DNA of 51,303 nt. Source: a virus. Every line of letters starts with the position of its first letter. The stretch's first letter is position 1. The position numbers and the translations under genes are program-made. This document shows, one piece after another, positions 1 to 51,303 of the stretch. Location of the stretch: positions 1 through 51,303 of IMG/VR virus record IMGVR_UViG_3300006790_000023. One strand, written 5' to 3'. The notes under the pieces are model-generated. The model had not been told where the DNA came from, did no database searches, and was given only the letters and a program-made list of their open reading frames with translations.

Positions 1-1
1 A

Positions 2-160
2 AACGATACCAGCACCTCTGGCGGTATTTACATCTCTGATGCAGATTCCTCTGCAGGCCTGACCGGCTACCTGTTTGTTGAGGTTTGCTACATCCAGCCT
101 GATGAAGCTCCGGCTTATGAGGACATGGATGAGTATCTTCCTGCTCGCACTGTCAGCTGA
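2..160 (+). CDS. C-terminal end of a probable virion protein (5' truncated)
   Basis: An open frame runs in from the window edge and stops at TGA 158-160, giving 52 residues. The sequence is rich in Gly, Ser, Asp and aromatic residues and ends in an acidic stretch followed by LPARTVS, which suits the end of a beta-rich structural protein. It lies directly upstream of other virion and tail genes on the same strand. It may be a capsid or head protein, but the fragment is too short to say which. The start lies outside the window. Confidence 0.6.
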   Translation, partial: NDTSTSGGIYISDADSSAGLTGYLFVEVCYIQPDEAPAYEDMDEYLPARTVS

Positions 161-172
161 ATAATGTAAACT

Positions 173-198
173 AAGACCAGGTATTTAAATCTGGTCTT
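173..198 (+). promoter_or_regulatory. 8-bp hairpin ending one base before the next start codon
   Basis: AAGACCAG (173-180) pairs perfectly with CTGGTCTT (191-198) across a 10-base AT loop. The next gene starts at ATG 200, so the hairpin occupies the space where a ribosome binding site would be. It could terminate transcription of the upstream gene weakly (only a short U run follows) or control translation of the downstream one. Confidence 0.5.
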
Positions 199-199
199 T

Positions 200-610
200 A
201 TGCTTTATCAGCACAAAAAAACAGGAGCCCGAGTCAAGGTTGTAAGCGAATGGGATAACGGCGATTGGTTTATGGTCGAAGATCAGGACGGTCGCCTTTA
301 TACCGCTTATAAAACCGAAATCACGCCCGACGAAGATGCCACCAAAAAGGTGAAGACTCTTCAAGTTAAAGACAAAGCTGCGCAGGAAGAGCCACGTACT
401 TTTCCACCAGATAACCGGTTGAATCTCAACGGCGCTACTGCGCAGATGATCGCTGATCATATCAAGGGTATCGGTTTGAAGACAGCGCGGGAGATAAAAG
501 ATCTTCAGATGTCACTATCGGGTGAAAGATTTAATAATCTTGAGCAGCTGCGACAAATCAAAAGAGTTGATTGGGATGCTGTGTTTGCAGCAGACTTAAT
601 CCGTGTTTAA
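200..610 (+). CDS. Hypothetical protein with C-terminal helix-hairpin-helix region
   Basis: 136 residues. The N-terminal ~45 residues look like a small beta-barrel (tandem KV/WFMVED strands). After an acidic, Lys-rich linker, residues ~75-136 read LNLNGATAQMIADHIKGIG then GLKTAREI and a second helical pair, which is the pattern of ComEA-like helix-hairpin-helix DNA-binding units (N-x-A-T-A, then G-I-G-x-K-T-A). The gene lies between virion genes and is closed by a strong terminator, so it may be transcribed with the late genes. A DNA-binding or packaging-related role is inferred only. The start at ATG 200 has no visible ribosome binding site because a hairpin abuts it. Confidence 0.6.
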   Translation: MLYQHKKTGARVKVVSEWDNGDWFMVEDQDGRLYTAYKTEITPDEDATKKVKTLQVKDKAAQEEPRTFPPDNRLNLNGATAQMIADHIKGIGLKTAREIKDLQMSLSGERFNNLEQLRQIKRVDWDAVFAADLIRV

Positions 611-630
611 TTAGGCTTCTATCATTAATG

Positions 631-654
631 CCCCTGGGAGACCAGGGGTTTTTT
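631..654 (+). terminator. Rho-independent terminator
   Basis: CCCCTGG (631-637), loop GAGA, CCAGGGG (642-648), then TTTTTT. This is a perfect 7-bp GC-rich stem with a U tract. It follows the helix-hairpin-helix gene and precedes the M15 peptidase gene. Confidence 0.85.
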
Positions 655-681
655 CGTTTTACAATAAAAATAAAACATAAG

Positions 682-1305
682 ATGGCTGAAAGATCTATTG
701 TTGACATAGGTAAATACCTAAAGAAGTTTGGTTTAGATATTGGTGAAAATCCTGCATTCGGCGGTGTTGGAGGTGGGCACTCTCCTACTGGATACCATCC
801 AAAAGGTCTGGCTATTGACGTAAGAGATTGGCGTCCTGACGTTGCACCGGCATATGCAGGAGGCAAACCCATTCCCTGGAAGCAACGCACGGGTGAACTG
901 AGTTGGCGTGCAAAACAATTAGGTGTATTTAACGAAGCCCTGGGACCAGGCGATAAAGGACATGACACGCATGTGCATTTAGCGCTTGAAGGCAAAAAGT
1001 ATTTAACGGACCAACAGCTTGAGTGGTTGGCTACCGGACGATATAAAACACCGGAAGGCAAATTGACAGATGTCATGCCAGGGGCGCCAACTGTATCATC
1101 TGAAAACCCTGGTTCTGTTAATGAACAAAATGCAAACGCAACTTTATTTGGCGCTTTGCTTAATGCAATGCAACCTAGGCAAAAAACAGTTCAAGAACAA
1201 TTAAAAGAATCTTTACTTGCCAGTGCGATGTCGCCCAGGCGTTCATCTTCTCCTTTGATGCAGGCCATGTACTCTGGCCCGATGGATGAAATTATCTACG
1301 GATAA
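682..1305 (+). CDS. M15-type D,D-peptidase-like protein (virion or tail hydrolase)
   Basis: 207 residues from ATG 682; longer upstream starts would run through the terminator at 631-654. The N-terminal half shows zinc-peptidase features of the M15/D-Ala-D-Ala carboxypeptidase-like fold: GGGHSPTGYHPKGLAIDV supplies a His and an Asp ligand, and HDTHVHLAL near residue 105 supplies the HxH motif. Such enzymes cut peptide crosslinks of peptidoglycan. The C-terminal ~70 residues are low-complexity, Gln/Ser/Met-rich and probably a virion anchor. The gene sits among structural genes, so a role in local cell-wall opening at infection is more likely than in lysis. Confidence 0.65.
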   Translation: MAERSIVDIGKYLKKFGLDIGENPAFGGVGGGHSPTGYHPKGLAIDVRDWRPDVAPAYAGGKPIPWKQRTGELSWRAKQLGVFNEALGPGDKGHDTHVHLALEGKKYLTDQQLEWLATGRYKTPEGKLTDVMPGAPTVSSENPGSVNEQNANATLFGALLNAMQPRQKTVQEQLKESLLASAMSPRRSSSPLMQAMYSGPMDEIIYG

Positions 1306-1342
1306 CTAGCGTTTATAATTGATAACATAACGGAAATAGACT

Positions 1343-1804
1343 GTGCAGCTGTCTGATTTTGACAAAAGCAGGGTCCGGTATCACCTGGGCTACTTCACGG
1401 TTTCCGTGCCAGCGGGCGACTATGCTCGCTTGGAAGAGGCCATGAATACGGTCCCAGATTCGTATTTTTACGATAAGATCATTATTCAGATTGGTCGCTG
1501 TGATACTGCTGAGAAGAAGACAGAGGTTGCGACTTCTCCTTCCACTCGCCTTGAGAGTATTGCTGGTGATGTGGATCGTACGATTCGCTCTAGCAACGCT
1601 AAGGAGGCGCTTAAGGTCTGGGATGAGATTTATCTCTATGAGACCAACCGTTTAGCCGGTATCCTTTACGTTCCAAACTACAAGGATCCGTTCCAGGCTC
1701 GTTACCGTTACGAACGCTCTGGTGCCGAATTCATCCAGGCATTACCTGGTCCCGCCGACACAGCTGTTGGTTCTCGTCTTTATTTACATGAGGTTTGGAG
1801 GTAG
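1343..1804 (+). CDS. Hypothetical phage protein, probable virion component
   Basis: 153 residues from GTG 1343, preceded by GGAA about nine bases upstream and by a TATAAT box at 1314-1319. The protein is mixed alpha/beta without signal peptide or membrane segment. The region from residue ~70 (RLESIAGDVDRTIRSS) is helical, and the end (YRYERSGAEFIQ) is tyrosine-rich. It lies two bases before the next gene, so the two are probably co-translated. I do not recognise the family; a head-tail connector or neck role is only suggested by position. Confidence 0.6.
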   Translation: MQLSDFDKSRVRYHLGYFTVSVPAGDYARLEEAMNTVPDSYFYDKIIIQIGRCDTAEKKTEVATSPSTRLESIAGDVDRTIRSSNAKEALKVWDEIYLYETNRLAGILYVPNYKDPFQARYRYERSGAEFIQALPGPADTAVGSRLYLHEVWR

Positions 1805-1806
1805 TT

Positions 1807-2622
1807 ATGGCAATTCCTGGCGGAATGATGGACCGTGTTATTCAGGCACGCAAACAACAGCCTGGCTATAACCCGAATATTCTTGGTCCCCTTGGTCAAC
1901 TTATGACTGGTGTAGGGAATTTAATTCAAGGACGCCCTTACGGAACCAGCTTTACTGGAGTCGGTAACATCCCTCCTAGTGCCAGGGGGGAATCTTATCG
2001 TCGTGCCGAATTGCGCCTGGCAGATGCAGCACGCCCCGGCGGAGGAGGCGGTGGCGGTGGTAATGCCGGTTACTCCGTGACTCCCTTTTCTTTTCCCGCA
2101 GCAGAACGTGCTTACCAGTCAGATAAAGCGGCTATTGCTCAACAAGTAGCTAAGGATCCGCGTTTATCTCAGTACGAGCGTGATAGTGCAGCAGCCGTAG
2201 CTTCTGGCGATCAAGCCAGGATGGATGCTGTGCGTGACCAGGGGATGGCAATCTGGGCGCAGAAAAATCCAGAATTAGCCAAGAAAGTAAAACCCGGCCA
2301 GGTTGGCTACGAAGCGATTCAGAGAGCCTTGTACCCAGGGGGCGCTCCTCTTCCTGCACTCCCCGCTGAATCAGAAGCAATGCTTAATGCGATTGCGCCA
2401 GTCGATGCCACAGGTATTCGTCCCGATGTAACGCCAATGCCTGGACAACTGCCTGCATTCGGTACTGCATCTGATGCAATGTATCAAGCAGTTATTGGCA
2501 ATGGTGCAGCCTTTACTCCAATGCCACAACAACAAGCTTTTATGACTCCTCAGTTACAAGCGCAAGAACTTGCTGAAGCAGAAAAACAAGCAATGCTTGC
2601 ACGTATTTTTGCCCAAAAATAA
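1807..2622 (+). CDS. Hypothetical virion-associated protein, Gly/Pro/Ala-rich
   Basis: 271 residues from ATG 1807, which follows a strong GGAGGT site at 1796-1801; this decides the start over an in-frame TTG at 1795. The N-terminus is Gly/Pro-rich, a run of eight glycines lies near residue 80, and the middle is helical and Gln/Ala-rich. There is no membrane segment or catalytic motif. Low-complexity proteins of this sort are common among phage internal or minor virion proteins. It is the second gene of a pair with the 153-residue protein. Confidence 0.6.
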   Translation: MAIPGGMMDRVIQARKQQPGYNPNILGPLGQLMTGVGNLIQGRPYGTSFTGVGNIPPSARGESYRRAELRLADAARPGGGGGGGGNAGYSVTPFSFPAAERAYQSDKAAIAQQVAKDPRLSQYERDSAAAVASGDQARMDAVRDQGMAIWAQKNPELAKKVKPGQVGYEAIQRALYPGGAPLPALPAESEAMLNAIAPVDATGIRPDVTPMPGQLPAFGTASDAMYQAVIGNGAAFTPMPQQQAFMTPQLQAQELAEAEKQAMLARIFAQK

Positions 2623-2708
2623 TATACTTGGCGTTGCTTAGCATGTAAGTCCAACCAGCTGGATACGAATCTTTGATTCACGGAGGCCAGTGTTGTTGCT
2701 TTAAACCA

Positions 2709-2831
2709 ATGATTCTCTGCCCTAATTTTGTTAAACGCACCCTTGCGTACCTGGCTACAACCCTGGCGCTACAAACCATTTTTGTTCCTGGTCTCAAGGC
2801 AAGTTCAAATTGGGTAGGAGAACAAAGCTAA
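2709..2831 (+). CDS. Small ORF with signal-peptide-like sequence
   Basis: A 40-residue frame starts at ATG 2709 and stops at TAA 2829-2831, eight bases before the tail-lysozyme start. It reads as a basic N-terminus (VKR), a hydrophobic core (TLAYLATTLALQTIFVPG) and a possible LKA cleavage site, ending in a short polar tail. It occupies otherwise empty sequence (2623-2838). It could be a real secreted or membrane microprotein, a leader peptide for the lysozyme gene, or a relict signal peptide now out of frame with it. A TAGGAG site near 2815 lies just before its stop. Confidence 0.4.
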   Translation: MILCPNFVKRTLAYLATTLALQTIFVPGLKASSNWVGEQS

Positions 2832-2838
2832 TGCAGCC

Positions 2839-3513
2839 ATGTCGTTAGATCCCAACGCTCTTATTGTTGCCAAGCGCATGCAAGCGGCTGGGTATTCACG
2901 CGGTCAAATCGCAGGCGCCCTTGGTAATTTCCAGCTGGAATCCGGCTTCAATCCTCGCATCAATGAGGGTGGTAAGGTTGGCGCACCCTTAGGTGTAGGT
3001 GGTTTTGGCTTAGCGCAGTGGACGGGTGGGCGTCAAAATGCTTTGATTAACTTTGCCAAACAAAAAGGACTAGATCCTGGCAGCGTTGAAGCACAAGCCG
3101 ACTTTCTTATCCATGAGCTTCAAGGGCCAGAGAAAGCTGCTGGACAATCGTTGCGTGGTGCTGTTTCCCCAGAAGAGGCGGCAAGGCGTTTCGTTACCGA
3201 TTACGAGCGTGCAGGCATCCCTAAAACGGAAGCTCGCCAAAAAGCTGCCAGAGCAATTTATGAAAAACTCGGCACTCTAGATCAACCCACACAACAGGCC
3301 GCATCTAGATCACTCATTGATCCACAAAGCTTACTTGCTGCGTTTACAGGAGAACTGCTTTTGAATTCTCCTGCATTACAAGGTTCTGTGCTGAACCTTG
3401 CAATGAAACAAATGTCACCTGTACAGCGTGATGCGTTTTCTGCCCAATCTTTAACACCAGTTAGTCCTTATCTATCGGCATTAACTAGCACCGCTCGATT
3501 GCCAGGATTATAA
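2839..3513 (+). CDS. Phage tail lysozyme (Phage_lysozyme2-like)
   Basis: 224 residues from ATG 2839. Residues ~10-145 match the phage tail lysozyme pattern: AAGYSRGQIAGALGNFQLES with the putative catalytic Glu in LES, then GVGGFGLAQW, then the helical FLIHEL and ARRFVTDYERAG segments. Enzymes of this family cleave the glycan strands of peptidoglycan and are carried on virions. The C-terminal 80 residues are helical and Leu/Ser-rich, without a known domain. The gene is in the structural block, so it is likely an entry enzyme rather than the holin-dependent endolysin. Confidence 0.75.
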   Translation: MSLDPNALIVAKRMQAAGYSRGQIAGALGNFQLESGFNPRINEGGKVGAPLGVGGFGLAQWTGGRQNALINFAKQKGLDPGSVEAQADFLIHELQGPEKAAGQSLRGAVSPEEAARRFVTDYERAGIPKTEARQKAARAIYEKLGTLDQPTQQAASRSLIDPQSLLAAFTGELLLNSPALQGSVLNLAMKQMSPVQRDAFSAQSLTPVSPYLSALTSTARLPGL

Positions 3514-3538
3514 TAAATAAAAAACAAGGTATAGAACA

Positions 3539-4318
3539 TTGTCGTCAACCTCTACAAACAAGCAGCCGCTGCTGGTTGATCGTCCGTTATTCGACTCCGT
3601 TCGAGTAACAACGCAGACTGTTGGCAGTGCAGCATCCAATACCTTATTTGTTCAGGGTGGACAAGCGCCGTCCATCCTGGTTGACATGGACGCTGAATTA
3701 AGCGAAGACAATAACAATGGCGGGGTTGTAGATTCTATTACTATTGCCCGCAATGACTTTCACCGTGACCCAGATTACACAGTTAACGTTTCGACTTCTG
3801 GCACTGTTATATCTCTTGTCAGTGGTCAGATTGTTTTTATTTCTGCCACTGGGGTCTTAGGCACTGCTGCAGAGAGTGGCTATGGTTATTACACATATAC
3901 CGGCGCAACAACTCTCACAGGTGTTAATACTTCTCTAATTTATTCAGGCGGTACATCGAGCGGATTTACTTACAACGGTTCTGCATATGGCTATAAACCA
4001 GCCGTAACTTTTGTGTTTTACCAGACTCGTGGAACAACAACCCCAGTTCCAGCATCTGGTGATTATCGAGTTCTTTTTGCAAAGACTGTACCCGCAAACA
4101 GCGGCATAGTTGATTGCTCCGATGTCATGCCTCAACTTGCTACTCCCACAGTTCAAGCAGGCAATACTAATGGCCTTGGTGCCAGCGCCCCACTCCGAAA
4201 CAAAGGAATCTACCTGGAACGTGGCGATCGTATTTACGTTGGGGTTTTCCCTGATGGCGCTAATATTTCCGGCTATACCCCTGGCGTTCACATTACGGCA
4301 CAAGGCGGCTTCTTCTGA
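3539..4318 (+). CDS. Virion structural protein (beta-rich)
   Basis: 259 residues from TTG 3539, with AAGG nine bases upstream. The product starts MSSTSTNKQPLLVDRPLFDS and is dominated by Ser, Thr, Gly and Val in alternating strands, with no enzyme motif. The C-terminal part has GIYLERGDRIYVGVFP, the type of jelly-roll strand pair seen in tail and fibre proteins. It is followed two bases later by the 520-residue virion protein gene, and the two probably form one transcript. The exact virion location is not known. Confidence 0.65.
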   Translation: MSSTSTNKQPLLVDRPLFDSVRVTTQTVGSAASNTLFVQGGQAPSILVDMDAELSEDNNNGGVVDSITIARNDFHRDPDYTVNVSTSGTVISLVSGQIVFISATGVLGTAAESGYGYYTYTGATTLTGVNTSLIYSGGTSSGFTYNGSAYGYKPAVTFVFYQTRGTTTPVPASGDYRVLFAKTVPANSGIVDCSDVMPQLATPTVQAGNTNGLGASAPLRNKGIYLERGDRIYVGVFPDGANISGYTPGVHITAQGGFF

Positions 4319-4320
4319 TT

Positions 4321-5883
4321 ATGGCCAAAAAGAGTGGTAGCTCTTTTGGAAATTTCAGTAGGAAAGAAGTTTTTATTCCTCGTGCTGTAAAGCCAATTAC
4401 GACTGAGTTTTCAAAAGGCTCTGTCCCAGATTCTATCTATACAGTTAACCGAGAAGCGGCATGGTCTCGTTGGCGCAGAGGGTATGAACTTGCGACCGCT
4501 GCTTTTTATGATAACTCTTACGATTATCCTTTTACTTATACAATACCCTTACCACCAGGGCTACCACCCTCCAATGGAAATCAGCCTAAGATTCCTGGGG
4601 TCTTTAAAGGCTTTCCAACTAAAAACAAGGAATTTGGAATGCATTGGGCTGGCGTACGTGTTGCCGGTAGCTTGCGTTTAGACAACATAGAAGATACAAG
4701 TGGAACACCCGCTTCAATCGCCTCTGTTACAGAGGATGATAGCTTCTGGTACGTACAACTTTCTGGTTCATGGAGCGCCCTTAATCCTTTGCCACCTCCA
4801 CTATATGTACCGATTCCAGGAGTTCCAGGAGGCCTAAAGGCTATTAACGGAGAAATCCTAGAAGATAGAATTATCAGCGCAGGTGGGGTGCCTATTGATC
4901 GGAATACAATTAATCCGGCGACACAAAAAAGATATGGTTATGTATCTGCTGTTCTTGTAGATACAGATCCATTCAATGGGATTCTTAAGTTACAAAAGGC
5001 CGGTTCGGTTGAAGCCACTCCCGATAGAACTTTAGTGACGCCTGCCACTAAACCTCCAGATGTGAGCCGCTTTTTAATGACGGGAACACGATATTGCTGT
5101 TCTTGTCAAGACTTCAATAGAAGGGATTACGCATTTGTTTCTTCTTTGAACAAAGTATCAAATTCGCTAAAAAGTAAATTCCCGAGAACAAACATTGCTG
5201 TTTTAAAGCCAGGACGTTACGAAGTATTGACAGAAAATGGTGTCGTCAATAATGCGGCAATGACTAGCGCAACAACAAACAGAGATATGCGGATTATCTC
5301 GCCTGCTCCTGAATATAACGTTCCGCCAACTATTACTCCAACTACATCAACAAAAACAGGCGCAAACAGAGATAATCCAGGTGTTTTTAGAGACTTTGGT
5401 TCAATGTATTTAAGAAGCACAACAGACCCATCTTTACCTGGCGCAAAGTCAGAAGGAATGCCTTCTTACGGTGATTACGCAGCAGAAGGAAATGTAATTG
5501 TATCCCTTACCGATACATGGACACCTCTACTAGATGAGATGCGTTACTGCAAACATATCTATGCGATGAAATATGAAGAAGGTGTATTTCCTCCAGAGCC
5601 TTCTGATTTTCCCGTTGGAATAGAAAGCATGGCGGCTTGGGAACAAGACCTTGTCCAAAAAACAGAAAGCGATCAACTCGAAGCAAGAGCAGCAAATCAA
5701 CAAAGAATTTCTTTGTCCTTGATGGATGTACCTCCTTACAATTGTCAGGCTCCAATGATGATGCCAATGATGCAGAAGCTATTCAATGTTCCCTCTACTT
5801 TTATCAAGATGGCCGGGTTCACCATGTTTGACAAGAGCGGCAATACGTATATACCAGCATCTGGCGAGCTGCCCTCTTCTTAA
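4321..5883 (+). CDS. Virion structural protein with a split SWIM-like cysteine/histidine motif
   Basis: 520 residues from ATG 4321. The sequence is aromatic- and proline-rich with long beta stretches, as expected of a phage structural protein. Near residue 258 it has RYCCSCQDFNRRD and near residue 409 YCKHIYAMKYEEG. Together these make CxC...CxH, the signature of SWIM zinc fingers, where the second half is usually followed by a helix as here. The usual gap is short, but here about 150 residues intervene. The protein ends with a Met-rich segment. Function unknown; a zinc-stabilised virion protein is my inference. Confidence 0.65.
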   Translation: MAKKSGSSFGNFSRKEVFIPRAVKPITTEFSKGSVPDSIYTVNREAAWSRWRRGYELATAAFYDNSYDYPFTYTIPLPPGLPPSNGNQPKIPGVFKGFPTKNKEFGMHWAGVRVAGSLRLDNIEDTSGTPASIASVTEDDSFWYVQLSGSWSALNPLPPPLYVPIPGVPGGLKAINGEILEDRIISAGGVPIDRNTINPATQKRYGYVSAVLVDTDPFNGILKLQKAGSVEATPDRTLVTPATKPPDVSRFLMTGTRYCCSCQDFNRRDYAFVSSLNKVSNSLKSKFPRTNIAVLKPGRYEVLTENGVVNNAAMTSATTNRDMRIISPAPEYNVPPTITPTTSTKTGANRDNPGVFRDFGSMYLRSTTDPSLPGAKSEGMPSYGDYAAEGNVIVSLTDTWTPLLDEMRYCKHIYAMKYEEGVFPPEPSDFPVGIESMAAWEQDLVQKTESDQLEARAANQQRISLSLMDVPPYNCQAPMMMPMMQKLFNVPSTFIKMAGFTMFDKSGNTYIPASGELPSS

Positions 5884-5948
5884 AATGTAAAGATGAATTG
5901 ACCGTCAGTAAGCGTTAGAGTTAAAATTAACTATAATTTTTGATTATA

Positions 5949-6191
5949 ATGGCAGCGCCAGATGAGTTAGAACCCAAGTTTGGGGACGTTGTTGAATCTA
6001 ATTTTATTTATTCTGAACAACAGTTTGGCAAAAGAATTTACGGAGAAAGCACTGTTTCCTATAGGGGTTCGCCAACTGTTTACCATGTTGGTGATGTAGT
6101 ACATCTTCCGTATGTGTCCGGAGAGGTTTCAACCATAGAAGCGATAGGCCTGGCCTGGGAGGCATATGCCAGTGGAATCCCGCCAGCTTAA
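5949..6191 (+). CDS. Small hypothetical protein following the virion gene
   Basis: 80 residues from ATG 5949; an in-frame TTG at 5940 would add three residues. The product is acidic and beta-rich (YHVGDVVHLPYVSGEV) and lacks membrane segments. There is no ribosome binding site, and the start lies inside a TATAATG sequence, with a second TATAAT at 5931-5936, so a promoter very close to the start or a leaderless transcript is possible. I do not recognise the family. Confidence 0.55.
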   Translation: MAAPDELEPKFGDVVESNFIYSEQQFGKRIYGESTVSYRGSPTVYHVGDVVHLPYVSGEVSTIEAIGLAWEAYASGIPPA

Positions 6192-6301
6192 TATAATGTA
6201 AACTTATATTAGTCCCGTTGGACTGATTAAGAATTCCTTTAGCACTGGCGCGTGGGCCACACGTTTGTTTAGGTTGCGGTTAACTTCATCCCATACGACT
6301 C

Positions 6302-6724
6302 ATGACACATCAGCCCCCTTTGGACCAGCGAATAGTAGATGAGTATTTTCGCTTGGCTTCTGGCAAAAGAACAAAAGCAATTGCGTGGCTTTATGCCATG
6401 GTTGCAACCTATGGTTTGAAACCAGAAGAACTCCTGGGTTTTGCGTGGCAACCAGATTTTTCTATTTCTGTACCCAGCAAAAAAAGAGCAGTTCATCCAT
6501 TTCATCCACAGTGGGTTTCTTTATTTGGTTTAAAAGAAAAGCAGCCCCGTAAAATACAGGACTGCTGGAATCTAGTTTCCTTAGCACTTTATGAAGCAAT
6601 GGCTTTTCAAGACGTGGAATTAAACATCACGGATTTAATTCTTGGTCATAGGCTTCGTAAAAACCACTACCGCGATCTCAAGCAGCGACGGGCATCATCC
6701 CCTGCTTTTGCAGGTGTTTCCTGA
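6302..6724 (+). CDS. Tyrosine-recombinase-like catalytic fragment (probable integrase remnant)
   Basis: 140 residues. Residues ~25-75 resemble the first catalytic box of tyrosine recombinases: LYAMVATYGLKPEELLGFAW, normally AT-G-L-R-P-x-E-L, followed by a strand, a Lys-containing turn (SVPSKKRAVHP) and PQWV. The expected box I Arg is Lys. ILGHRLRKNHYRDL could be a worn LGH box, but no HxxR pair and no clear catalytic Tyr are seen, and the N-terminal DNA-binding domain is missing (a full integrase is over 300 residues). It overlaps convergently with an excisionase-like gene, which fits a decayed lysogeny module. It may instead be an unrelated helical protein. Confidence 0.5.
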   Translation: MTHQPPLDQRIVDEYFRLASGKRTKAIAWLYAMVATYGLKPEELLGFAWQPDFSISVPSKKRAVHPFHPQWVSLFGLKEKQPRKIQDCWNLVSLALYEAMAFQDVELNITDLILGHRLRKNHYRDLKQRRASSPAFAGVS

Positions 6725-6896
6725 CCGCCTTTACATTCCAACGATAGCTATCGCGGGAACGCGTTTCCGGAAAGGCGGCAAAGTGTGGACCCAGTTTCAA
6801 AGTACCGTCATCGCGATACTTAAAAAGAGTCTTGCGGTCGATCCCAAGAAGCTCTTCAACTTGTTGGGCTGAGACCCAGCCTGGATGCTTAGCCAT
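6678..6896 (-). CDS. Excisionase-like helix-turn-helix DNA-binding protein
   Basis: 72 residues. WVSAQQVEELLGIDRKTLFKYRDDG is a MerR/excisionase-type helix-turn-helix, followed by a wing (SRDSYRWNVKAVRKHL). Proteins of this size and shape act as Xis or as small transcription regulators. It overlaps the integrase-like frame tail to tail by 47 bases, and its promoter region (6897-7032) holds two TATTGAC repeats one helical turn apart that could bind it. The final residues may be fraying because of the overlap. Confidence 0.65.
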   Translation of the reverse strand: MAKHPGWVSAQQVEELLGIDRKTLFKYRDDGTLKLGPHFAAFPETRSRDSYRWNVKAVRKHLQKQGMMPVAA

Positions 6897-6932
6897 TGGA
6901 CTGGCATTGATTACTCATATACCTTACCTCTC

Positions 6933-6950
6933 GTCAATAGGCTGTCAATA
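6933..6950 (-). promoter_or_regulatory. Paired TATTGAC repeats upstream of the excisionase-like gene
   Basis: On the minus strand TATTGAC occurs at 6950-6944 and again at 6939-6933, 11 bases apart, which is one helical turn. The first copy is part of TTGACA, a -35-like box. The pair lies in the 136-base divergent spacer between the excisionase-like gene and the HNH gene, and could be a promoter with an operator. Confidence 0.4.
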
Positions 6951-7032
6951 CGTTTAATTAAAATTTAATCTGTTTGTTTAAGCCAGGAAATTGTGTGGGG
7001 AAATTAAAATAAATTAACGGCAATTAAATAGC

Positions 7033-7374
7033 ATGTTTTGCAACGAGCACGAGCCCCTCGCCCTGCTAGTTGAATTAACACCAAAACTTGCAAAGAAAAG
7101 ATTCAGAGAAAGTATATATCAAGCATGGAATCATAAATGTGGTTACTGTGGAGACGGCGCAACAAGCCTGGACCATATCATCCCAAGATTTAAATCCGGC
7201 TCGTCAAATCGGCACAATCTTATTCCTTGTTGTAGACGCTGCAATGCTCACAAAGGATCAGAAGACATGAAAAGCTGGTTTAAGCGACAATCCTTCTTTT
7301 CAGTTGAAACTCTTGATAGGATTGAATCCTGGATAAAACAAGAAGCTACTTTTATTTTTGGTGATTACTCATGA
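7033..7374 (+). CDS. HNH endonuclease
   Basis: 113 residues. CGYCGDGATSLDHIIPRF gives a CxxC pair and the DH of the HNH core; RHNLIPCCRRCNAHKGS supplies the Asn and the second CxxC followed by N-x-x-K-G. This is the McrA-like HNH layout with a structural zinc. The gene overlaps the next by four bases (ATGA). Free-standing HNH enzymes are frequent in phages as homing endonucleases or as packaging nickases; there is no terminase nearby, so a homing element is more likely. Confidence 0.85.
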   Translation: MFCNEHEPLALLVELTPKLAKKRFRESIYQAWNHKCGYCGDGATSLDHIIPRFKSGSSNRHNLIPCCRRCNAHKGSEDMKSWFKRQSFFSVETLDRIESWIKQEATFIFGDYS

Positions 7375-10250
7375 CAATCTACGACGACTATGTTGATCAA
7401 TATAGCGATCTTCGTACTGCGTATGCAAATAGTGGCCCTGATGATTTTGTGGCGTATGTAAATAGCTATTCAGATTTAGTTGCAGATTATCAGGTTAATA
7501 ATAATGGACGAAGTGTAGCACAGTACGGACAAGATCATTACAATACATGGGGACGATCAGAAGGCAGAATCGTACCCAAAGCACCCCCGACACAAACCAA
7601 AAGCCAATGGGGCCTTAATCATTGGAATGATTGGGGAAGAAATGAGGCACGTATGTTGCCAGGAGCAAAAATCGCATTAAATAATAATGGGACAGTTAGT
7701 CTTACGGGAACAAATTTAATTGGCTCGAGACTGCTTGATGGCTACCGAGATCTTGTGAGCACTATTAACGGTGCAAGGGCCGGCGGATATAAAGCATTGA
7801 TGAGTGGGCTTGTGCCAGCGCTTGGCGTAAGAGGCTCAACCCAACAAAATCTATTGTGGAGAGATTTAGTTGATAACAACATTATTGACATCACCAACGC
7901 TAGTTATACAGAAAGAAACATAACGCCATGGAATCCAGTTACCAGTGGAGCGCAGCCACCGGTAGGTTCATTTAATTCAAGTTATTACATAGACAATACA
8001 GATGGAGGAAAAGATGCAAAAAGTGGATGGACTAGGGCGCAAAGATCTGCCAGCACAGGACTAAGCACTCGGCCCATTTCTTTACCCGATTTAGACATTA
8101 CATTAACTTACGGTAGCCAAAGCAATTATGCGCATTGGCATTATACGACTCAAGGTAAAGCAGAAGGAAACCGTGGCAATGCACCCGAAGCAGCAGACGA
8201 AGCAGATGGATTCCAGGAAGTGTTGACAGATTATGAAAAACAACTGTACAGAGACCAAGTATTGGGCATTGTTACAGATCCCACTGGTGCTGAAAAAGTG
8301 GTAATGTCTACACCGGAATTTGACGAAGAAGGTAATCTAATAAACACAGAAGAAATTGATACCTTACTTGAGCAAACATTTGGGCAGACTCTCAGTGCAC
8401 AAGATTACCAAAAAGAAAAACAACTCGGCTCACTTGCCCAGGACCTTTTAAAAGTCAGTATTGATGAATTAAAAAAAGCAAAGCTTGAAGAATCAAATCT
8501 GGGTTTAATGAAAGGTTTACCAGGATATAACGACATTCTCAATATCAACACGACTCTTGCCAATTCAATTATTGGAGACACGGGAATCGGAGGGATTCTG
8601 TCTCTCTCTGGATCAAGGCAAAAGGCGACAGAACAAATTGAAAAAGGAATTGGAGAAATTACCGGACTGAGCTCTAACACTACCATTTATAACTGGCAAA
8701 AATGGTTTGATGAAACTTTGATTAAAAGATATGAAGAGTATGAAATTGAAGCAAAAGAATTCGGTGAAGAAGAACTGTCTACTTTACAAACAAACGCAAA
8801 AGAAGAAATTGCTGCTTATGAAAAAGATCCAACGCTCCCCAGGCCCATCTTTTTAGATATTGCAGAAAAATATAAGGAGGGGGACAGGGTTTTAGATGTT
8901 AACAATATGGAAGATTTTAAAAAAATAATGTTCCATATTGACATGGAGTCCAAAAAAGAATTTGTCACTAACTTTATTGATGGCTATCTTAAGCCACGTT
9001 TTGACCAATCAAAATCTATGGATGAATTTATTAGTTATTTAGATGTGAAAGAAGAAGAGCAAAATGTTTTCCAATCGCAAACAACAATCAATAAACTCAA
9101 AGAAATTGCAAACTTAAGATCTAGATCTTTTCTTGATTTATTGCAAACATCAGAAACAACCACTAAAAATTTTGATACGTCTTTTTACTTTGATCCGGTG
9201 GCCAACAACAGCAAGCTTGTTGGGCCTGAAAAATTAAAACAATATGAGCTTCAGCGAGATCTTGTCGCTACTGACTTTGAAAATGCAAAGAATGGTGTTG
9301 TTGGTGATGATGGGATTGATTGGGCTATTGAAGCTTATCGCTATGGAATGGAAGGCACATATGCAACCGATCGCGATGTGTTTGCAAAATTGCACTATCA
9401 AGCAAAAGGAAGCACAGGTGCCGTAACAGACGCTGAAGGCAATCCTTTCCTCCTGGATCCAGCCGAAGACATTTTGCCGTACCAGGAACTTGAGAAGAAG
9501 ATTAAAAATTTTGGCGTAGAAATGGCGGCAAGGCGAGAGTTCTATGGCGGAGCGGGCTTTATGAAATTTGTTACGCCAGAAGAATATGCTGATGCACTTC
9601 TTGGATCAATTGACCCACTAAAAGACAAAGAAAGCTGGGATGAAATTTTAAAAACAGTTGGCCTTGAAGGTGAGGATATAACGATTGAACAGGTCAAAGA
9701 ATATTTGATAGAACAATTGCGTACTGAAGAAGCAAGAAATATTCGAGAAAATATTAAATACTTAAACGAACAACAAGACAAAATTAATCAACAGACTCTT
9801 GGGGTTAGTTATATTGAGCGCCCAGAAGATGTCAAAGAAGAACAGCCTAAAAACCCTACAGCTTTATATACATTCTTTAAAAATGCGGGTTACGGGGGTA
9901 CCGAAGACGCCTTTTACACAGAATTCTTCCCAGATTTAGATCGCAGCGAACAAGAATTAGTTACAAAAGTAGGAACAGGCACTCCGTTTGAAAGTGTTCT
10001 TTCTGATGCAACGGATCCCTTTAAGGCGTTTTCTACTGTTAGTACTTTATTTGCAGATGACGAAAACCTCGAAACCCCAGAATCCCCCTTAGCCATAAAA
10101 CTGTTCGGATCTAAACAAGAAGAAGAAACAACTTCAGCCGAACCTTCTTATTTTAAAATATTTGAAAGCGATGAAGAAGTTCCAGAAAAAAGCGAAGCTG
10201 CAACTTCTTTCTTAAAAGAATTTACTTCACTGTTTAAAGGATTTAGCTAA
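7371..10250 (+). CDS. Large virion-associated protein with N-terminal Y-S-D-L / G-R-x-E-G-R repeats
   Basis: 959 residues, start overlapping the HNH stop (ATGA). The first ~100 residues hold repeats of YSDLRTAY / NSYSDLVADY followed by HYNTWGRSEGR and HWNDWGRNEAR, and a third half-copy (HWHYTTQGKAEGN) appears near residue 260. These resemble short repeats found in cyanobacterial and haemolysin-like surface proteins. Residues ~300-900 are highly charged, Glu/Lys-rich and probably long helices or coiled coil. The end is Phe/Ser-rich. No enzyme motif is seen. Size, composition and position suggest an internal virion, tape-measure or adhesin protein. Confidence 0.6.
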   Translation: MTIYDDYVDQYSDLRTAYANSGPDDFVAYVNSYSDLVADYQVNNNGRSVAQYGQDHYNTWGRSEGRIVPKAPPTQTKSQWGLNHWNDWGRNEARMLPGAKIALNNNGTVSLTGTNLIGSRLLDGYRDLVSTINGARAGGYKALMSGLVPALGVRGSTQQNLLWRDLVDNNIIDITNASYTERNITPWNPVTSGAQPPVGSFNSSYYIDNTDGGKDAKSGWTRAQRSASTGLSTRPISLPDLDITLTYGSQSNYAHWHYTTQGKAEGNRGNAPEAADEADGFQEVLTDYEKQLYRDQVLGIVTDPTGAEKVVMSTPEFDEEGNLINTEEIDTLLEQTFGQTLSAQDYQKEKQLGSLAQDLLKVSIDELKKAKLEESNLGLMKGLPGYNDILNINTTLANSIIGDTGIGGILSLSGSRQKATEQIEKGIGEITGLSSNTTIYNWQKWFDETLIKRYEEYEIEAKEFGEEELSTLQTNAKEEIAAYEKDPTLPRPIFLDIAEKYKEGDRVLDVNNMEDFKKIMFHIDMESKKEFVTNFIDGYLKPRFDQSKSMDEFISYLDVKEEEQNVFQSQTTINKLKEIANLRSRSFLDLLQTSETTTKNFDTSFYFDPVANNSKLVGPEKLKQYELQRDLVATDFENAKNGVVGDDGIDWAIEAYRYGMEGTYATDRDVFAKLHYQAKGSTGAVTDAEGNPFLLDPAEDILPYQELEKKIKNFGVEMAARREFYGGAGFMKFVTPEEYADALLGSIDPLKDKESWDEILKTVGLEGEDITIEQVKEYLIEQLRTEEARNIRENIKYLNEQQDKINQQTLGVSYIERPEDVKEEQPKNPTALYTFFKNAGYGGTEDAFYTEFFPDLDRSEQELVTKVGTGTPFESVLSDATDPFKAFSTVSTLFADDENLETPESPLAIKLFGSKQEEETTSAEPSYFKIFESDEEVPEKSEAATSFLKEFTSLFKGFS

Positions 10251-10537
10251 TGTCAGACAAAAGAAAGAAAGCAGCCGCCGCAGCCGGAAAATATAAGAAA
10301 GAAAACATGAAGTGCAATGAGCCTCAACGAGCACCAAAGGGGGATAAACATAAATATGTTGTGAAGGCTTGCCAAGGGGGCAAGGAGGCGATTGTCCGTT
10401 TTGGGGCGAGAGGTTACGAAGATTATCTACAACACAAAGACGAGGGAAGACGTGCTAATTTTAAGGCACGCCACAACTGCTCCGAGAAGAAAGACAAACT
10501 GACTCCCGGATGGTGGGCTTGTAACTACAACTGGTAA
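10250..10537 (+). CDS. Small basic DUF5754-like phage protein
   Basis: 95 residues, overlapping the previous stop by one base (TAATG). The C-terminal half KACQGGKEAIVRFGARGYED...RRANFKARHNC...KLTPGWWACNYNW resembles DUF5754, a family of small basic phage and algal-virus proteins with conserved Cys and Trp. The conserved HNC and WWAC cysteines may bind metal. The N-terminus is Lys/Ala-rich. It may package with DNA in the virion; function is not established. Confidence 0.65.
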   Translation: MSDKRKKAAAAAGKYKKENMKCNEPQRAPKGDKHKYVVKACQGGKEAIVRFGARGYEDYLQHKDEGRRANFKARHNCSEKKDKLTPGWWACNYNW

Positions 10538-10540
10538 ATC

Positions 10541-10666
10541 ATGGCCAAACCAAAATCAGGTTCAATGGTTAAGCTTGAGTCCAAACCCAAGCTCACACGA
10601 CAAGGGGACGGGAAGCATTCAAAGGCTAATCATGGCCGAAAGCTCTCTCGTGGTCAAGGCAAATAA
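10541..10666 (+). CDS. 41-residue basic protein
   Basis: ATG 10541 to TAA 10664-10666, three bases after the DUF5754-like gene. The product is almost entirely Lys, Arg, Ser, Gly and Gln and ends KLSRGQGK with a preceding LTRQGDGKHSKA. Short proteins of this composition recur next to structural genes in cyanophages. It is probably nucleic-acid binding. It is below the size most gene callers accept, but spacing and composition support it. Confidence 0.6.
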   Translation: MAKPKSGSMVKLESKPKLTRQGDGKHSKANHGRKLSRGQGK

Positions 10667-10701
10667 ATTATGTATGATTGGAGATATTGTTGAATATCTC
10701 C

Positions 10702-11376
10702 ATGAAAGATTATTGTCTTGCGATTGAACTAATCTGCAAATACGAGGGCTTCAATGAGAAGGCGTACCCCGATCCAGCGACCGGTGGTGCGCCTTTTACC
10801 TTTGGTTTTGGTAGCCAGTATTATCCAGATGGCAGCCCTGTCTTAAAGGGCCATTGCTGCACAAAACACAAAGCATTGGAATATTTAACACACGAGTTAA
10901 ACATCATTGACGACCTCTTGGAAAAAGAGAATATAAAACTTGATTACCATATGAAGCAATCTTTGTTGTCTTTTATTCATTCTGTTGGTTGGGAACCCTT
11001 CCGCTACAGCGAGTTATTAGATGACATTGAAAACGAAGACTGGTCTGCTGTTGTTGATTGCATGATGAAATGGATCTATGACCATGAAGGACAAGCAACG
11101 GGTGGGCTCTTAAGTCGTCGCAAGGAAGAAGTAAGGCTTTTCTTGTATGACATCAATCCAATTCAGTATTGTTCCTCCAATATTTTGTTAAAAGCTTTCA
11201 GATGTTATTCAGGCACTCCCAACCAAATCAACGCGATCCAAGAACTGGAAGAGACAATCAACCCCTATGTTCTGACTGATTTTTCCAACTCTTTTGAGTT
11301 GAGCAACGTTGTGTGGCTGGATGAACTTCTTGGAGAAGAGGGATCGATTGAGAATTTTTCCACCTATGTGGATTGA
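10702..11376 (+). CDS. GH24 lysozyme (T4-type muramidase)
   Basis: 224 residues from ATG 10702; a TTG at 10678 would add eight residues. The catalytic pattern is complete: KYEGF supplies Glu near residue 14, YPDPATGG the Asp, and FTFGFG the Thr of the E-D-T triad. It hydrolyses the glycan backbone of peptidoglycan. There is no signal peptide, so it would need a holin if used for lysis. The C-terminal ~75 residues (after residue 145) extend beyond a typical 160-residue enzyme and are acidic and helical, perhaps a virion or wall-binding part. Confidence 0.8.
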   Translation: MKDYCLAIELICKYEGFNEKAYPDPATGGAPFTFGFGSQYYPDGSPVLKGHCCTKHKALEYLTHELNIIDDLLEKENIKLDYHMKQSLLSFIHSVGWEPFRYSELLDDIENEDWSAVVDCMMKWIYDHEGQATGGLLSRRKEEVRLFLYDINPIQYCSSNILLKAFRCYSGTPNQINAIQELEETINPYVLTDFSNSFELSNVVWLDELLGEEGSIENFSTYVD

Positions 11377-11420
11377 TTAATGCGTGGTCGTAGAATAAAC
11401 TGATAGAAATTGTGGATACC

Positions 11421-11711
11421 ATGGAAAAGTCAGTGGAATCTCGACAGTTTGAGCTTCCTTTGGAATTACAGTTTTCCATGCGGCGAGCCGAGCTTGAAGC
11501 CCAAGAGATGACATGGGAACAGCTTTATGCTGCTCTATTAAACCTGTATCACCAACGGCTGATGGAATGGTTTGCAATTAAAGACATTTTGGCCGACGAG
11601 AATATTTCTATTGATTTCGATATACCAACAGATCTGGAATTAGCAGAACTCGCCGCCGCATTTATTTGCGACGACGAGGATGAGGATGACGAAGATCTTC
11701 AGCCCTTTTGA
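11421..11711 (+). CDS. NblA-like phycobilisome degradation protein with acidic tail
   Basis: 96 residues from ATG 11421 (a GTG at 11412 would add three). Residues ~10-60 follow the NblA (Ycf18) pattern: LPLELQFSMRRAELEAQEM, then WEQLYAALLNLYHQRL, then a helix with KDIL. In cyanobacteria NblA binds phycobiliproteins and delivers them for proteolysis, and nblA is known from freshwater cyanophages. The tail, after DFDIPTDLEL, is strongly acidic (DDEDEDDEDL) and is not part of classical ~60-residue NblA. Remote similarity only, so a regulatory protein with the same two-helix shape is an alternative. Confidence 0.5.
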   Translation: MEKSVESRQFELPLELQFSMRRAELEAQEMTWEQLYAALLNLYHQRLMEWFAIKDILADENISIDFDIPTDLELAELAAAFICDDEDEDDEDLQPF

Positions 11712-12226
11712 GCTTCATCAAACGCAATAAGACGGTCTAAATACCACTGCGCTTTTTTCAGTGATTTAGTACCGCCTTTCAGGCGTTCACGCCAGCCATA
11801 TTTCATTAGGTTACCCTTGCAATAACCACGAAATTCTTCCGGCGTCAATGAAGCTTCAATAGCTTCAATACACTCAATCCCACCATCGGTATAGTGCGGA
11901 GGATGGTTTACCTCGTCTGGTTGAATGGTGGGCGCTTCTTCTTTGACTGCCCAAGGCACAGGACAGATACCACCAGCACATTCTGTCATCGCACTTAGAC
12001 CAGGGTAATCGGGAACTTGCGTAGAAATATCTAGCGCATCAAACCCCGCCGTTTTGCCGACAGAACTTTCTCCATCTCCTCTGGCTCTTCCAGCTCCAGT
12101 ACCAGAGTCTTCGGCCTTGGTGCTGCCCCCATTGCCATCCCCTCTTCCATCGATGGGATCAAACCAGTCGTTCCAGGACGTTGCCCCTCGAGATTCAACG
12201 GATTCCGCTCCAGCCCTTGTTCGCAT
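11699..12226 (-). CDS. DUF3310 protein (nucleotide-kinase-like family of unknown function)
   Basis: Up to 175 residues. The C-terminal ~70 residues carry the DUF3310 signature: VNHPPHYTDGGIECIEAIEA, then GYCKGNLMKYGWRERLKG and KKAQWYLDRLI. This family is common in phage early regions, often near nucleotide metabolism genes; its role is unknown. The N-terminal ~79 residues are Gly/Asp-rich and overlap another frame (12031-12384). A shorter start at ATG 11989 avoids the overlap. It also overlaps the NblA-like gene tail to tail by 13 bases. Confidence 0.7.
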   Translation of the reverse strand: MRTRAGAESVESRGATSWNDWFDPIDGRGDGNGGSTKAEDSGTGAGRARGDGESSVGKTAGFDALDISTQVPDYPGLSAMTECAGGICPVPWAVKEEAPTIQPDEVNHPPHYTDGGIECIEAIEASLTPEEFRGYCKGNLMKYGWRERLKGGTKSLKKAQWYLDRLIAFDEAQKG

Positions 12227-12384
12227 AAAGTCAACCCTCGATTGTACATATCATATAAGGGTACATCATTTTCTTCATTATCGAGCGGACCGCCGAAGTC
12301 TTCTTCCGTTAAACAACGACACTTCAGTTCATCTTGGACAAAACTGTCTAGAAATCCAGCTGCGTTATGCATTGATATGTACAT
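12031..12384 (-). CDS. Hypothetical protein, possibly frame-linked to the DUF3310 gene
   Basis: 117 residues from ATG 12384. The first ~52 residues lie alone and look coding (LDSFVQDELKCRCLTEEDFGG). The rest overlaps the DUF3310 frame in a GC-rich stretch, and there its codons have unusually GC-rich third positions, unlike its neighbours. Either two genes overlap by about 196 bases, or the true product is the N-terminal part joined by a frameshift near 12226 to the DUF3310 frame. Function unknown. Confidence 0.45.
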   Translation of the reverse strand: MYISMHNAAGFLDSFVQDELKCRCLTEEDFGGPLDNEENDVPLYDMYNRGLTLCEQGLERNPLNLEGQRPGTTGLIPSMEEGMAMGAAPRPKTLVLELEEPEEMEKVLSAKRRGLMR

Positions 12385-12410
12385 AGGGTTATCTCATTTA
12401 CAATATTATC

Positions 12411-12788
12411 ATGGCAAGCATATACAGCCCACTTTACGAAACCGGACAAAGATCTGGTGGAACCTCTGGAGCCGAGGTTTCAGATCTTCGTCCAGAACAG
12501 GCGTATGACATTGACTTGCGCCGATTAGATCCAGAAGAAAGAGATATTGCTTCTTCTTTAAATAACAAACAAGATCGTGTTGCTCGTTTTACTAAAGCGG
12601 TTAAAACGGCAGCAGCTTACAACCAAAGAAAAAATATCATGGATCCACAAATAAGAGGCAAAACACCAAGAAGTGAGCTTCTAATTGATGGAACAGTACT
12701 CCCCAACCTGGGCGAACGCTTTGGTCGGGGAGGCGGAACAAACTATGCTAATAAACCATTGCCACAGTTTGGAAAACCCTTTGGTTAA
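12411..12788 (+). CDS. Hypothetical protein, probable minor virion protein
   Basis: 125 residues from ATG 12411. The product is hydrophilic; the middle (RRLDPEERDIASSLNNKQDR) is helical and charged, and the end is Gly/Pro/Asn-rich (GRGGGTNYANKPLPQFGK). It lies between two minus-strand units and overlaps the dCTP deaminase gene tail to tail by four bases. A TACAAT-like box lies just before its start, and no ribosome binding site is visible. Not recognised. Confidence 0.55.
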   Translation: MASIYSPLYETGQRSGGTSGAEVSDLRPEQAYDIDLRRLDPEERDIASSLNNKQDRVARFTKAVKTAAAYNQRKNIMDPQIRGKTPRSELLIDGTVLPNLGERFGRGGGTNYANKPLPQFGKPFG

Positions 12789-13372
12789 GCACGAGAAAAA
12801 ACTATTTCTTTCTTTTGGTTTTGATACTTGCCTTTGCGATCCTGGTAAGTAACCTCACAAGGATTGCCTCGATAGAAAAGAAGCTGCGTTACTCCCTCAT
12901 CAGCATAAACACGGTTGTATAGCCCAGTGCAGTTGCTGATTTCTAGTGTTAAATATCCTTCCCATCCAGATTCAGCTGGAGTGATATTAACTAAAATCCC
13001 AGAGCGTGCATAGGTTGATTTGCCAACCGCAACGACAGTAACATCACGTGGAAGCTTTAGTTTTTCCTGGGCCACACCAAGACAATACCCATATGGAGGC
13101 AAAAGAAAATACTGCCCTTTTTCGTCTTCTAAAAGCTCAGAAGAGGTCAAAATAGAAGGATTAAAATCCTTTGGATCACATTCACCCTCCGAAATGCGTC
13201 CAAAAACAAGGCACTGCTGGGGGGACAAGCGGATATCGTAACCATAAGAACTGAGCCCATAGCTTAAGATTTTTTTGTCCTTTTTTTGGTTGACAAGATG
13301 ATCGACAAATGGTTCAATCATCCCCTCCTTTTCAACCAATTCTCGGATTTCCCAGTCAGCTAGTACGCTCAT
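12785..13372 (-). CDS. dcd: dCTP deaminase
   Basis: 195 residues from ATG 13372 (a TTG at 13384 is a less likely start). It converts dCTP to dUTP, feeding dTMP synthesis. Diagnostic motifs: SYGLSSYGYDIRL near the N-terminus, GKSTYARSGI with the nucleotide-binding Ser/Arg, TPAESGWEGYLTLEISN with the catalytic Glu, and YADEGVTQLLF. Length matches bacterial Dcd (~190). It is the last gene of the minus-strand operon 15243 to 12785, next to a Dam-like methylase gene, so the unit deals with nucleotide supply and DNA modification. Confidence 0.93.
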   Translation of the reverse strand: MSVLADWEIRELVEKEGMIEPFVDHLVNQKKDKKILSYGLSSYGYDIRLSPQQCLVFGRISEGECDPKDFNPSILTSSELLEDEKGQYFLLPPYGYCLGVAQEKLKLPRDVTVVAVGKSTYARSGILVNITPAESGWEGYLTLEISNCTGLYNRVYADEGVTQLLFYRGNPCEVTYQDRKGKYQNQKKEIVFSRA

Positions 13373-13404
13373 GACAAAACTCAATCGAAGTTACTCTACA
13401 CAAT

Positions 13405-13992
13405 TCAGAGAAGAATGCGGCCTTTTTCTGAATAAATGTCAATAAATCGCTCAGTAGCAGATGCTACACGATCTTGTGGTTGCAGATAAACCAAGAATGA
13501 GGTGCACGTTTTATGTATAGAGATACCATTGCTTGTGTTTTTTCTTAAGGTGGGAGCTGTTTTCAAAAAACAAACAGGAAAATCAAAAATGCGCTGATCG
13601 TATCTGATCATGTCTGGACAATTTGAAAAGTATAAACCCTGTTCGATTTCACCAGACAGCCAGGACTTATATAGCTTTTCGAACCATACAGCATGAGAGG
13701 AGCGCAACGTTTTAGACGTGGCCCGTGTCATTTTCCAGCGTTCATTTTTTGCTTCCCAAAAATAAGCGCCACTTGGAGGAAATAAATAAACGCGCCCGAA
13801 CCATTGCTGGCAATTCAGCCCATCTTCTGTTGGTGTATAGAAATGCTCGGCCTCAACAAAAGAATTTGCTGTTATAGAACTAGCAACATCTAGTTGAATA
13901 CCATCTAGCAAAGCGTGTGCAGACGATACAAGATCATAGTTTGTAATAAGCTCCAGGTCTTCTTTTTTATAGCCGGGCGCCGTAATGCTCAT
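13405..13992 (-). CDS. Phage Dam-like DNA adenine methyltransferase family protein
   Basis: 195 residues, overlapping the upstream gene by four bases (ATGA). The core matches phage N6-adenine methylases: LDVASSITANSFV, then FYTPTEDGL, then WFGRVYLFPPSGAYF, then a segment like SHAVWFEKLY and a C-terminal SFLVYLQP strand. The catalytic motif, usually NPPY or DPPY, reads FPPS. That change may reduce or abolish methyl transfer or alter the substrate. If active it would modify adenine in phage DNA and protect it from host restriction. Confidence 0.6.
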   Translation of the reverse strand: MSITAPGYKKEDLELITNYDLVSSAHALLDGIQLDVASSITANSFVEAEHFYTPTEDGLNCQQWFGRVYLFPPSGAYFWEAKNERWKMTRATSKTLRSSHAVWFEKLYKSWLSGEIEQGLYFSNCPDMIRYDQRIFDFPVCFLKTAPTLRKNTSNGISIHKTCTSFLVYLQPQDRVASATERFIDIYSEKGRILL

Positions 13993-14378
13993 TTTTCTTC
14001 CGCTTTTTTGTTGTAGTCAACTTCAAGGTACCGAATTCCTTCTTTGTCGTTAATTAAATACCCAGCTTTTTCTTTAGGATCGATTTTCTGGGCTGCCTCT
14101 AGTACGCGACGAAAAGTTTCAGCAAGGTCACCGTTGTTCTCGCCTTCACATTTTTCTTGTGCCGAATGAATTTCTTCTAAAGTCCAAAAGAACATAGAAC
14201 GCTCTTTATCTTCGGGTTGAAACACCATGATTCCCGGACCCTCTGCTTCCCACATTTTGTAGTAGTGCTGGCCCATATCACCAAGAATTAGTTTGATGGT
14301 ACTGGAAAGCATCCGCGCACTTGTCTTGTCCATTTCTGGACCAATAACAGAAGTGATTAACTTTTCTCGACGGTTCAT
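13989..14378 (-). CDS. Hypothetical protein of the dcd operon
   Basis: 129 residues, with four-base overlaps on both sides, so it is translationally coupled to its neighbours. The N-terminus is helical (EKLITSVIGPEMDKTSARML); the middle has hydrophobic-aromatic strands (GPGIMVFQP, RSMFFWTL); the C-terminus is Lys/Glu-rich. No known motif is visible. Position between an unknown gene and a Dam-like methylase suggests an early role. Confidence 0.6.
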   Translation of the reverse strand: MNRREKLITSVIGPEMDKTSARMLSSTIKLILGDMGQHYYKMWEAEGPGIMVFQPEDKERSMFFWTLEEIHSAQEKCEGENNGDLAETFRRVLEAAQKIDPKEKAGYLINDKEGIRYLEVDYNKKAEEK

Positions 14379-14836
14379 TTTTCTACTAATCCTTGACGTA
14401 CAAGTGCTTCGAGCAGTTTAGGCAATGGCTGATAGATTACAACCATTTTTCCTAGGTTACCTCTTTTTTTAATTAGTTTGCCTCTCTCGTCTTTTAATTT
14501 GTCAAACTCTCCGGAACGGATTAGATATTCAGCAACACAACGCAAACGCCTTTTCAGCGGCAATTCAGCCAAGGGAAATTTGCCACAAATTGTATCTGGC
14601 TGCAAATCTTTAAAAGCCATCCTTAGGCGATTGGCCAAAGTCATATTCGAATTCTCATCTTCTTCTTCATAGTTTTTAATATTTTCCAGATACCTCACCA
14701 GGCAAGCGGTATCAAAAGATCCTTCAGGCGGTAAGAAGGGCGTCACCTGCTGGCACAAAGACGCAGGCAATATTTCAGAATAATTCTCAAGGGTTACCTC
14801 ATGAATATTCAAACATTCGAAACGATGGCTTGTCAT
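14375..14836 (-). CDS. Hypothetical protein of the dcd operon
   Basis: 153 residues, with ATGA-type overlaps with both neighbours. It begins with a possible beta segment (FECLNIHEVTLENYSEI) and has an acidic linker (NYEEEDENS). From residue ~100 it reads LKRRLRCVAEYLIRSGEF, then a Lys-rich segment (KLIKKRGNLGKMVVIYQ) that could be a winged-helix DNA-binding region. A small regulator is possible but unproven. Confidence 0.6.
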   Translation of the reverse strand: MTSHRFECLNIHEVTLENYSEILPASLCQQVTPFLPPEGSFDTACLVRYLENIKNYEEEDENSNMTLANRLRMAFKDLQPDTICGKFPLAELPLKRRLRCVAEYLIRSGEFDKLKDERGKLIKKRGNLGKMVVIYQPLPKLLEALVRQGLVEK

Positions 14837-15243
14837 TGATTATTCCCATTAAGACTTTTGTACAAAACACCCTTATGGAAGTCGGAACTTTCACTCTTTT
14901 TATTTTTAGCAAAAGATTGGATCAAATGATTCCAGGGGATTCGAATTACGCTTTTCTTGCTTTGATTTGGGTTTATATTGACATAGTGGATTCCTTCGGT
15001 CCATCCTTTTTGCGGGTTATGTCTGCCGAGCATGATCCAGTTCCTGATCGTTTGGTCGGAAACACCCAAGCGCCTGCCACACTCTTCGGTCGAAATATAT
15101 TCGTCAGCAAATGCTTCCGGATTTAAGAGGTCAGTTTCGCCATCCTGATAACGACTATGCCACATGGATGAAAGAATGTTTCGAATACCCTTTAGCTCGT
15201 GGGCAATGTCCTCCAGCCCTTTTCTAATACCAAAACTTGCCAT
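14833..15243 (-). CDS. Excisionase/MerR-like helix-turn-helix protein
   Basis: 136 residues from ATG 15243 (preceded in frame by a TTG). After a helical N-terminus, residues ~50-100 read YISTEECGRRLGVSDQTIRNWI followed by a wing with GIHYVNINPN and SVIRIPW. This is a helix-turn-helix of the excisionase/MerR type and resembles the protein at 6678-6896 in layout. As the first gene of the operon down to dcd it may autoregulate it or act as a DNA-architectural protein. Confidence 0.65.
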   Translation of the reverse strand: MASFGIRKGLEDIAHELKGIRNILSSMWHSRYQDGETDLLNPEAFADEYISTEECGRRLGVSDQTIRNWIMLGRHNPQKGWTEGIHYVNINPNQSKKSVIRIPWNHLIQSFAKNKKSESSDFHKGVLYKSLNGNNQ

Positions 15244-15297
15244 CAATGCATTTCCTTTTTAGAAATGCTAATGTATAAACAAAGTTTTTGCTAGATC

Positions 15298-15633
15298 ATG
15301 GAAGAGCAAGTCCCAGAAAGTCAGGCGCCCAATTTGCAGCCCGACTTCCAAGTGCCGTCCCCCGCTGCTTTGTCTGGATACCCAGATTTTGAAGCAATGA
15401 AAGCGCAAGCTCGTGAGCTAGCCGTACAGCAAGTGCTTGCAAGCAAAGGGATGACAAGTCCAGTGCCAGTGCAAAATTTTCAAAAACCAGAAATTGTTTA
15501 CGTACGTCGTAACTTAACAGTCGCTGAGCTAATTGTTGTTTTTGCAATCGCTTGTGGAATTGTCTTTGGAATCCCAGCACTTTGGAATTTTGCAGCAAGT
15601 CGACTACCACAAATTGAAATCAAAGTAAAATGA
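15298..15633 (+). CDS. Single-pass membrane protein
   Basis: 111 residues from ATG 15298, with a TATAAA box about 20 bases upstream. The first ~70 residues are polar and Pro/Gln/Ala-rich. Residues ~74-98 (LTVAELIVVFAIACGIVFGIPALW) form one strong transmembrane helix, and a short basic tail ends KVK. It is the first gene of the tail-fibre block. It could be a holin-like or host-membrane protein; its function is not known. Confidence 0.6.
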   Translation: MEEQVPESQAPNLQPDFQVPSPAALSGYPDFEAMKAQARELAVQQVLASKGMTSPVPVQNFQKPEIVYVRRNLTVAELIVVFAIACGIVFGIPALWNFAASRLPQIEIKVK

Positions 15634-15646
15634 TAAGTGAAGACCT

Positions 15647-15666
15647 CTTATAATTTTAATTATAAG
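15647..15666. promoter_or_regulatory. Perfect 9-bp palindrome containing TATAAT, upstream of the fibre gene
   Basis: CTTATAATT, two T bases, AATTATAAG: a perfect inverted repeat lying 16 bases before the fibre start at GTG 15683. It contains TATAAT on both strands, so it can be a -10 box and an operator at once. The AT-only stem makes it a poor terminator. Confidence 0.45.
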
Positions 15667-15682
15667 AAACGTGGTTGAATAG

Positions 15683-18600
15683 GTGGCTAACAGGCGCATC
15701 TCTGAGCTGCCAGCTATTACAGCTGGCAATATAAACGATGAAGACCTATTGGCAATTGTTGATGTTGCCGAGGTTGATCCCGGCTTAAAAAATAAAAAAC
15801 TTACTTTTGCAACAACCAAAGAATACTTTAACGGTTATTATCTTGAACTGACGGGCGGCACCGTCGCCGGATCATTGGTTGTTGCTAACAACCTAGACGT
15901 TTCAGGCTCCTTTACTCTTGGCTCTCTTAACATTACGGGAGTCAGTACTTTTGGTTCGCTTATTGTTACCGGAAACTCTTCTTTTAGTGGCAACGTAAGT
16001 GGCACAATTATTACGGGTACACAATTAAATGGTTTAAATGTTAACGGAACAACCGGAAATATTACACAGTTAACAGTCGGAACACAAACGGTAGGTACTG
16101 GTAATTTTACTCGAATCAGTGGAATTACTATTACAGGTCAAACCGGCCTTTTTAGTACGATCACCGGACAGACAATCACTGGTGCTACGGGTCTATTTAG
16201 TTCTTTAACGGGAACCAATATTACCGGTGTAAATATCGTCGGAACCACAACTGTTTCTGGAGCAAATGTTACAGGTGATGCTGGTAACTTCAATAATTTA
16301 ACTGGTGTTACTGGTATATTTACCACAACTGTTTCTGGTCAAACAGTCACAGGCAATACGGGTAAATTTAGCAATTTAACAGGTGTTTCTGGTGTTTTCA
16401 CCAACAACTTATCCGGTCAGACAATCACTGGAAACACAGGACTAATTACAAATTTAACGGGTGTTTCTGGAACATTTACGACGCGAGTTTCAGGTTTAAC
16501 AGTAACAGGTCAAACCGGTCTCTTTGCAAACATTAATGCTGGTATTGGTCGGTTTACAACGCAATTATCCGGTGCGGTTATTACGGGAGATACTGTTCAA
16601 GCAACACAACTTACCGGAGTTACTGGTATATTTACCGCAAACCTTTCTGGTACAACCGTAACGGGAAATACTGGTCTATTCACAAACCTTACAGGTGTTT
16701 CCGGAACTTTTACCAATCAGATTTCAGGACAAACCATTACAGGTATTAGTGGTTTCTTCCAAAGAGTAGAAGCACTTACAGGTGTTTTTACTGATACACT
16801 TGTTATTCCCTCGATTGCAACGACAGGAAATATTGAGGCTGCAGGTAATTTAACCATCAGTGGCAGCGGTACGATTTCTTCTGGGTTAGTTGTAAGCGGC
16901 ACTATTTCCGGCAACACGGTTACAGGGATTACTGGAGAATTTGGAAACCTGACGGGCAACGAAATCTTTGGTTTAACTTCTATATCAGGAGTCACCATTA
17001 CCGGTGCCTCAGGACTTTTTACTCGCGTACAAGCATTAACTGGGGTTTTTACAACATCGGTTAGCGGTGCGTTAATTACAGGTCAAACCTTAAACGCAAC
17101 GACTGGCACGTTTGCAACAGGAACGTTTACAAACTTATCTGGAAATGTAATCACAGGCGTTACAGGATTATTTTCAAACCTGACGGCGCTTACTGGTACT
17201 TTTACAAATCGTGTTTCAGGACAAACAATAACAGGTCAAAGTGGTTTATTTAGCAACTTAACCAGTGTTACTGGCGTATTTACTGATCGTGTTTCCGGAG
17301 CAATTGTAACGGGTGACGCAGGAAGTTTTACATCCGTAACCGGGGTAAATGGAATTTTTACAAGTCAAATATCCGGCTTAACACTTACCGGTGCCACGGG
17401 ATCTTTTACCAATGTAAACGCCATTTCTGGTGTATTTACAACACGTGTTTCAGGTCAAACCATTACAGGACAAACTGGTGTTTTCAATCGAATTACAGGC
17501 GTAACTGGTGTTTTCACAAGTGAACTATCAGGTTTTAATGTTGTAGCTGAAAACGGCACTTTTAATTATGTTACTGGAAGCACTCGTGTTGAAGGAGGCG
17601 TAGTATCTGGCGGCACGGTTACCGGAAATATTGGACGATTTACAAATTTAACAGGAATATCCGGTACATTTACAACTCGTGTTTCTGGCGCTTATATCAC
17701 TGGAACTTTAATTGAAGCAGTTACTGTAACAGCTGCAACAGGTAACTTTACCGTTGCAAACTTCACGCAAACCACAACAGGTAATATCTCCGCAAGTGGA
17801 AGCGGTTTTTTTGGATCAGGTGTTTTTACAACAGGAGTTATTTCTGGCAATACATACTATGCAAGCGGGGGAGTAATTATTGTCAGTGGACTGGGAGATA
17901 TTAAACCTTACGGTTTATATAGTTTTCCAAATGCAACTGGAATATCAGGTTATATTTTAAGTACAAATTCAGACGGAACAACAAGTTGGATAACACCACC
18001 TGTTTCTTTGACAGATGGAGACAAAGGTGACATTACAGTCAGCGGTGGCGGAACAGTTTGGACTATTGATTCAGGTGTTGTAACAACTGCGCAGCTTGGT
18101 GGAGACATTACAACAGCGGGCAAAGCATTGCTTGACGATGCTGATACAGCAGCTCAACGTTTAACACTTGGATTGGTCATCGGGACTGATGTTCAAGCAT
18201 ATGACCCAAACTTGCCGGCAGGCAATACAATCTTAGTCGACGGGGATGTGGGTGTTACTGTTCAGGGTTACGACGCTGATACAGCTAAGTATGACGACAT
18301 CACGGCAAACTTTACTGGCACACTTCAAAACGGCGGAAGCAATGTTCTTGTAGACACTGATATTGGATCAACAGTTCAAGCGTATGATGCGGATACCGCA
18401 AAGTATGACGCAACTACTGCCAACTTTACCGGCACCTTGCAAAATGGTGGGTCTAACGTTCTCGTTGACAGTGATATTGGTGTCAATGTTCAAGCATACG
18501 ACGCAGATACAGCTAAATATGATGCTGCAACAGCGAACTTTACCGGCACACTGCAGAACGGTGGATCCAATGTTCTAGTAGATACAGACATCGGATCAAC

Positions 18601-19126
18601 CGTTCAAGCATATGATGCTGATACAGCTAAGTATGACGACACAACAGCCAACTTTACTGGCACGTTGCAGAACGGTGGGTCCAATGTTCTCGTTGACAGC
18701 GACATTGGCTCAACCGTCCAGGCTTACGACGCAGATACGGCAAAACTTGATGTAGCTCAAACATTTACAGCAGTACAAACGCTGACCGATCCTGCGATCG
18801 TCGGTACGATCCTTGAGGATGTCTACACCATCAGTGATGGCGCAGCGTTTGAAGTAGATCCTGGTAATGGAAGTGTTCAGCTGATCACGCTCGGCGCCAA
18901 CCGCACACCTAAAGCAACAAACTTCGCCGCTGGTGAAGCCGTCACCATGATGATTGATGATGGCACTGCCTATACCCTGACATGGACAGATGCGACTTGG
19001 GGTACAACAGGAGTTATTTGGACTGGCGGCAGTGCGCCTACACTTGCAACAACTGGATATACGGTCGTGCAGTTTTGGAAAGTTGGAAGCCAAGTGTACG
19101 GCGCTTATGTAGGAGATGCAGCATGA
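15683..19126 (+). CDS. Tail fibre/adhesin with repeated beta-helix-like units
   Basis: 1147 residues from GTG 15683 (AGGT just upstream). The N-terminus, MANRRISELPAI then NDEDLLAIVDVAEVD and KNKKLTF, is the virion-attachment start seen on many cyanophage fibres. Residues ~60-760 are made of dozens of ~20-25 residue units of the type G-V-F-T-x-x-x-S-G-x-T-I-T-G, rich in Thr, Gly, Val and Ser, expected to fold as a trimeric beta helix. Residues ~860-1020 contain four 38-residue repeats. The C-terminal ~100 residues form a separate beta domain (TISDGAAFEVD to YGAYVGDAA). It overlaps the next gene by four bases. Host receptor binding is the likely role. Confidence 0.8.
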   Translation: MANRRISELPAITAGNINDEDLLAIVDVAEVDPGLKNKKLTFATTKEYFNGYYLELTGGTVAGSLVVANNLDVSGSFTLGSLNITGVSTFGSLIVTGNSSFSGNVSGTIITGTQLNGLNVNGTTGNITQLTVGTQTVGTGNFTRISGITITGQTGLFSTITGQTITGATGLFSSLTGTNITGVNIVGTTTVSGANVTGDAGNFNNLTGVTGIFTTTVSGQTVTGNTGKFSNLTGVSGVFTNNLSGQTITGNTGLITNLTGVSGTFTTRVSGLTVTGQTGLFANINAGIGRFTTQLSGAVITGDTVQATQLTGVTGIFTANLSGTTVTGNTGLFTNLTGVSGTFTNQISGQTITGISGFFQRVEALTGVFTDTLVIPSIATTGNIEAAGNLTISGSGTISSGLVVSGTISGNTVTGITGEFGNLTGNEIFGLTSISGVTITGASGLFTRVQALTGVFTTSVSGALITGQTLNATTGTFATGTFTNLSGNVITGVTGLFSNLTALTGTFTNRVSGQTITGQSGLFSNLTSVTGVFTDRVSGAIVTGDAGSFTSVTGVNGIFTSQISGLTLTGATGSFTNVNAISGVFTTRVSGQTITGQTGVFNRITGVTGVFTSELSGFNVVAENGTFNYVTGSTRVEGGVVSGGTVTGNIGRFTNLTGISGTFTTRVSGAYITGTLIEAVTVTAATGNFTVANFTQTTTGNISASGSGFFGSGVFTTGVISGNTYYASGGVIIVSGLGDIKPYGLYSFPNATGISGYILSTNSDGTTSWITPPVSLTDGDKGDITVSGGGTVWTIDSGVVTTAQLGGDITTAGKALLDDADTAAQRLTLGLVIGTDVQAYDPNLPAGNTILVDGDVGVTVQGYDADTAKYDDITANFTGTLQNGGSNVLVDTDIGSTVQAYDADTAKYDATTANFTGTLQNGGSNVLVDSDIGVNVQAYDADTAKYDAATANFTGTLQNGGSNVLVDTDIGSTVQAYDADTAKYDDTTANFTGTLQNGGSNVLVDSDIGSTVQAYDADTAKLDVAQTFTAVQTLTDPAIVGTILEDVYTISDGAAFEVDPGNGSVQLITLGANRTPKATNFAAGEAVTMMIDDGTAYTLTWTDATWGTTGVIWTGGSAPTLATTGYTVVQFWKVGSQVYGAYVGDAA
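18265..18735 (+). repeat. 114-bp tandem repeats inside the fibre gene
   Basis: Four copies of a 114-base (38-residue) unit with a partial fifth. Each encodes AYDADTAKYD, then TANFTGTLQNGGSNVLVD, then a D-I-G-S-T-V-Q-like end. Copies differ mainly at third codon positions, so protein sequence is kept while DNA identity is reduced. The repeats could expand or contract by recombination and so change fibre length. Confidence 0.85.
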
Positions 19127-20745
19127 GGATTCCTCTAGGACTTAGGGCAGCAGCAGGCAGCGGGGGCGGAGGCCCTGCAAATCCCTGGGACATTGGCTAC
19201 GCCTCTTTTACTGGGACACCGATAAACTGGTTTAATGTCGAAGCACAGGATAACAATATTCACGGAGTTACTTTTAAATCGGACGGGACAAAGATGTTCA
19301 CGGTAGGTATCAATAACGACAATGTGTATGAGTACACTCTATCTACAGCTTGGGTAATACGAACAGCTAGCTATGTCCAAAGTCTTGACGTTAGCGGCCA
19401 AGATGTGACACCTGTCGGATTAACTTTTAGCGCAAACGGAGATGTGCTTTACGTGGTAGGTGCCACTGGAGATAGCGTTTACCAGTACGACCTAACGACG
19501 GCTTGGGATTTATCTACCGCTAGCTATACGCAAAGTTTTTCGGTGTCAACACAAGAAAACACCCCAAACGGAGTTTTTTTCAAAACAGATGGATTAAAGA
19601 TGTTCGTCTGTGGCAACCAAAGTGACAGCGTAAATGAGTACACTTTGACTACCGCTTGGGATATTTCAACAGCCAGCTTCTCGCAGTCTTTTTCTGTATC
19701 AGCGCAACAAACAGGTGTGCAAGATTTGTTTTTCAAGAATGACGGCACAGAAATGTATATCATAGGAAACAGTGGCAATCGCATCCAACAGTACTCTTTG
19801 TCTACCGCTTGGGATATTTCAACGGCTAGCTACACAGGCTTTTTCAACATTGGAACGCAAATTGCGAACACCCTTTCTAGAGGTGTGTTTTTGAAAAGTG
19901 ACGGAACTGTAGCATATATGGCAGATGGTGAATACGATAATATCTATAGCATCGACCTGAGTACCGCCTGGAGCATTAGTACAGGTTCCTTTAATTATCC
20001 TTCGACTGACTATTTTAGCGTTGCCACAGAAGAAACTGTAGCCAATGACATTTACTTTAAGGACGACGGCACAAAAATGTATATCATTGGCGCCAATGGA
20101 GATGATGTAAATGAGTACTTATTATCTACTGCTTGGGCAATACATACTGCATCATATACGCAAAGTTTTTCGGTAACTGGACAGGATACAAATCCCACTG
20201 GTTTATTCTTCAAATCCGATGGAGCTGAAATGTTCATCTGTGGCAACCAAAGTGACAGCGTGCATCAATACACACTCTCAACTCCGTGGGATATTTCAAC
20301 TGCTAGCTTCACGCGAAGTCTTTCTGTAAGCTCACAAGAGTTAACACCACAAGCTGTCTTTTTCAAGAACGATGGAACAAAGATGTACGTTTTAGGAGCT
20401 ACTGGCGATGATGTAAATGAATACTCATTGTCTACTGCTTGGGATATTTCAACAGCCAGCTTCTCGCAGTCTTTTTCTGTATCAGCGCAAGAAACTAACC
20501 CAACAGGTTTGTTTTTTAAGAGTGACGGCACAAAGATGTATGTAACAGGGGACGTTGGAAATGACATAAACGAGTACAGCCTTTCTACTGCCTGGGATGT
20601 ATCTACGGCAAGCTATGTACAAAACAATGCATTATTGCCATTTAAGATAACGGCTCCAGAAGGCGTATTTTTTAAGCCCGATGGTGGGAAAATGTTTATT
20701 ATTGATTCAGGTGACGACGCTGTTTGGGCCTTTACCATCTCATGA
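19123..20745 (+). CDS. Propeller-like tail fibre protein with ten ~51-residue repeats
   Basis: 540 residues from ATG 19123, which overlaps the fibre stop (ATGA); an upstream open frame from 18982 is only a shadow of the fibre gene. After a Gly-rich linker come ten units of the form ASYTQSFSV, then T-G-L-F-F-K-S-D-G-T-K-M-Y, then G-x-x-x-D-x-V-x-E-Y-x-L-S-T-A-W-D. These four-stranded units are typical of beta-propeller blades (YVTN-like). Two blades share a 54-base stretch that is identical in DNA (19654-19707 and 20437-20490). As part of the fibre operon it is probably a distal receptor-binding or lectin-like subunit. Confidence 0.75.
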   Translation: MRIPLGLRAAAGSGGGGPANPWDIGYASFTGTPINWFNVEAQDNNIHGVTFKSDGTKMFTVGINNDNVYEYTLSTAWVIRTASYVQSLDVSGQDVTPVGLTFSANGDVLYVVGATGDSVYQYDLTTAWDLSTASYTQSFSVSTQENTPNGVFFKTDGLKMFVCGNQSDSVNEYTLTTAWDISTASFSQSFSVSAQQTGVQDLFFKNDGTEMYIIGNSGNRIQQYSLSTAWDISTASYTGFFNIGTQIANTLSRGVFLKSDGTVAYMADGEYDNIYSIDLSTAWSISTGSFNYPSTDYFSVATEETVANDIYFKDDGTKMYIIGANGDDVNEYLLSTAWAIHTASYTQSFSVTGQDTNPTGLFFKSDGAEMFICGNQSDSVHQYTLSTPWDISTASFTRSLSVSSQELTPQAVFFKNDGTKMYVLGATGDDVNEYSLSTAWDISTASFSQSFSVSAQETNPTGLFFKSDGTKMYVTGDVGNDINEYSLSTAWDVSTASYVQNNALLPFKITAPEGVFFKPDGGKMFIIDSGDDAVWAFTIS

Positions 20746-21188
20746 CTATGTACGTAAAGCTCTTCAACGGCCAAGCTGGCAAGTTTCCTTACACGCTTGC
20801 TGATCTTCGCGCCGAAAACCCTGGGACTTCATTCCCAGACTCAATTCCTGTCGCAACTCTTGCATCGTTTGATGTTTTTGAAGTAACGCCGACGCCAGCA
20901 CCTGCTTTTGATAGCCGCACGCACGCAGTAAAGATGCGGGCGGAAAAGGTCAATGGGACATGGTTGCAGGCATGGACAGTTAATGAACTCCCAGAACAGC
21001 AAGCTGCCACCAATGTGCGTGCTCAACGCAATCAACTGCTTAGTAACTGTGATTGGACCCAGCTTGCAGACAGCCCTCTAGATGCAGACGCCAAACTTGC
21101 TTGGGCGTTGTACCGAGAAACACTACGCATGATTCCACAACAATCTGGATTTCCCTGGAACGTACAGTGGCCACCTGAACCGCAGTAA
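20742..21188 (+). CDS. Tail fibre assembly protein-like
   Basis: 148 residues from ATG 20742, overlapping the previous stop by four bases. The C-terminal ~60 residues, RAQRNQLLSNCDWTQLADSP followed by LAWALYRETLRMIPQQ and FPWNVQWP, match the conserved end of caudoviral tail fibre assembly proteins and chaperones. The N-terminal part is a small beta domain. Such proteins help fibre trimerisation, in agreement with its place right after two fibre genes. Confidence 0.75.
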   Translation: MTMYVKLFNGQAGKFPYTLADLRAENPGTSFPDSIPVATLASFDVFEVTPTPAPAFDSRTHAVKMRAEKVNGTWLQAWTVNELPEQQAATNVRAQRNQLLSNCDWTQLADSPLDADAKLAWALYRETLRMIPQQSGFPWNVQWPPEPQ

Positions 21189-21251
21189 TCGTACGTATCT
21201 AATCAGGCAAATAAAGTTGACTTAAAGTAAATCAATACGAACACAAATAAA

Positions 21252-22259
21252 ATGACAATAAAACTTACAGATGCTGCAGAGTTTTTTAAAAAAGAAAAGC
21301 ATCAAATTGAAGCCTGGAACTGGTTGCAGGGAAGAATTTCCCCAGGTGTTATTGATGAGTTTGCCATTCGTTATAGAGCAAAGAAAACAACACAAGACTT
21401 GAATACATGGGACGGAGTATATGAAGTTGCTAAAAAAGCAGGTAGTTTATTCCCCGAATGTGTTTGCGCTCAATGGGCGCTTGAATCTGGCTGGGGAAAA
21501 CATTTCTCTGGTACTTGGAATGCATTTGGACTAAAAGGATCGGGAACTAGTGTTGACACACAAGAATTTATAAACGGAAAATGGGTGACCATTAAAGCAG
21601 GGTTTATTGATTTTCCTGATTTAAGCACTTGCATATATTATCTGGTAGATCGCTGGTATAAAGATTTTGGTAAATTTAAGGGCGTAAACAGAGCGAGTAG
21701 CAGAAATGATTGCGCTCGTTTACTTGTAAAAGAAGGATACGCCACAGATCCCGACTATAGTACAAAATTAATACAGATAATGGATCGCCAACTTCAAACA
21801 ATTGGCGAGAAGAAAGATGAGGAAAACCCACATAACAACAGTTTCTCCCCGTGGAGCCCATTTAACTATAAAGTTACTCCGCACATTGCATATGGGGAAT
21901 TGACTTTAAATCAAGAAGCAAGGCGTTTTACCAAACAGTATCAGTGCGATACCGCAAAAGAAATTTGTTTTTTCCTAGAGAAAGCAAGAAAAGCATTTGG
22001 CGATAAACCTATTATTATCACAAGCGCATCAAGACCTGAACCTATTAATCGCCAAGTTGGAGGAGCAAAGAACAGTGAGCACACATACAACGCACCGTTT
22101 AAAGGAGCAGTTGATTTTTATTTGGAAGGGGTGGATATTTACAAAGTTCAGTCTTGGTGTGACAAAAACTGGCCCTATAGCTTAGGCTATGGTGCGTCAA
22201 AAGGATTTGTCCATGTTGGGATTCGAGAAGGAAAACCGCGCGTCCGCTGGGATTACTGA
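21252..22259 (+). CDS. Two-domain endolysin: glucosaminidase plus M15 peptidase
   Basis: 335 residues from ATG 21252. Residues ~60-185 look like a GH73 N-acetylglucosaminidase (FlgJ-like): CAQWALESGWGKHFSGTWNAFG contains the catalytic Glu, followed by F-x-D and YLVDRWY segments. Residues ~215-335 look like an M15 D,D-peptidase: ITSASRPEPINRQVGGAKNS, EHTYNAPFKGAVDFYLEG and FVHVGIRE carry the His, Asp and His zinc ligands. The enzyme would cut both glycan and peptide bonds of peptidoglycan. It lacks a signal peptide. It is downstream of the fibre genes and is the best candidate for the lysis enzyme. Confidence 0.8.
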   Translation: MTIKLTDAAEFFKKEKHQIEAWNWLQGRISPGVIDEFAIRYRAKKTTQDLNTWDGVYEVAKKAGSLFPECVCAQWALESGWGKHFSGTWNAFGLKGSGTSVDTQEFINGKWVTIKAGFIDFPDLSTCIYYLVDRWYKDFGKFKGVNRASSRNDCARLLVKEGYATDPDYSTKLIQIMDRQLQTIGEKKDEENPHNNSFSPWSPFNYKVTPHIAYGELTLNQEARRFTKQYQCDTAKEICFFLEKARKAFGDKPIIITSASRPEPINRQVGGAKNSEHTYNAPFKGAVDFYLEGVDIYKVQSWCDKNWPYSLGYGASKGFVHVGIREGKPRVRWDY

Positions 22260-22260
22260 G

Positions 22261-22422
22261 GTGAAAAAATACAAAGATCCACACATACGTGTAAATATTT
22301 GCTGGGAAGTTGGGAAAGAAAAAAAATGCGTAACACTTCCAAAAGCAGAAGCGTACGCAACAAGAGATTGGGTTGAAAAAAGGGGAGGAGTCTGTTTTTG
22401 GTTTCAGCCCCTTCCAGATTAA
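22261..22422 (+). CDS. Small hypothetical protein after the endolysin
   Basis: 53 residues from GTG 22261, one base after the endolysin stop, with GAGG overlapping the stop codon. The product (PHIRVNICWEVGKEKKCVTL, ending GGVCFWFQPLPD) has three Cys and is basic. The tight spacing supports translation with the endolysin. A longer frame from 22189 would lie inside the endolysin gene and is less likely. Function unknown. Confidence 0.5.
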   Translation: MKKYKDPHIRVNICWEVGKEKKCVTLPKAEAYATRDWVEKRGGVCFWFQPLPD

Positions 22423-22587
22423 TCAGCGTTGTTTTGCACGCCCAATAACAAGGGCTGCAATTTCAATCAATTTGTACAGCTTACCAACAAGCTTATCATC
22501 TGCTGGCGTAGGAGTAAGTGCCACAATGGCGGAAGCAGCCGCATGAATAGCAAGCGCAACTTCTAAATACTGATTAAGATGGTCCAT
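22423..22587 (-). CDS. Small membrane-associated protein (holin candidate)
   Basis: 54 residues from ATG 22587 to TCA 22423, abutting tail to tail with the small gene after the endolysin. Residues ~8-26 (LEVALAIHAAASAIVALTP) and ~40-50 (LIEIAALVIG) are hydrophobic, separated by a conserved-looking TPTPADDKLVGK turn; the end is basic. Small phage proteins of this pattern are widespread and unassigned. The size and two hydrophobic helices next to an endolysin make a holin possible, but it is on the opposite strand. Confidence 0.6.
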   Translation of the reverse strand: MDHLNQYLEVALAIHAAASAIVALTPTPADDKLVGKLYKLIEIAALVIGRAKQR

Positions 22588-23092
22588 GACTCTCCAGGAG
22601 TTTCTTGTATTCTACCGCTGGATCTTTAAAGTAGTAAAATGAATCGGCAGAAACTATATATTGCCAATCTTTCATTCCCTTTTTTTCAAACCATTTCAAA
22701 TAAACACGTCTTTGTTTATCTTTTTCTATAGCATCAAACCAAAACCATAAACCGTCATACCAAGGAATGTGTTCTTGAAAATCTTTCAACTTGGTAAAGG
22801 CCCAGGTCAGCGGTTTTGTTCCAGAGTGACCCGACATTGTATGTTTTAATTTGCGAGATCGTTTTGTATTACGACTATGCAACCAGTCGCTCAACTGTCG
22901 ACGCGATTTACTGACACCTAAAACAACAAGCCATACACACGTACTCCCAACATAAACCCAGGGTTTTGCAGTAACCGCAACCCATTCCTTGTTTCGTGTT
23001 TTTAAAATAAAACGTTTAATGCGACGTTTTGGCCTATACGTCATAGATTTTACAAGCGTTTGCGCTTGGGTTATTTTTGCAATATAGCCCAA
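22574..23092 (-). CDS. Hypothetical basic protein
   Basis: 172 residues from TTG 23092; ATG 23044 would give 156. The N-terminal third is very basic (TYRPKRRIKRFILKTRNK) with one hydrophobic segment (WVYVGSTCVWLVVLGV). The C-terminal half is aromatic (YDGLWFWFDAIEKDKQRRVY). It overlaps the next small membrane gene by 14 bases. I do not recognise it; a membrane-anchored nucleic-acid-binding protein is only a guess. Confidence 0.5.
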   Translation of the reverse strand: MGYIAKITQAQTLVKSMTYRPKRRIKRFILKTRNKEWVAVTAKPWVYVGSTCVWLVVLGVSKSRRQLSDWLHSRNTKRSRKLKHTMSGHSGTKPLTWAFTKLKDFQEHIPWYDGLWFWFDAIEKDKQRRVYLKWFEKKGMKDWQYIVSADSFYYFKDPAVEYKKLLESHGPS

Positions 23093-23158
23093 ACGATTGC
23101 TGCGTAGTGTTCGATTTTGTTTTACGACTTAAAAAAGATTTTAAAAGAAAAAGAAAAT

Positions 23159-23902
23159 TCATGGCTGTGTTGTTAAAGGAACTAAGACAGCTGGAAAACG
23201 CTGATCTTGTGGGTGTTCACGTTCCCATGCCGTCACCCATTCAGATAAAGAATGAGAGTGAAGATCATTAGAAGCAAAATTTTCTGTTACATCTGCAACG
23301 ATAAAACTTGGATCAGTATTTTCATACAATAAATACGAATAATCTTCTGTCAACAAATTAAAGTCAGTAGTTGGAAACTCAATGACTACAGCAACTTCAT
23401 AATCAAGAGGTTCATTGCGAGTTGTGGAAACACATAAAAGATATGAACCCGTATCCAATGGGAAATAAAGATTGTTACCCAAATCAACTCGATTTGGATC
23501 AAAATTATTGTAAAAGTTAGAGCCAGCACTCATGACGTGCCCCGTATATGGGTTGTATGGAGTACCGTCAATTGTAGAAACAAGACTGTCCGCATCAAAA
23601 ATTGCGCGTTCTTGAATTGGATTCAAATTCAAATCATAAGTAGATACTTGAATATATTGAGGTCGTATACCACCTTTTGCAACAATAATCCAAGCAGGAG
23701 AAGTGATGTTGAATTGAAACCAATGATTGTAAGAACCGCCGCCAAAACCACCATTGGAATTAAAACGAGTATCAGCCCTTCCGACGATTTGGTTTTTAGG
23801 TCCCAAAGCACCTTTTAAATAACGTATAGAAAGCTGAGAAAAAGTACCAACAACGAGGGGACTGTCTTGTGTTCTTTGTCTTTGTGATTGAGAAACACGC
23901 AT
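23159..23902 (-). CDS. Hypothetical beta-rich protein, probably virion-associated
   Basis: 247 residues. After a basic Ser/Gln/Arg start the sequence is beta-rich with many Asn, Tyr and Asp (FNSNGGFGGGSYNHWFQFN, GSYLLCVSTT, YEVAVVIEF). Two or three strand blocks suggest a jelly-roll or carbohydrate-binding type domain, which in phages is usual for tail or decoration proteins. There is no signal peptide or active-site motif. It is alone between two AT-rich spacers, with the HNH genes upstream. Confidence 0.55.
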   Translation of the reverse strand: MRVSQSQRQRTQDSPLVVGTFSQLSIRYLKGALGPKNQIVGRADTRFNSNGGFGGGSYNHWFQFNITSPAWIIVAKGGIRPQYIQVSTYDLNLNPIQERAIFDADSLVSTIDGTPYNPYTGHVMSAGSNFYNNFDPNRVDLGNNLYFPLDTGSYLLCVSTTRNEPLDYEVAVVIEFPTTDFNLLTEDYSYLLYENTDPSFIVADVTENFASNDLHSHSLSEWVTAWEREHPQDQRFPAVLVPLTTQP

Positions 23903-23925
23903 TATCTTGACTTTTATTTAGTATT

Positions 23926-24588
23926 TTACTCCGTCGTTTCTTTGTGTTGTAAAGGATGTGAAATTGTCTTTTTGAAGTCTCTTTCAGTAAGAACTACATT
24001 ATCTTTATTAGATCCATAAACCATCAGTTTCTCGGCAACAAATGTTGTTTCAAATGGAGAAATTGTATTTGGTGGAAACAGGCGATTCCAGCTGGAAATA
24101 AGATGTAAAGGATTGCAGCACAAAGGGTTTCCGCAAAGCCTGGTAACCACCATCGAGCCGATGTCACCCCAAGCGCATTGATAAACTGCTTTATGTGCAG
24201 TAACGTTTTCAGCTTTTTGATGACTATAAGAAGAGCGATAAGAAGGGAAGCAAACGCGTCGAGGAGAATAACGACTGCTGTGTTTTAATGGCCAACAATC
24301 ATCAACGTCTTTAATGTCAATTTTTGCCCAGAGTTTTTGGTATTTAATTTTATATTCAACATTTAAATAATTTAAATCAAATCCACAGACATTAGACAGA
24401 ATTTTCTTAACGCAAAAGTAGCACCAGTGGTTTTTTGAATCCCGGATGTGATGGTTGTGGGGACAAACAAAACCCCTGTAATAACCATGGTTTTCAAGTT
24501 CTGTATCACTAAGTTGCTCAATGTTTTTTATATATCTAAATCCCGTTTCCTCTAGAGATTGTTTGATGTTTCTGTAGATGTTTGCCAT
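23926..24588 (-). CDS. HNH-type endonuclease with zinc-binding Cys clusters
   Basis: 220 residues. CPHNHHIRDSKNHWCYFCVKK gives a first Cys/His cluster. Residues ~95-165 carry the layout D-D-C-W-P-L, then THAHK-like ENVTAHKAVYQ, then VVTRLCGNPLCCNPLHLI. The last piece is the typical R-x-C-x-N-P-x-C-x-N-P-x-H-L zinc/HNH core of phage homing endonucleases. The first cluster may help DNA recognition. The gene is one base away from a second HNH gene, so the two form a mobile-nuclease pair. Confidence 0.7.
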   Translation of the reverse strand: MANIYRNIKQSLEETGFRYIKNIEQLSDTELENHGYYRGFVCPHNHHIRDSKNHWCYFCVKKILSNVCGFDLNYLNVEYKIKYQKLWAKIDIKDVDDCWPLKHSSRYSPRRVCFPSYRSSYSHQKAENVTAHKAVYQCAWGDIGSMVVTRLCGNPLCCNPLHLISSWNRLFPPNTISPFETTFVAEKLMVYGSNKDNVVLTERDFKKTISHPLQHKETTE

Positions 24589-24589
24589 G

Positions 24590-24913
24590 TCAGGAAAAAC
24601 GATTGCTTATGGGAACCGCTATCAGTTCCATCCTGTTGTCTTTTGTTTTATTTGTATCACGGTGAACAATGTCATAACCTTCAATAGGTGTTTTGTGTCG
24701 CATGAGATACACAATGCGATGCGCTAAGTAGCGCTGGTTATCCACGCTCACCAAATAGAAGGAGTTAGAGCGGTTCAATCTCCCAGCCTGGTCCCCCCGC
24801 TTTTGCTTACCACGGGCAGTGTTATGGGCAAGGCCACTGGGGTACTGCTCCGATAGCGAGAAGAGCTCTTCCAGCCTCCAGAGGGGCGGCAGAGGGGTGT
24901 GACGAGATCCCAT
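24590..24913 (-). CDS. HNH homing endonuclease-like protein
   Basis: 107 residues from ATG 24913. An open frame continues to 25072, but that part reads as Cys/Phe-rich shadow sequence over a repeat-bearing control region, so the shorter start is preferred. The core LVSVDNQRYLAHRIVYLMRH followed by GYDIVHRDTNKTKDNRMEL is the HNH_3 pattern (A-H-R-x-V-Y, then V-x-H-x-D-x-N-x-x-D-N-R). The usual VDH is IVH here. The N-terminal helices may bind DNA. Confidence 0.65.
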   Translation of the reverse strand: MGSRHTPLPPLWRLEELFSLSEQYPSGLAHNTARGKQKRGDQAGRLNRSNSFYLVSVDNQRYLAHRIVYLMRHKTPIEGYDIVHRDTNKTKDNRMELIAVPISNRFS

Positions 24914-24944
24914 GGTGAAACGCGAATGAGAGAAGATTAGCAGT

Positions 24945-25137
24945 AAAACAGAGAATGTGACACAAAAACAGAGAATAGGTATTGATTTTCTTTTATATCC
25001 CCTAAATGACGCCGTTGTCACAAAGTGTACGTACTTTATTTCTCTTTGCTTTTTGCCGGAACTTTTCAACATTACACCATTAACCCAAAGTGTAATCTGC
25101 TAGCTCTAGGGTACGTACGGCACTTATTCTCTGTTTT
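24945..25137. repeat. 12-bp repeats, two direct and one inverted, upstream of the HNH pair
   Basis: AAAACAGAGAAT occurs at 24945-24956 and 24965-24976, exactly 20 bases apart, and its reverse complement at 25126-25137. A further inverted repeat lies between them at 25071-25096. They bracket the presumed promoter region of the HNH gene starting at 24913 and could be regulator binding sites or traces of the insertion. Confidence 0.5.
25071..25096. promoter_or_regulatory. Operator-like inverted repeat ATTACAC...GTGTAAT
   Basis: ATTACAC (25071-25077) and GTGTAAT (25090-25096) form a perfect 7-base dyad with a 12-base centre. The half-site spacing of about two helical turns suits a dimeric regulator. 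It is within the 172-base spacer upstream of the HNH genes and after the terminator of the glycosyltransferase unit. Confidence 0.4.
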
Positions 25138-25191
25138 TCTGCATCTCATTCTCAGAATCTCTGCACCCCTAGGCTCCACTTGGTAGCAAGA

Positions 25192-25220
25192 CAAACAAAA
25201 ACCCCCGCCGAAGCAGGGGT
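25192..25220 (-). terminator. Rho-independent terminator of the primase-speD-glycosyltransferase unit
   Basis: On the minus strand ACCCCTGC, loop TTCG, GCGGGGGT, followed by TTTTGTTTG. The stem has one mismatch and ends in a T-rich tract, 25 bases after the glycosyltransferase stop. Confidence 0.8.
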
Positions 25221-25244
25221 GACAATTGCCGAATTGGCCAAAGT

Positions 25245-26507
25245 TTAGGCAGTTACTAACTCTTTTTTCTTTTTCTTGTTTTTGGTTTTGGGTTTGACAA
25301 TGCGTGGAGCCTCCTCAGCCTTGGCTAGAACCTCCTGGAAGGTCTCATCAAACTGGTTGGCGATGGTCTCCCAATCGAAGCAAAGATCCGTGACACGGTC
25401 GTAGCAAGCCTGTGCGACTTGATCGAGCTTGTCGCGGTTTTCGTATAGGTCAGCAAGGATGGCAGCCAGATGGTTGTCATCAGGGCAGGGCATGATGCGA
25501 CCAAAATTGGTGTCAACATCAGCGTGAAGGGAGCGGATCAACTCACCTGTACCCTCAAAAATCTCTTTACAGGATGTGTGATCAGGCACCACCTGGGCCA
25601 CACGGCAAGCTGCATGCTCAAAATTAACAAGACCCCATCCCTCTCCCTTGCAAGTGTTAACGCCTACATCAGCTACGTTATAGATTGTATTGAGCATCTC
25701 AACTGGTACAGAAGGTGGATGTTCATGCGGAGTAGTCATAATGATCCGATTGTTAGGGTCCAGACCTTGCCGCATCATTTCACGAGCAAATAACGGCATG
25801 ACATCCCAGCCTTGATCTTTCATCCCCATGTGAAGGTAGAGTTTTGTATCTGGGCGGTTGATTGCAAATTTTGCAAAGGCACTAATTGTGATATCAATAC
25901 GTTTGCGGAATTGATTTCGATTTCCATTGAAAACAATAAAATCATTGGGGTCCAGCCCCAGCTCCTTACGGGCTTTTGCCTTATCAACAGGGTAGAACTG
26001 TTTAGGCGTCATGCCATGTGGAATAACAGTAATCGGAACCCTGGCACCAGAATTGATTGTTTCTTGCGCACCAAATTCGGTGTAGCAGATTGCCGCGTCC
26101 CAATCGTTAAGCGTATCAACTAGAACGCCATACCATTCATAGGAATCCATCGGATAGTATCCGACAAATTTGAATTTGAGTTGGTCACGCAAATCGGCAA
26201 TACGCCGCCATTGTTCATTAATAATCCAGCTGTCGTTAATAGTAAAAACTACATCAGGTTGGATGCGCTCAACAATTTCACGGATACGATCTTCTCCAAA
26301 GGGGGCTTGCTGGAACCGATTGGAGGCAGGATACATGAAATATTCTTCCTGCAATGGCGTGTAATCTCCATGCCAATTGCATCCCAACACATGAATTTCA
26401 TACCTATCTTTTAACTTGCTTAAAACATTCTCGGTCACACGAGCAAAACCAGTGGTGGCAACAATATCGCCAATCCACAAAAGCTTAGGTTTGTTGTCAG
26501 TCATCAT
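25245..26507 (-). CDS. GT4-family glycosyltransferase (group 1)
   Basis: 420 residues from ATG 26507 (a TTG at 26525 is an alternative). GT-B fold features: N-terminal KLLWIGDIVATTGFARV with the Gly-rich donor/acceptor loop, a second domain beginning IVFNGNRNQFRKRIDITISA, and the C-terminal nucleotide-sugar site GVNTCKGEGWGLVNFEHAAC with the conserved E-x7-E-like arrangement. It ends in a Lys-rich tail. It would move a sugar onto an unknown acceptor, possibly phage DNA, a virion protein or host glycan. It is the last gene of a unit with speD and the primase-helicase, ended by a terminator. Confidence 0.8.
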   Translation of the reverse strand: MMTDNKPKLLWIGDIVATTGFARVTENVLSKLKDRYEIHVLGCNWHGDYTPLQEEYFMYPASNRFQQAPFGEDRIREIVERIQPDVVFTINDSWIINEQWRRIADLRDQLKFKFVGYYPMDSYEWYGVLVDTLNDWDAAICYTEFGAQETINSGARVPITVIPHGMTPKQFYPVDKAKARKELGLDPNDFIVFNGNRNQFRKRIDITISAFAKFAINRPDTKLYLHMGMKDQGWDVMPLFAREMMRQGLDPNNRIIMTTPHEHPPSVPVEMLNTIYNVADVGVNTCKGEGWGLVNFEHAACRVAQVVPDHTSCKEIFEGTGELIRSLHADVDTNFGRIMPCPDDNHLAAILADLYENRDKLDQVAQACYDRVTDLCFDWETIANQFDETFQEVLAKAEEAPRIVKPKTKNKKKKKELVTA

Positions 26508-26527
26508 TAATTCATTGACTGACAATA

Positions 26528-26887
26528 CTATACATATTCAACAGCAGTTATTGAACGAACTAACTCTTTTTCTTCTGTAGTTTTTGCTTTAAGTTTAAAT
26601 TTTAAAAATTCCGCCGCCTTATGTGAGTTTGTTGTATTTCCACATGTATAGAGGTCAACAGCTGCGTAGCCAATTTCTGGCCAGGTGTGAATTGAGCAGT
26701 GCGACTCGGCAAGCAGAGCCAGTAAAGTCACACCCTGCGGCTTAAATTTTTCACCAATAATCCGCAAGATGCGTGCATTAGACATTTGCAGCGCCACCTG
26801 CATCAGCTCCTCTAGAGCATTGTAATCATCTAGTAATTGCTTATCGCAATCGTAGAGATCAAGAATAAGGTGACGCCCGTTACTCAA
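26528..26887 (-). CDS. speD: S-adenosylmethionine decarboxylase (prokaryotic type)
   Basis: 119 residues from TTG 26887, whose TTGA overlaps the primase-helicase stop. It makes decarboxylated S-adenosylmethionine for spermidine synthesis. LLALLAESHCSIHTWPE around residues 55-71 contains the self-cleavage site E61-S62 that yields the pyruvoyl cofactor, and the conserved His and Cys follow; YAAVDLYTCG carries the second active-site Cys. Length matches bacterial SpeD proenzymes. speD is a known auxiliary metabolic gene in marine cyanophages. Translational coupling to the replication gene implies early expression. Confidence 0.9.
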   Translation of the reverse strand: MSNGRHLILDLYDCDKQLLDDYNALEELMQVALQMSNARILRIIGEKFKPQGVTLLALLAESHCSIHTWPEIGYAAVDLYTCGNTTNSHKAAEFLKFKLKAKTTEEKELVRSITAVEYV

Positions 26888-29517
26888 TTTACTTTTTCAA
26901 GTTCTTCTATTCTTGCATCATTTTTCTTAAATAGTGTTTCACCGTAAAACTCTTTCCATTTTTCTTTGTCCATCCCAACTTCCACAATTGACGGATAGTC
27001 CGCATATTTTGTTTTGTTTGAATCACGGACAGCAATGTTGATAACACGAATGCCACGCGCTTGTTTCATTTTGTAAACGTTCAGTCCAAGCTGGTGAACG
27101 CATACGTCCATTACCAAGGACTCGAATCGACTACGACCCAAGATATTACTGTTGCTGCCACGAGAAAATTCGCAGTAGCTTGCATATAACCATTCATCCC
27201 AATGGGAGTAAATATAGGTTGTGCCTGCGCTTGTCTTAGCCAAACCAATAGCACTGGAAATACCAGGATCAAAGACAACACAATGACTCATCCAGTCCAT
27301 GATTTGGTTGGACTTAAGGATTTGTTCTTGGTGGTGACGAGCAAAAAACTCAACTTTTTTATTGGTCTCCATCAGATATTCCCGCATCTCGGCCTCAGAC
27401 ATTTCAAGAACCCAGTTCACAAGACCTGGAAGCATGGAGGCAAATTCACCAAATGGTTTGCCCTTATCATCCATATCAATAAGTGTTTTTTGTTCTGCAG
27501 AAGAGCCAGTGAACGGGCGATCAAAAGGAATTGTCAAACGACGGCGTGCCAAACCAGAGGTAGGGTCTGTTGTTTGAATTGGTTCATTAGCAGTAATCAT
27601 GACAAGACCATTGAACTTAAATGGCTTTTGACTGCCAGACTGGAACTTTCGTTCGTTACGAATTAAGTCCCGACCGGTGATTGCTTTAAGAACAGAGACA
27701 GAGCCGCCATAACGCTCCACATCATTAAAGAGCAGCAACTTTTTCTTATATAGATTTGAAGTTTCAAAACGATTTTTTTCTAGATGCTCCAAAGAAGAGA
27801 TCATTGCATTGTCGTCCCCAACCAAAGCATGAGCAAGATTGGAGTAGGTGGACTTACCCGATTTACCTGGGCCGACAATTTCAACAAACTTTTGAACTTC
27901 TGAATGTCCCAAGAGAACAGCACGCAACCATGCACGAAGAACCTGAGTACGTCCCCAGTGCTGGTCTTGTGTTGATTTCAACCACTTAATGATTGGTTCA
28001 CATTCTGCATAAGGATCGTAGTCATAGGGCAACTGTTGAGTCATATAGAGTTCTTTTTTGAACTCAGTCAACTCCTTTGTTTCAACGTGGAGAATTCCAT
28101 TGGTAAAGAGAAGTAAGTCATTGCCTTCATACCACTCATCAAAGATGGTGCAAATTTTGAGCTGTTCAAGAACATCATTGATCATCTTCATCCCATAGCC
28201 ATTGGGCAAGATTTCATCTTTGATTTGCTCTAATTTGTTTTTAAGATCACCTTTGATTTCCGTGTCTGACAATTGAGACCATAGCCCCTTGCTTTTATAT
28301 TCGTAAATAAAGAAGGTGTTATGCGCCTGGCTGAAATGCAAATTATCTCTATATTGCTGCAATACAACATCAGCAATCACATCATAAGAAGGATTGGAAG
28401 GCTTATCTTTTTTGGTTTTTGTTTTTGACTGGGGCTTGACATCAGATGCTTGCCATTCAACTTTTTCAATAACAGGTGAAGTCTTTGGTTTTATGTTCAA
28501 ATCAGCTTCTAATTCTTCTAGAAGTTTTGACACGTGATCAAGAGTTTCATCGGGGACATTTAACGCTTTATATTCCTGTTGCTCTAATGGAGGTTTCCAT
28601 CCATGCTCCTGCGCGATGTGCAATAAGGTGCCCAAGCCACGGCCACCATCTTTACTAAAGGACATCCATCGTTTATGGCACTCTCCATCTTTGTATTTAT
28701 CAGACTGACGCGACCATTTATCCCATTCATCCAACAAAGAATCGTCTAGTTGATGTAGAACTTGACCAACGGTAATCCATGTGTCGTAGTCATCTGCGGC
28801 ATCAGGACCCATTCCCCACATGCCATCGACCGCAAGTTTCATGTCGCGGTCAAGATCAATAACGGTATTGATGGCAAACCCTGGGCCGATGCGACGACTT
28901 ACTTCTTTGGCTGGCTTACCTTGCTTAACGTTTTTATTAATAATCAAATTCAAAAGCCAGTCTGGGAAGTCGGGAATTTCATCTACCCATTCAAATCCCA
29001 TGCTTTCAGCAGTGTAATAGCCTTCTGTTTCAGGGTGCAAACCCATCAACACACCCTGGTGCTTACACCAAAGAATTTCTAGTTTTTCTAAGTTGCCCTC
29101 GGCTTGCCAGGCATATTTATTGCGAACAAAATGCTTTTGCTTTTCACGAGGAACCTTATATAGCCTGCGCTCTCGTCCGACCTTACCACTACAAATAGTC
29201 AGTGTTGGTGGGAGTGCTTCATTAAGTACATCTGTATTTGATAGCTCTGCGATGAGTTTATAAACGGTTGGGCCATCGATATCAACCCAAACAAAACCGA
29301 AGGGATGATTAAAGACAGGCCCAGACAACAGTCCAACCGCCTTGCATTTTCCAAGGATAATTTGTTCTTCAATATCTTTTACGGTGAAGGGTTTGTTCTG
29401 CCAACCAGCAGTATAGGGATCCTTGTTGGCACCCAACGGGGTGAGCGGCCAATCAATAGGGATGTAATCGAGCCTAATTTCTCCAGGCTTCAGAGCTTGC
29501 TGGTTCTTACTGGTCAT
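26884..29517 (-). CDS. Primase-polymerase / SF3 helicase replication protein
   Basis: 877 residues. N-terminal ~200 residues are prim-pol-like: FGFVWVDIDG has the DxD metal site (D79, D81) and a later LEILWCKHQGVLMG segment. Residues ~230-300 hold a PriCT-like helical linker. The C-terminal half is a D5/SF3 helicase: Walker A GPGKSGKST near 550, Walker B LLLFNDVE near 596, motif C MITANE near 640 and a nearby arginine finger (LARRRLTIPFDRPF). It would synthesise primers and unwind the fork. It overlaps speD by four bases and a small upstream gene by 11. Confidence 0.88.
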   Translation of the reverse strand: MTSKNQQALKPGEIRLDYIPIDWPLTPLGANKDPYTAGWQNKPFTVKDIEEQIILGKCKAVGLLSGPVFNHPFGFVWVDIDGPTVYKLIAELSNTDVLNEALPPTLTICSGKVGRERRLYKVPREKQKHFVRNKYAWQAEGNLEKLEILWCKHQGVLMGLHPETEGYYTAESMGFEWVDEIPDFPDWLLNLIINKNVKQGKPAKEVSRRIGPGFAINTVIDLDRDMKLAVDGMWGMGPDAADDYDTWITVGQVLHQLDDSLLDEWDKWSRQSDKYKDGECHKRWMSFSKDGGRGLGTLLHIAQEHGWKPPLEQQEYKALNVPDETLDHVSKLLEELEADLNIKPKTSPVIEKVEWQASDVKPQSKTKTKKDKPSNPSYDVIADVVLQQYRDNLHFSQAHNTFFIYEYKSKGLWSQLSDTEIKGDLKNKLEQIKDEILPNGYGMKMINDVLEQLKICTIFDEWYEGNDLLLFTNGILHVETKELTEFKKELYMTQQLPYDYDPYAECEPIIKWLKSTQDQHWGRTQVLRAWLRAVLLGHSEVQKFVEIVGPGKSGKSTYSNLAHALVGDDNAMISSLEHLEKNRFETSNLYKKKLLLFNDVERYGGSVSVLKAITGRDLIRNERKFQSGSQKPFKFNGLVMITANEPIQTTDPTSGLARRRLTIPFDRPFTGSSAEQKTLIDMDDKGKPFGEFASMLPGLVNWVLEMSEAEMREYLMETNKKVEFFARHHQEQILKSNQIMDWMSHCVVFDPGISSAIGLAKTSAGTTYIYSHWDEWLYASYCEFSRGSNSNILGRSRFESLVMDVCVHQLGLNVYKMKQARGIRVINIAVRDSNKTKYADYPSIVEVGMDKEKWKEFYGETLFKKNDARIEELEKVN

Positions 29518-29698
29518 GAATCCCTTCCTGTTTTACTAACACTTTAAAGTCTCTGTGAGAGAAAAAGTCCTCTTTTAAAATTAGAAAAGCATGAAGATGC
29601 ATGGTGGTGGGCAGGCAAAAACAATCCCCATCAGCCGCATTTGACATGAGGCTTTGGAGAGTCTGCATCCACTCACCCACAGAAACGTGGATGTCCAT
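29507..29698 (-). CDS. Small hypothetical protein before the primase-helicase
   Basis: 63 residues from ATG 29698. The stop lies 11 bases inside the primase-helicase start, which suggests coupling. The sequence begins MDIHVSVGEWMQTLQSLM, helical, then has a Cys/His-rich middle (GDCFCLPTTMHLHAF). No known domain. The tight overlap and codon look support a real early gene. Confidence 0.5.
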   Translation of the reverse strand: MDIHVSVGEWMQTLQSLMSNAADGDCFCLPTTMHLHAFLILKEDFFSHRDFKVLVKQEGIHDQ

Positions 29699-29769
29699 GG
29701 AGGTGATTTGAGTGTCTCTTTATCCTACGGTGACCAATCCAGAGAGAGTCCCAAGATATTGTTAAATCA

Positions 29770-29925
29770 CTAAGACTTATTAGACTCAAGTTTTTTATAT
29801 TTGTTTCGTTTATCTATTGAATTGAAGTCATCCATAATTCTGTTATAGATTGCGACAGCGTCTTCTTTTGTTACAACAGCTTGCTCACAGGCAATTGTCC
29901 ATGCTAAACGCTTACGGCATTCCAT
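29770..29925 (-). CDS. Small hypothetical protein, too short for routine gene calls
   Basis: 51 residues from ATG 29925 to TAG 29770-29772. It overlaps the end of the upstream 93-residue gene by 14 bases. The product is helical and charged (RKRLAWTIACEQAVVTKEDA, then YNRIMDDFNSIDK) and Lys-rich at the end. Overlap and direction fit an operon with the neighbouring membrane-anchored protein. Function unknown. Confidence 0.5.
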   Translation of the reverse strand: MECRKRLAWTIACEQAVVTKEDAVAIYNRIMDDFNSIDKRNKYKKLESNKS

Positions 29926-30193
29926 CGGACTTTGGGGGTTGCGGTTCATCAGTATACCAAGGCGCTTTTAATTCGATTGCTCCACCCAGTTTTGCTGACT
30001 CCCCAGGCTGGAGCACTGGGTCAATGGGATGTTCAATGTAGATTGGCTTGTTTTGTTTCTCTAGTTCTAACTCAGACTCGACTCGATTTTGCAATTCAAT
30101 CATATCAAGCCTGGCTTTTAATTTTGATTCAAACCATAGTCTTTTTAACCAGTCAATAAAATATTTTACAAGAGAAGAAAAAAAGCTAGACAT
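29912..30193 (-). CDS. Small membrane-proximal helical protein
   Basis: 93 residues from ATG 30193; longer readings from 30358 run through the divergent promoter region. It begins MSSFFSSLVKYFIDWLKRLW, an amphipathic or membrane-surface helix, then a charged helix (MIELQNRVESELELEKQ) and a Pro-rich end. It is divergent from the proline-rich gene at 30231, with 37 bases between starts. A membrane-associated early protein is possible. Confidence 0.5.
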   Translation of the reverse strand: MSSFFSSLVKYFIDWLKRLWFESKLKARLDMIELQNRVESELELEKQNKPIYIEHPIDPVLQPGESAKLGGAIELKAPWYTDEPQPPKSDGMP

Positions 30194-30230
30194 ACGCCGT
30201 TTAAAATAAATAAAGATTCTTTTATTGTAG

Positions 30231-30698
30231 ATGCTTATTCGAGGACCGGGTTTTGCCGAACCCCAAGGCACACTACTTGACAAATATGGCGAATTGATTG
30301 AAAGATTAAGGGAAAGCAAAGGAACACAAAGAAGGGATTTAGTACGCAGCGTACCCAAAAAAGATCGTAGAGAAGTTCGACAGGCAGCTCGTTCAAATCG
30401 AGCAGAAACACGTCAAGAAAGGCGTCAAGAAAGGCGTCCCGCCCCTGAGCCTCCAGCACGGCGAGAACCACCCACTCCTCCAGCACGGCGAGAACCACCC
30501 ACTCCTCCAGCACGGCGAGAACCACCCACTCCTCCAAAACGTCCTACTTTTCCAGTAGGCTACCCGACAGGGCCATCAATGCCTGGCTATCCAACAGCAC
30601 CACCAAGGCCTGGCTATCCAACAATGTCCGGTTATCCAACAGCACCTACACGCCCTAGCTACCCAACAAACCCTGGTGCCCAACAACCTGTTTTTTAA
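30231..30698 (+). CDS. Proline/arginine-rich repeat protein
   Basis: 155 residues from ATG 30231. The first ~75 residues are helical and very basic (KKDRREVRQAARSNRAETR). Residues ~74-101 consist of three identical nine-residue units P-P-A-R-R-E-P-P-T. The C-terminus has repeated G-Y-P-T motifs (PGYPTAPPRPGYPT). Such disordered Pro-rich proteins occur as linkers or minor virion proteins. The stop codon directly abuts the stop of the convergent exonuclease gene. Confidence 0.6.
   Translation: MLIRGPGFAEPQGTLLDKYGELIERLRESKGTQRRDLVRSVPKKDRREVRQAARSNRAETRQERRQERRPAPEPPARREPPTPPARREPPTPPARREPPTPPKRPTFPVGYPTGPSMPGYPTAPPRPGYPTMSGYPTAPTRPSYPTNPGAQQPVF
30450..30530 (+). repeat. Three perfect 27-bp tandem repeats
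   Basis: The 27-base unit starting CCTCCAGCACGG occurs at 30450-30476, 30477-30503 and 30504-30530 with no differences, followed by a diverged fourth start. It keeps the reading frame of the Pro-rich gene. Perfect identity points to recent slippage or recombination. A shorter GTCAAGAAAGGC duplication lies just upstream. Confidence 0.9.
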
Positions 30699-31553
30699 TC
30701 AGATAAGATCAGGATCGTAAACATTACAGTTTTCGATTTGGTTGTAATATTCCTCTACAATTTTGCACCAATCTTCCCGGAGAGAATCCAAAAATCTCCG
30801 GGAGATTTTAAAAATTTGCGTACGCACAGGAGTCGATACAAGTATAGCTGCTTGTTGCACAGTCATTCCTAGTGTCTGTTCAATAGCAATGTCATAAGCA
30901 GCTAATTGCTTACAGGTTTTTTTAAATTTCATGTGACCACCAAGCAGATCCCTCCATTCTTGGGATCCTTTTTCTAAATCTTTTGGCCACTTTCGACTGT
31001 AAGGTTTGACGCTGGTCTTTAAGTCAGCAAGAGTAAGTTTATTGTTAACCACAGCGATGATGTCAGGAGCACCAGCCCAGGCACGTCCTTCTTTGTCGCA
31101 ACCCCATACACGAGCAACGTCATCAGCACCGATAGTAAAGTTAAACTTATCAAGAACCGGCGACTCCGCCCAAAGTACCTCCTGGAACTGGTCCAGTATT
31201 GATGGCATACCCGACCAAAAATCGGAATATTCTTCAGGAATTTGCGGATTTTTATTCCCTTTGAGGTAGCACTCCATGCCATAGTGAATTGCAGTTCCGC
31301 GTTCAGCGGCAGCCTCCTTAACACCCGGATTGTTTTTCGACCACATTTCAAGCTTCCGTTTGTTTGCTTCGGAAGCTGTCTCGCTAATAATAGTAGTTAC
31401 GGACGGTGCAGGTCCAGTCGGTAACGGAGTTGTATAGTGACGTTTTCCGTTAAGCGTAATTCTGGCTGCGGTCCGGTTAAGGCTCCGCATCTTATCTGGT
31501 TGCTCATCCTTAGCTTTAATCCAAGGATCTGCTGTATTTAGTTTAGCAACCAT
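30699..31553 (-). CDS. PD-(D/E)XK exonuclease (RecB/Cas4-like)
   Basis: 284 residues. Motif order fits a RecB-type nuclease: AAAERGTAIHYGME near residue 85 (conserved RGT-x-x-H), AGAPDIIAVVNNKLTLADLKTS near 165-185 (Asp, then D-L-K as the D/E-x-K pair), and a helix with QLAAYDIAI near 215 (Q-x-x-x-Y). Phages use such enzymes in recombination, end processing or host DNA degradation. It faces the Pro-rich gene tail to tail and is divergent from the YkgJ-like gene, with a 46-base spacer. Confidence 0.75.
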   Translation of the reverse strand: MVAKLNTADPWIKAKDEQPDKMRSLNRTAARITLNGKRHYTTPLPTGPAPSVTTIISETASEANKRKLEMWSKNNPGVKEAAAERGTAIHYGMECYLKGNKNPQIPEEYSDFWSGMPSILDQFQEVLWAESPVLDKFNFTIGADDVARVWGCDKEGRAWAGAPDIIAVVNNKLTLADLKTSVKPYSRKWPKDLEKGSQEWRDLLGGHMKFKKTCKQLAAYDIAIEQTLGMTVQQAAILVSTPVRTQIFKISRRFLDSLREDWCKIVEEYYNQIENCNVYDPDLI

Positions 31554-31599
31554 TGACGGTTTTGTATATTGCGTATAGTTTAACAGCTAAAATCAGCGA

Positions 31600-31956
31600 A
31601 TGAAAAATAGTGATTTACCGGACTTTCCTTGCACTGGTTGCAGCCAATGTTGCAAACACATTGGTAAAGTACTCAACAGTAATTTCGATCCCAGCACACC
31701 AATTGGAGCATTGGTCAAAGAATTTCCATATAAACCAAACGAGAATGGCGATTGTGAAATGTTGGTTGACGGCAAGTGTTCTGTCTACGAAAACAGACCC
31801 ATGTTGTGCAATATTAAAAAAATGACTGAGGTTTTTTACAGCGACGACCCCATAGGTCATTACATTGATTGTGCCTATGTTTGCAATGCGTTAATTAAAT
31901 ACGCAGGACTTGCCCCTGGATATATGATTAACATTGAAGAATTAGAAAAATTGTAG
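31600..31956 (+). CDS. YkgJ-type cysteine-cluster protein
   Basis: 118 residues from ATG 31600. FPCTGCSQCCKHIG gives CxxCxxCC, followed by DGKCSVYENRPMLCNI and a late pair C-x4-C (IDCAYVCNAL). The C-x-x-C-x-x-C-C...C...R-P-x-x-C layout defines the YkgJ/FliB-like family, thought to bind zinc or an iron-sulfur cluster; its biochemical role is unclear. It is the first gene of a compact plus-strand run leading to a tiny membrane peptide and Hli, four bases before the next start. Confidence 0.75.
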   Translation: MKNSDLPDFPCTGCSQCCKHIGKVLNSNFDPSTPIGALVKEFPYKPNENGDCEMLVDGKCSVYENRPMLCNIKKMTEVFYSDDPIGHYIDCAYVCNALIKYAGLAPGYMINIEELEKL

Positions 31957-31960
31957 CATC

Positions 31961-32056
31961 ATGGACAATTTTGAATATGCAATTGCCTCAATCCTTGGCG
32001 CTATGCTAGTAGTAGTTTCCCTAGACCTTTACATTTTTATTCACACTTTTAAATGA
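31961..32056 (+). CDS. 31-residue single-pass membrane peptide
   Basis: ATG 31961 to TGA 32054-32056, overlapping the hli start by four bases (ATGA). Nearly the whole peptide (YAIASILGAMLVVVSLDLYI) is one membrane helix with short polar ends. Size and layout recall small photosystem or cytochrome b6f subunits, but I cannot match it to a known one. Coupling to hli suggests a thylakoid-related role. Confidence 0.55.
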   Translation: MDNFEYAIASILGAMLVVVSLDLYIFIHTFK

Positions 32057-32295
32057 ACAAGTTTGTGTTGACGATTCAGGGTTACGCCAGCTGTTTTGGT
32101 TGGATTTTTTCTGAAATCTGGAAAGCAATTTTGGAAAAATCCCCAGATTTAAAATTTTGGAAACCTCCAACTCACCCCGACGACTTCCTTTGGTATGCCG
32201 AGAGGGTTAATGGTAGGTTGGCAATGCTTGTACTCACCTTTATCCTTGCTTCGAAGTACATTAATTTAATTTATTCTGCTCATCATGTCCACTAA
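32053..32295 (+). CDS. hli: High-light-inducible protein (Hli/HLIP)
   Basis: 80 residues from ATG 32053. AERVNGRLAMLVLTFILASKYI contains the chlorophyll-binding E-x-x-N-G-R-x-A-M signature and a single transmembrane helix, as in Hli proteins that protect photosystems and bind chlorophyll and carotenoid. The ~50-residue N-terminal extension is aromatic, with PTHPDDFLWYAE before the helix. The second half of the consensus helix lacks the usual Gly and Glu. hli is a common cyanophage auxiliary gene. It overlaps genes on both sides, so it is part of one transcript. Confidence 0.88.
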   Translation: MNKFVLTIQGYASCFGWIFSEIWKAILEKSPDLKFWKPPTHPDDFLWYAERVNGRLAMLVLTFILASKYINLIYSAHHVH

Positions 32296-32446
32296 TTTAA
32301 CGAGGTTTTATTACGATATCGACGAAGATTGCCGCACTGGTTGCCTGAACGGCAAAGCTTTTGACGATATTGAAACAATAGAAGCTGATGCTTTTGAGGA
32401 AGAGTTAAAATCCAAAGACATTGAGTATTTGCGAATTGATTTGTAA
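32285..32446 (+). CDS. Small acidic hypothetical protein between hli and the sugar genes
   Basis: 53 residues from ATG 32285, overlapping hli by 11 bases, with TAATG overlap with the next glycosyltransferase. The product is acidic (DDIETIEADAFEEELKSKDI) with two Cys (DCRTGCLNG). The two overlaps make translation likely. Function unknown. Confidence 0.55.
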   Translation: MSTNLTRFYYDIDEDCRTGCLNGKAFDDIETIEADAFEEELKSKDIEYLRIDL

Positions 32447-33180
32447 TGTCACAACCAATTGAAATGATTGGCACCATGATCCTCAATGGTGCTGATGATT
32501 TACTTCAGCAATTTACCTCAATTGATTATCCAGTTAAACGTTATTTTATTCTTGATAATTCGCAAGGCGATCCAGAAGTTTTAAAGGCAATTAATAGTTT
32601 GCCTAAAAGTGGCGACAAATACATACAAGAAATAAAAGTCGTCCACAATGTTACAAATGTGGGTTTTTCTGGATCAGTCAACCAGATTATCAAACAAAAC
32701 ATTGACTGCCCATATTGGTGCATCATGTCTGTTGATTGGCATCCAAAACCAAACCAACTAAAAAAATTAGCAAAACGTTTGGAGAGTCCTTTTATTGGTA
32801 TCCTTTGTGACGAAACACAAAATGGATACTCTTCTATGGTGTTTACCCCAGAGCTTTTATATGAAGTTGGTTATCTAGATGAAAACTTTTTCCCTGCTTA
32901 TTACGAAGATAACGACCATCGTTATCGAATGGAATTAGCTGATTTGGAATGGGAGTATGTACCTTTGAAATATAACCATAAGGTTAGCTCAACACTTAAA
33001 AGTAGAAATGATTTTCAAAAGAAAAACCAAAAAACTTTTTCAGAAAATGGACGTTATTACATAGCCAAGTGGGGAGGACTTCCTGGACAAGAGCAGTATG
33101 AGACACCATTTAACATGGACTTGCCTATTGATTATTGGCTGTATGATCCTGTACGTAGCCAACGCCAACGATGGACTTAA
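32446..33180 (+). CDS. GT2-like glycosyltransferase
   Basis: 244 residues from ATG 32446. The N-terminus is a GT-A type start (IGTMILNGADDLLQQF...YFILDNSQGD). NVTNVGFSGSVNQII is the typical N-x-G-F-x-x-x-x-N motif of rhamnosyl/GT2 enzymes. The metal-site equivalent reads SVDWHPKP instead of D-D-D, and later PAYYEDNDHRYRM matches the E-D-x-D-x-x-x-R acceptor-side motif. It overlaps the epimerase gene by ten bases, making a three-gene sugar cassette. Confidence 0.75.
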   Translation: MSQPIEMIGTMILNGADDLLQQFTSIDYPVKRYFILDNSQGDPEVLKAINSLPKSGDKYIQEIKVVHNVTNVGFSGSVNQIIKQNIDCPYWCIMSVDWHPKPNQLKKLAKRLESPFIGILCDETQNGYSSMVFTPELLYEVGYLDENFFPAYYEDNDHRYRMELADLEWEYVPLKYNHKVSSTLKSRNDFQKKNQKTFSENGRYYIAKWGGLPGQEQYETPFNMDLPIDYWLYDPVRSQRQRWT

Positions 33181-34037
33181 GTCTGTACGGAGGAACCGGA
33201 ATTATTGGGTCATATTTCCGCGAATTATTTCCATCGCTTTTAATACCAAGGGATCAACTAAATCCTGAAAGTAAGCGTGTCCTGTACCTAATTAGTACAA
33301 CGGACAATGCTACATTCAAAGAAAATCCCCTTATTGATGTCAATACAAATTTAGTTGAGTTAATGCGTCGGCTCGATGCATGTCGCGAAGCCGGTGTTAA
33401 GGAATTTAATTTTGTTAGCAGTTGGTTTGTGTATGGACCAAACTACCGGCAACCTCATGAGTATGTCGACTGCAAGCCCCGTGGTTTTTATTCGATTACT
33501 AAGTACACTGCCGAGCAGCTGGTCAAGGAATACTGCGAAGAATTTGGTATTGGTTATCGCATTCTCAGGTTAGGCAATGTGTACGGAGGGCCTGACCCTG
33601 GTACGAACAAACGCAATGCACTGCATTTTTTAATCAGTCGCCTGAAGAAAAAGGAGTCTGTCCGTGTTTTTAACTACATTACACGAGACTTTATTCACAT
33701 TTTAGATGCGTGTCGTGCCATGGCCCTTGTTGGTGGGCTTGGCGAATTGAATGCTACGTACAATATTGGCACAGGCAAAGCAACAGAATTATTCAAGGCA
33801 GTTGATTATGCCAATGAATTACTTGGAAATCCTGCATCAATCTTTCGTGTAGACCCTCCGAGTAACTACAATCAAGCCATACGTTTTAGCCTTGATTGTG
33901 GACTGTTGAACAATCTTGGTTTTGAACCTATATTTAATGTCTATCAAGGGTTAGAAGATCTATGTCTACATCGAAAGTTTTGTACTCCGGACCGTACTTT
34001 GATGGAGAAGAAATTAAAGCAGCAATCAAAACCCTAG
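33171..34037 (+). CDS. NAD-dependent epimerase/dehydratase (extended SDR)
   Basis: 288 residues from ATG 33171. GGTGIIGSYF is the Rossmann Gly motif, NFVSSWFVYG holds the active-site Ser, and GFYSITKYTAEQL the catalytic Y-x-x-x-K. LGNVYGG and a DFIHILDACRAM segment match the C-terminal substrate part of sugar epimerases and reductases. The family acts on NDP-sugars; the exact product cannot be read. It overlaps the next gene by 76 bases, unusually long, so the last ~25 residues are double-coded or the true stop comes after a shorter fold. Confidence 0.82.
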   Translation: MDLSLYGGTGIIGSYFRELFPSLLIPRDQLNPESKRVLYLISTTDNATFKENPLIDVNTNLVELMRRLDACREAGVKEFNFVSSWFVYGPNYRQPHEYVDCKPRGFYSITKYTAEQLVKEYCEEFGIGYRILRLGNVYGGPDPGTNKRNALHFLISRLKKKESVRVFNYITRDFIHILDACRAMALVGGLGELNATYNIGTGKATELFKAVDYANELLGNPASIFRVDPPSNYNQAIRFSLDCGLLNNLGFEPIFNVYQGLEDLCLHRKFCTPDRTLMEKKLKQQSKP

Positions 34038-35218
34038 AAGAAGGTAAGTGGTTTCCAGCTGGCAGACAGGTTGATCGATTTGAGCGTGCGTTTTCCAAAC
34101 AATTTGGATTCGAGTCATCGTTAATGGTGAACAGCGGCAGTTCCGCAAACTTGGTAATGATCGCTGCCCTGAAGAAATATTTTGAATGGCCGGATGGCGC
34201 CGAGATTATTGTCAGTGTTGTTGGCTTTCCAACTACAATTAATCCCATCATTCAAAATGGTTTGACCCCCAAGTTTGTCGACATCACCTGGGACGACCTA
34301 AACTGGGACCTCTCGCAAGTAGAAGATGCCATCACGGATAAAACAGTTGCAGTTTTTAGTAGCCCTGTTTTGGGTAATTGTTACGACCTGGATCGTCTAC
34401 TCGATATCTGTGAAAGGCATTCACTGAAGTACATTGCAGATAATTGTGATTCCCTTGGCTCCAAGTGGGAGGGCGAGTATCTGACCGAGCATGCTGTAGC
34501 AGCTTCTTGTTCTTTTTATCCAGCGCACCACATCACCACACTTGAGGGTGGCATGGTGTCTTCTAATTTACCTGGATTAACCACATTGGCAAGGCAGTTT
34601 GCCTGGTGGGGACGCGATTGTTATTGCGTAGGGGAATGCAACATGTTGGCTAATGGCTCATGCGGCAAACGCTTTGATACATGGCTTCCAGATTATGATG
34701 TTGTTGTAGATCATAAATATGTATTTAGTCAAATTGGCTACAACTTAAAGCCCCTTGATTTACAAGGCGCTGTTGGTCTAGTGCAGCTAGAAAAGTTTAA
34801 TGAAATCCACACAATTCGGCGTCTTAACTATCAAACAATTGTAAATTATTTTCAGGATTATCCACTTGAATTAAGAATTATTGGTGAAAAACTTCAAGCT
34901 GAAACATCTTGGTTTGGCGTCCCAATTGTTTGCGACAATCCAAAAGTCAAGCAAGCACTTCAACAGCATTTGGAAACAAATGGTGTGCAGACGCGTAATT
35001 ATTTTGCTGGTAATTTATTACTCCATCCAGCTTACGCTCATCTTGGCAACGCCAAAGATTATCCAAATGCTTACGATGTACTCAAGCGAGTCTTCTTCTT
35101 GGGTACATCTCCAGCTCTTACATATGATGACCTTTGTTATGTAGGGGAAACCATACATTCTTTTGCAGCAAATACACCAATTGCATGTGATGGTTATTCT
35201 TGGCGCTTTAGTTTATAG
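33962..35218 (+). CDS. RfbH/E1-type NDP-4-keto-6-deoxyhexose 3-dehydrase
   Basis: 418 residues. It belongs to the DegT/DnrJ/EryC1 PLP family: NSGSSANLVMIAAL binds cofactor phosphate and ADNCDSLGSKWEG holds the Asp. The usual cofactor Lys is replaced by His in SFYPAHHITTLEGG (about residue 187), as in the PMP enzyme E1 (RfbH). Iron-sulfur Cys are present: Cys of DNCD, then 57 residues later GRDCYC, then SCGKRF; the last gap is 11 residues, against 7 in E1, with one extra Cys between. GYDHKY-like VVDHKYVFSQIGYNLKPLDLQ follows. It would remove the C3 hydroxyl of a CDP-sugar. Confidence 0.82.
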   Translation: MSTSKVLYSGPYFDGEEIKAAIKTLEEGKWFPAGRQVDRFERAFSKQFGFESSLMVNSGSSANLVMIAALKKYFEWPDGAEIIVSVVGFPTTINPIIQNGLTPKFVDITWDDLNWDLSQVEDAITDKTVAVFSSPVLGNCYDLDRLLDICERHSLKYIADNCDSLGSKWEGEYLTEHAVAASCSFYPAHHITTLEGGMVSSNLPGLTTLARQFAWWGRDCYCVGECNMLANGSCGKRFDTWLPDYDVVVDHKYVFSQIGYNLKPLDLQGAVGLVQLEKFNEIHTIRRLNYQTIVNYFQDYPLELRIIGEKLQAETSWFGVPIVCDNPKVKQALQQHLETNGVQTRNYFAGNLLLHPAYAHLGNAKDYPNAYDVLKRVFFLGTSPALTYDDLCYVGETIHSFAANTPIACDGYSWRFSL

Positions 35219-35287
35219 TTAATTAAGACGTTAAGTAAACACATGTTATTAATTGGCCCTATAGTTAGAAAACCCAAGGAATCTGAA

Positions 35288-35500
35288 ATGTCTCTTTCCA
35301 CCCAGGTAAAAGAATCTCTCGAGCAAGCAGCAAGTTGTTTGCGTGATGCGCTTGCATTTTCTGCACGTATTGAACACCCTCTAACTATCAATACAATTTC
35401 TGATATTTTGTGCCGACTTGAATCTCTGGAGCATGTCGACGAATTGATGTCGCAGTTTGGAGGAAAGAATGAAGGAACGTCGCGGCCCAACAGAGGATGA
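35288..35500 (+). CDS. Small helical protein conserved-looking in cyanophages
   Basis: 70 residues from ATG 35288, preceded by AAGGA at good spacing; an ATG at 35243 is less likely. MSLSTQVKESLEQAASCLRD followed by ALAFSARIEHPLTINTISDI and a second helix make a helical bundle. I recall similar short proteins in marine cyanophages without assigned role. An ACGTTAAGTAAA motif lies upstream at 35228-35239. It overlaps the next gene by 32 bases. Confidence 0.55.
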   Translation: MSLSTQVKESLEQAASCLRDALAFSARIEHPLTINTISDILCRLESLEHVDELMSQFGGKNEGTSRPNRG

Positions 35501-35636
35501 ACGCCTCGAAAAATACTTTGAAGATTTAAGGCGTTGGTTTCCAAACCCACCTGCTAATTGGCGTGAAAACGCTAAACCATGTAGGTGGGCTAAAATATTA
35601 AAAGAACGAAATAATAATCCTGATGCCACAGGATGA
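35469..35636 (+). CDS. 55-residue hypothetical protein
   Basis: ATG 35469 to TGA 35634-35636, with AGGA just upstream. It overlaps the previous gene by 32 bases and the next by 14. The product is charged and Trp-rich (KYFEDLRRWFPNPPANW, then CRWAKILKERNNN). The staggered overlaps with both neighbours support it. Function unknown. Confidence 0.5.
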   Translation: MKERRGPTEDERLEKYFEDLRRWFPNPPANWRENAKPCRWAKILKERNNNPDATG

Positions 35637-35907
35637 TAGTAAATATTCCAAGCCAGAGTTACGCGAGAGCATTAAAGATCGCGTGATGGCTGGTTCTAAG
35701 GGCGGTAAGCCAGGCCAGTGGAGCGCACGCAAGGCTCAGCTTGTTGCACAAGAATATGAAAAAGCAGGTGGGGGATACAAGGGTGGGAAGGGAGAAAAGC
35801 AGAAGTCTCTGGAGAAGTGGGGCAAGGAGAAGTGGATGACCAAGGATGAATATGAAAAACGCGGTAAGGCTAAAGCTGCTGCCAAAAAGTACAAGGAGAG
35901 TAAGTGA
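35623..35907 (+). CDS. DUF5872-like basic protein
   Basis: 94 residues from ATG 35623. GKPGQWSARKAQLVAQEYEK followed by GGGYKGGKGEKQKSLEKWGK and EKWMTKDEYEK is the DUF5872 pattern, a small Lys/Gly/Trp-rich family seen in phages and giant viruses. It is likely a DNA-associated virion protein, in my inference. The stop overlaps the next start (TGATG). Confidence 0.65.
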   Translation: MPQDDSKYSKPELRESIKDRVMAGSKGGKPGQWSARKAQLVAQEYEKAGGGYKGGKGEKQKSLEKWGKEKWMTKDEYEKRGKAKAAAKKYKESK

Positions 35908-36812
35908 TGGAATTATTTCAACGGTTTTTAAATCAGGTTAATCAAGGTTATGGCCAGGTAGATAAGAATGTTTTTGGAGGATTTCTTCCTGGTGGAGCAG
36001 CAAGCCCAGCTTCTCCGATTAAAAAGAAAATACAACAACAAACAGCAGTAACTGCCAAGACTCTTGCTGGTGGTTTAATGAATCAATTGCCAGACCGTGT
36101 TAATCTTTTTGGTCGTTATGTTACAGGAATTGGCAATACTAATTTACAACTTGATCCTTCTACTTTAAGTGGTTTAAGAGCCGCTGCATCCCCTGATCCA
36201 ATGGCAAGGGGGATGGTTCCAAACCCTTTTAAAGTTCCCGAGGAAATTTTAGTTGGGTTAGAAAGACAGCTTGAAACAGGAGATCAACGAAATTTAAACA
36301 GTCCGTTAGGAGACGAATTAAAACAAGTTGTTGCAGAAGGCAGAAAAAATAGAACAGCACCTGATTTTGTTTTAGGACCTGTCCCAGCTTATGGACCAGG
36401 ACTTCCCAGGTCAGGCGCTTACCGACCGTATCAAAATCAAAGTATTGGGAAAGAGGTGACAAATACATTAGGATCTTTTAATGCGGAAGTCGTTCCTGGA
36501 AAATCAATTCGTTTTATAGATCAATATGACATGACCAATCCTGCGGAAGACCCTGATCTTGTATCAGGTAAATTTCAACCAATCAAAGCAATAGAAGAAA
36601 TACAAAGCATTTGGAACCCAACAAAAGGTAGTTTAAATCGAAGCATTCCTCAATTTGCAAAAGATGAATTAGGTCAAGGAAAATATGGCGATATTCAAAC
36701 AAGTTCGTCGTCTTCAACCGCTAGCCCTGCAACTGCAATTGGAAGAGCGTTACTTTATGCGATGCCCTGGAAACCAACTCCATATTCAGTAGATGTAACA
36801 GTTCCTTATTAA
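35907..36812 (+). CDS. Hypothetical Pro/Gly-rich protein, probable virion component
   Basis: 301 residues from ATG 35907, overlapping the DUF5872-like stop by one base. It is low in charge and rich in Pro, Gly, Asn and Gln, with no signal peptide (QGYGQVDKNVFGGFLPGG; AYGPGLPRSGAYRPYQN). There is no enzyme motif. It resembles the protein at 38448-40874 in style, both with terms such as N-P-x-T/S and R-F-x-D-Q-Y, so they may be related minor virion proteins. Confidence 0.55.
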   Translation: MELFQRFLNQVNQGYGQVDKNVFGGFLPGGAASPASPIKKKIQQQTAVTAKTLAGGLMNQLPDRVNLFGRYVTGIGNTNLQLDPSTLSGLRAAASPDPMARGMVPNPFKVPEEILVGLERQLETGDQRNLNSPLGDELKQVVAEGRKNRTAPDFVLGPVPAYGPGLPRSGAYRPYQNQSIGKEVTNTLGSFNAEVVPGKSIRFIDQYDMTNPAEDPDLVSGKFQPIKAIEEIQSIWNPTKGSLNRSIPQFAKDELGQGKYGDIQTSSSSSTASPATAIGRALLYAMPWKPTPYSVDVTVPY

Positions 36813-36814
36813 CC

Positions 36815-37018
36815 ATGGCAGACAAGGCTATACAAAAGGGATATACCAAGCGTTACCTACCCGAAAAAGCTTGGGCCTCACTGTCAAAAGAAGAACGGCA
36901 GGAGACTGATCAAAAGAAAAGAACTGGTAGCCGCGAAGGTAAACAGTTCGTAGCAAACACTGAGAAGGCAAAGAAAGCAGGACGTGCTGCACGCCGTTAT
37001 CGAGACAGTAAATCCTGA
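36815..37018 (+). CDS. Small basic protein with R-Y-L-P-E-K-A-W start
   Basis: 67 residues, two bases after the previous stop. KRYLPEKAWASLSKEERQET followed by DQKKRTGSREGKQFVANTEK is a conserved-looking Lys/Arg-rich pattern that I recall from phage and algal-virus small proteins. It is probably nucleic-acid or virion associated. It is followed directly by the structured RNA region at 37021-37146. Confidence 0.6.
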   Translation: MADKAIQKGYTKRYLPEKAWASLSKEERQETDQKKRTGSREGKQFVANTEKAKKAGRAARRYRDSKS

Positions 37019-37020
37019 TA

Positions 37021-37117
37021 TGCTGACACGTGGAGCAATACCGCTCTAGGGGTAATAGTCGAAACCCCTTCCACGTTACAAATACGTAGTGCTCACAAGA
37101 GCGCGGAAGGAAGCTAT
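37021..37117 (+). ncRNA. Candidate structured RNA (three-way junction plus hairpin)
   Basis: Three nested pairings are visible: ACGTGG (37028-37033) with CCACGT (37071-37076); GAGC (37033-37036) with GCTC (37043-37046); and AGGGGT (37048-37053) with ACCCCT (37064-37069). A separate hairpin follows, GTGCTC with GAGCGC (37089-37104). All lie in a noncoding spacer closed by a terminator. It may be a small RNA or a riboswitch-like leader for the gene at 37147. It does not match any riboswitch consensus that I can recall. Confidence 0.45.
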
Positions 37118-37146
37118 GATCCCGGCATGATACACCGGGATTTTTT
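37118..37146 (+). terminator. Rho-independent terminator directly before a start codon
   Basis: ATCCCGG (37119-37125), nine-base loop, CCGGGAT (37135-37141), then five more T bases. The GTG start of the next gene is the very next base. This could end the candidate RNA above or act as an attenuator for the downstream gene. Confidence 0.8.
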
Positions 37147-37821
37147 GTGACTACGCTTGTTGCCAACGTACCGCCTACCAAAGTTTGGGTCAGACGTGAG
37201 TACTTACGCGACTTGCGTGACGGCCATGGGGAATACACACCTGGTTATTGGGTCACCTGTAAGTCACTTACTGGGCGTGCTTTGTACTTCGAGACCTATC
37301 TCACTGAGTACGGCGCACTGTATGACAAACTCCCCATCAGTGCATTCCTTGCTTGGGATCCCGACCACCCTGACAAACCACAAGCACCCACACCAGACCT
37401 GGAGTTAACCGACCTGCAGTTCTGGAATGGATTCGATCATGGTCTGACGATCATCGAAAAGAATCTGATCTTTAACATGCAGTTCCAAGTTATGACACGC
37501 ACGCAAGGTGTGATGACGGGCACATACTTATTTACAATTGACAACTATCATCCACATAGGAACGAACCGGACTTTTACTTTGCGGAATTTCCTGACGAGC
37601 ACAAGTCGCACAACATTGTGGTTTTGGACAACGGTCAAATTGGCGCTTATCCCAACAATCGTTGTCGAATGGTTGATCCATCGCTCACCAACCATGAGTT
37701 AAAGACGCCAGACTTTAAGGTATCAACTCAATACTTTGATGTTGAGCACGCCCCCAAGTGGGGTCGCCTTGGTGAATGTGATGATTATTTTTGGAAGACT
37801 CCAAATGAAAGTGTAGAATAG
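37147..37821 (+). CDS. Conserved phage hypothetical protein
   Basis: 224 residues from GTG 37147. The body, KVWVRREYLRDLRDGHGEYT followed by PGYWVTCKSLTGRALYFET and LPISAFLAWDPD, then FTIDNYHPHRN and EHKSHNIVVLDNGQIGAYPN, corresponds to a widespread phage protein family of unknown role that I recall from cyanophages and other marine phages. It is beta-rich and soluble. The start has no ribosome binding site because a terminator abuts it. Confidence 0.7.
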   Translation: MTTLVANVPPTKVWVRREYLRDLRDGHGEYTPGYWVTCKSLTGRALYFETYLTEYGALYDKLPISAFLAWDPDHPDKPQAPTPDLELTDLQFWNGFDHGLTIIEKNLIFNMQFQVMTRTQGVMTGTYLFTIDNYHPHRNEPDFYFAEFPDEHKSHNIVVLDNGQIGAYPNNRCRMVDPSLTNHELKTPDFKVSTQYFDVEHAPKWGRLGECDDYFWKTPNESVE

Positions 37822-38069
37822 ATAAGATAGAGGTGCAGTCCCTGTCTGGATACGCCTGGTTAACTCACAGCCCGATTGTCGGTACGCCAGTCACACTGCA
37901 TCCATCTATACGGTCGGTAGTCTATTGGTAAGGACAGGCAGACAATGCACGGAAAGCTGGTTCGATTCCAGTACGACCGATAGGGTACGACAAGGAACGT
38001 CGTATTAAACGAAGAGTCCCCTCGGCTGCATCGTAGATGATCGTAGGCAGACACTCTCGCCCTCCCTTC
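37822..38069 (+). other. Noncoding structured spacer
   Basis: No convincing protein frame. Visible pairings are GGTGCAG (37832-37838) with CTGCATC (37896-37902), inner CCGA/TCGG around 37872-37882, the tRNA-like element at 37911-37980, and TACGAC/GTCGTA (37986-38004). The 71-base unit closed by the first pair has tRNA-like length but no T-arm. The stretch lies between a protein gene and tRNA-Pro. Confidence 0.4.
37911..37980 (+). tRNA. tRNA-like element lacking a normal anticodon arm
   Basis: CGGTCG pairs with CGACCG (acceptor, six of seven pairs), a D-arm is formed by GTCT/GGAC with ATTGGTAA loop, and a perfect T-arm GCTGG-TTCGATT-CCAGT is present with discriminator A. Between D-arm and T-arm there are only 19 bases, and the sole stem there is GCA/TGC with a five-base loop, so no standard anticodon can be named. 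It may be a decayed tRNA or a dedicated tRNA mimic. Confidence 0.45.
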
Positions 38070-38143
38070 CGGGGATTAGCGCAGTTTGGTAGCGCATCTG
38101 CTTTGGGAGCAGAGGGTCGCAGGTTCAAATCCTGCATCTCCGA
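38070..38143 (+). tRNA. tRNA-Pro (UGG)
   Basis: 74 bases with full cloverleaf: acceptor CGGGGAT/ATCTCCG, D-arm with AGTTTGGTA loop, anticodon stem TCTGC/GCAGA with loop TTTGGGA and anticodon TGG at 38104-38106, T-arm GCAGG-TTCAAAT-CCTGC, discriminator A. CCA is not encoded. Phage tRNAs often help translate codons used more by the phage than the host, and Pro-rich virion proteins are frequent here. Confidence 0.93.
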
Positions 38144-38196
38144 TATCAACAATTTCAATAAAAGCGTTATATTAATTGCACGAATAAAAACTATGA

Positions 38197-38451
38197 ATGC
38201 CCTGGAGAGATTCCAAGGAACGCATCAATAAGAATCGACAGAAGCTTCTGGAGTACAAGAAAACTCTGCAGTGCGAGAAGTGTGGGTTGGATGATCACCG
38301 TGTTTTAGAATTTCACCACGTAAGTGACAAGGATAACAATATTTCATCCATGGTGAACCACGGCTATGCCTGGAGCAGAGTGGAGGATGAGATCAGTAAA
38401 TGTATTCCGTTATGTTGCAACTGCCACAGGCTTGAGCACTGGGTTAATTAA
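38197..38451 (+). CDS. HNH endonuclease-like protein
   Basis: 84 residues from ATG 38197. LQCEKCGLDDHRVLEFHHV gives CxxC and the E-x-H-H core; KCIPLCCNCHRLEHW gives the second Cys pair with C-x-x-C-H. This is the compact HNH family found alone in phage genomes. It follows tRNA-Pro and overlaps the convergent large gene by four bases. As a free-standing homing-type nuclease it may explain the nearby tRNA/structured-RNA mosaic. Confidence 0.75.
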   Translation: MPWRDSKERINKNRQKLLEYKKTLQCEKCGLDDHRVLEFHHVSDKDNNISSMVNHGYAWSRVEDEISKCIPLCCNCHRLEHWVN

Positions 38452-40874
38452 CGGAAGAATAATCCACCCGCTTCTGTAAGGCCTAGCTCAGGAAAGCGTA
38501 CTTCACCAAAGGGAGTGGGGAATTTCCACCTGGAACCACGACGACGAGCAGCTTCCGCTCTAAGCAACTGCGGATTTGCGCTTGGACCTTGCGCGTTATA
38601 TGCCTCAGGACTTTGTTGACGTTCTATAGATTGTTGTCGTGTAGATGGTTTAGCACTTCCACCTAATTGAGAAACAACAGCAACAGGATTCGCAACGCGT
38701 AAAGCACCAGCTGCTACCGGAAGAACAGCAGCAGTTGTCGCAGGCGCTAAACGTTGAGCGAGTCCAGCACCTGCCCCGACTACTGGAGCAGCCGCTGTCC
38801 CAATTGCATATTCAGTAGCAACTTGACGAGCTGCTTTACCTGCATCACCTTGTTCAATAGCTTGCCTGAAAGCTGGATCAAACAATGGAACAGAGCCTGC
38901 AAGGTCTGTTGTTGTGTTAAAACCGGTTCGGATTGCTTGCGTAATGTTTGGCAGAGCTTTATTGTATGCTTCGATTTGTTTTGCCTTAGCGGCCACATCA
39001 GTTAATACTTCTCTCGGATCTATGCCTGCACCTTTAAATACGTTAGTAGTAAAGTTAACAGGATCTAAATTAGCTTGCGATCCCAAGTTTGGAGGATTTA
39101 AGTACATTCTTCCTGTTTGACTTAAGTCCAATGGAGCAGCAGCCGTAACCCCGCGCATTCCAGGTTGAGCACCACGCGCTGTAGTAAATGCTTCACCAAG
39201 AGTTGTTTTAAGGTTTATATCATCTTTTATTTCTTCAAAGAAATTTGGATTGTTGTAAGGTGATATCAATCTATTGCCCACGTCACTAACTGCTACAGTA
39301 ACAGGCGCAATGGTACGTGGATAAGGTCTACGTGGTTCAGGTCCAAGGGTGTCTTCTAAAACATCGCGTGTTGTACGACCACCAATAGCTTTATCCCCTA
39401 ATAAAGCTTGATACACACGCAAATCTCTTTGGAATTCAGGGGACTCTACTTCAATTCCTTGGGCTTTAAGACTGTTAATTGTTTCAGGTAAATAACCTAC
39501 TTTGCTTATTTCTTTTAAAGCATCCGCTTTGGCCTCCCATTGTTTAGGTGCCTCCCTTAAAGCAACTTGCTCTGGTGTATTAAAAAATTGCTCTTCTTTT
39601 TCAATTGCAGCTTTAAGAGCAGGTGTTGCTTGGTTAATTTTATTTTGTAGTTCTTGGAAGTATAGACCTTGATCAACTGTAGGAACTAAGGGTGCATTCA
39701 TTAAAGATAGTGAGTTTCCATAAGGAATGCCACCTTTGCTGTATCCACCGGCAATTCTCTGTGTGGTTACACGAGGAGGATTGAGATTGGACCATGTTTC
39801 AGGATTATTGCCCATGAATTCATCAAGGGCTTGATTGCGTTTGGTAAAAGCTTCACGCGTGAGCGCATCGTCCCATTCAACAGAACCTCCACGTTTAAAT
39901 GCATTCCAGTTTTGATTTACTTGATCATAAAACTCTTGACCTCTTTGGGCCATAGTGTTGAATTCTTCTTGGCTAATAGGAGGACTCAAGAAAGATTCAA
40001 CTCTGTTTTGATCACGGAACAACGAACTTCCTTGTGCAGCACCACGTTGTTGAACAAGAGTTCTACCAGCCATTCTTGCTTGTTGACGTGCAGCATCCAA
40101 CGCCTTATCGTAAGCTTGAGCAGGATTCAAATCATCAAGCCACTCCAATTGTTGAGTTAATCCTTTAAGGCCAATACGATTTGTCCCTAATGGAGTTGCA
40201 CCAACATTTTCTGCAATTGTAATTAGCTCTTCTCCGCGCAACGTATTACCAACATTGGCAAAATCATGCATGGCATCATGCAAAATTAGTTCATTTCCAT
40301 ATGGTTGATATGTTTGCGGATTTTTTACTTGAGCTTGTCCTGGTTTTTGTCCTGGAAAATATTGATCTAAAAATCTTTGAGCCCGTTCGTAAACAGTTTC
40401 TGTGTCTCTGATATCAACAGGTGCTCCTGTAAAGTCAAACTCTTTACCAAACGGTGAGGCTGTTGGTGCATAGTCTGTATCTTGTAAATTAAGTACAGGA
40501 ACACGTTTAGGATATAGTTCTTTAAAGTCAGTAACAGGTAAATCACTAGTTGGACCCTGGGGATATACTATGTCAATCCTAGGTTGACCAGGCACTGAAT
40601 AATTTGGGAAAGCAATAGGTGCATTTCGTGTTGGAAAACCTGGGCTTAATAGTCCAGCCGGACCTCTATTTGCATAGTTTTCTGCTGCAAGTTGACTTGC
40701 TTTTTCAGCAGAAAACTGTGTAGCTTGTTGTGTTAATTGTTGTTGTTTTGCAGCTTCAAATTGAGCAGCGCGATCATATAAACTTTGCAGTTCACCTGCC
40801 AAAGGTTGACCAGTTTTAGCTGCGTTAAGAATTGCAGCGTTTAGTTTTACGCGTTCCGCAGGAGTTAATTCCAT
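38448..40874 (-). CDS. Large Ala/Gln/Pro-rich protein, probable internal virion protein
   Basis: 808 residues from ATG 40874, overlapping the Dps-like stop by one base. The N-terminus is helical and Gln/Ala-rich (TPAERVKLNAAILNAAK, QQQLTQQATQF). The body has many N-P-x and Q-rich helices; a hydrophobic, Ala/Val/Gly-rich stretch (AAPVVGAGAGLAQRLAPATT) lies near residue 700, perhaps membrane-active. The end is basic and aromatic. No enzymatic motif. Size and composition resemble internal virion proteins that enter the host with DNA; this is inference. Confidence 0.55.
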   Translation of the reverse strand: MELTPAERVKLNAAILNAAKTGQPLAGELQSLYDRAAQFEAAKQQQLTQQATQFSAEKASQLAAENYANRGPAGLLSPGFPTRNAPIAFPNYSVPGQPRIDIVYPQGPTSDLPVTDFKELYPKRVPVLNLQDTDYAPTASPFGKEFDFTGAPVDIRDTETVYERAQRFLDQYFPGQKPGQAQVKNPQTYQPYGNELILHDAMHDFANVGNTLRGEELITIAENVGATPLGTNRIGLKGLTQQLEWLDDLNPAQAYDKALDAARQQARMAGRTLVQQRGAAQGSSLFRDQNRVESFLSPPISQEEFNTMAQRGQEFYDQVNQNWNAFKRGGSVEWDDALTREAFTKRNQALDEFMGNNPETWSNLNPPRVTTQRIAGGYSKGGIPYGNSLSLMNAPLVPTVDQGLYFQELQNKINQATPALKAAIEKEEQFFNTPEQVALREAPKQWEAKADALKEISKVGYLPETINSLKAQGIEVESPEFQRDLRVYQALLGDKAIGGRTTRDVLEDTLGPEPRRPYPRTIAPVTVAVSDVGNRLISPYNNPNFFEEIKDDINLKTTLGEAFTTARGAQPGMRGVTAAAPLDLSQTGRMYLNPPNLGSQANLDPVNFTTNVFKGAGIDPREVLTDVAAKAKQIEAYNKALPNITQAIRTGFNTTTDLAGSVPLFDPAFRQAIEQGDAGKAARQVATEYAIGTAAAPVVGAGAGLAQRLAPATTAAVLPVAAGALRVANPVAVVSQLGGSAKPSTRQQSIERQQSPEAYNAQGPSANPQLLRAEAARRRGSRWKFPTPFGEVRFPELGLTEAGGLFFR

Positions 40875-41437
40875 CAACCATTCCGCAGTGTAGCCTTAAT
40901 AAACCAAGCAGCTTTAAAGGCTTCACCACAGAGGTCAGCCATGTAGTTCTGGATATCAATGGCACCCACCTTGGCAGCAATGGGCTCCAGTTTTTTGGTT
41001 TTCATACCCAGCTCTTCAAGGTTCTTGTAGTACACCGCGAGCATATCGGTGCCCTTGTAGCTGGTAACGTGTTGGATCACAGGGCCAGCATCAGCCAGCC
41101 CCCTGGCGCACATGGGCATCAAGTAGTCCATGCTGCGGATAAACTCACCCAATGTATCGAACTGTTCCAGATGAGCTTCGTATTGGTCTTTAAGGAACCC
41201 GTGCACACCGAGGAAGTTACCCCCCTCGTAGTTCAGGTGAATGAGATGGGCCTGTGTCTGAAGTTCCTTGAGGTAGGAACAAAGGGAGATGCACTGTTGG
41301 ATGAACCCACCAACGTCACCACCTTTTGATTTGCTCGGAGCCTTGGGTTTAGCTTGAGGCTCTGGTGCCACCCCAGTATTGAGTGGTTCCACCCCCATTT
41401 GGGGTGGTTGTTGCGTCTGAAGACCAGAAGTATACAT
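40874..41437 (-). CDS. Dps-like ferritin family protein
   Basis: 187 residues. After a ~40-residue Pro/Lys-rich tail, residues 45-187 form a four-helix bundle. TQAHLIHLNYEGGNFLGVHG and EQFDTLGEFIRSMDYLMP align with the Dps ferroxidase region: H67, H79, D94 and E98 keep the spacing of E. coli Dps H51, H63, D78 and E82. The position equal to Dps D67 is Lys83, with Asp84 beside it. Dps proteins store iron, consume peroxide and coat DNA. The Lys-rich N-terminus could bind DNA as in classical Dps. Confidence 0.7.
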   Translation of the reverse strand: MYTSGLQTQQPPQMGVEPLNTGVAPEPQAKPKAPSKSKGGDVGGFIQQCISLCSYLKELQTQAHLIHLNYEGGNFLGVHGFLKDQYEAHLEQFDTLGEFIRSMDYLMPMCARGLADAGPVIQHVTSYKGTDMLAVYYKNLEELGMKTKKLEPIAAKVGAIDIQNYMADLCGEAFKAAWFIKATLRNG

Positions 41438-41566
41438 AGCTTTTAATCAGTAATTCTAGTTTATCAAAGAGAAATTTCTTCCCAATCAATTGATGCATAG
41501 ACATCATCACCTGCGACCTTTTATTACCAACACCCAAGATGCTTGCAGCGGTTGGAATAACAGCTG
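41438..41566. other. Short spacer without a clear gene
   Basis: 129 AT-rich bases between the Dps-like gene and the zinc-ribbon gene. A minus-strand frame starts at ATG 41537, but only its first ~33 residues lie outside the Dps-like gene, so I do not call it. No terminator-like stem is obvious. Confidence 0.4.
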
Positions 41567-41794
41567 TTAATTATTATTCTTTATTATCTCACTCTTCCAT
41601 CTTGCACGTAGGTGACCATAATCCCGTGGCTCTGTTACTGGGACATTAGTTGCGCCACAAATATCACAGGTTCCTTCATGGTATGTAGCACAGTGGTGAG
41701 GAGGACCAATATATGTTCCACGTTTGTACCATCCACCATAAGTTTCTCCGCAAGTGTGACAGATGTAATCAGGATATGGAGGTTCTTTAGTCAT
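41567..41794 (-). CDS. Small zinc-ribbon-like phage protein
   Basis: 75 residues from ATG 41794. YICHTCGETYGGWYKRG then HHCATYHEGTCDICGATNVPV shows CxxC, HxC, and CxxC, a likely zinc-binding ribbon. I recall close look-alikes (ending VTEPRDYGHL) as conserved hypothetical proteins in marine and cyanophages. The ATGA overlap couples it to the 107-residue gene upstream. Role unknown; nucleic-acid binding is possible. Confidence 0.7.
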   Translation of the reverse strand: MTKEPPYPDYICHTCGETYGGWYKRGTYIGPPHHCATYHEGTCDICGATNVPVTEPRDYGHLRARWKSEIIKNNN

Positions 41795-42114
41795 TGATCT
41801 TGGTTGTGATTGCCAAAGCGCAACATGTCAACAAGTTCTTTTGCTTTTAAATATTCTTTTTCATGCTGTTGCATATTTTCAAATGCAGCTTTATAAAAAG
41901 CTTTATACATTTCTTTACCAGAGATTTCTGTACAAAACTCTGCAATTGTGTCCTCGAAATGTTCTTGTACTCTTTCTTTCATTTTTTCTTTAGCTGTTTT
42001 GATTTCGGATTCAAATACAATAGGGTTTTTTCGGTACCAATCTTGCCATTCTTGGATGACTTCCATTGGGCGATCAATGTCAACAAAGTCCATGATGTTG
42101 TAAAAGCGCACCAT
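41791..42114 (-). CDS. Helical hypothetical protein
   Basis: 107 residues from ATG 42114. It is highly charged and helical (EIKTAKEKMKERVQEHFEDT, then EYLKAKELVDMLRFG), with one Cys and no membrane segment. It overlaps the zinc-ribbon gene by four bases. Unrecognised; typical of small phage early genes. Confidence 0.6.
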   Translation of the reverse strand: MVRFYNIMDFVDIDRPMEVIQEWQDWYRKNPIVFESEIKTAKEKMKERVQEHFEDTIAEFCTEISGKEMYKAFYKAAFENMQQHEKEYLKAKELVDMLRFGNHNQDQ

Positions 42115-42157
42115 TAGTATGATGCGCCAAAAGTCAGTTGTCTATTTATTGTAAAGC

Positions 42158-42454
42158 TTAAGAAACACTAACAGCTTCTTTAATAGATTGTTCTTGTTGT
42201 TCTTGAAACAATTTGGCAGCTTCTACCATTTCAAAGTATTTGTCACGAGCAAAAGGACCTGCTTCGTTCATGCAGAATGCCTGCCACAAACCTGTATACA
42301 AACCGTTGTTTCGACCAGAGCATTGATACATATGCTCCATAAAATCAGCTTTGCGTTGTTCAGATTGTACATTCCAGTTTTGCAGTTGCTCTTTGAGCCA
42401 AGGGGTATCAAAAGCACCTGCGGTATTGAGTTTTTTTGCGAGGTCGTCAGTCAT
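42158..42454 (-). CDS. Helical hypothetical protein
   Basis: 98 residues from ATG 42454; longer frames start inside the upstream gene. The 8-base overlap with the 64-residue gene fits this start. The protein is helical (LAKKLNTAGAFDTPWLKEQL; MVEAAKLFQEQQEQSIKEA) with two Cys (HMYQCSGRNNG, FCMNEAG). No family recognised. Confidence 0.6.
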   Translation of the reverse strand: MTDDLAKKLNTAGAFDTPWLKEQLQNWNVQSEQRKADFMEHMYQCSGRNNGLYTGLWQAFCMNEAGPFARDKYFEMVEAAKLFQEQQEQSIKEAVSVS

Positions 42455-42641
42455 CAAACTGGATCGAAGTACAACTGGTAAAGACACCGGTCACGTGACC
42501 GAGTTCAAATAATAAATCATCTAGATCGTCCTGGAGCGCCACTGCAATTTCATCTGCAGTTTTGCCGCCAAAGGAGTTGTATTCAAGTTCAAGATCTACC
42601 GCAAAAGATACGGTGAGCTTTGGTACGTAAACAGGTTCCAT
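42447..42641 (-). CDS. Small acidic hypothetical protein
   Basis: 64 residues from ATG 42641. It begins with a beta strand pair (VPKLTVSFAVDLELEY), then an acidic helix (DEIAVALQDDLDDLLFEL) and a final strand. The alternation resembles a small alpha/beta fold. It overlaps the downstream gene by eight bases. Unrecognised. Confidence 0.55.
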   Translation of the reverse strand: MEPVYVPKLTVSFAVDLELEYNSFGGKTADEIAVALQDDLDDLLFELGHVTGVFTSCTSIQFDD

Positions 42642-42676
42642 TCCTTGTTGTAAGGGTGCAATTACTGTAGCAGTAA

Positions 42677-42940
42677 TTAGTTGCCAAGTAATCTTTCTAA
42701 GGAATGTGCCTGATGTTCTTGGTAGTAACCAAGACGTTGTTGAATGACGTTGTAATAATTAATGGCAGCGTCAACCATTTCTTCCGCATCCATGGAGGAG
42801 GCAAGGTTTTCATTAGCAAGCATGGCTGCTGTCAAGATGACAACACCATGTTCCATTTTGGAGCCAATGGTCGCGGAAAGGGGAGTGCCATCGTTGGTGA
42901 ACCCAGCAATTAATTTATTTAAAATGGGATCACCGCCCAT
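42677..42940 (-). CDS. Helical hypothetical protein
   Basis: 87 residues from ATG 42940. Mostly helical (HGVVILTAAMLANENLASSM, AEEMVDAAINYYNVIQQRLG). One hydrophobic stretch is too short and polar to be a clear membrane helix. It lies in the row of small minus-strand genes downstream of the Gp157-like gene. Unrecognised. Confidence 0.55.
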   Translation of the reverse strand: MGGDPILNKLIAGFTNDGTPLSATIGSKMEHGVVILTAAMLANENLASSMDAEEMVDAAINYYNVIQQRLGYYQEHQAHSLERLLGN

Positions 42941-42976
42941 GACACTCCTTGCGATATTTACTTATTGTATTCCAAT

Positions 42977-43195
42977 TTATTTACCCGCTTTGGCCAGATA
43001 ATACCAGTAGGCATTGGTAGCGTTTTGATGAAAACGTTTACCCAATAGAAGTTTAAGCTTCTTTTGTTCCAACTCATCAACACGTCCTTCGTTATAGGGA
43101 AGGATTTCACCGTGATCTTTGAGCATTTCCATCTCAAGATCATTCATTTCAATTTGTAAATCGAAATCTTTTACTGCGTGTTGATGGCAGTTCAT
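42977..43195 (-). CDS. Small helical protein
   Basis: 72 residues from ATG 43195. A long open frame extends to 43630, but it shadows the Gp157-like gene there. The product is helical and charged (FDLQIEMNDLEMEMLKDHGE; ELEQKKLKLLLGKRFHQ) and ends YWYYLAKAGK. The in-frame sequence just upstream also looks protein-like, so an unusual start (ATT near 43232) cannot be excluded. Confidence 0.5.
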   Translation of the reverse strand: MNCHQHAVKDFDLQIEMNDLEMEMLKDHGEILPYNEGRVDELEQKKLKLLLGKRFHQNATNAYWYYLAKAGK

Positions 43196-43229
43196 CTTGA
43201 TACGTGCATCTTCTGCATCAGCAGGAGCA

Positions 43230-43931
43230 TCAATCTTCTGGTAGAAGCTCTCCTGGATACTCGGATGTTTCCAGTTCCATTCGGGGTTCTGCGTAGATGC
43301 GTTTGGATCGGGCACTGTATTCTTGAGTGACTTTGACTCCAGTCGGTAGTTGTTGACCGTTTTGATAGGCGCTGCGTATGGCATCAATGTTTGGGAGGAT
43401 TTTTGTTTTAGTGGAAGGTTCTGTTCTATCAGATAGAACTTCTCCTGACATTGAACGTAACACAACTCGTTTGGTTGTGGTGACTTCTTCTGCAACGCAA
43501 TAAAGTTCTCTTTCTTTAGTGTGCCAAAACTCTGGGTCCGAGGAGATCTCGATTGTAAGCTCTTTCTTTTTAACAAGGGTGAACTGGTAATTGCGACCGG
43601 TGATCTTATTCGAATCCTGTGGCAGGACACGACGCAGATAACTTAGCAGGTTTTTGAGCGATCGCAGCTGGGATTCATGGTGACGCTTGGCTTGCACAAT
43701 GAGATCGTTTTCTTTTTTGATGCGTTCGAGCGCATCTTCATGCGACGCCATTGCGTAATAGATACGATCAATTTTTTCTGACCGTAAGTTGGCGCAAGTT
43801 TCAAGCTCTGCTTTAGCCAGTTCCTGGGATTCAGGAGTGAGAAGAGGGAGAGACTGCTCGAGAGCAGCATAGTGTTTGTATAAATCAAAGACGTTTAGTT
43901 TACCAAGTTTTGTTTGAGTAATTTGTGACAT
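43230..43931 (-). CDS. Siphovirus Gp157-like protein
   Basis: 233 residues. The N-terminal ~110 residues form long charged helices, probably coiled coil (LAKAELETCANLRSEKIDRI; KRHHESQLRSLKNLLSYLRR). Next comes ITGRNYQFTLVKKKELTIEI, a strand pair matching the Gp157 layout of helices then a K-I-x-x-x-x-F-x-L-x-K strand. Gp157 proteins are linked to phage resistance and recombination regions, with unclear mechanism. It starts three bases after a tiny membrane peptide gene. The end is Glu/Pro-rich. Confidence 0.5.
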   Translation of the reverse strand: MSQITQTKLGKLNVFDLYKHYAALEQSLPLLTPESQELAKAELETCANLRSEKIDRIYYAMASHEDALERIKKENDLIVQAKRHHESQLRSLKNLLSYLRRVLPQDSNKITGRNYQFTLVKKKELTIEISSDPEFWHTKERELYCVAEEVTTTKRVVLRSMSGEVLSDRTEPSTKTKILPNIDAIRSAYQNGQQLPTGVKVTQEYSARSKRIYAEPRMELETSEYPGELLPED

Positions 43932-43934
43932 GGT

Positions 43935-44048
43935 TTAATTGAATTGAGATTGAATTTTGTTGAGCATGTAGGTCAGCAGCATACCTGCCGCTGCCCAAAG
44001 AAGATCTTTCATCACCGGAAGAACGGTGGCAAGCAAGGTTTCGAACAT
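43935..44048 (-). CDS. 37-residue membrane peptide
   Basis: ATG 44048 to TAA 43935-43937, three bases before the Gp157-like start. FETLLATVLPVMKDLLWAAA then GMLLTYMLNK is amphipathic to hydrophobic with a basic end. It fills the space between the repeated leader motif (44063-44098) and the next gene, and the motif sits 35 bases upstream of this ATG as in two other genes, which supports it as a real start. Confidence 0.55.
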   Translation of the reverse strand: MFETLLATVLPVMKDLLWAAAGMLLTYMLNKIQSQFN

Positions 44049-44062
44049 GAGTTGAAGTTGAA

Positions 44063-44098
44063 GTGTGTGGTCAGTTTTACGTCATGACCAGGACGGCA
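44063..44098 (-). promoter_or_regulatory. Leader motif copy 3 (CCGTCCTG...GACGTAAAAC)
   Basis: On the minus strand: CCGTCCTGGTCATGACG then TAAAACTGACC. It aligns with copies at 47455-47488 and 48575-48609. The GACG core begins 35 bases before the ATG of the 37-residue gene. Probably a promoter or conserved leader. Confidence 0.55.
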
Positions 44099-44120
44099 AC
44101 CCTGCAGGGTTTGTGCTTGG

Positions 44121-44501
44121 TTAGTCTACCAGGCCTGACAAGCCCTTGTTTTTTGCCTCAAGTGATTCAGCAAAGTAATCGGTAAGCCCATCGACCTTGG
44201 CACTGAGAGACTGGACCTCTGCCATGAGTTCCTCTCTGGTAGGAGAGATAGCAAAGATGTCAGCCGTAGCTTCTTTCAAAGCCTCAGGGTTATTTGCTTT
44301 TTGGTAACGCCGGCAGTCGTCATTGGTTGTGTACACAGCTTCCTGGTACATATCCAAGACAGTTTTAAAGTCAATGTTACCGACACCTTCTGTAGTCAAG
44401 ATGTTGCAAGTGTCAAGGTAAAGCTTGGCAGCAAACCGTACGTTCTTATGGAAGAACTCAGTGTACTGCTCAGAAGAAAGGCCGTAAGAATCAATCGACA
44501 T
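44121..44501 (-). CDS. Helical hypothetical protein
   Basis: 126 residues from ATG 44501, which overlaps the upstream gene by 11 bases; the longer reading from 44531 is less likely. It is helical with two Cys (YLDTCNILTTEG; DDCRRYQKANN), and residues ~85-126 (REELMAEVQSLSAKVDGLTD) form a likely coiled coil. It is followed by the repeated leader motif. Unrecognised. Confidence 0.55.
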   Translation of the reverse strand: MSIDSYGLSSEQYTEFFHKNVRFAAKLYLDTCNILTTEGVGNIDFKTVLDMYQEAVYTTNDDCRRYQKANNPEALKEATADIFAISPTREELMAEVQSLSAKVDGLTDYFAESLEAKNKGLSGLVD

Positions 44502-44682
44502 CGCACTGAAGAGCGTTGTAAAGTGCATCAATCATAAAGGTCTTTTGACCTTCTTCACCAAGGGATGTCCAGTATTCCAAATCTGGATCTGTTTCATCCC
44601 AATTGATGTGAATGGTCATGCTGCCATCTTCTTCATCAATACATTCAATCTTGAGCTTTTCGATCCAACTCAGATTCAACAT
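44491..44682 (-). CDS. Small acidic alpha/beta protein
   Basis: 63 residues from ATG 44682. It reads WIEKLKIECIDEEDGSMTIHIN followed by WDETDPDLEYWTSLG and a helix. The overlap with both neighbours (11 bases downstream, 38 upstream) is typical of this cluster. I recall similar short acidic proteins in phages but no function. Confidence 0.55.
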   Translation of the reverse strand: MLNLSWIEKLKIECIDEEDGSMTIHINWDETDPDLEYWTSLGEEGQKTFMIDALYNALQCDVD

Positions 44683-44854
44683 GGCCAATAAGAACGTTGA
44701 TTGCGTAGTCTTCTTGGTGCATTTTAAGGTCAGCAGCTAGCTTGACAAGTTCCCAGTGGGTATCTTCTGGGATGTCAAGTTCGTAGCGAAGGTGACCGAT
44801 CTTCATGGGTTGCGTTGCAAGTTGGCGTGCGTATTCAAGAATGTCGTCAGTCAT
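44645..44854 (-). CDS. Small helical protein
   Basis: 69 residues from ATG 44854, which overlaps the SWIM-motif gene stop by four bases. It is helical and charged (DILEYARQLATQPMKIGHLR; WELVKLAADLKMHQEDYAIN). The middle resembles a ribbon-helix-helix-like dimer segment but no firm match. Unrecognised. Confidence 0.5.
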   Translation of the reverse strand: MTDDILEYARQLATQPMKIGHLRYELDIPEDTHWELVKLAADLKMHQEDYAINVLIGHVESELDRKAQD

Positions 44855-45792
44855 TTCTTAATAGCCGATTTGAGCTGAGGAAGTGAAGTACCTGGGAAAG
44901 GTGTGTAACCAGCCTCCATCATATTGAAAAACAAATCCCATGCATCATGTTGTGTAAAAACTTCTTTTGGTTTGTACGTACGCCAATGAGTAAGAGGGGC
45001 CTGGGCTCCTGACTTGGTGTGCAACAAAACAAAACGACCATTACTTGTATGGTCAGTCGGAGGAGCATACCACCAAGCAACACACTTGTCAGGTGTACCA
45101 CTGGGGCTAGCATTCCTTACTTCAGTTCGTTTGCAAAGAAGCTCGCGATATTTGGCAAACCAAGTCAGATGGATGCACCATGGTCTAAACCCCTGGACTT
45201 CTTCCTGGAAAGTAGATAAGTTGTTGAGTTGACGCTGAAACGACCCACACGAGCATGTAGGTTCGCTAGACACCGGCTCTTGTTCGGCAGAGTCATCCAA
45301 TTCACGATCAAGATTAATCGCCCGATTTGGAAGCCGCATCCCGTCCGGTGCAACCAAATGCCCAATGTCCGTTTGGTCAGATTGGAGGAGGGCTGTAACT
45401 TTTGCTGGGTCGGATACGTGTATAAACTTATCTGCCCAGTGGTTTTGGAGTTGTGCATTTGAGGTTAAATGTCCGAGTGCGTGTGAGTAGTTCCAGCCCT
45501 TAAACAGTATGTAAGCATTGTTATGCCATACACTAGGGCCACGATAATTAGGGCCAAGATACGAAAAGAAATCTTTGAGACGATGGGTATAAGAACTGTA
45601 TGCAGTTTTAATTAAGTCCCGTGAATAAGTTTGCTCAGTACCATCGCGACGCACCACGATGCAATTGTCATCTCGCAAATAAATCCCAGTGATTTCGGAG
45701 TCATCAAAATCTTGATAAGCACGGGTTATGTTAGTACGTGTGTAAATACAAGCTTGTGCAGCGTTGAGTTCAAGTTGAGTTTGCGTATTCAT
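44851..45792 (-). CDS. SWIM zinc-finger-motif protein
   Basis: 313 residues. TCSCGSFQRQLNN near residue 180 and GFRPWCIHLTWFAKY near residue 207 give CxC-x24-CxH with a following helix, the canonical SWIM zinc finger spacing. The N-terminal ~170 residues are alpha/beta (ITGIYLRDDNCIVVRRDG...WHNNAYILFKGWN), and the C-terminal ~100 residues are Trp-rich (CVAWWYAPPTDH). SWIM domains bind DNA or proteins in recombination and transposition factors. It lies among early genes close to SSB and polymerase. Confidence 0.65.
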   Translation of the reverse strand: MNTQTQLELNAAQACIYTRTNITRAYQDFDDSEITGIYLRDDNCIVVRRDGTEQTYSRDLIKTAYSSYTHRLKDFFSYLGPNYRGPSVWHNNAYILFKGWNYSHALGHLTSNAQLQNHWADKFIHVSDPAKVTALLQSDQTDIGHLVAPDGMRLPNRAINLDRELDDSAEQEPVSSEPTCSCGSFQRQLNNLSTFQEEVQGFRPWCIHLTWFAKYRELLCKRTEVRNASPSGTPDKCVAWWYAPPTDHTSNGRFVLLHTKSGAQAPLTHWRTYKPKEVFTQHDAWDLFFNMMEAGYTPFPGTSLPQLKSAIKK

Positions 45793-45804
45793 GATTGATT
45801 TGAG

Positions 45805-45996
45805 TTAGTGGTTTTTGAAATAGTCTGCTTGTAACCGCTCCTCTTTGGCACGGTTATAAGCATGTTTGCCCATGCGGTAAGCACCAAGCATAACGGCAGC
45901 CCAGGCCACCGGTGTCGCAATGGTAGCAGCAAAGGCACCAGCAATCAAGGCAGTAGCACCAGCCGTTTTAATTGCGGCTTTTTCTTCAGGTTTCAT
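45805..45996 (-). CDS. Small membrane protein
   Basis: 63 residues from ATG 45996 (45805-46014 gives a six-residue longer form). KTAGATALIAGAFAATIATPVAWAAV forms one or two closely spaced membrane helices, followed by a basic, amphipathic tail (RMGKHAYNRAKEERLQ). It could alter the host membrane; holin-like shape is possible but it lies far from the endolysin. Confidence 0.55.
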   Translation of the reverse strand: MKPEEKAAIKTAGATALIAGAFAATIATPVAWAAVMLGAYRMGKHAYNRAKEERLQADYFKNH

Positions 45997-46041
45997 GTGC
46001 TGAATTCTTAACACAAATGGAAAGTTTTGTTCAAGATCAAA

Positions 46042-46053
46042 ACGTTAAGTAAA
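46042..46053 (+). promoter_or_regulatory. ACGTTAAGTAAA motif upstream of the 88-residue gene
   Basis: An exact 12-base match to 35228-35239. It starts 37 bases before ATG 46079, close to the 35-36-base spacing of the GACGTTAA core in the minus-strand leader motifs. Likely the same promoter class on the opposite strand. Confidence 0.4.
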
Positions 46054-46078
46054 ATAGTTTGTAACAACTTAATACTTT

Positions 46079-46345
46079 ATGGAAGAAATTAAGTACGTTC
46101 CATTGACTCAGTTTCAAATTGAACCAACACTTGATGATAAGTTCTGGCTAGAAAAAGTTAAAAGATCAATAGAAGAATGTAATTCAGTAAGTACATTGAA
46201 AGAAATGGCGACCTTGCTTGCGCAGATCGCCACAAATCGTCAAGGTGTGATTAGGGGATTGATTCAAGACATGTTCATCTTCAACAATGTTGCAGTCGAA
46301 CCAGATGCTGTAAACAATCCCCAGGTTCCTGGGTTAGAAGGATAG
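46079..46345 (+). CDS. Small helical protein on the plus strand
   Basis: 88 residues from ATG 46079. EEIKYVPLTQFQIEPTLDDK then FWLEKVKRSIEECNSVSTLK and MATLLAQIATNRQGVIRGLI make a helical hairpin. It is the only plus-strand gene in a 12-kb minus-strand block, and overlaps the DUF5895 gene tail to tail by 12 bases. It might be a host-derived regulatory protein; not recognised. Confidence 0.6.
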   Translation: MEEIKYVPLTQFQIEPTLDDKFWLEKVKRSIEECNSVSTLKEMATLLAQIATNRQGVIRGLIQDMFIFNNVAVEPDAVNNPQVPGLEG

Positions 46346-47434
46346 ATCTTCTCCTGTCATTTCATCACGAGCAGGCAATGCTTTTACATCTACTGCGTCT
46401 GAAGTACGAGAGACGGGAAGAATCTCAACACCTTCTTTAATTCCATAGGCACCACCAAGGCGTTGTGCATCTTGGCGGGAGTGTTGATTGATGTAATCAT
46501 CAAACATTTCCTGCATCTTCCAGGTTGATTCACGATCTTCATCGGGAATGCTGAGGCGATTAAGAGATTCAATCGCTTCATCCTGAGAACTGTAGTCAGG
46601 AATTTCAAAGGATTCAATAGCGCAGATTTCTACGTTATTGGCGCCACGCATTTCGTTGGCAAGTACAGGAGCAAACACTGTCGTAGCATAAAACTTTTCA
46701 TTGAATGCCAGAGGAACCTCAGAGTCCAGAGCTTTGCTTAAGCACTTAGACATTTCCTTTTCGTACAGCTTTACCTTATCGGATACGTCTGTACCGTTAA
46801 GACCCTTAAGTGTTAACACCATAGGAATTTTGTGGGCACGCTTATTGTCCTGGGTCAGAATGTAGACCAGGTATTTAGTGCGCACACTGTACTTACGTTT
46901 GTACATCTCACCTTTGCTATTGGCAAGATCAGATGCAACCTTGTCATTATCAAAAAGTTCTTTGACTTCTGGGTGCTCAAACGTTCCAATTGTTTGGCGC
47001 ATTCCAGTAGTTTCTTCTACCATCAAGGGAGAACGCAACAAGATCTGAACACGAGGTTCAATAAAGTTGAGTCCTTCTTCAACTGAAGTATTGGGAGCCA
47101 TGCCGAATGTTTGCTTGTAGCCCCAGATAACTGAACCTTTTTGAAACTGATCTTCAGTTGCAGTCCATCCACAGGAATCGAGGTCTGATTTACGGATAAA
47201 CCATCCTCGGACTTTTGATTTGTTGAGGGGTTGAATTGTGACAAGGTTTTGATAACCAGAAACAAATTCTTTGGATTGGAACATCTTAAAAGAGTCCAGT
47301 CCCCTGGTAGCCAAGGCTGATGTTTTTTTGGTAGTCATTTTCTTAAGAAGTTTCGGAGAAGGGGCAGAGGTTGTTTCAGCTTCGAGTTCATCCATCCAGG
47401 ATTCACTCATCATGTCAGTTGGAGTAACAGGCAT
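46334..47434 (-). CDS. DUF5895-family protein (cyanobacterial, replication-linked here)
   Basis: 366 residues. The region KVRGWFIRKSDLDSCGWTAT followed by VIWGYKQTFGMAPNTSVEEG and RVQILLRSPLMVEE fits DUF5895, a family from cyanobacteria and their plasmids and phages. The N-terminus is Ser/Lys-rich and flexible. The end (ARDEMTGEDLSF) has an acidic-Phe tip similar to SSB-type tails. It follows a leader motif copy, with polymerase and SSB upstream. A single-strand-binding or replication-accessory role is inferred. Confidence 0.6.
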   Translation of the reverse strand: MPVTPTDMMSESWMDELEAETTSAPSPKLLKKMTTKKTSALATRGLDSFKMFQSKEFVSGYQNLVTIQPLNKSKVRGWFIRKSDLDSCGWTATEDQFQKGSVIWGYKQTFGMAPNTSVEEGLNFIEPRVQILLRSPLMVEETTGMRQTIGTFEHPEVKELFDNDKVASDLANSKGEMYKRKYSVRTKYLVYILTQDNKRAHKIPMVLTLKGLNGTDVSDKVKLYEKEMSKCLSKALDSEVPLAFNEKFYATTVFAPVLANEMRGANNVEICAIESFEIPDYSSQDEAIESLNRLSIPDEDRESTWKMQEMFDDYINQHSRQDAQRLGGAYGIKEGVEILPVSRTSDAVDVKALPARDEMTGEDLSF

Positions 47435-47454
47435 GGTTTGTTCGTAGTTAGAGC

Positions 47455-47488
47455 CAGGCCTTTTAACGTCTTACCAGAGGACGGGAAA
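47455..47488 (-). promoter_or_regulatory. Leader motif copy 1 (CCCGTCCTC...GACGTTAAA)
   Basis: On the minus strand, right after TGA: CCCGTCCTCTGGTAAGACG then TTAAAAGGCC. The intergenic spacer to ATG 47434 is 54 bases, the same as for copy 2, and the GACGTT core begins 36 bases before the ATG. Confidence 0.65.
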
Positions 47489-47743
47489 TCACTCTACATC
47501 GTTGAGTTCATCTTGCTGTAGCTCAAGAAACACTTCTTTATTGGAATTGTAAAGCTCAAGGTATTGCTTCGAAATTTCATTCATCCGTTCAATGATGTTC
47601 AGTTCAAGATGACCAATACCACGTAGGAATTGAATCATCTCATCAACAATTTCATCTGTCCCAATTGCTTGGAACTGATGCAACACTTTACGTTTACCAT
47701 CCTCAAAGAGGAGTGTGAACTGGTCTTCAGCTTGAGTTGACAT
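47489..47743 (-). CDS. Small acidic helical protein between SSB and DUF5895 genes
   Basis: 84 residues from ATG 47743, which overlaps the SSB stop by one base (TGATG). It begins with a strand pair (FTLLFEDGKRKVLHQFQAIG) and continues with helices (IVDEMIQFLRGIGHLELNII; KQYLELYNSNKEVFLELQ). It is the second gene after SSB and probably cotranslated. Function unknown, likely replication accessory. Confidence 0.6.
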   Translation of the reverse strand: MSTQAEDQFTLLFEDGKRKVLHQFQAIGTDEIVDEMIQFLRGIGHLELNIIERMNEISKQYLELYNSNKEVFLELQQDELNDVE

Positions 47744-48555
47744 CAGAATGGTTCCTCGTCTAGTTCAGGTGCAACGCCATATTGGCCAGGGAGGTCAGGA
47801 AGACCACCACCAGAAGTAACATTCCAAGGATCAGTAGAAACTTGATTTGATGTACCACTATTCCAAAGGGGCTGAACTTCTTGTTCAATACTTACTGTTG
47901 TTTGTGGTTCGATAGGTTTGGCCTCATTAACTGTTGTTTTAGGAGCCAGCGTCATTTTATTGAGCTGGATTTTTGTTTGAGATTTGCGTTCACCATTTGA
48001 ATCAGACCACGCATCAGTAACAAGACGACCGCGAATAGTAATACCAACACCTTTGCGAGTCATATTGGCAAGTAACTCAGCATTGTTCAATCGATCTGTT
48101 GCATTGTTCATTGCAAAGAAGTTGAACAGGTCAGCTTGGTTCTTGCCTGTTGTTACTGAAATTGTTTGATTGCAGATCATTAAACCTGATTCTGTTGTGC
48201 GAAATACCCGTGGATCATTGAGATCTAAATTTTTCACACAACGACCAGTCAAGATCACATCATTGAAATGTGGAAACTGATCACTAGCAGGCGCGACATT
48301 ACCGCCATGCAATGAATGAGTGCGTGTATCTAAATCGTGTCGCAGTGTTGATCCGTGTAAATAAATGTGTGCACCTTTTGGCGCTTTAGCAAAACGCTCT
48401 GCATTCTTGCCATAAAGATTGAGTTCGATGTGAGTTGGGGCTTTATTACCAACAGCAGGTAATGCAATCATGCATCGCATTGCTGTCGAAGTTTCCGATA
48501 TAAAAACTTCTCTTGGTTGTTCAAGTGTTTGAGCGTAGGCACAGACAAAGTTCAT
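47743..48555 (-). CDS. ssb: Single-stranded DNA-binding protein with two OB-like domains
   Basis: 270 residues. Residues ~100-205 form a standard SSB OB fold (FNDVILTGRCVKNLDL, then GLMICNQTISVTTG, then GVGITIRGRLVTDAWSD). Residues 1-95 look like a second, degenerate OB unit (MRCMIALPAVGNKAPTHIEL, YGKNAERF, KGAHIYLHGSTL). The C-terminus is a disordered, Pro/Gly-rich linker ending DEEPF, like the DDDIPF tip of bacterial SSB that recruits partners. It coats single-stranded DNA at the fork. Leader motif copy 2 precedes it. Confidence 0.8.
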   Translation of the reverse strand: MNFVCAYAQTLEQPREVFISETSTAMRCMIALPAVGNKAPTHIELNLYGKNAERFAKAPKGAHIYLHGSTLRHDLDTRTHSLHGGNVAPASDQFPHFNDVILTGRCVKNLDLNDPRVFRTTESGLMICNQTISVTTGKNQADLFNFFAMNNATDRLNNAELLANMTRKGVGITIRGRLVTDAWSDSNGERKSQTKIQLNKMTLAPKTTVNEAKPIEPQTTVSIEQEVQPLWNSGTSNQVSTDPWNVTSGGGLPDLPGQYGVAPELDEEPF

Positions 48556-48574
48556 GTTGTGTAAAGCAAGGTGG

Positions 48575-48609
48575 TAAGGCAGTTTAACGTCATACCTGAG
48601 GACGGGCGA
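48575..48609 (-). promoter_or_regulatory. Leader motif copy 2 (CCCGTCCTC...GACGTTAAA)
   Basis: On the minus strand, just after the polymerase TGA: CCCGTCCTCAGGTATGACG then TTAAACTGCC. The spacer to the SSB ATG (48555) is 54 bases, with the GACGTT core 36 bases before the start. Confidence 0.65.
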
Positions 48610-50469
48610 TCAGTGAGTATCGTACCAGGTTCGGCCAACTTTGGCATCCCCTTCAATGCCGCACTGAAACCCAAAAAATTCCTGAGCTTGCGGGAAAGCT
48701 TTTAATGCGCTATCTTTCACCAGCTCCACGTGTTGCGGTTTGCAACTAAGCTGGATTTCGTCATGGATCATGGCGTGTTGAACCCAGTCAACCCCATAAA
48801 CAAGACCAGTTTCTTCAACGTTTTGATGCAGATTAATTACAACTTGCTTCATGATGATTGCACCAGCTGATTGCAACAAAACATTTAGTGCTTTGAAATC
48901 AGATCGACAATAAAGAATTCTTTTGTCTAATCCATACAAACAATTGTTTTTAGTAAGATTCTTATTTAATTTTTCCCGCAGTTCTCTCAATGCTGGCACA
49001 CCATCCATGAATGAATCGATTGCAGTTCTTCCTAGTTTGCGCAGAACAAATTCATCTTTTTCATTCGGATCAATAATAGTACCGGCTTTAACTGCACCAC
49101 ATCCATACAACATTCCATATAACAAACGCTTACTAATATCTCTGGTGGCCACGCCAAACTGTTGTCGGTTGTATTCGTGAATGTCAACCGTATCATCAGT
49201 CACCAAAGCAGCGTATTCTCCGTTGTCCCAGAGGGCAAGGTATCCAGCAAGGCAACGTAGTTCAAGTGCTTTAGCGTCAACACCAATGAGGTTCCACCCG
49301 TTAACAGCAGAGAACAAACTTCTGCATTCTTTTCCATAGGGTGAGTAAGCTGCTGGGACTTGACCCATATTTGGATTGCGGTGTGAACAGCGCCCAGTAA
49401 TGCAACCGTTAGTAGTAACATCACCGTGGATACAACCAGTGTCATTGTTGTAAAGATTACGCCAAGAGTTGTTGCCTTCTGAAAGCTGACCAAGACGTTT
49501 CTTGACCAGCATGTATTCAGCTAAAGGTTTTGCTTCTGGATAGGGCAGTTGTTCTATAACTTCATCATTAAGAATTGGATTTCCTTTTTCAGTTGTCTTT
49601 TCAGGTGTCCATCCATATTTGTTCTTGAGTCGATCAACGATTTGATCACGAGATCCAGGATTGAATTCTTCATAACTAACTTTGGTGAATGGCTGGCCTT
49701 TGACATAACCTCTTTTAGCATTGTTTACTTTTGGAATAAATACAGTTTCATGCTTAATAGGAGGAAATACTTCCTTTAATTTGTTTTCAAGTTCTGTTTG
49801 TTTTGTTCGTAGATCATCCATGAGATCAAGAGCTGCATCCATATCAAAAGGAAAACCCGATCTAACTTGTCTATTAATTGCCAACGCAAAGTCGTGCTCC
49901 AATTTAAGAGCTGGTTGCGGATAGTTTTGAACACTGATGTGTTCCCAAAGTTTTGTCGTGACTGCAACGTCTTGTTTGCAGTATTCCAACATCTCTTCAG
50001 AATATTGGGAGAAGTCTTTGAAGTCGATCTTATGATCGGCCAGTCTCCATCCCCAAGCCTTAAGTGATGCGGATCCACGGTTCTTCGCTGGAACCTGCGG
50101 ATATTGTTCCGTGTCAAGGTCATAGAGTTTCTCCTTAGGCCAGATCAATCGTGTGCAGATAAGAGTGTCAATGATTTGTGCATTGCTTTTGAAGTCATGT
50201 AACTTCTCAAGCACAGGGCAATCGTAGAAGATGATGTTATGACCAATTAAAACATCAGCGGTTGCCAGATGAGCAAGAGCATCAGCAATGCAATCAGGCC
50301 CGTAAGAAAAAGTTTGTTTGGTTGCAATGTCATGGATAACAATGCAGTAAATTTTTGTAACTTTGTCATAAAGGCCGTCGCTTTCAAGGTCAAAGATTAA
50401 GTACTTATCATTTGCGGAAACGGGACTCATCTTGAATTGAGAGTTCTTTACAGGCAAGGTCTTCGTCAT
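48610..50469 (-). CDS. polA: T7-like family A DNA polymerase with 3'-5' exonuclease
   Basis: 619 residues from ATG 50469 (ATG 50430 is possible and overlaps the upstream gene less). Exonuclease motifs: FDLESDG (D27, E29), IGHNIIFYD near 75-83 and YCKQDVAV near 163. Polymerase motifs: A VDAKALELR near 397, B RDISKRLLYGMLYG (K447, Y451), C HDE at 569-571. Length is below the 704 of T7 gp5, and the thumb region is short. The residue equal to E. coli F762 is Tyr (Y451), as in T7. It replicates the phage genome with the SSB encoded downstream. Confidence 0.93.
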   Translation of the reverse strand: MTKTLPVKNSQFKMSPVSANDKYLIFDLESDGLYDKVTKIYCIVIHDIATKQTFSYGPDCIADALAHLATADVLIGHNIIFYDCPVLEKLHDFKSNAQIIDTLICTRLIWPKEKLYDLDTEQYPQVPAKNRGSASLKAWGWRLADHKIDFKDFSQYSEEMLEYCKQDVAVTTKLWEHISVQNYPQPALKLEHDFALAINRQVRSGFPFDMDAALDLMDDLRTKQTELENKLKEVFPPIKHETVFIPKVNNAKRGYVKGQPFTKVSYEEFNPGSRDQIVDRLKNKYGWTPEKTTEKGNPILNDEVIEQLPYPEAKPLAEYMLVKKRLGQLSEGNNSWRNLYNNDTGCIHGDVTTNGCITGRCSHRNPNMGQVPAAYSPYGKECRSLFSAVNGWNLIGVDAKALELRCLAGYLALWDNGEYAALVTDDTVDIHEYNRQQFGVATRDISKRLLYGMLYGCGAVKAGTIIDPNEKDEFVLRKLGRTAIDSFMDGVPALRELREKLNKNLTKNNCLYGLDKRILYCRSDFKALNVLLQSAGAIIMKQVVINLHQNVEETGLVYGVDWVQHAMIHDEIQLSCKPQHVELVKDSALKAFPQAQEFFGFQCGIEGDAKVGRTWYDTH

Positions 50470-50641
50470 TGCTGTTGATCCACGTCAAGATTTGTTGTGC
50501 ACCCGCACGATACGGATGAGAAAAAATCTTGTTTAAAGCTACATCAGAGTCTAGTGGAATCAATTCAAATTTATTTGTTTCGTTGTTGGCAGTAATGGCA
50601 TGTGGTGTGCCCCACCGCCAACAAGCAATGACGTAACTCAT
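50408..50641 (-). CDS. Small hypothetical protein upstream of polymerase
   Basis: 77 residues from ATG 50641. It starts MSYVIACWRWGTPHAITANN and continues as a mixed alpha/beta sequence (HPYRAGAQQILTWINSNDED). Its end overlaps the polymerase frame by 62 bases (from ATG 50469) or 23 bases (from ATG 50430). A 13-bp hairpin stem ends immediately before its start codon. Unrecognised. Confidence 0.55.
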   Translation of the reverse strand: MSYVIACWRWGTPHAITANNETNKFELIPLDSDVALNKIFSHPYRAGAQQILTWINSNDEDLACKELSIQDESRFRK

Positions 50642-50687
50642 GGATCAAATGAAAGACAGACAGATGTTATCTGATTTCATTTGATCC
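50642..50687 (-). promoter_or_regulatory. Long perfect hairpin flush against a start codon
   Basis: GGATCAAATGAAA (50642-50654) and TTTCATTTGATCC (50675-50687) pair over 13 bases, and the loop holds a second small stem CAGAT/ATCTG. The start codon of the 77-residue gene is the next base on the minus strand. It could end the upstream transcript or be an RNA processing or translation-control site. Confidence 0.7.
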
Positions 50688-50703
50688 GCAAGTGTCTACA
50701 GAA

Positions 50704-51303
50704 TTATTTCTTGTTTGATTTGCCGTATCCAACAAATCCACCTTCTTTCTTACGTTGAGATATTGCTTGACTTGCTTCGCTGCCAGCACGTTGTGATCCA
50801 TGAACTAGCAATGCAAATGGCTTATTACCAAGACAATGGCTGTCGTCATGGTCAATTTCAAGACCAAGCTTTGCGGCTTGATCTTCTGTGTAAACAACGT
50901 GAGCAACCCTGGTAAATACGTTTGAATACTTATCGATCAGGTAGTCGAGCGTTCCCCCGTGAGATGCAGTGAGATAAAAGTTGGATGGGATCATGTCGCG
51001 CAAGTTGTACCACATTCCTAATGATTTTGTAAATGCATAGAACTTCTGTTGTGGCCTGCTTTGGGCCACCATGATCCAAGCCTTCATGTAGTTCTCAGTC
51101 CAGAAGTCACCTGATTCATGGATACGAATCAGTTCTTTAGGCGGTTGCATCAGGAGTGACAGGTCGATCAAGTCGCGCAACAACACAGCTTGGTTCCCAT
51201 TCATGTGGATGGTTTCACGCAGTAAATCCCAGTTGTACCAACGTGCTTCCCGCACTGCAGGACGTGTCTCTGCCATAGCAGCAAAGCAACGGAAGTCACG
51301 TTC
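50704..51303 (-). CDS. Gp88-like phage protein (5' end beyond the window)
   Basis: At least 199 residues; the frame is open to the window edge. RIHESGDFWTENYMKAWIMV followed by FYAFTKSLGMW and FYLTASHGGTLD matches the gp88-like phage family (R-I-H-x-S-G-D-F, then A-Y-T-K-S). The last part has HCLGNKPFALLVHGSQRAGS, then a Lys-rich end. Upstream Cys (RDFRCFAAMA) suggests a Cys-rich N-terminus. Function unknown; it leads the polymerase region. Confidence 0.65.
   Translation of the reverse strand, partial: ERDFRCFAAMAETRPAVREARWYNWDLLRETIHMNGNQAVLLRDLIDLSLLMQPPKELIRIHESGDFWTENYMKAWIMVAQSRPQQKFYAFTKSLGMWYNLRDMIPSNFYLTASHGGTLDYLIDKYSNVFTRVAHVVYTEDQAAKLGLEIDHDDSHCLGNKPFALLVHGSQRAGSEASQAISQRKKEGGFVGYGKSNKK

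Follow-up and report, generated by a model that had tools for sequence, protein, structure and literature searches.

What is the short sequence that recurs in the leaders of three minus-strand genes of this virus genome, and does it act as a phage-specific promoter or as a conserved structured leader, the two readings that the first-pass annotation had offered? We find that within the window (the whole stretch of DNA analysed here, a virus record of 51,303 nt) the repeated motif is almost certainly a 28-nt H-type RNA pseudoknot lying in the mRNA between genes, and that what repeats is, as judged from comparison of the leader sequences, the fixed skeleton of a small knotted RNA fold (Table 1). 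The annotated facts from which this question arose hold up: the leaders CCGTCCTCAGGTATGACGTTAAA (SSB), CCGTCCTCTGGTAAGACGTTAAA (DUF5895) and CCGTCCTGGTCATGACGTAAAA (37-residue gene) are all present on the minus strand, the first two spacers are both exactly 54 bases from TGA to ATG (48556-48609 and 47435-47488), and the core begins 36, 36 and 35 bases before the respective start codons.

Table 1. Predicted leader pseudoknots of the window, their parts, and the genes that follow them
Feature	Position	Strand	Detail
Pseudoknot before SSB	48577..48604	-	strict caller
SSB leader, S1	48604-48601 / 48591-48588	-	CGUC / GACG
SSB leader, S2	48597-48593 / 48581-48577	-	AGGUA / UGCCU
SSB leader, L3	48587-48582	-	UUAAAC
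Spacer between pseudoknot and SSB start codon	48556..48576	-	A/C-rich, G-poor
SSB gene	47743..48555	-	270 aa; PF00436, E=4e-11; 3' of first pseudoknot
Degenerate pseudoknot before DUF5895	47457..47483	-	L3 UUAAAAG
DUF5895 leader, S1	47483-47480 / 47470-47467	-	CGUC / GACG
DUF5895 leader, S2	47475-47473 / 47459-47457	-	GGU / GCC; only 3 bp
DUF5895 gene	46334..47434	-	366 aa; PF19247, E=5e-12; 3' of second pseudoknot
Pseudoknot before 37-aa gene	44068..44095	-	strict caller
37-aa gene leader, S1	44095-44092 / 44083-44080	-	CGUC / GACG
37-aa gene leader, S2	44090-44085 / 44073-44068	-	UGGUCA / UGACCA; perfect 6 bp
37-aa gene leader, L3	44079-44074	-	UAAAAC
37-aa gene	43935..44048	-	translation starts MFETLLATVLPVMKDLLWAAAGMLLTYMLN; 3' of third pseudoknot

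When the leaders are aligned across relatives, CGTC...GACG hairpins appear, and their loop can pair with the bases that directly follow UUAAAC; the arrangement is that of an H-type pseudoknot. Its build is an S1 of 4 bp (CGUC/GACG), an L1 of 1-3 nt, an S2 of 5-6 bp, an L2 of 1 nt and an L3 of 6 nt that reads UUAAAC or UAAAAC; among the clade leaders L1 is 1 nt in most copies, while the SSB copy in the window has an L1 of 3 and an S2 of 5. When the three window leaders were folded by a nested method, which cannot model pseudoknots, their stability was not clearly above that of shuffled sequences, and such unremarkable behaviour in plain folding is what is expected for a pseudoknot. The strict caller finds two copies in the window (44095 and 48604, minus strand), where 60 dinucleotide shuffles average 0.017, and the full pseudoknot is thus significantly enriched. 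The GACGTWAAA string alone was found three times against 0.92 expected and reached at least three in 7 of 100 shuffles, and is not significant. The plus-strand copies of ACGTTAAGTAAA at 46042 and 35228 are exact 12-mers, but they have neither the S1/S2 geometry nor the UUAAAC loop and are therefore unrelated to the leader motif.

Evidence for the fold comes from covariation. The nearest annotated relative of the window is Synechococcus phage S-EIV1 (KJ410740), and through DUF5895 we gathered 80 related S-EIV1-like cyanophage loci (the clade). When matches were selected without constraint on S1 or on the S2 core, all four S1 pairs form in 248 of 256, among them the variants CGUC/GACG, UGUC/GACA, GGAC/GUCC, AGUC/GACU, GGUC/GACC and AGAC/GUCU. 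Over 142 distinct 28-mers the paired fraction of S1 is 0.974 versus 0.896 when the 3' strands are permuted, and that of S2 is 0.844 versus 0.707 permuted and 0.30-0.42 with a slid partner. When S1 is left free, 144 copies are found in the clade loci and 6 in block shuffles. Two interleaved stems with covariation in each are thus observed, as in an H-type pseudoknot, and with the recurrence of the fold in unrelated phages (see below) they bear out the suggestion of a conserved structured leader.

Placement relative to genes is also tight in the clade, where the constant spacing noted in the window is also kept. All strict copies (136/136) have a start codon 3' of them within 5-60 nt, and the distance from the end of S2 to the ATG is 19-22 nt in 59 of 59 SSB leaders, which lie behind many upstream gene families, and in 54 of 54 DUF5895 leaders; in the SSB leader of the window it is 21 nt. 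The clade genes found 3' of the pseudoknot are SSB, DUF5895, GP88, a PcfJ-like protein and several small proteins, and the 37-aa gene of the window is itself conserved in the clade (family D1). Although the DUF5895 copy of the window is degenerate, orthologous DUF5895 leaders in relatives carry the pseudoknot. On the 5' side, 59 of the 120 clade copies with an upstream ORF begin exactly 5 nt past its stop codon, as does the SSB-leader copy, which begins 5 nt after the TGA (48610-48612) of the DNA polymerase gene. The first 20 nt past the pseudoknot contain 2-9% G in 128 clade copies.

Several further features of these genomes were seen along the way. The C-terminus of the window SSB (...LDEEPF, 47743-47763) resembles the C-terminal tip of bacterial SSB proteins, and the window carries a tRNA-Pro (TGG) gene at 38070-38143. 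On the minus strand of S-EIV1 (L003), the leaders of the genes ending at 40711 and 41408 have in common AAACCCTGGGC(A/G)TCCAT...GTRTAAGTCCCAGGA and the complementary CCTGGG/CCCAGG, possibly another structured leader, while those of the genes ending at 43419 and 43732 have CTGATCCGTCAAAGCGGGT followed by hairpins with differing stems (GGCTAGG/CCTAGCC and CCGGTAG/CTACCGG) around a TGCAAA-type loop, and look like a covarying RNA element. Ahead of their pseudoknot, GP88 leaders (L006 ~6815-6885, L022 ~5850-5918 and others) share the conserved stretch GCAGCAGAAACCCTGACTCCCTCGGG..CTGACGCTGCTC, over which no Rfam match was found in L006, L022 or L003.

Many other phages, most of them uncultured, carry the same predicted fold, and some genomes have it several times. 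An exact scan of GTDB genomes with CGTC/GACG fixed found 34 stretches in many phyla; 22 copies in these loci pass the strict caller, and some genes directly 3' of the copies resemble, by eye, genes for phage scaffold proteins. A viral scan that fixed S2 and left S1 free gave at least 120 matches in many unrelated viral contigs; of the 103 unique ones among the matches listed, 101 retain three or more S1 pairs, and the fully paired S1 stems are of 39 kinds. A second viral scan with another S2 again gave at least 120 matches, which brings the kinds of fully paired S1 over both scans to 50 among the matches listed, and a composition-matched control pattern with a mispaired S2 gave none. These collection scans give lower bounds and were not designed as an unbiased census. 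Judging the letters by eye, we saw no convincing UUAAAC-type copy in T4, lambda, phiKZ, SPO1, P-SSM2, S-TIM5, HTVC008M, HTVC115P or NootNoot. Apparent tandem pseudoknots were noticed in three of the loci (L232 4948-5010, L243 and L234), one of them with GGUC/GACC as S1.

Outside the clade we examined the placement of 207 copies among the matches listed, 158 of which have an adjoining upstream CDS on the same strand. The distance from its stop codon to the pseudoknot peaks at 5 nt (33/158) and is 4-10 nt in 103 of the 158, again among the matches listed; in the S2-fixed scan 17 of 74 listed copies with an upstream ORF lie exactly 5 nt past its stop codon. Among the listed copies, 35 were scored inside a called ORF, by a simple ORF caller whose calls may be wrong. 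As the next feature 3' of the 207 listed copies we find a same-strand CDS in 112, a tRNA in 40 and an opposite-strand CDS in 15. The tRNAs are, among the matches listed, mostly 3-13 nt away and mostly tRNA-Asp, and about 29 listed viral contigs (L437, L328, L284 and relatives) have a DUF932 gene, then the pseudoknot, then tRNA-Asp; since most tRNA cases are thus tRNA-Asp behind one family, these events are not independent. Hsp20 and capsid-like genes are also found 5' of non-clade copies. In the clade, then, the predicted pseudoknot follows the downstream gene, whereas in other phages its position is tied to the stop codon upstream. At the homologous post-Hsp20 sites the Pelagibacter phages HTVC008M and HTVC115P carry simple hairpins shortly past the stop codon, in keeping with a role at the 3' end in phages outside the clade; in HTVC008M (L478 776-979) a ribosomal protein S21 gene lies close to the Hsp20 gene.

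What might such an element do? As the best reading, though one that could well prove wrong, we tentatively propose that the pseudoknot is a roadblock that stays folded between terminating and initiating ribosomes and so uncouples the decay or expression of adjoining cistrons. Judged by the footprint sizes of terminating and initiating ribosomes, the distances to the stop and start codons would put it just outside both footprints, and it could then stay folded while both neighbours are translated. The folded pseudoknot would halt exonucleases, and neighbouring cistrons would obtain separate lifetimes or levels. In the clade the message lying downstream would be processed and the pseudoknot would shield its 5' end, in the manner of T4 gene 32; in other phages it would shield the 3' end of the message lying upstream, for instance once RNase P has cut at a tRNA 3-5 nt further on. 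Analogies are found in T4, where RNase E cuts the gene 32 mRNA at -71, immediately ahead of the pseudoknot, and where this mRNA is the most stable one (PMC3014915), and in the bacterial RNase J1, which is blocked by a flaviviral fold (PMC5760640). Within the window the weak S2 of the DUF5895 copy speaks against a roadblock. Considering that anchoring differs between the clade and other phages, a single function for both sets of copies is an assumption, and the 5-nt spacing may merely reflect a structured element avoiding ribosomes in a compact genome.

Within the clade the main rival to the roadblock is an operator bound by SSB, given that the architecture is nearly that of T4 gene 32 and that the T4 pseudoknot is the nucleation site for repression by gp32 (PMC535899, PMC3014915). 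Here the pseudoknot would be bound by the phage SSB, or by some other RNA-binding protein of the phage, which would spread over the unstructured spacer and repress translation of SSB and of a set of co-regulated early genes. Dimensions nearly those of the T4 leader pseudoknot, the recurrent site before SSB, the G-poor spacer before the start codon and the T4 precedent (PMC535899, PMC3014915) are all consistent with such a translational operator. We nevertheless consider it unlikely, in that the pseudoknot precedes many genes, that in other phages its neighbours include tRNAs on the 3' side and capsid, Hsp20 and DUF932 genes on the 5' side, where a translation repressor makes little sense, and that the SSB here is of the bacterial PF00436 type. 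Also improbable, to a similar degree, is an enhancer of translation initiation, in which the 30S platform or ribosomal protein S1 would dock on the pseudoknot and hold the ribosome at a start lacking a Shine-Dalgarno (SD) motif, much like a standby site. This agrees with the steady spacing of clade copies, some 20 nt ahead of the start codon, with the binding of H-type pseudoknots by ribosomal protein S1 in SELEX and with the pseudoknot required by the tisB standby site (PMC7708055). SD motifs are found in 0 of 5 pseudoknot genes of S-EIV1, but they are also rare in its genes without a pseudoknot (9/71), and since they are rare throughout S-EIV1 the comparison is uninformative as to SD replacement; moreover, in other phages the pseudoknot is followed by tRNAs or opposite-strand genes, which speaks against an enhancer.

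Other readings fare worse. That the pseudoknot is a transcription terminator, or the 3' end of the upstream transcript, is very unlikely, even though at least 5 T within 12 nt follow 33 of 235 copies of the broader set (14%, among the matches listed, as compared to a background of about 1%), apparent promoters are seen by eye after some copies, and an opposite-strand gene comes next in 15 of the 207 listed copies. In the clade a T-run right after the pseudoknot is found in only 2 of 128 copies and a co-directional start codon lies shortly 3' of every copy; the U-run directly after the structure that defines an intrinsic terminator is thus absent from most copies both in the clade and, among the matches listed, beyond it. 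A small metabolite-sensing riboswitch would fit an H-type pseudoknot with an invariant A-rich loop, and preQ1-I and SAM-II have a similar general topology of this kind. However, Rfam 15 gave no gathering-score match over the pseudoknot and nothing over the leaders at E<=10, the downstream genes have no common pathway, there is no overlap with the start site and paired positions vary freely, all of which makes a riboswitch highly improbable. The phage-specific promoter of the first-pass annotation draws on the fixed spacing before start codons and is extremely improbable: the stems covary and their DNA letters change from copy to copy, roughly one copy in two begins some 5 nt past a stop codon between co-directional genes, and copies without a near stop codon show no enrichment of a -10 element at a fixed distance upstream. 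In the stop-codon group a TAnnnT peak at a 7-nt gap is, by inspection, largely due to TAGACT, which recurs ahead of the stop codon in one gene family. A stimulator of programmed frameshifting or readthrough was rejected, as the stops are a mixture of UAA, UAG and UGA, with UAA predominating beyond the clade, and as no slippery heptamer was seen to recur upstream of the pseudoknot in contexts inspected by eye.

Taken together, these observations describe a pseudoknot resembling the gp32 operator and used many times over, which seems undescribed as a widespread element; we found no description of it in a literature search with preprints and most subscription papers outside its coverage. A fold of nearly T4 gene 32 dimensions is common in uncultured phages, tightly placed relative to stop and start codons and linked in part to tRNA genes, and it escapes nested-structure tools and Rfam. 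The cultured host of S-EIV1 allows a direct test of function, and a pseudoknot of 28 nt could be a useful part for setting mRNA levels within operons.

How does the element compare with known RNAs? A generic H-type scan reads the T4 gene 32 leader pseudoknot as 4/1/7/0/5 or 4/1/6/1/6 (S1/L1/S2/L2/L3), 39 nt before the ATG, and the clade pseudoknot is as a rule 4/1/6/1/6, about 20 nt before the ATG. Both lie upstream of an SSB gene and are followed by unstructured RNA (PMC535899). However, T4 has one copy before one gene, whereas here several copies precede different genes and are not restricted to SSB, being found also before DUF5895, GP88, PcfJ-like and small genes. The letters and the SSB families differ as well, protein binding is in our case putative, and the pattern CYNNNNANNNNNTWAAACTG has no match in T4, which gives no sign of relatedness in sequence. 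By context the nearest named RNA is the STAXI motif (RF01728), likewise a pseudoknot-based RNA near SSB and other DNA-handling genes (PMC2864571), but it is different in build, with 2-3 tandem units, 153 model positions and frequent UUCG loops; it has no match in the window, a weak negative in that the search was without a match in control genomes too. The tisB standby site and other pseudoknots that bind ribosomal protein S1 are, similar to ours, 5'-leader pseudoknots tied to ribosome loading (PMC7708055), although the tisB site is far upstream of a sequestered RBS and ours lies some 20 nt ahead of a start site that appears to be open. Lastly, the xrRNAs of eukaryotic viruses are compact pseudoknotted viral RNAs that act as roadblocks, which for the phage pseudoknot is a model only; they are ring-like folds, larger than a plain H-type pseudoknot, and have been shown to stop Xrn1 and RNase J1 (PMC5760640). 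It is conceivable, if rather doubtful, that minimal pseudoknots of phages form a widespread and hitherto undescribed class of exonuclease roadblocks at cistron and tRNA boundaries, and so a counterpart of xrRNAs; the T4 gene 32 pseudoknot would then be related to them in form and would have been co-opted for autoregulation.
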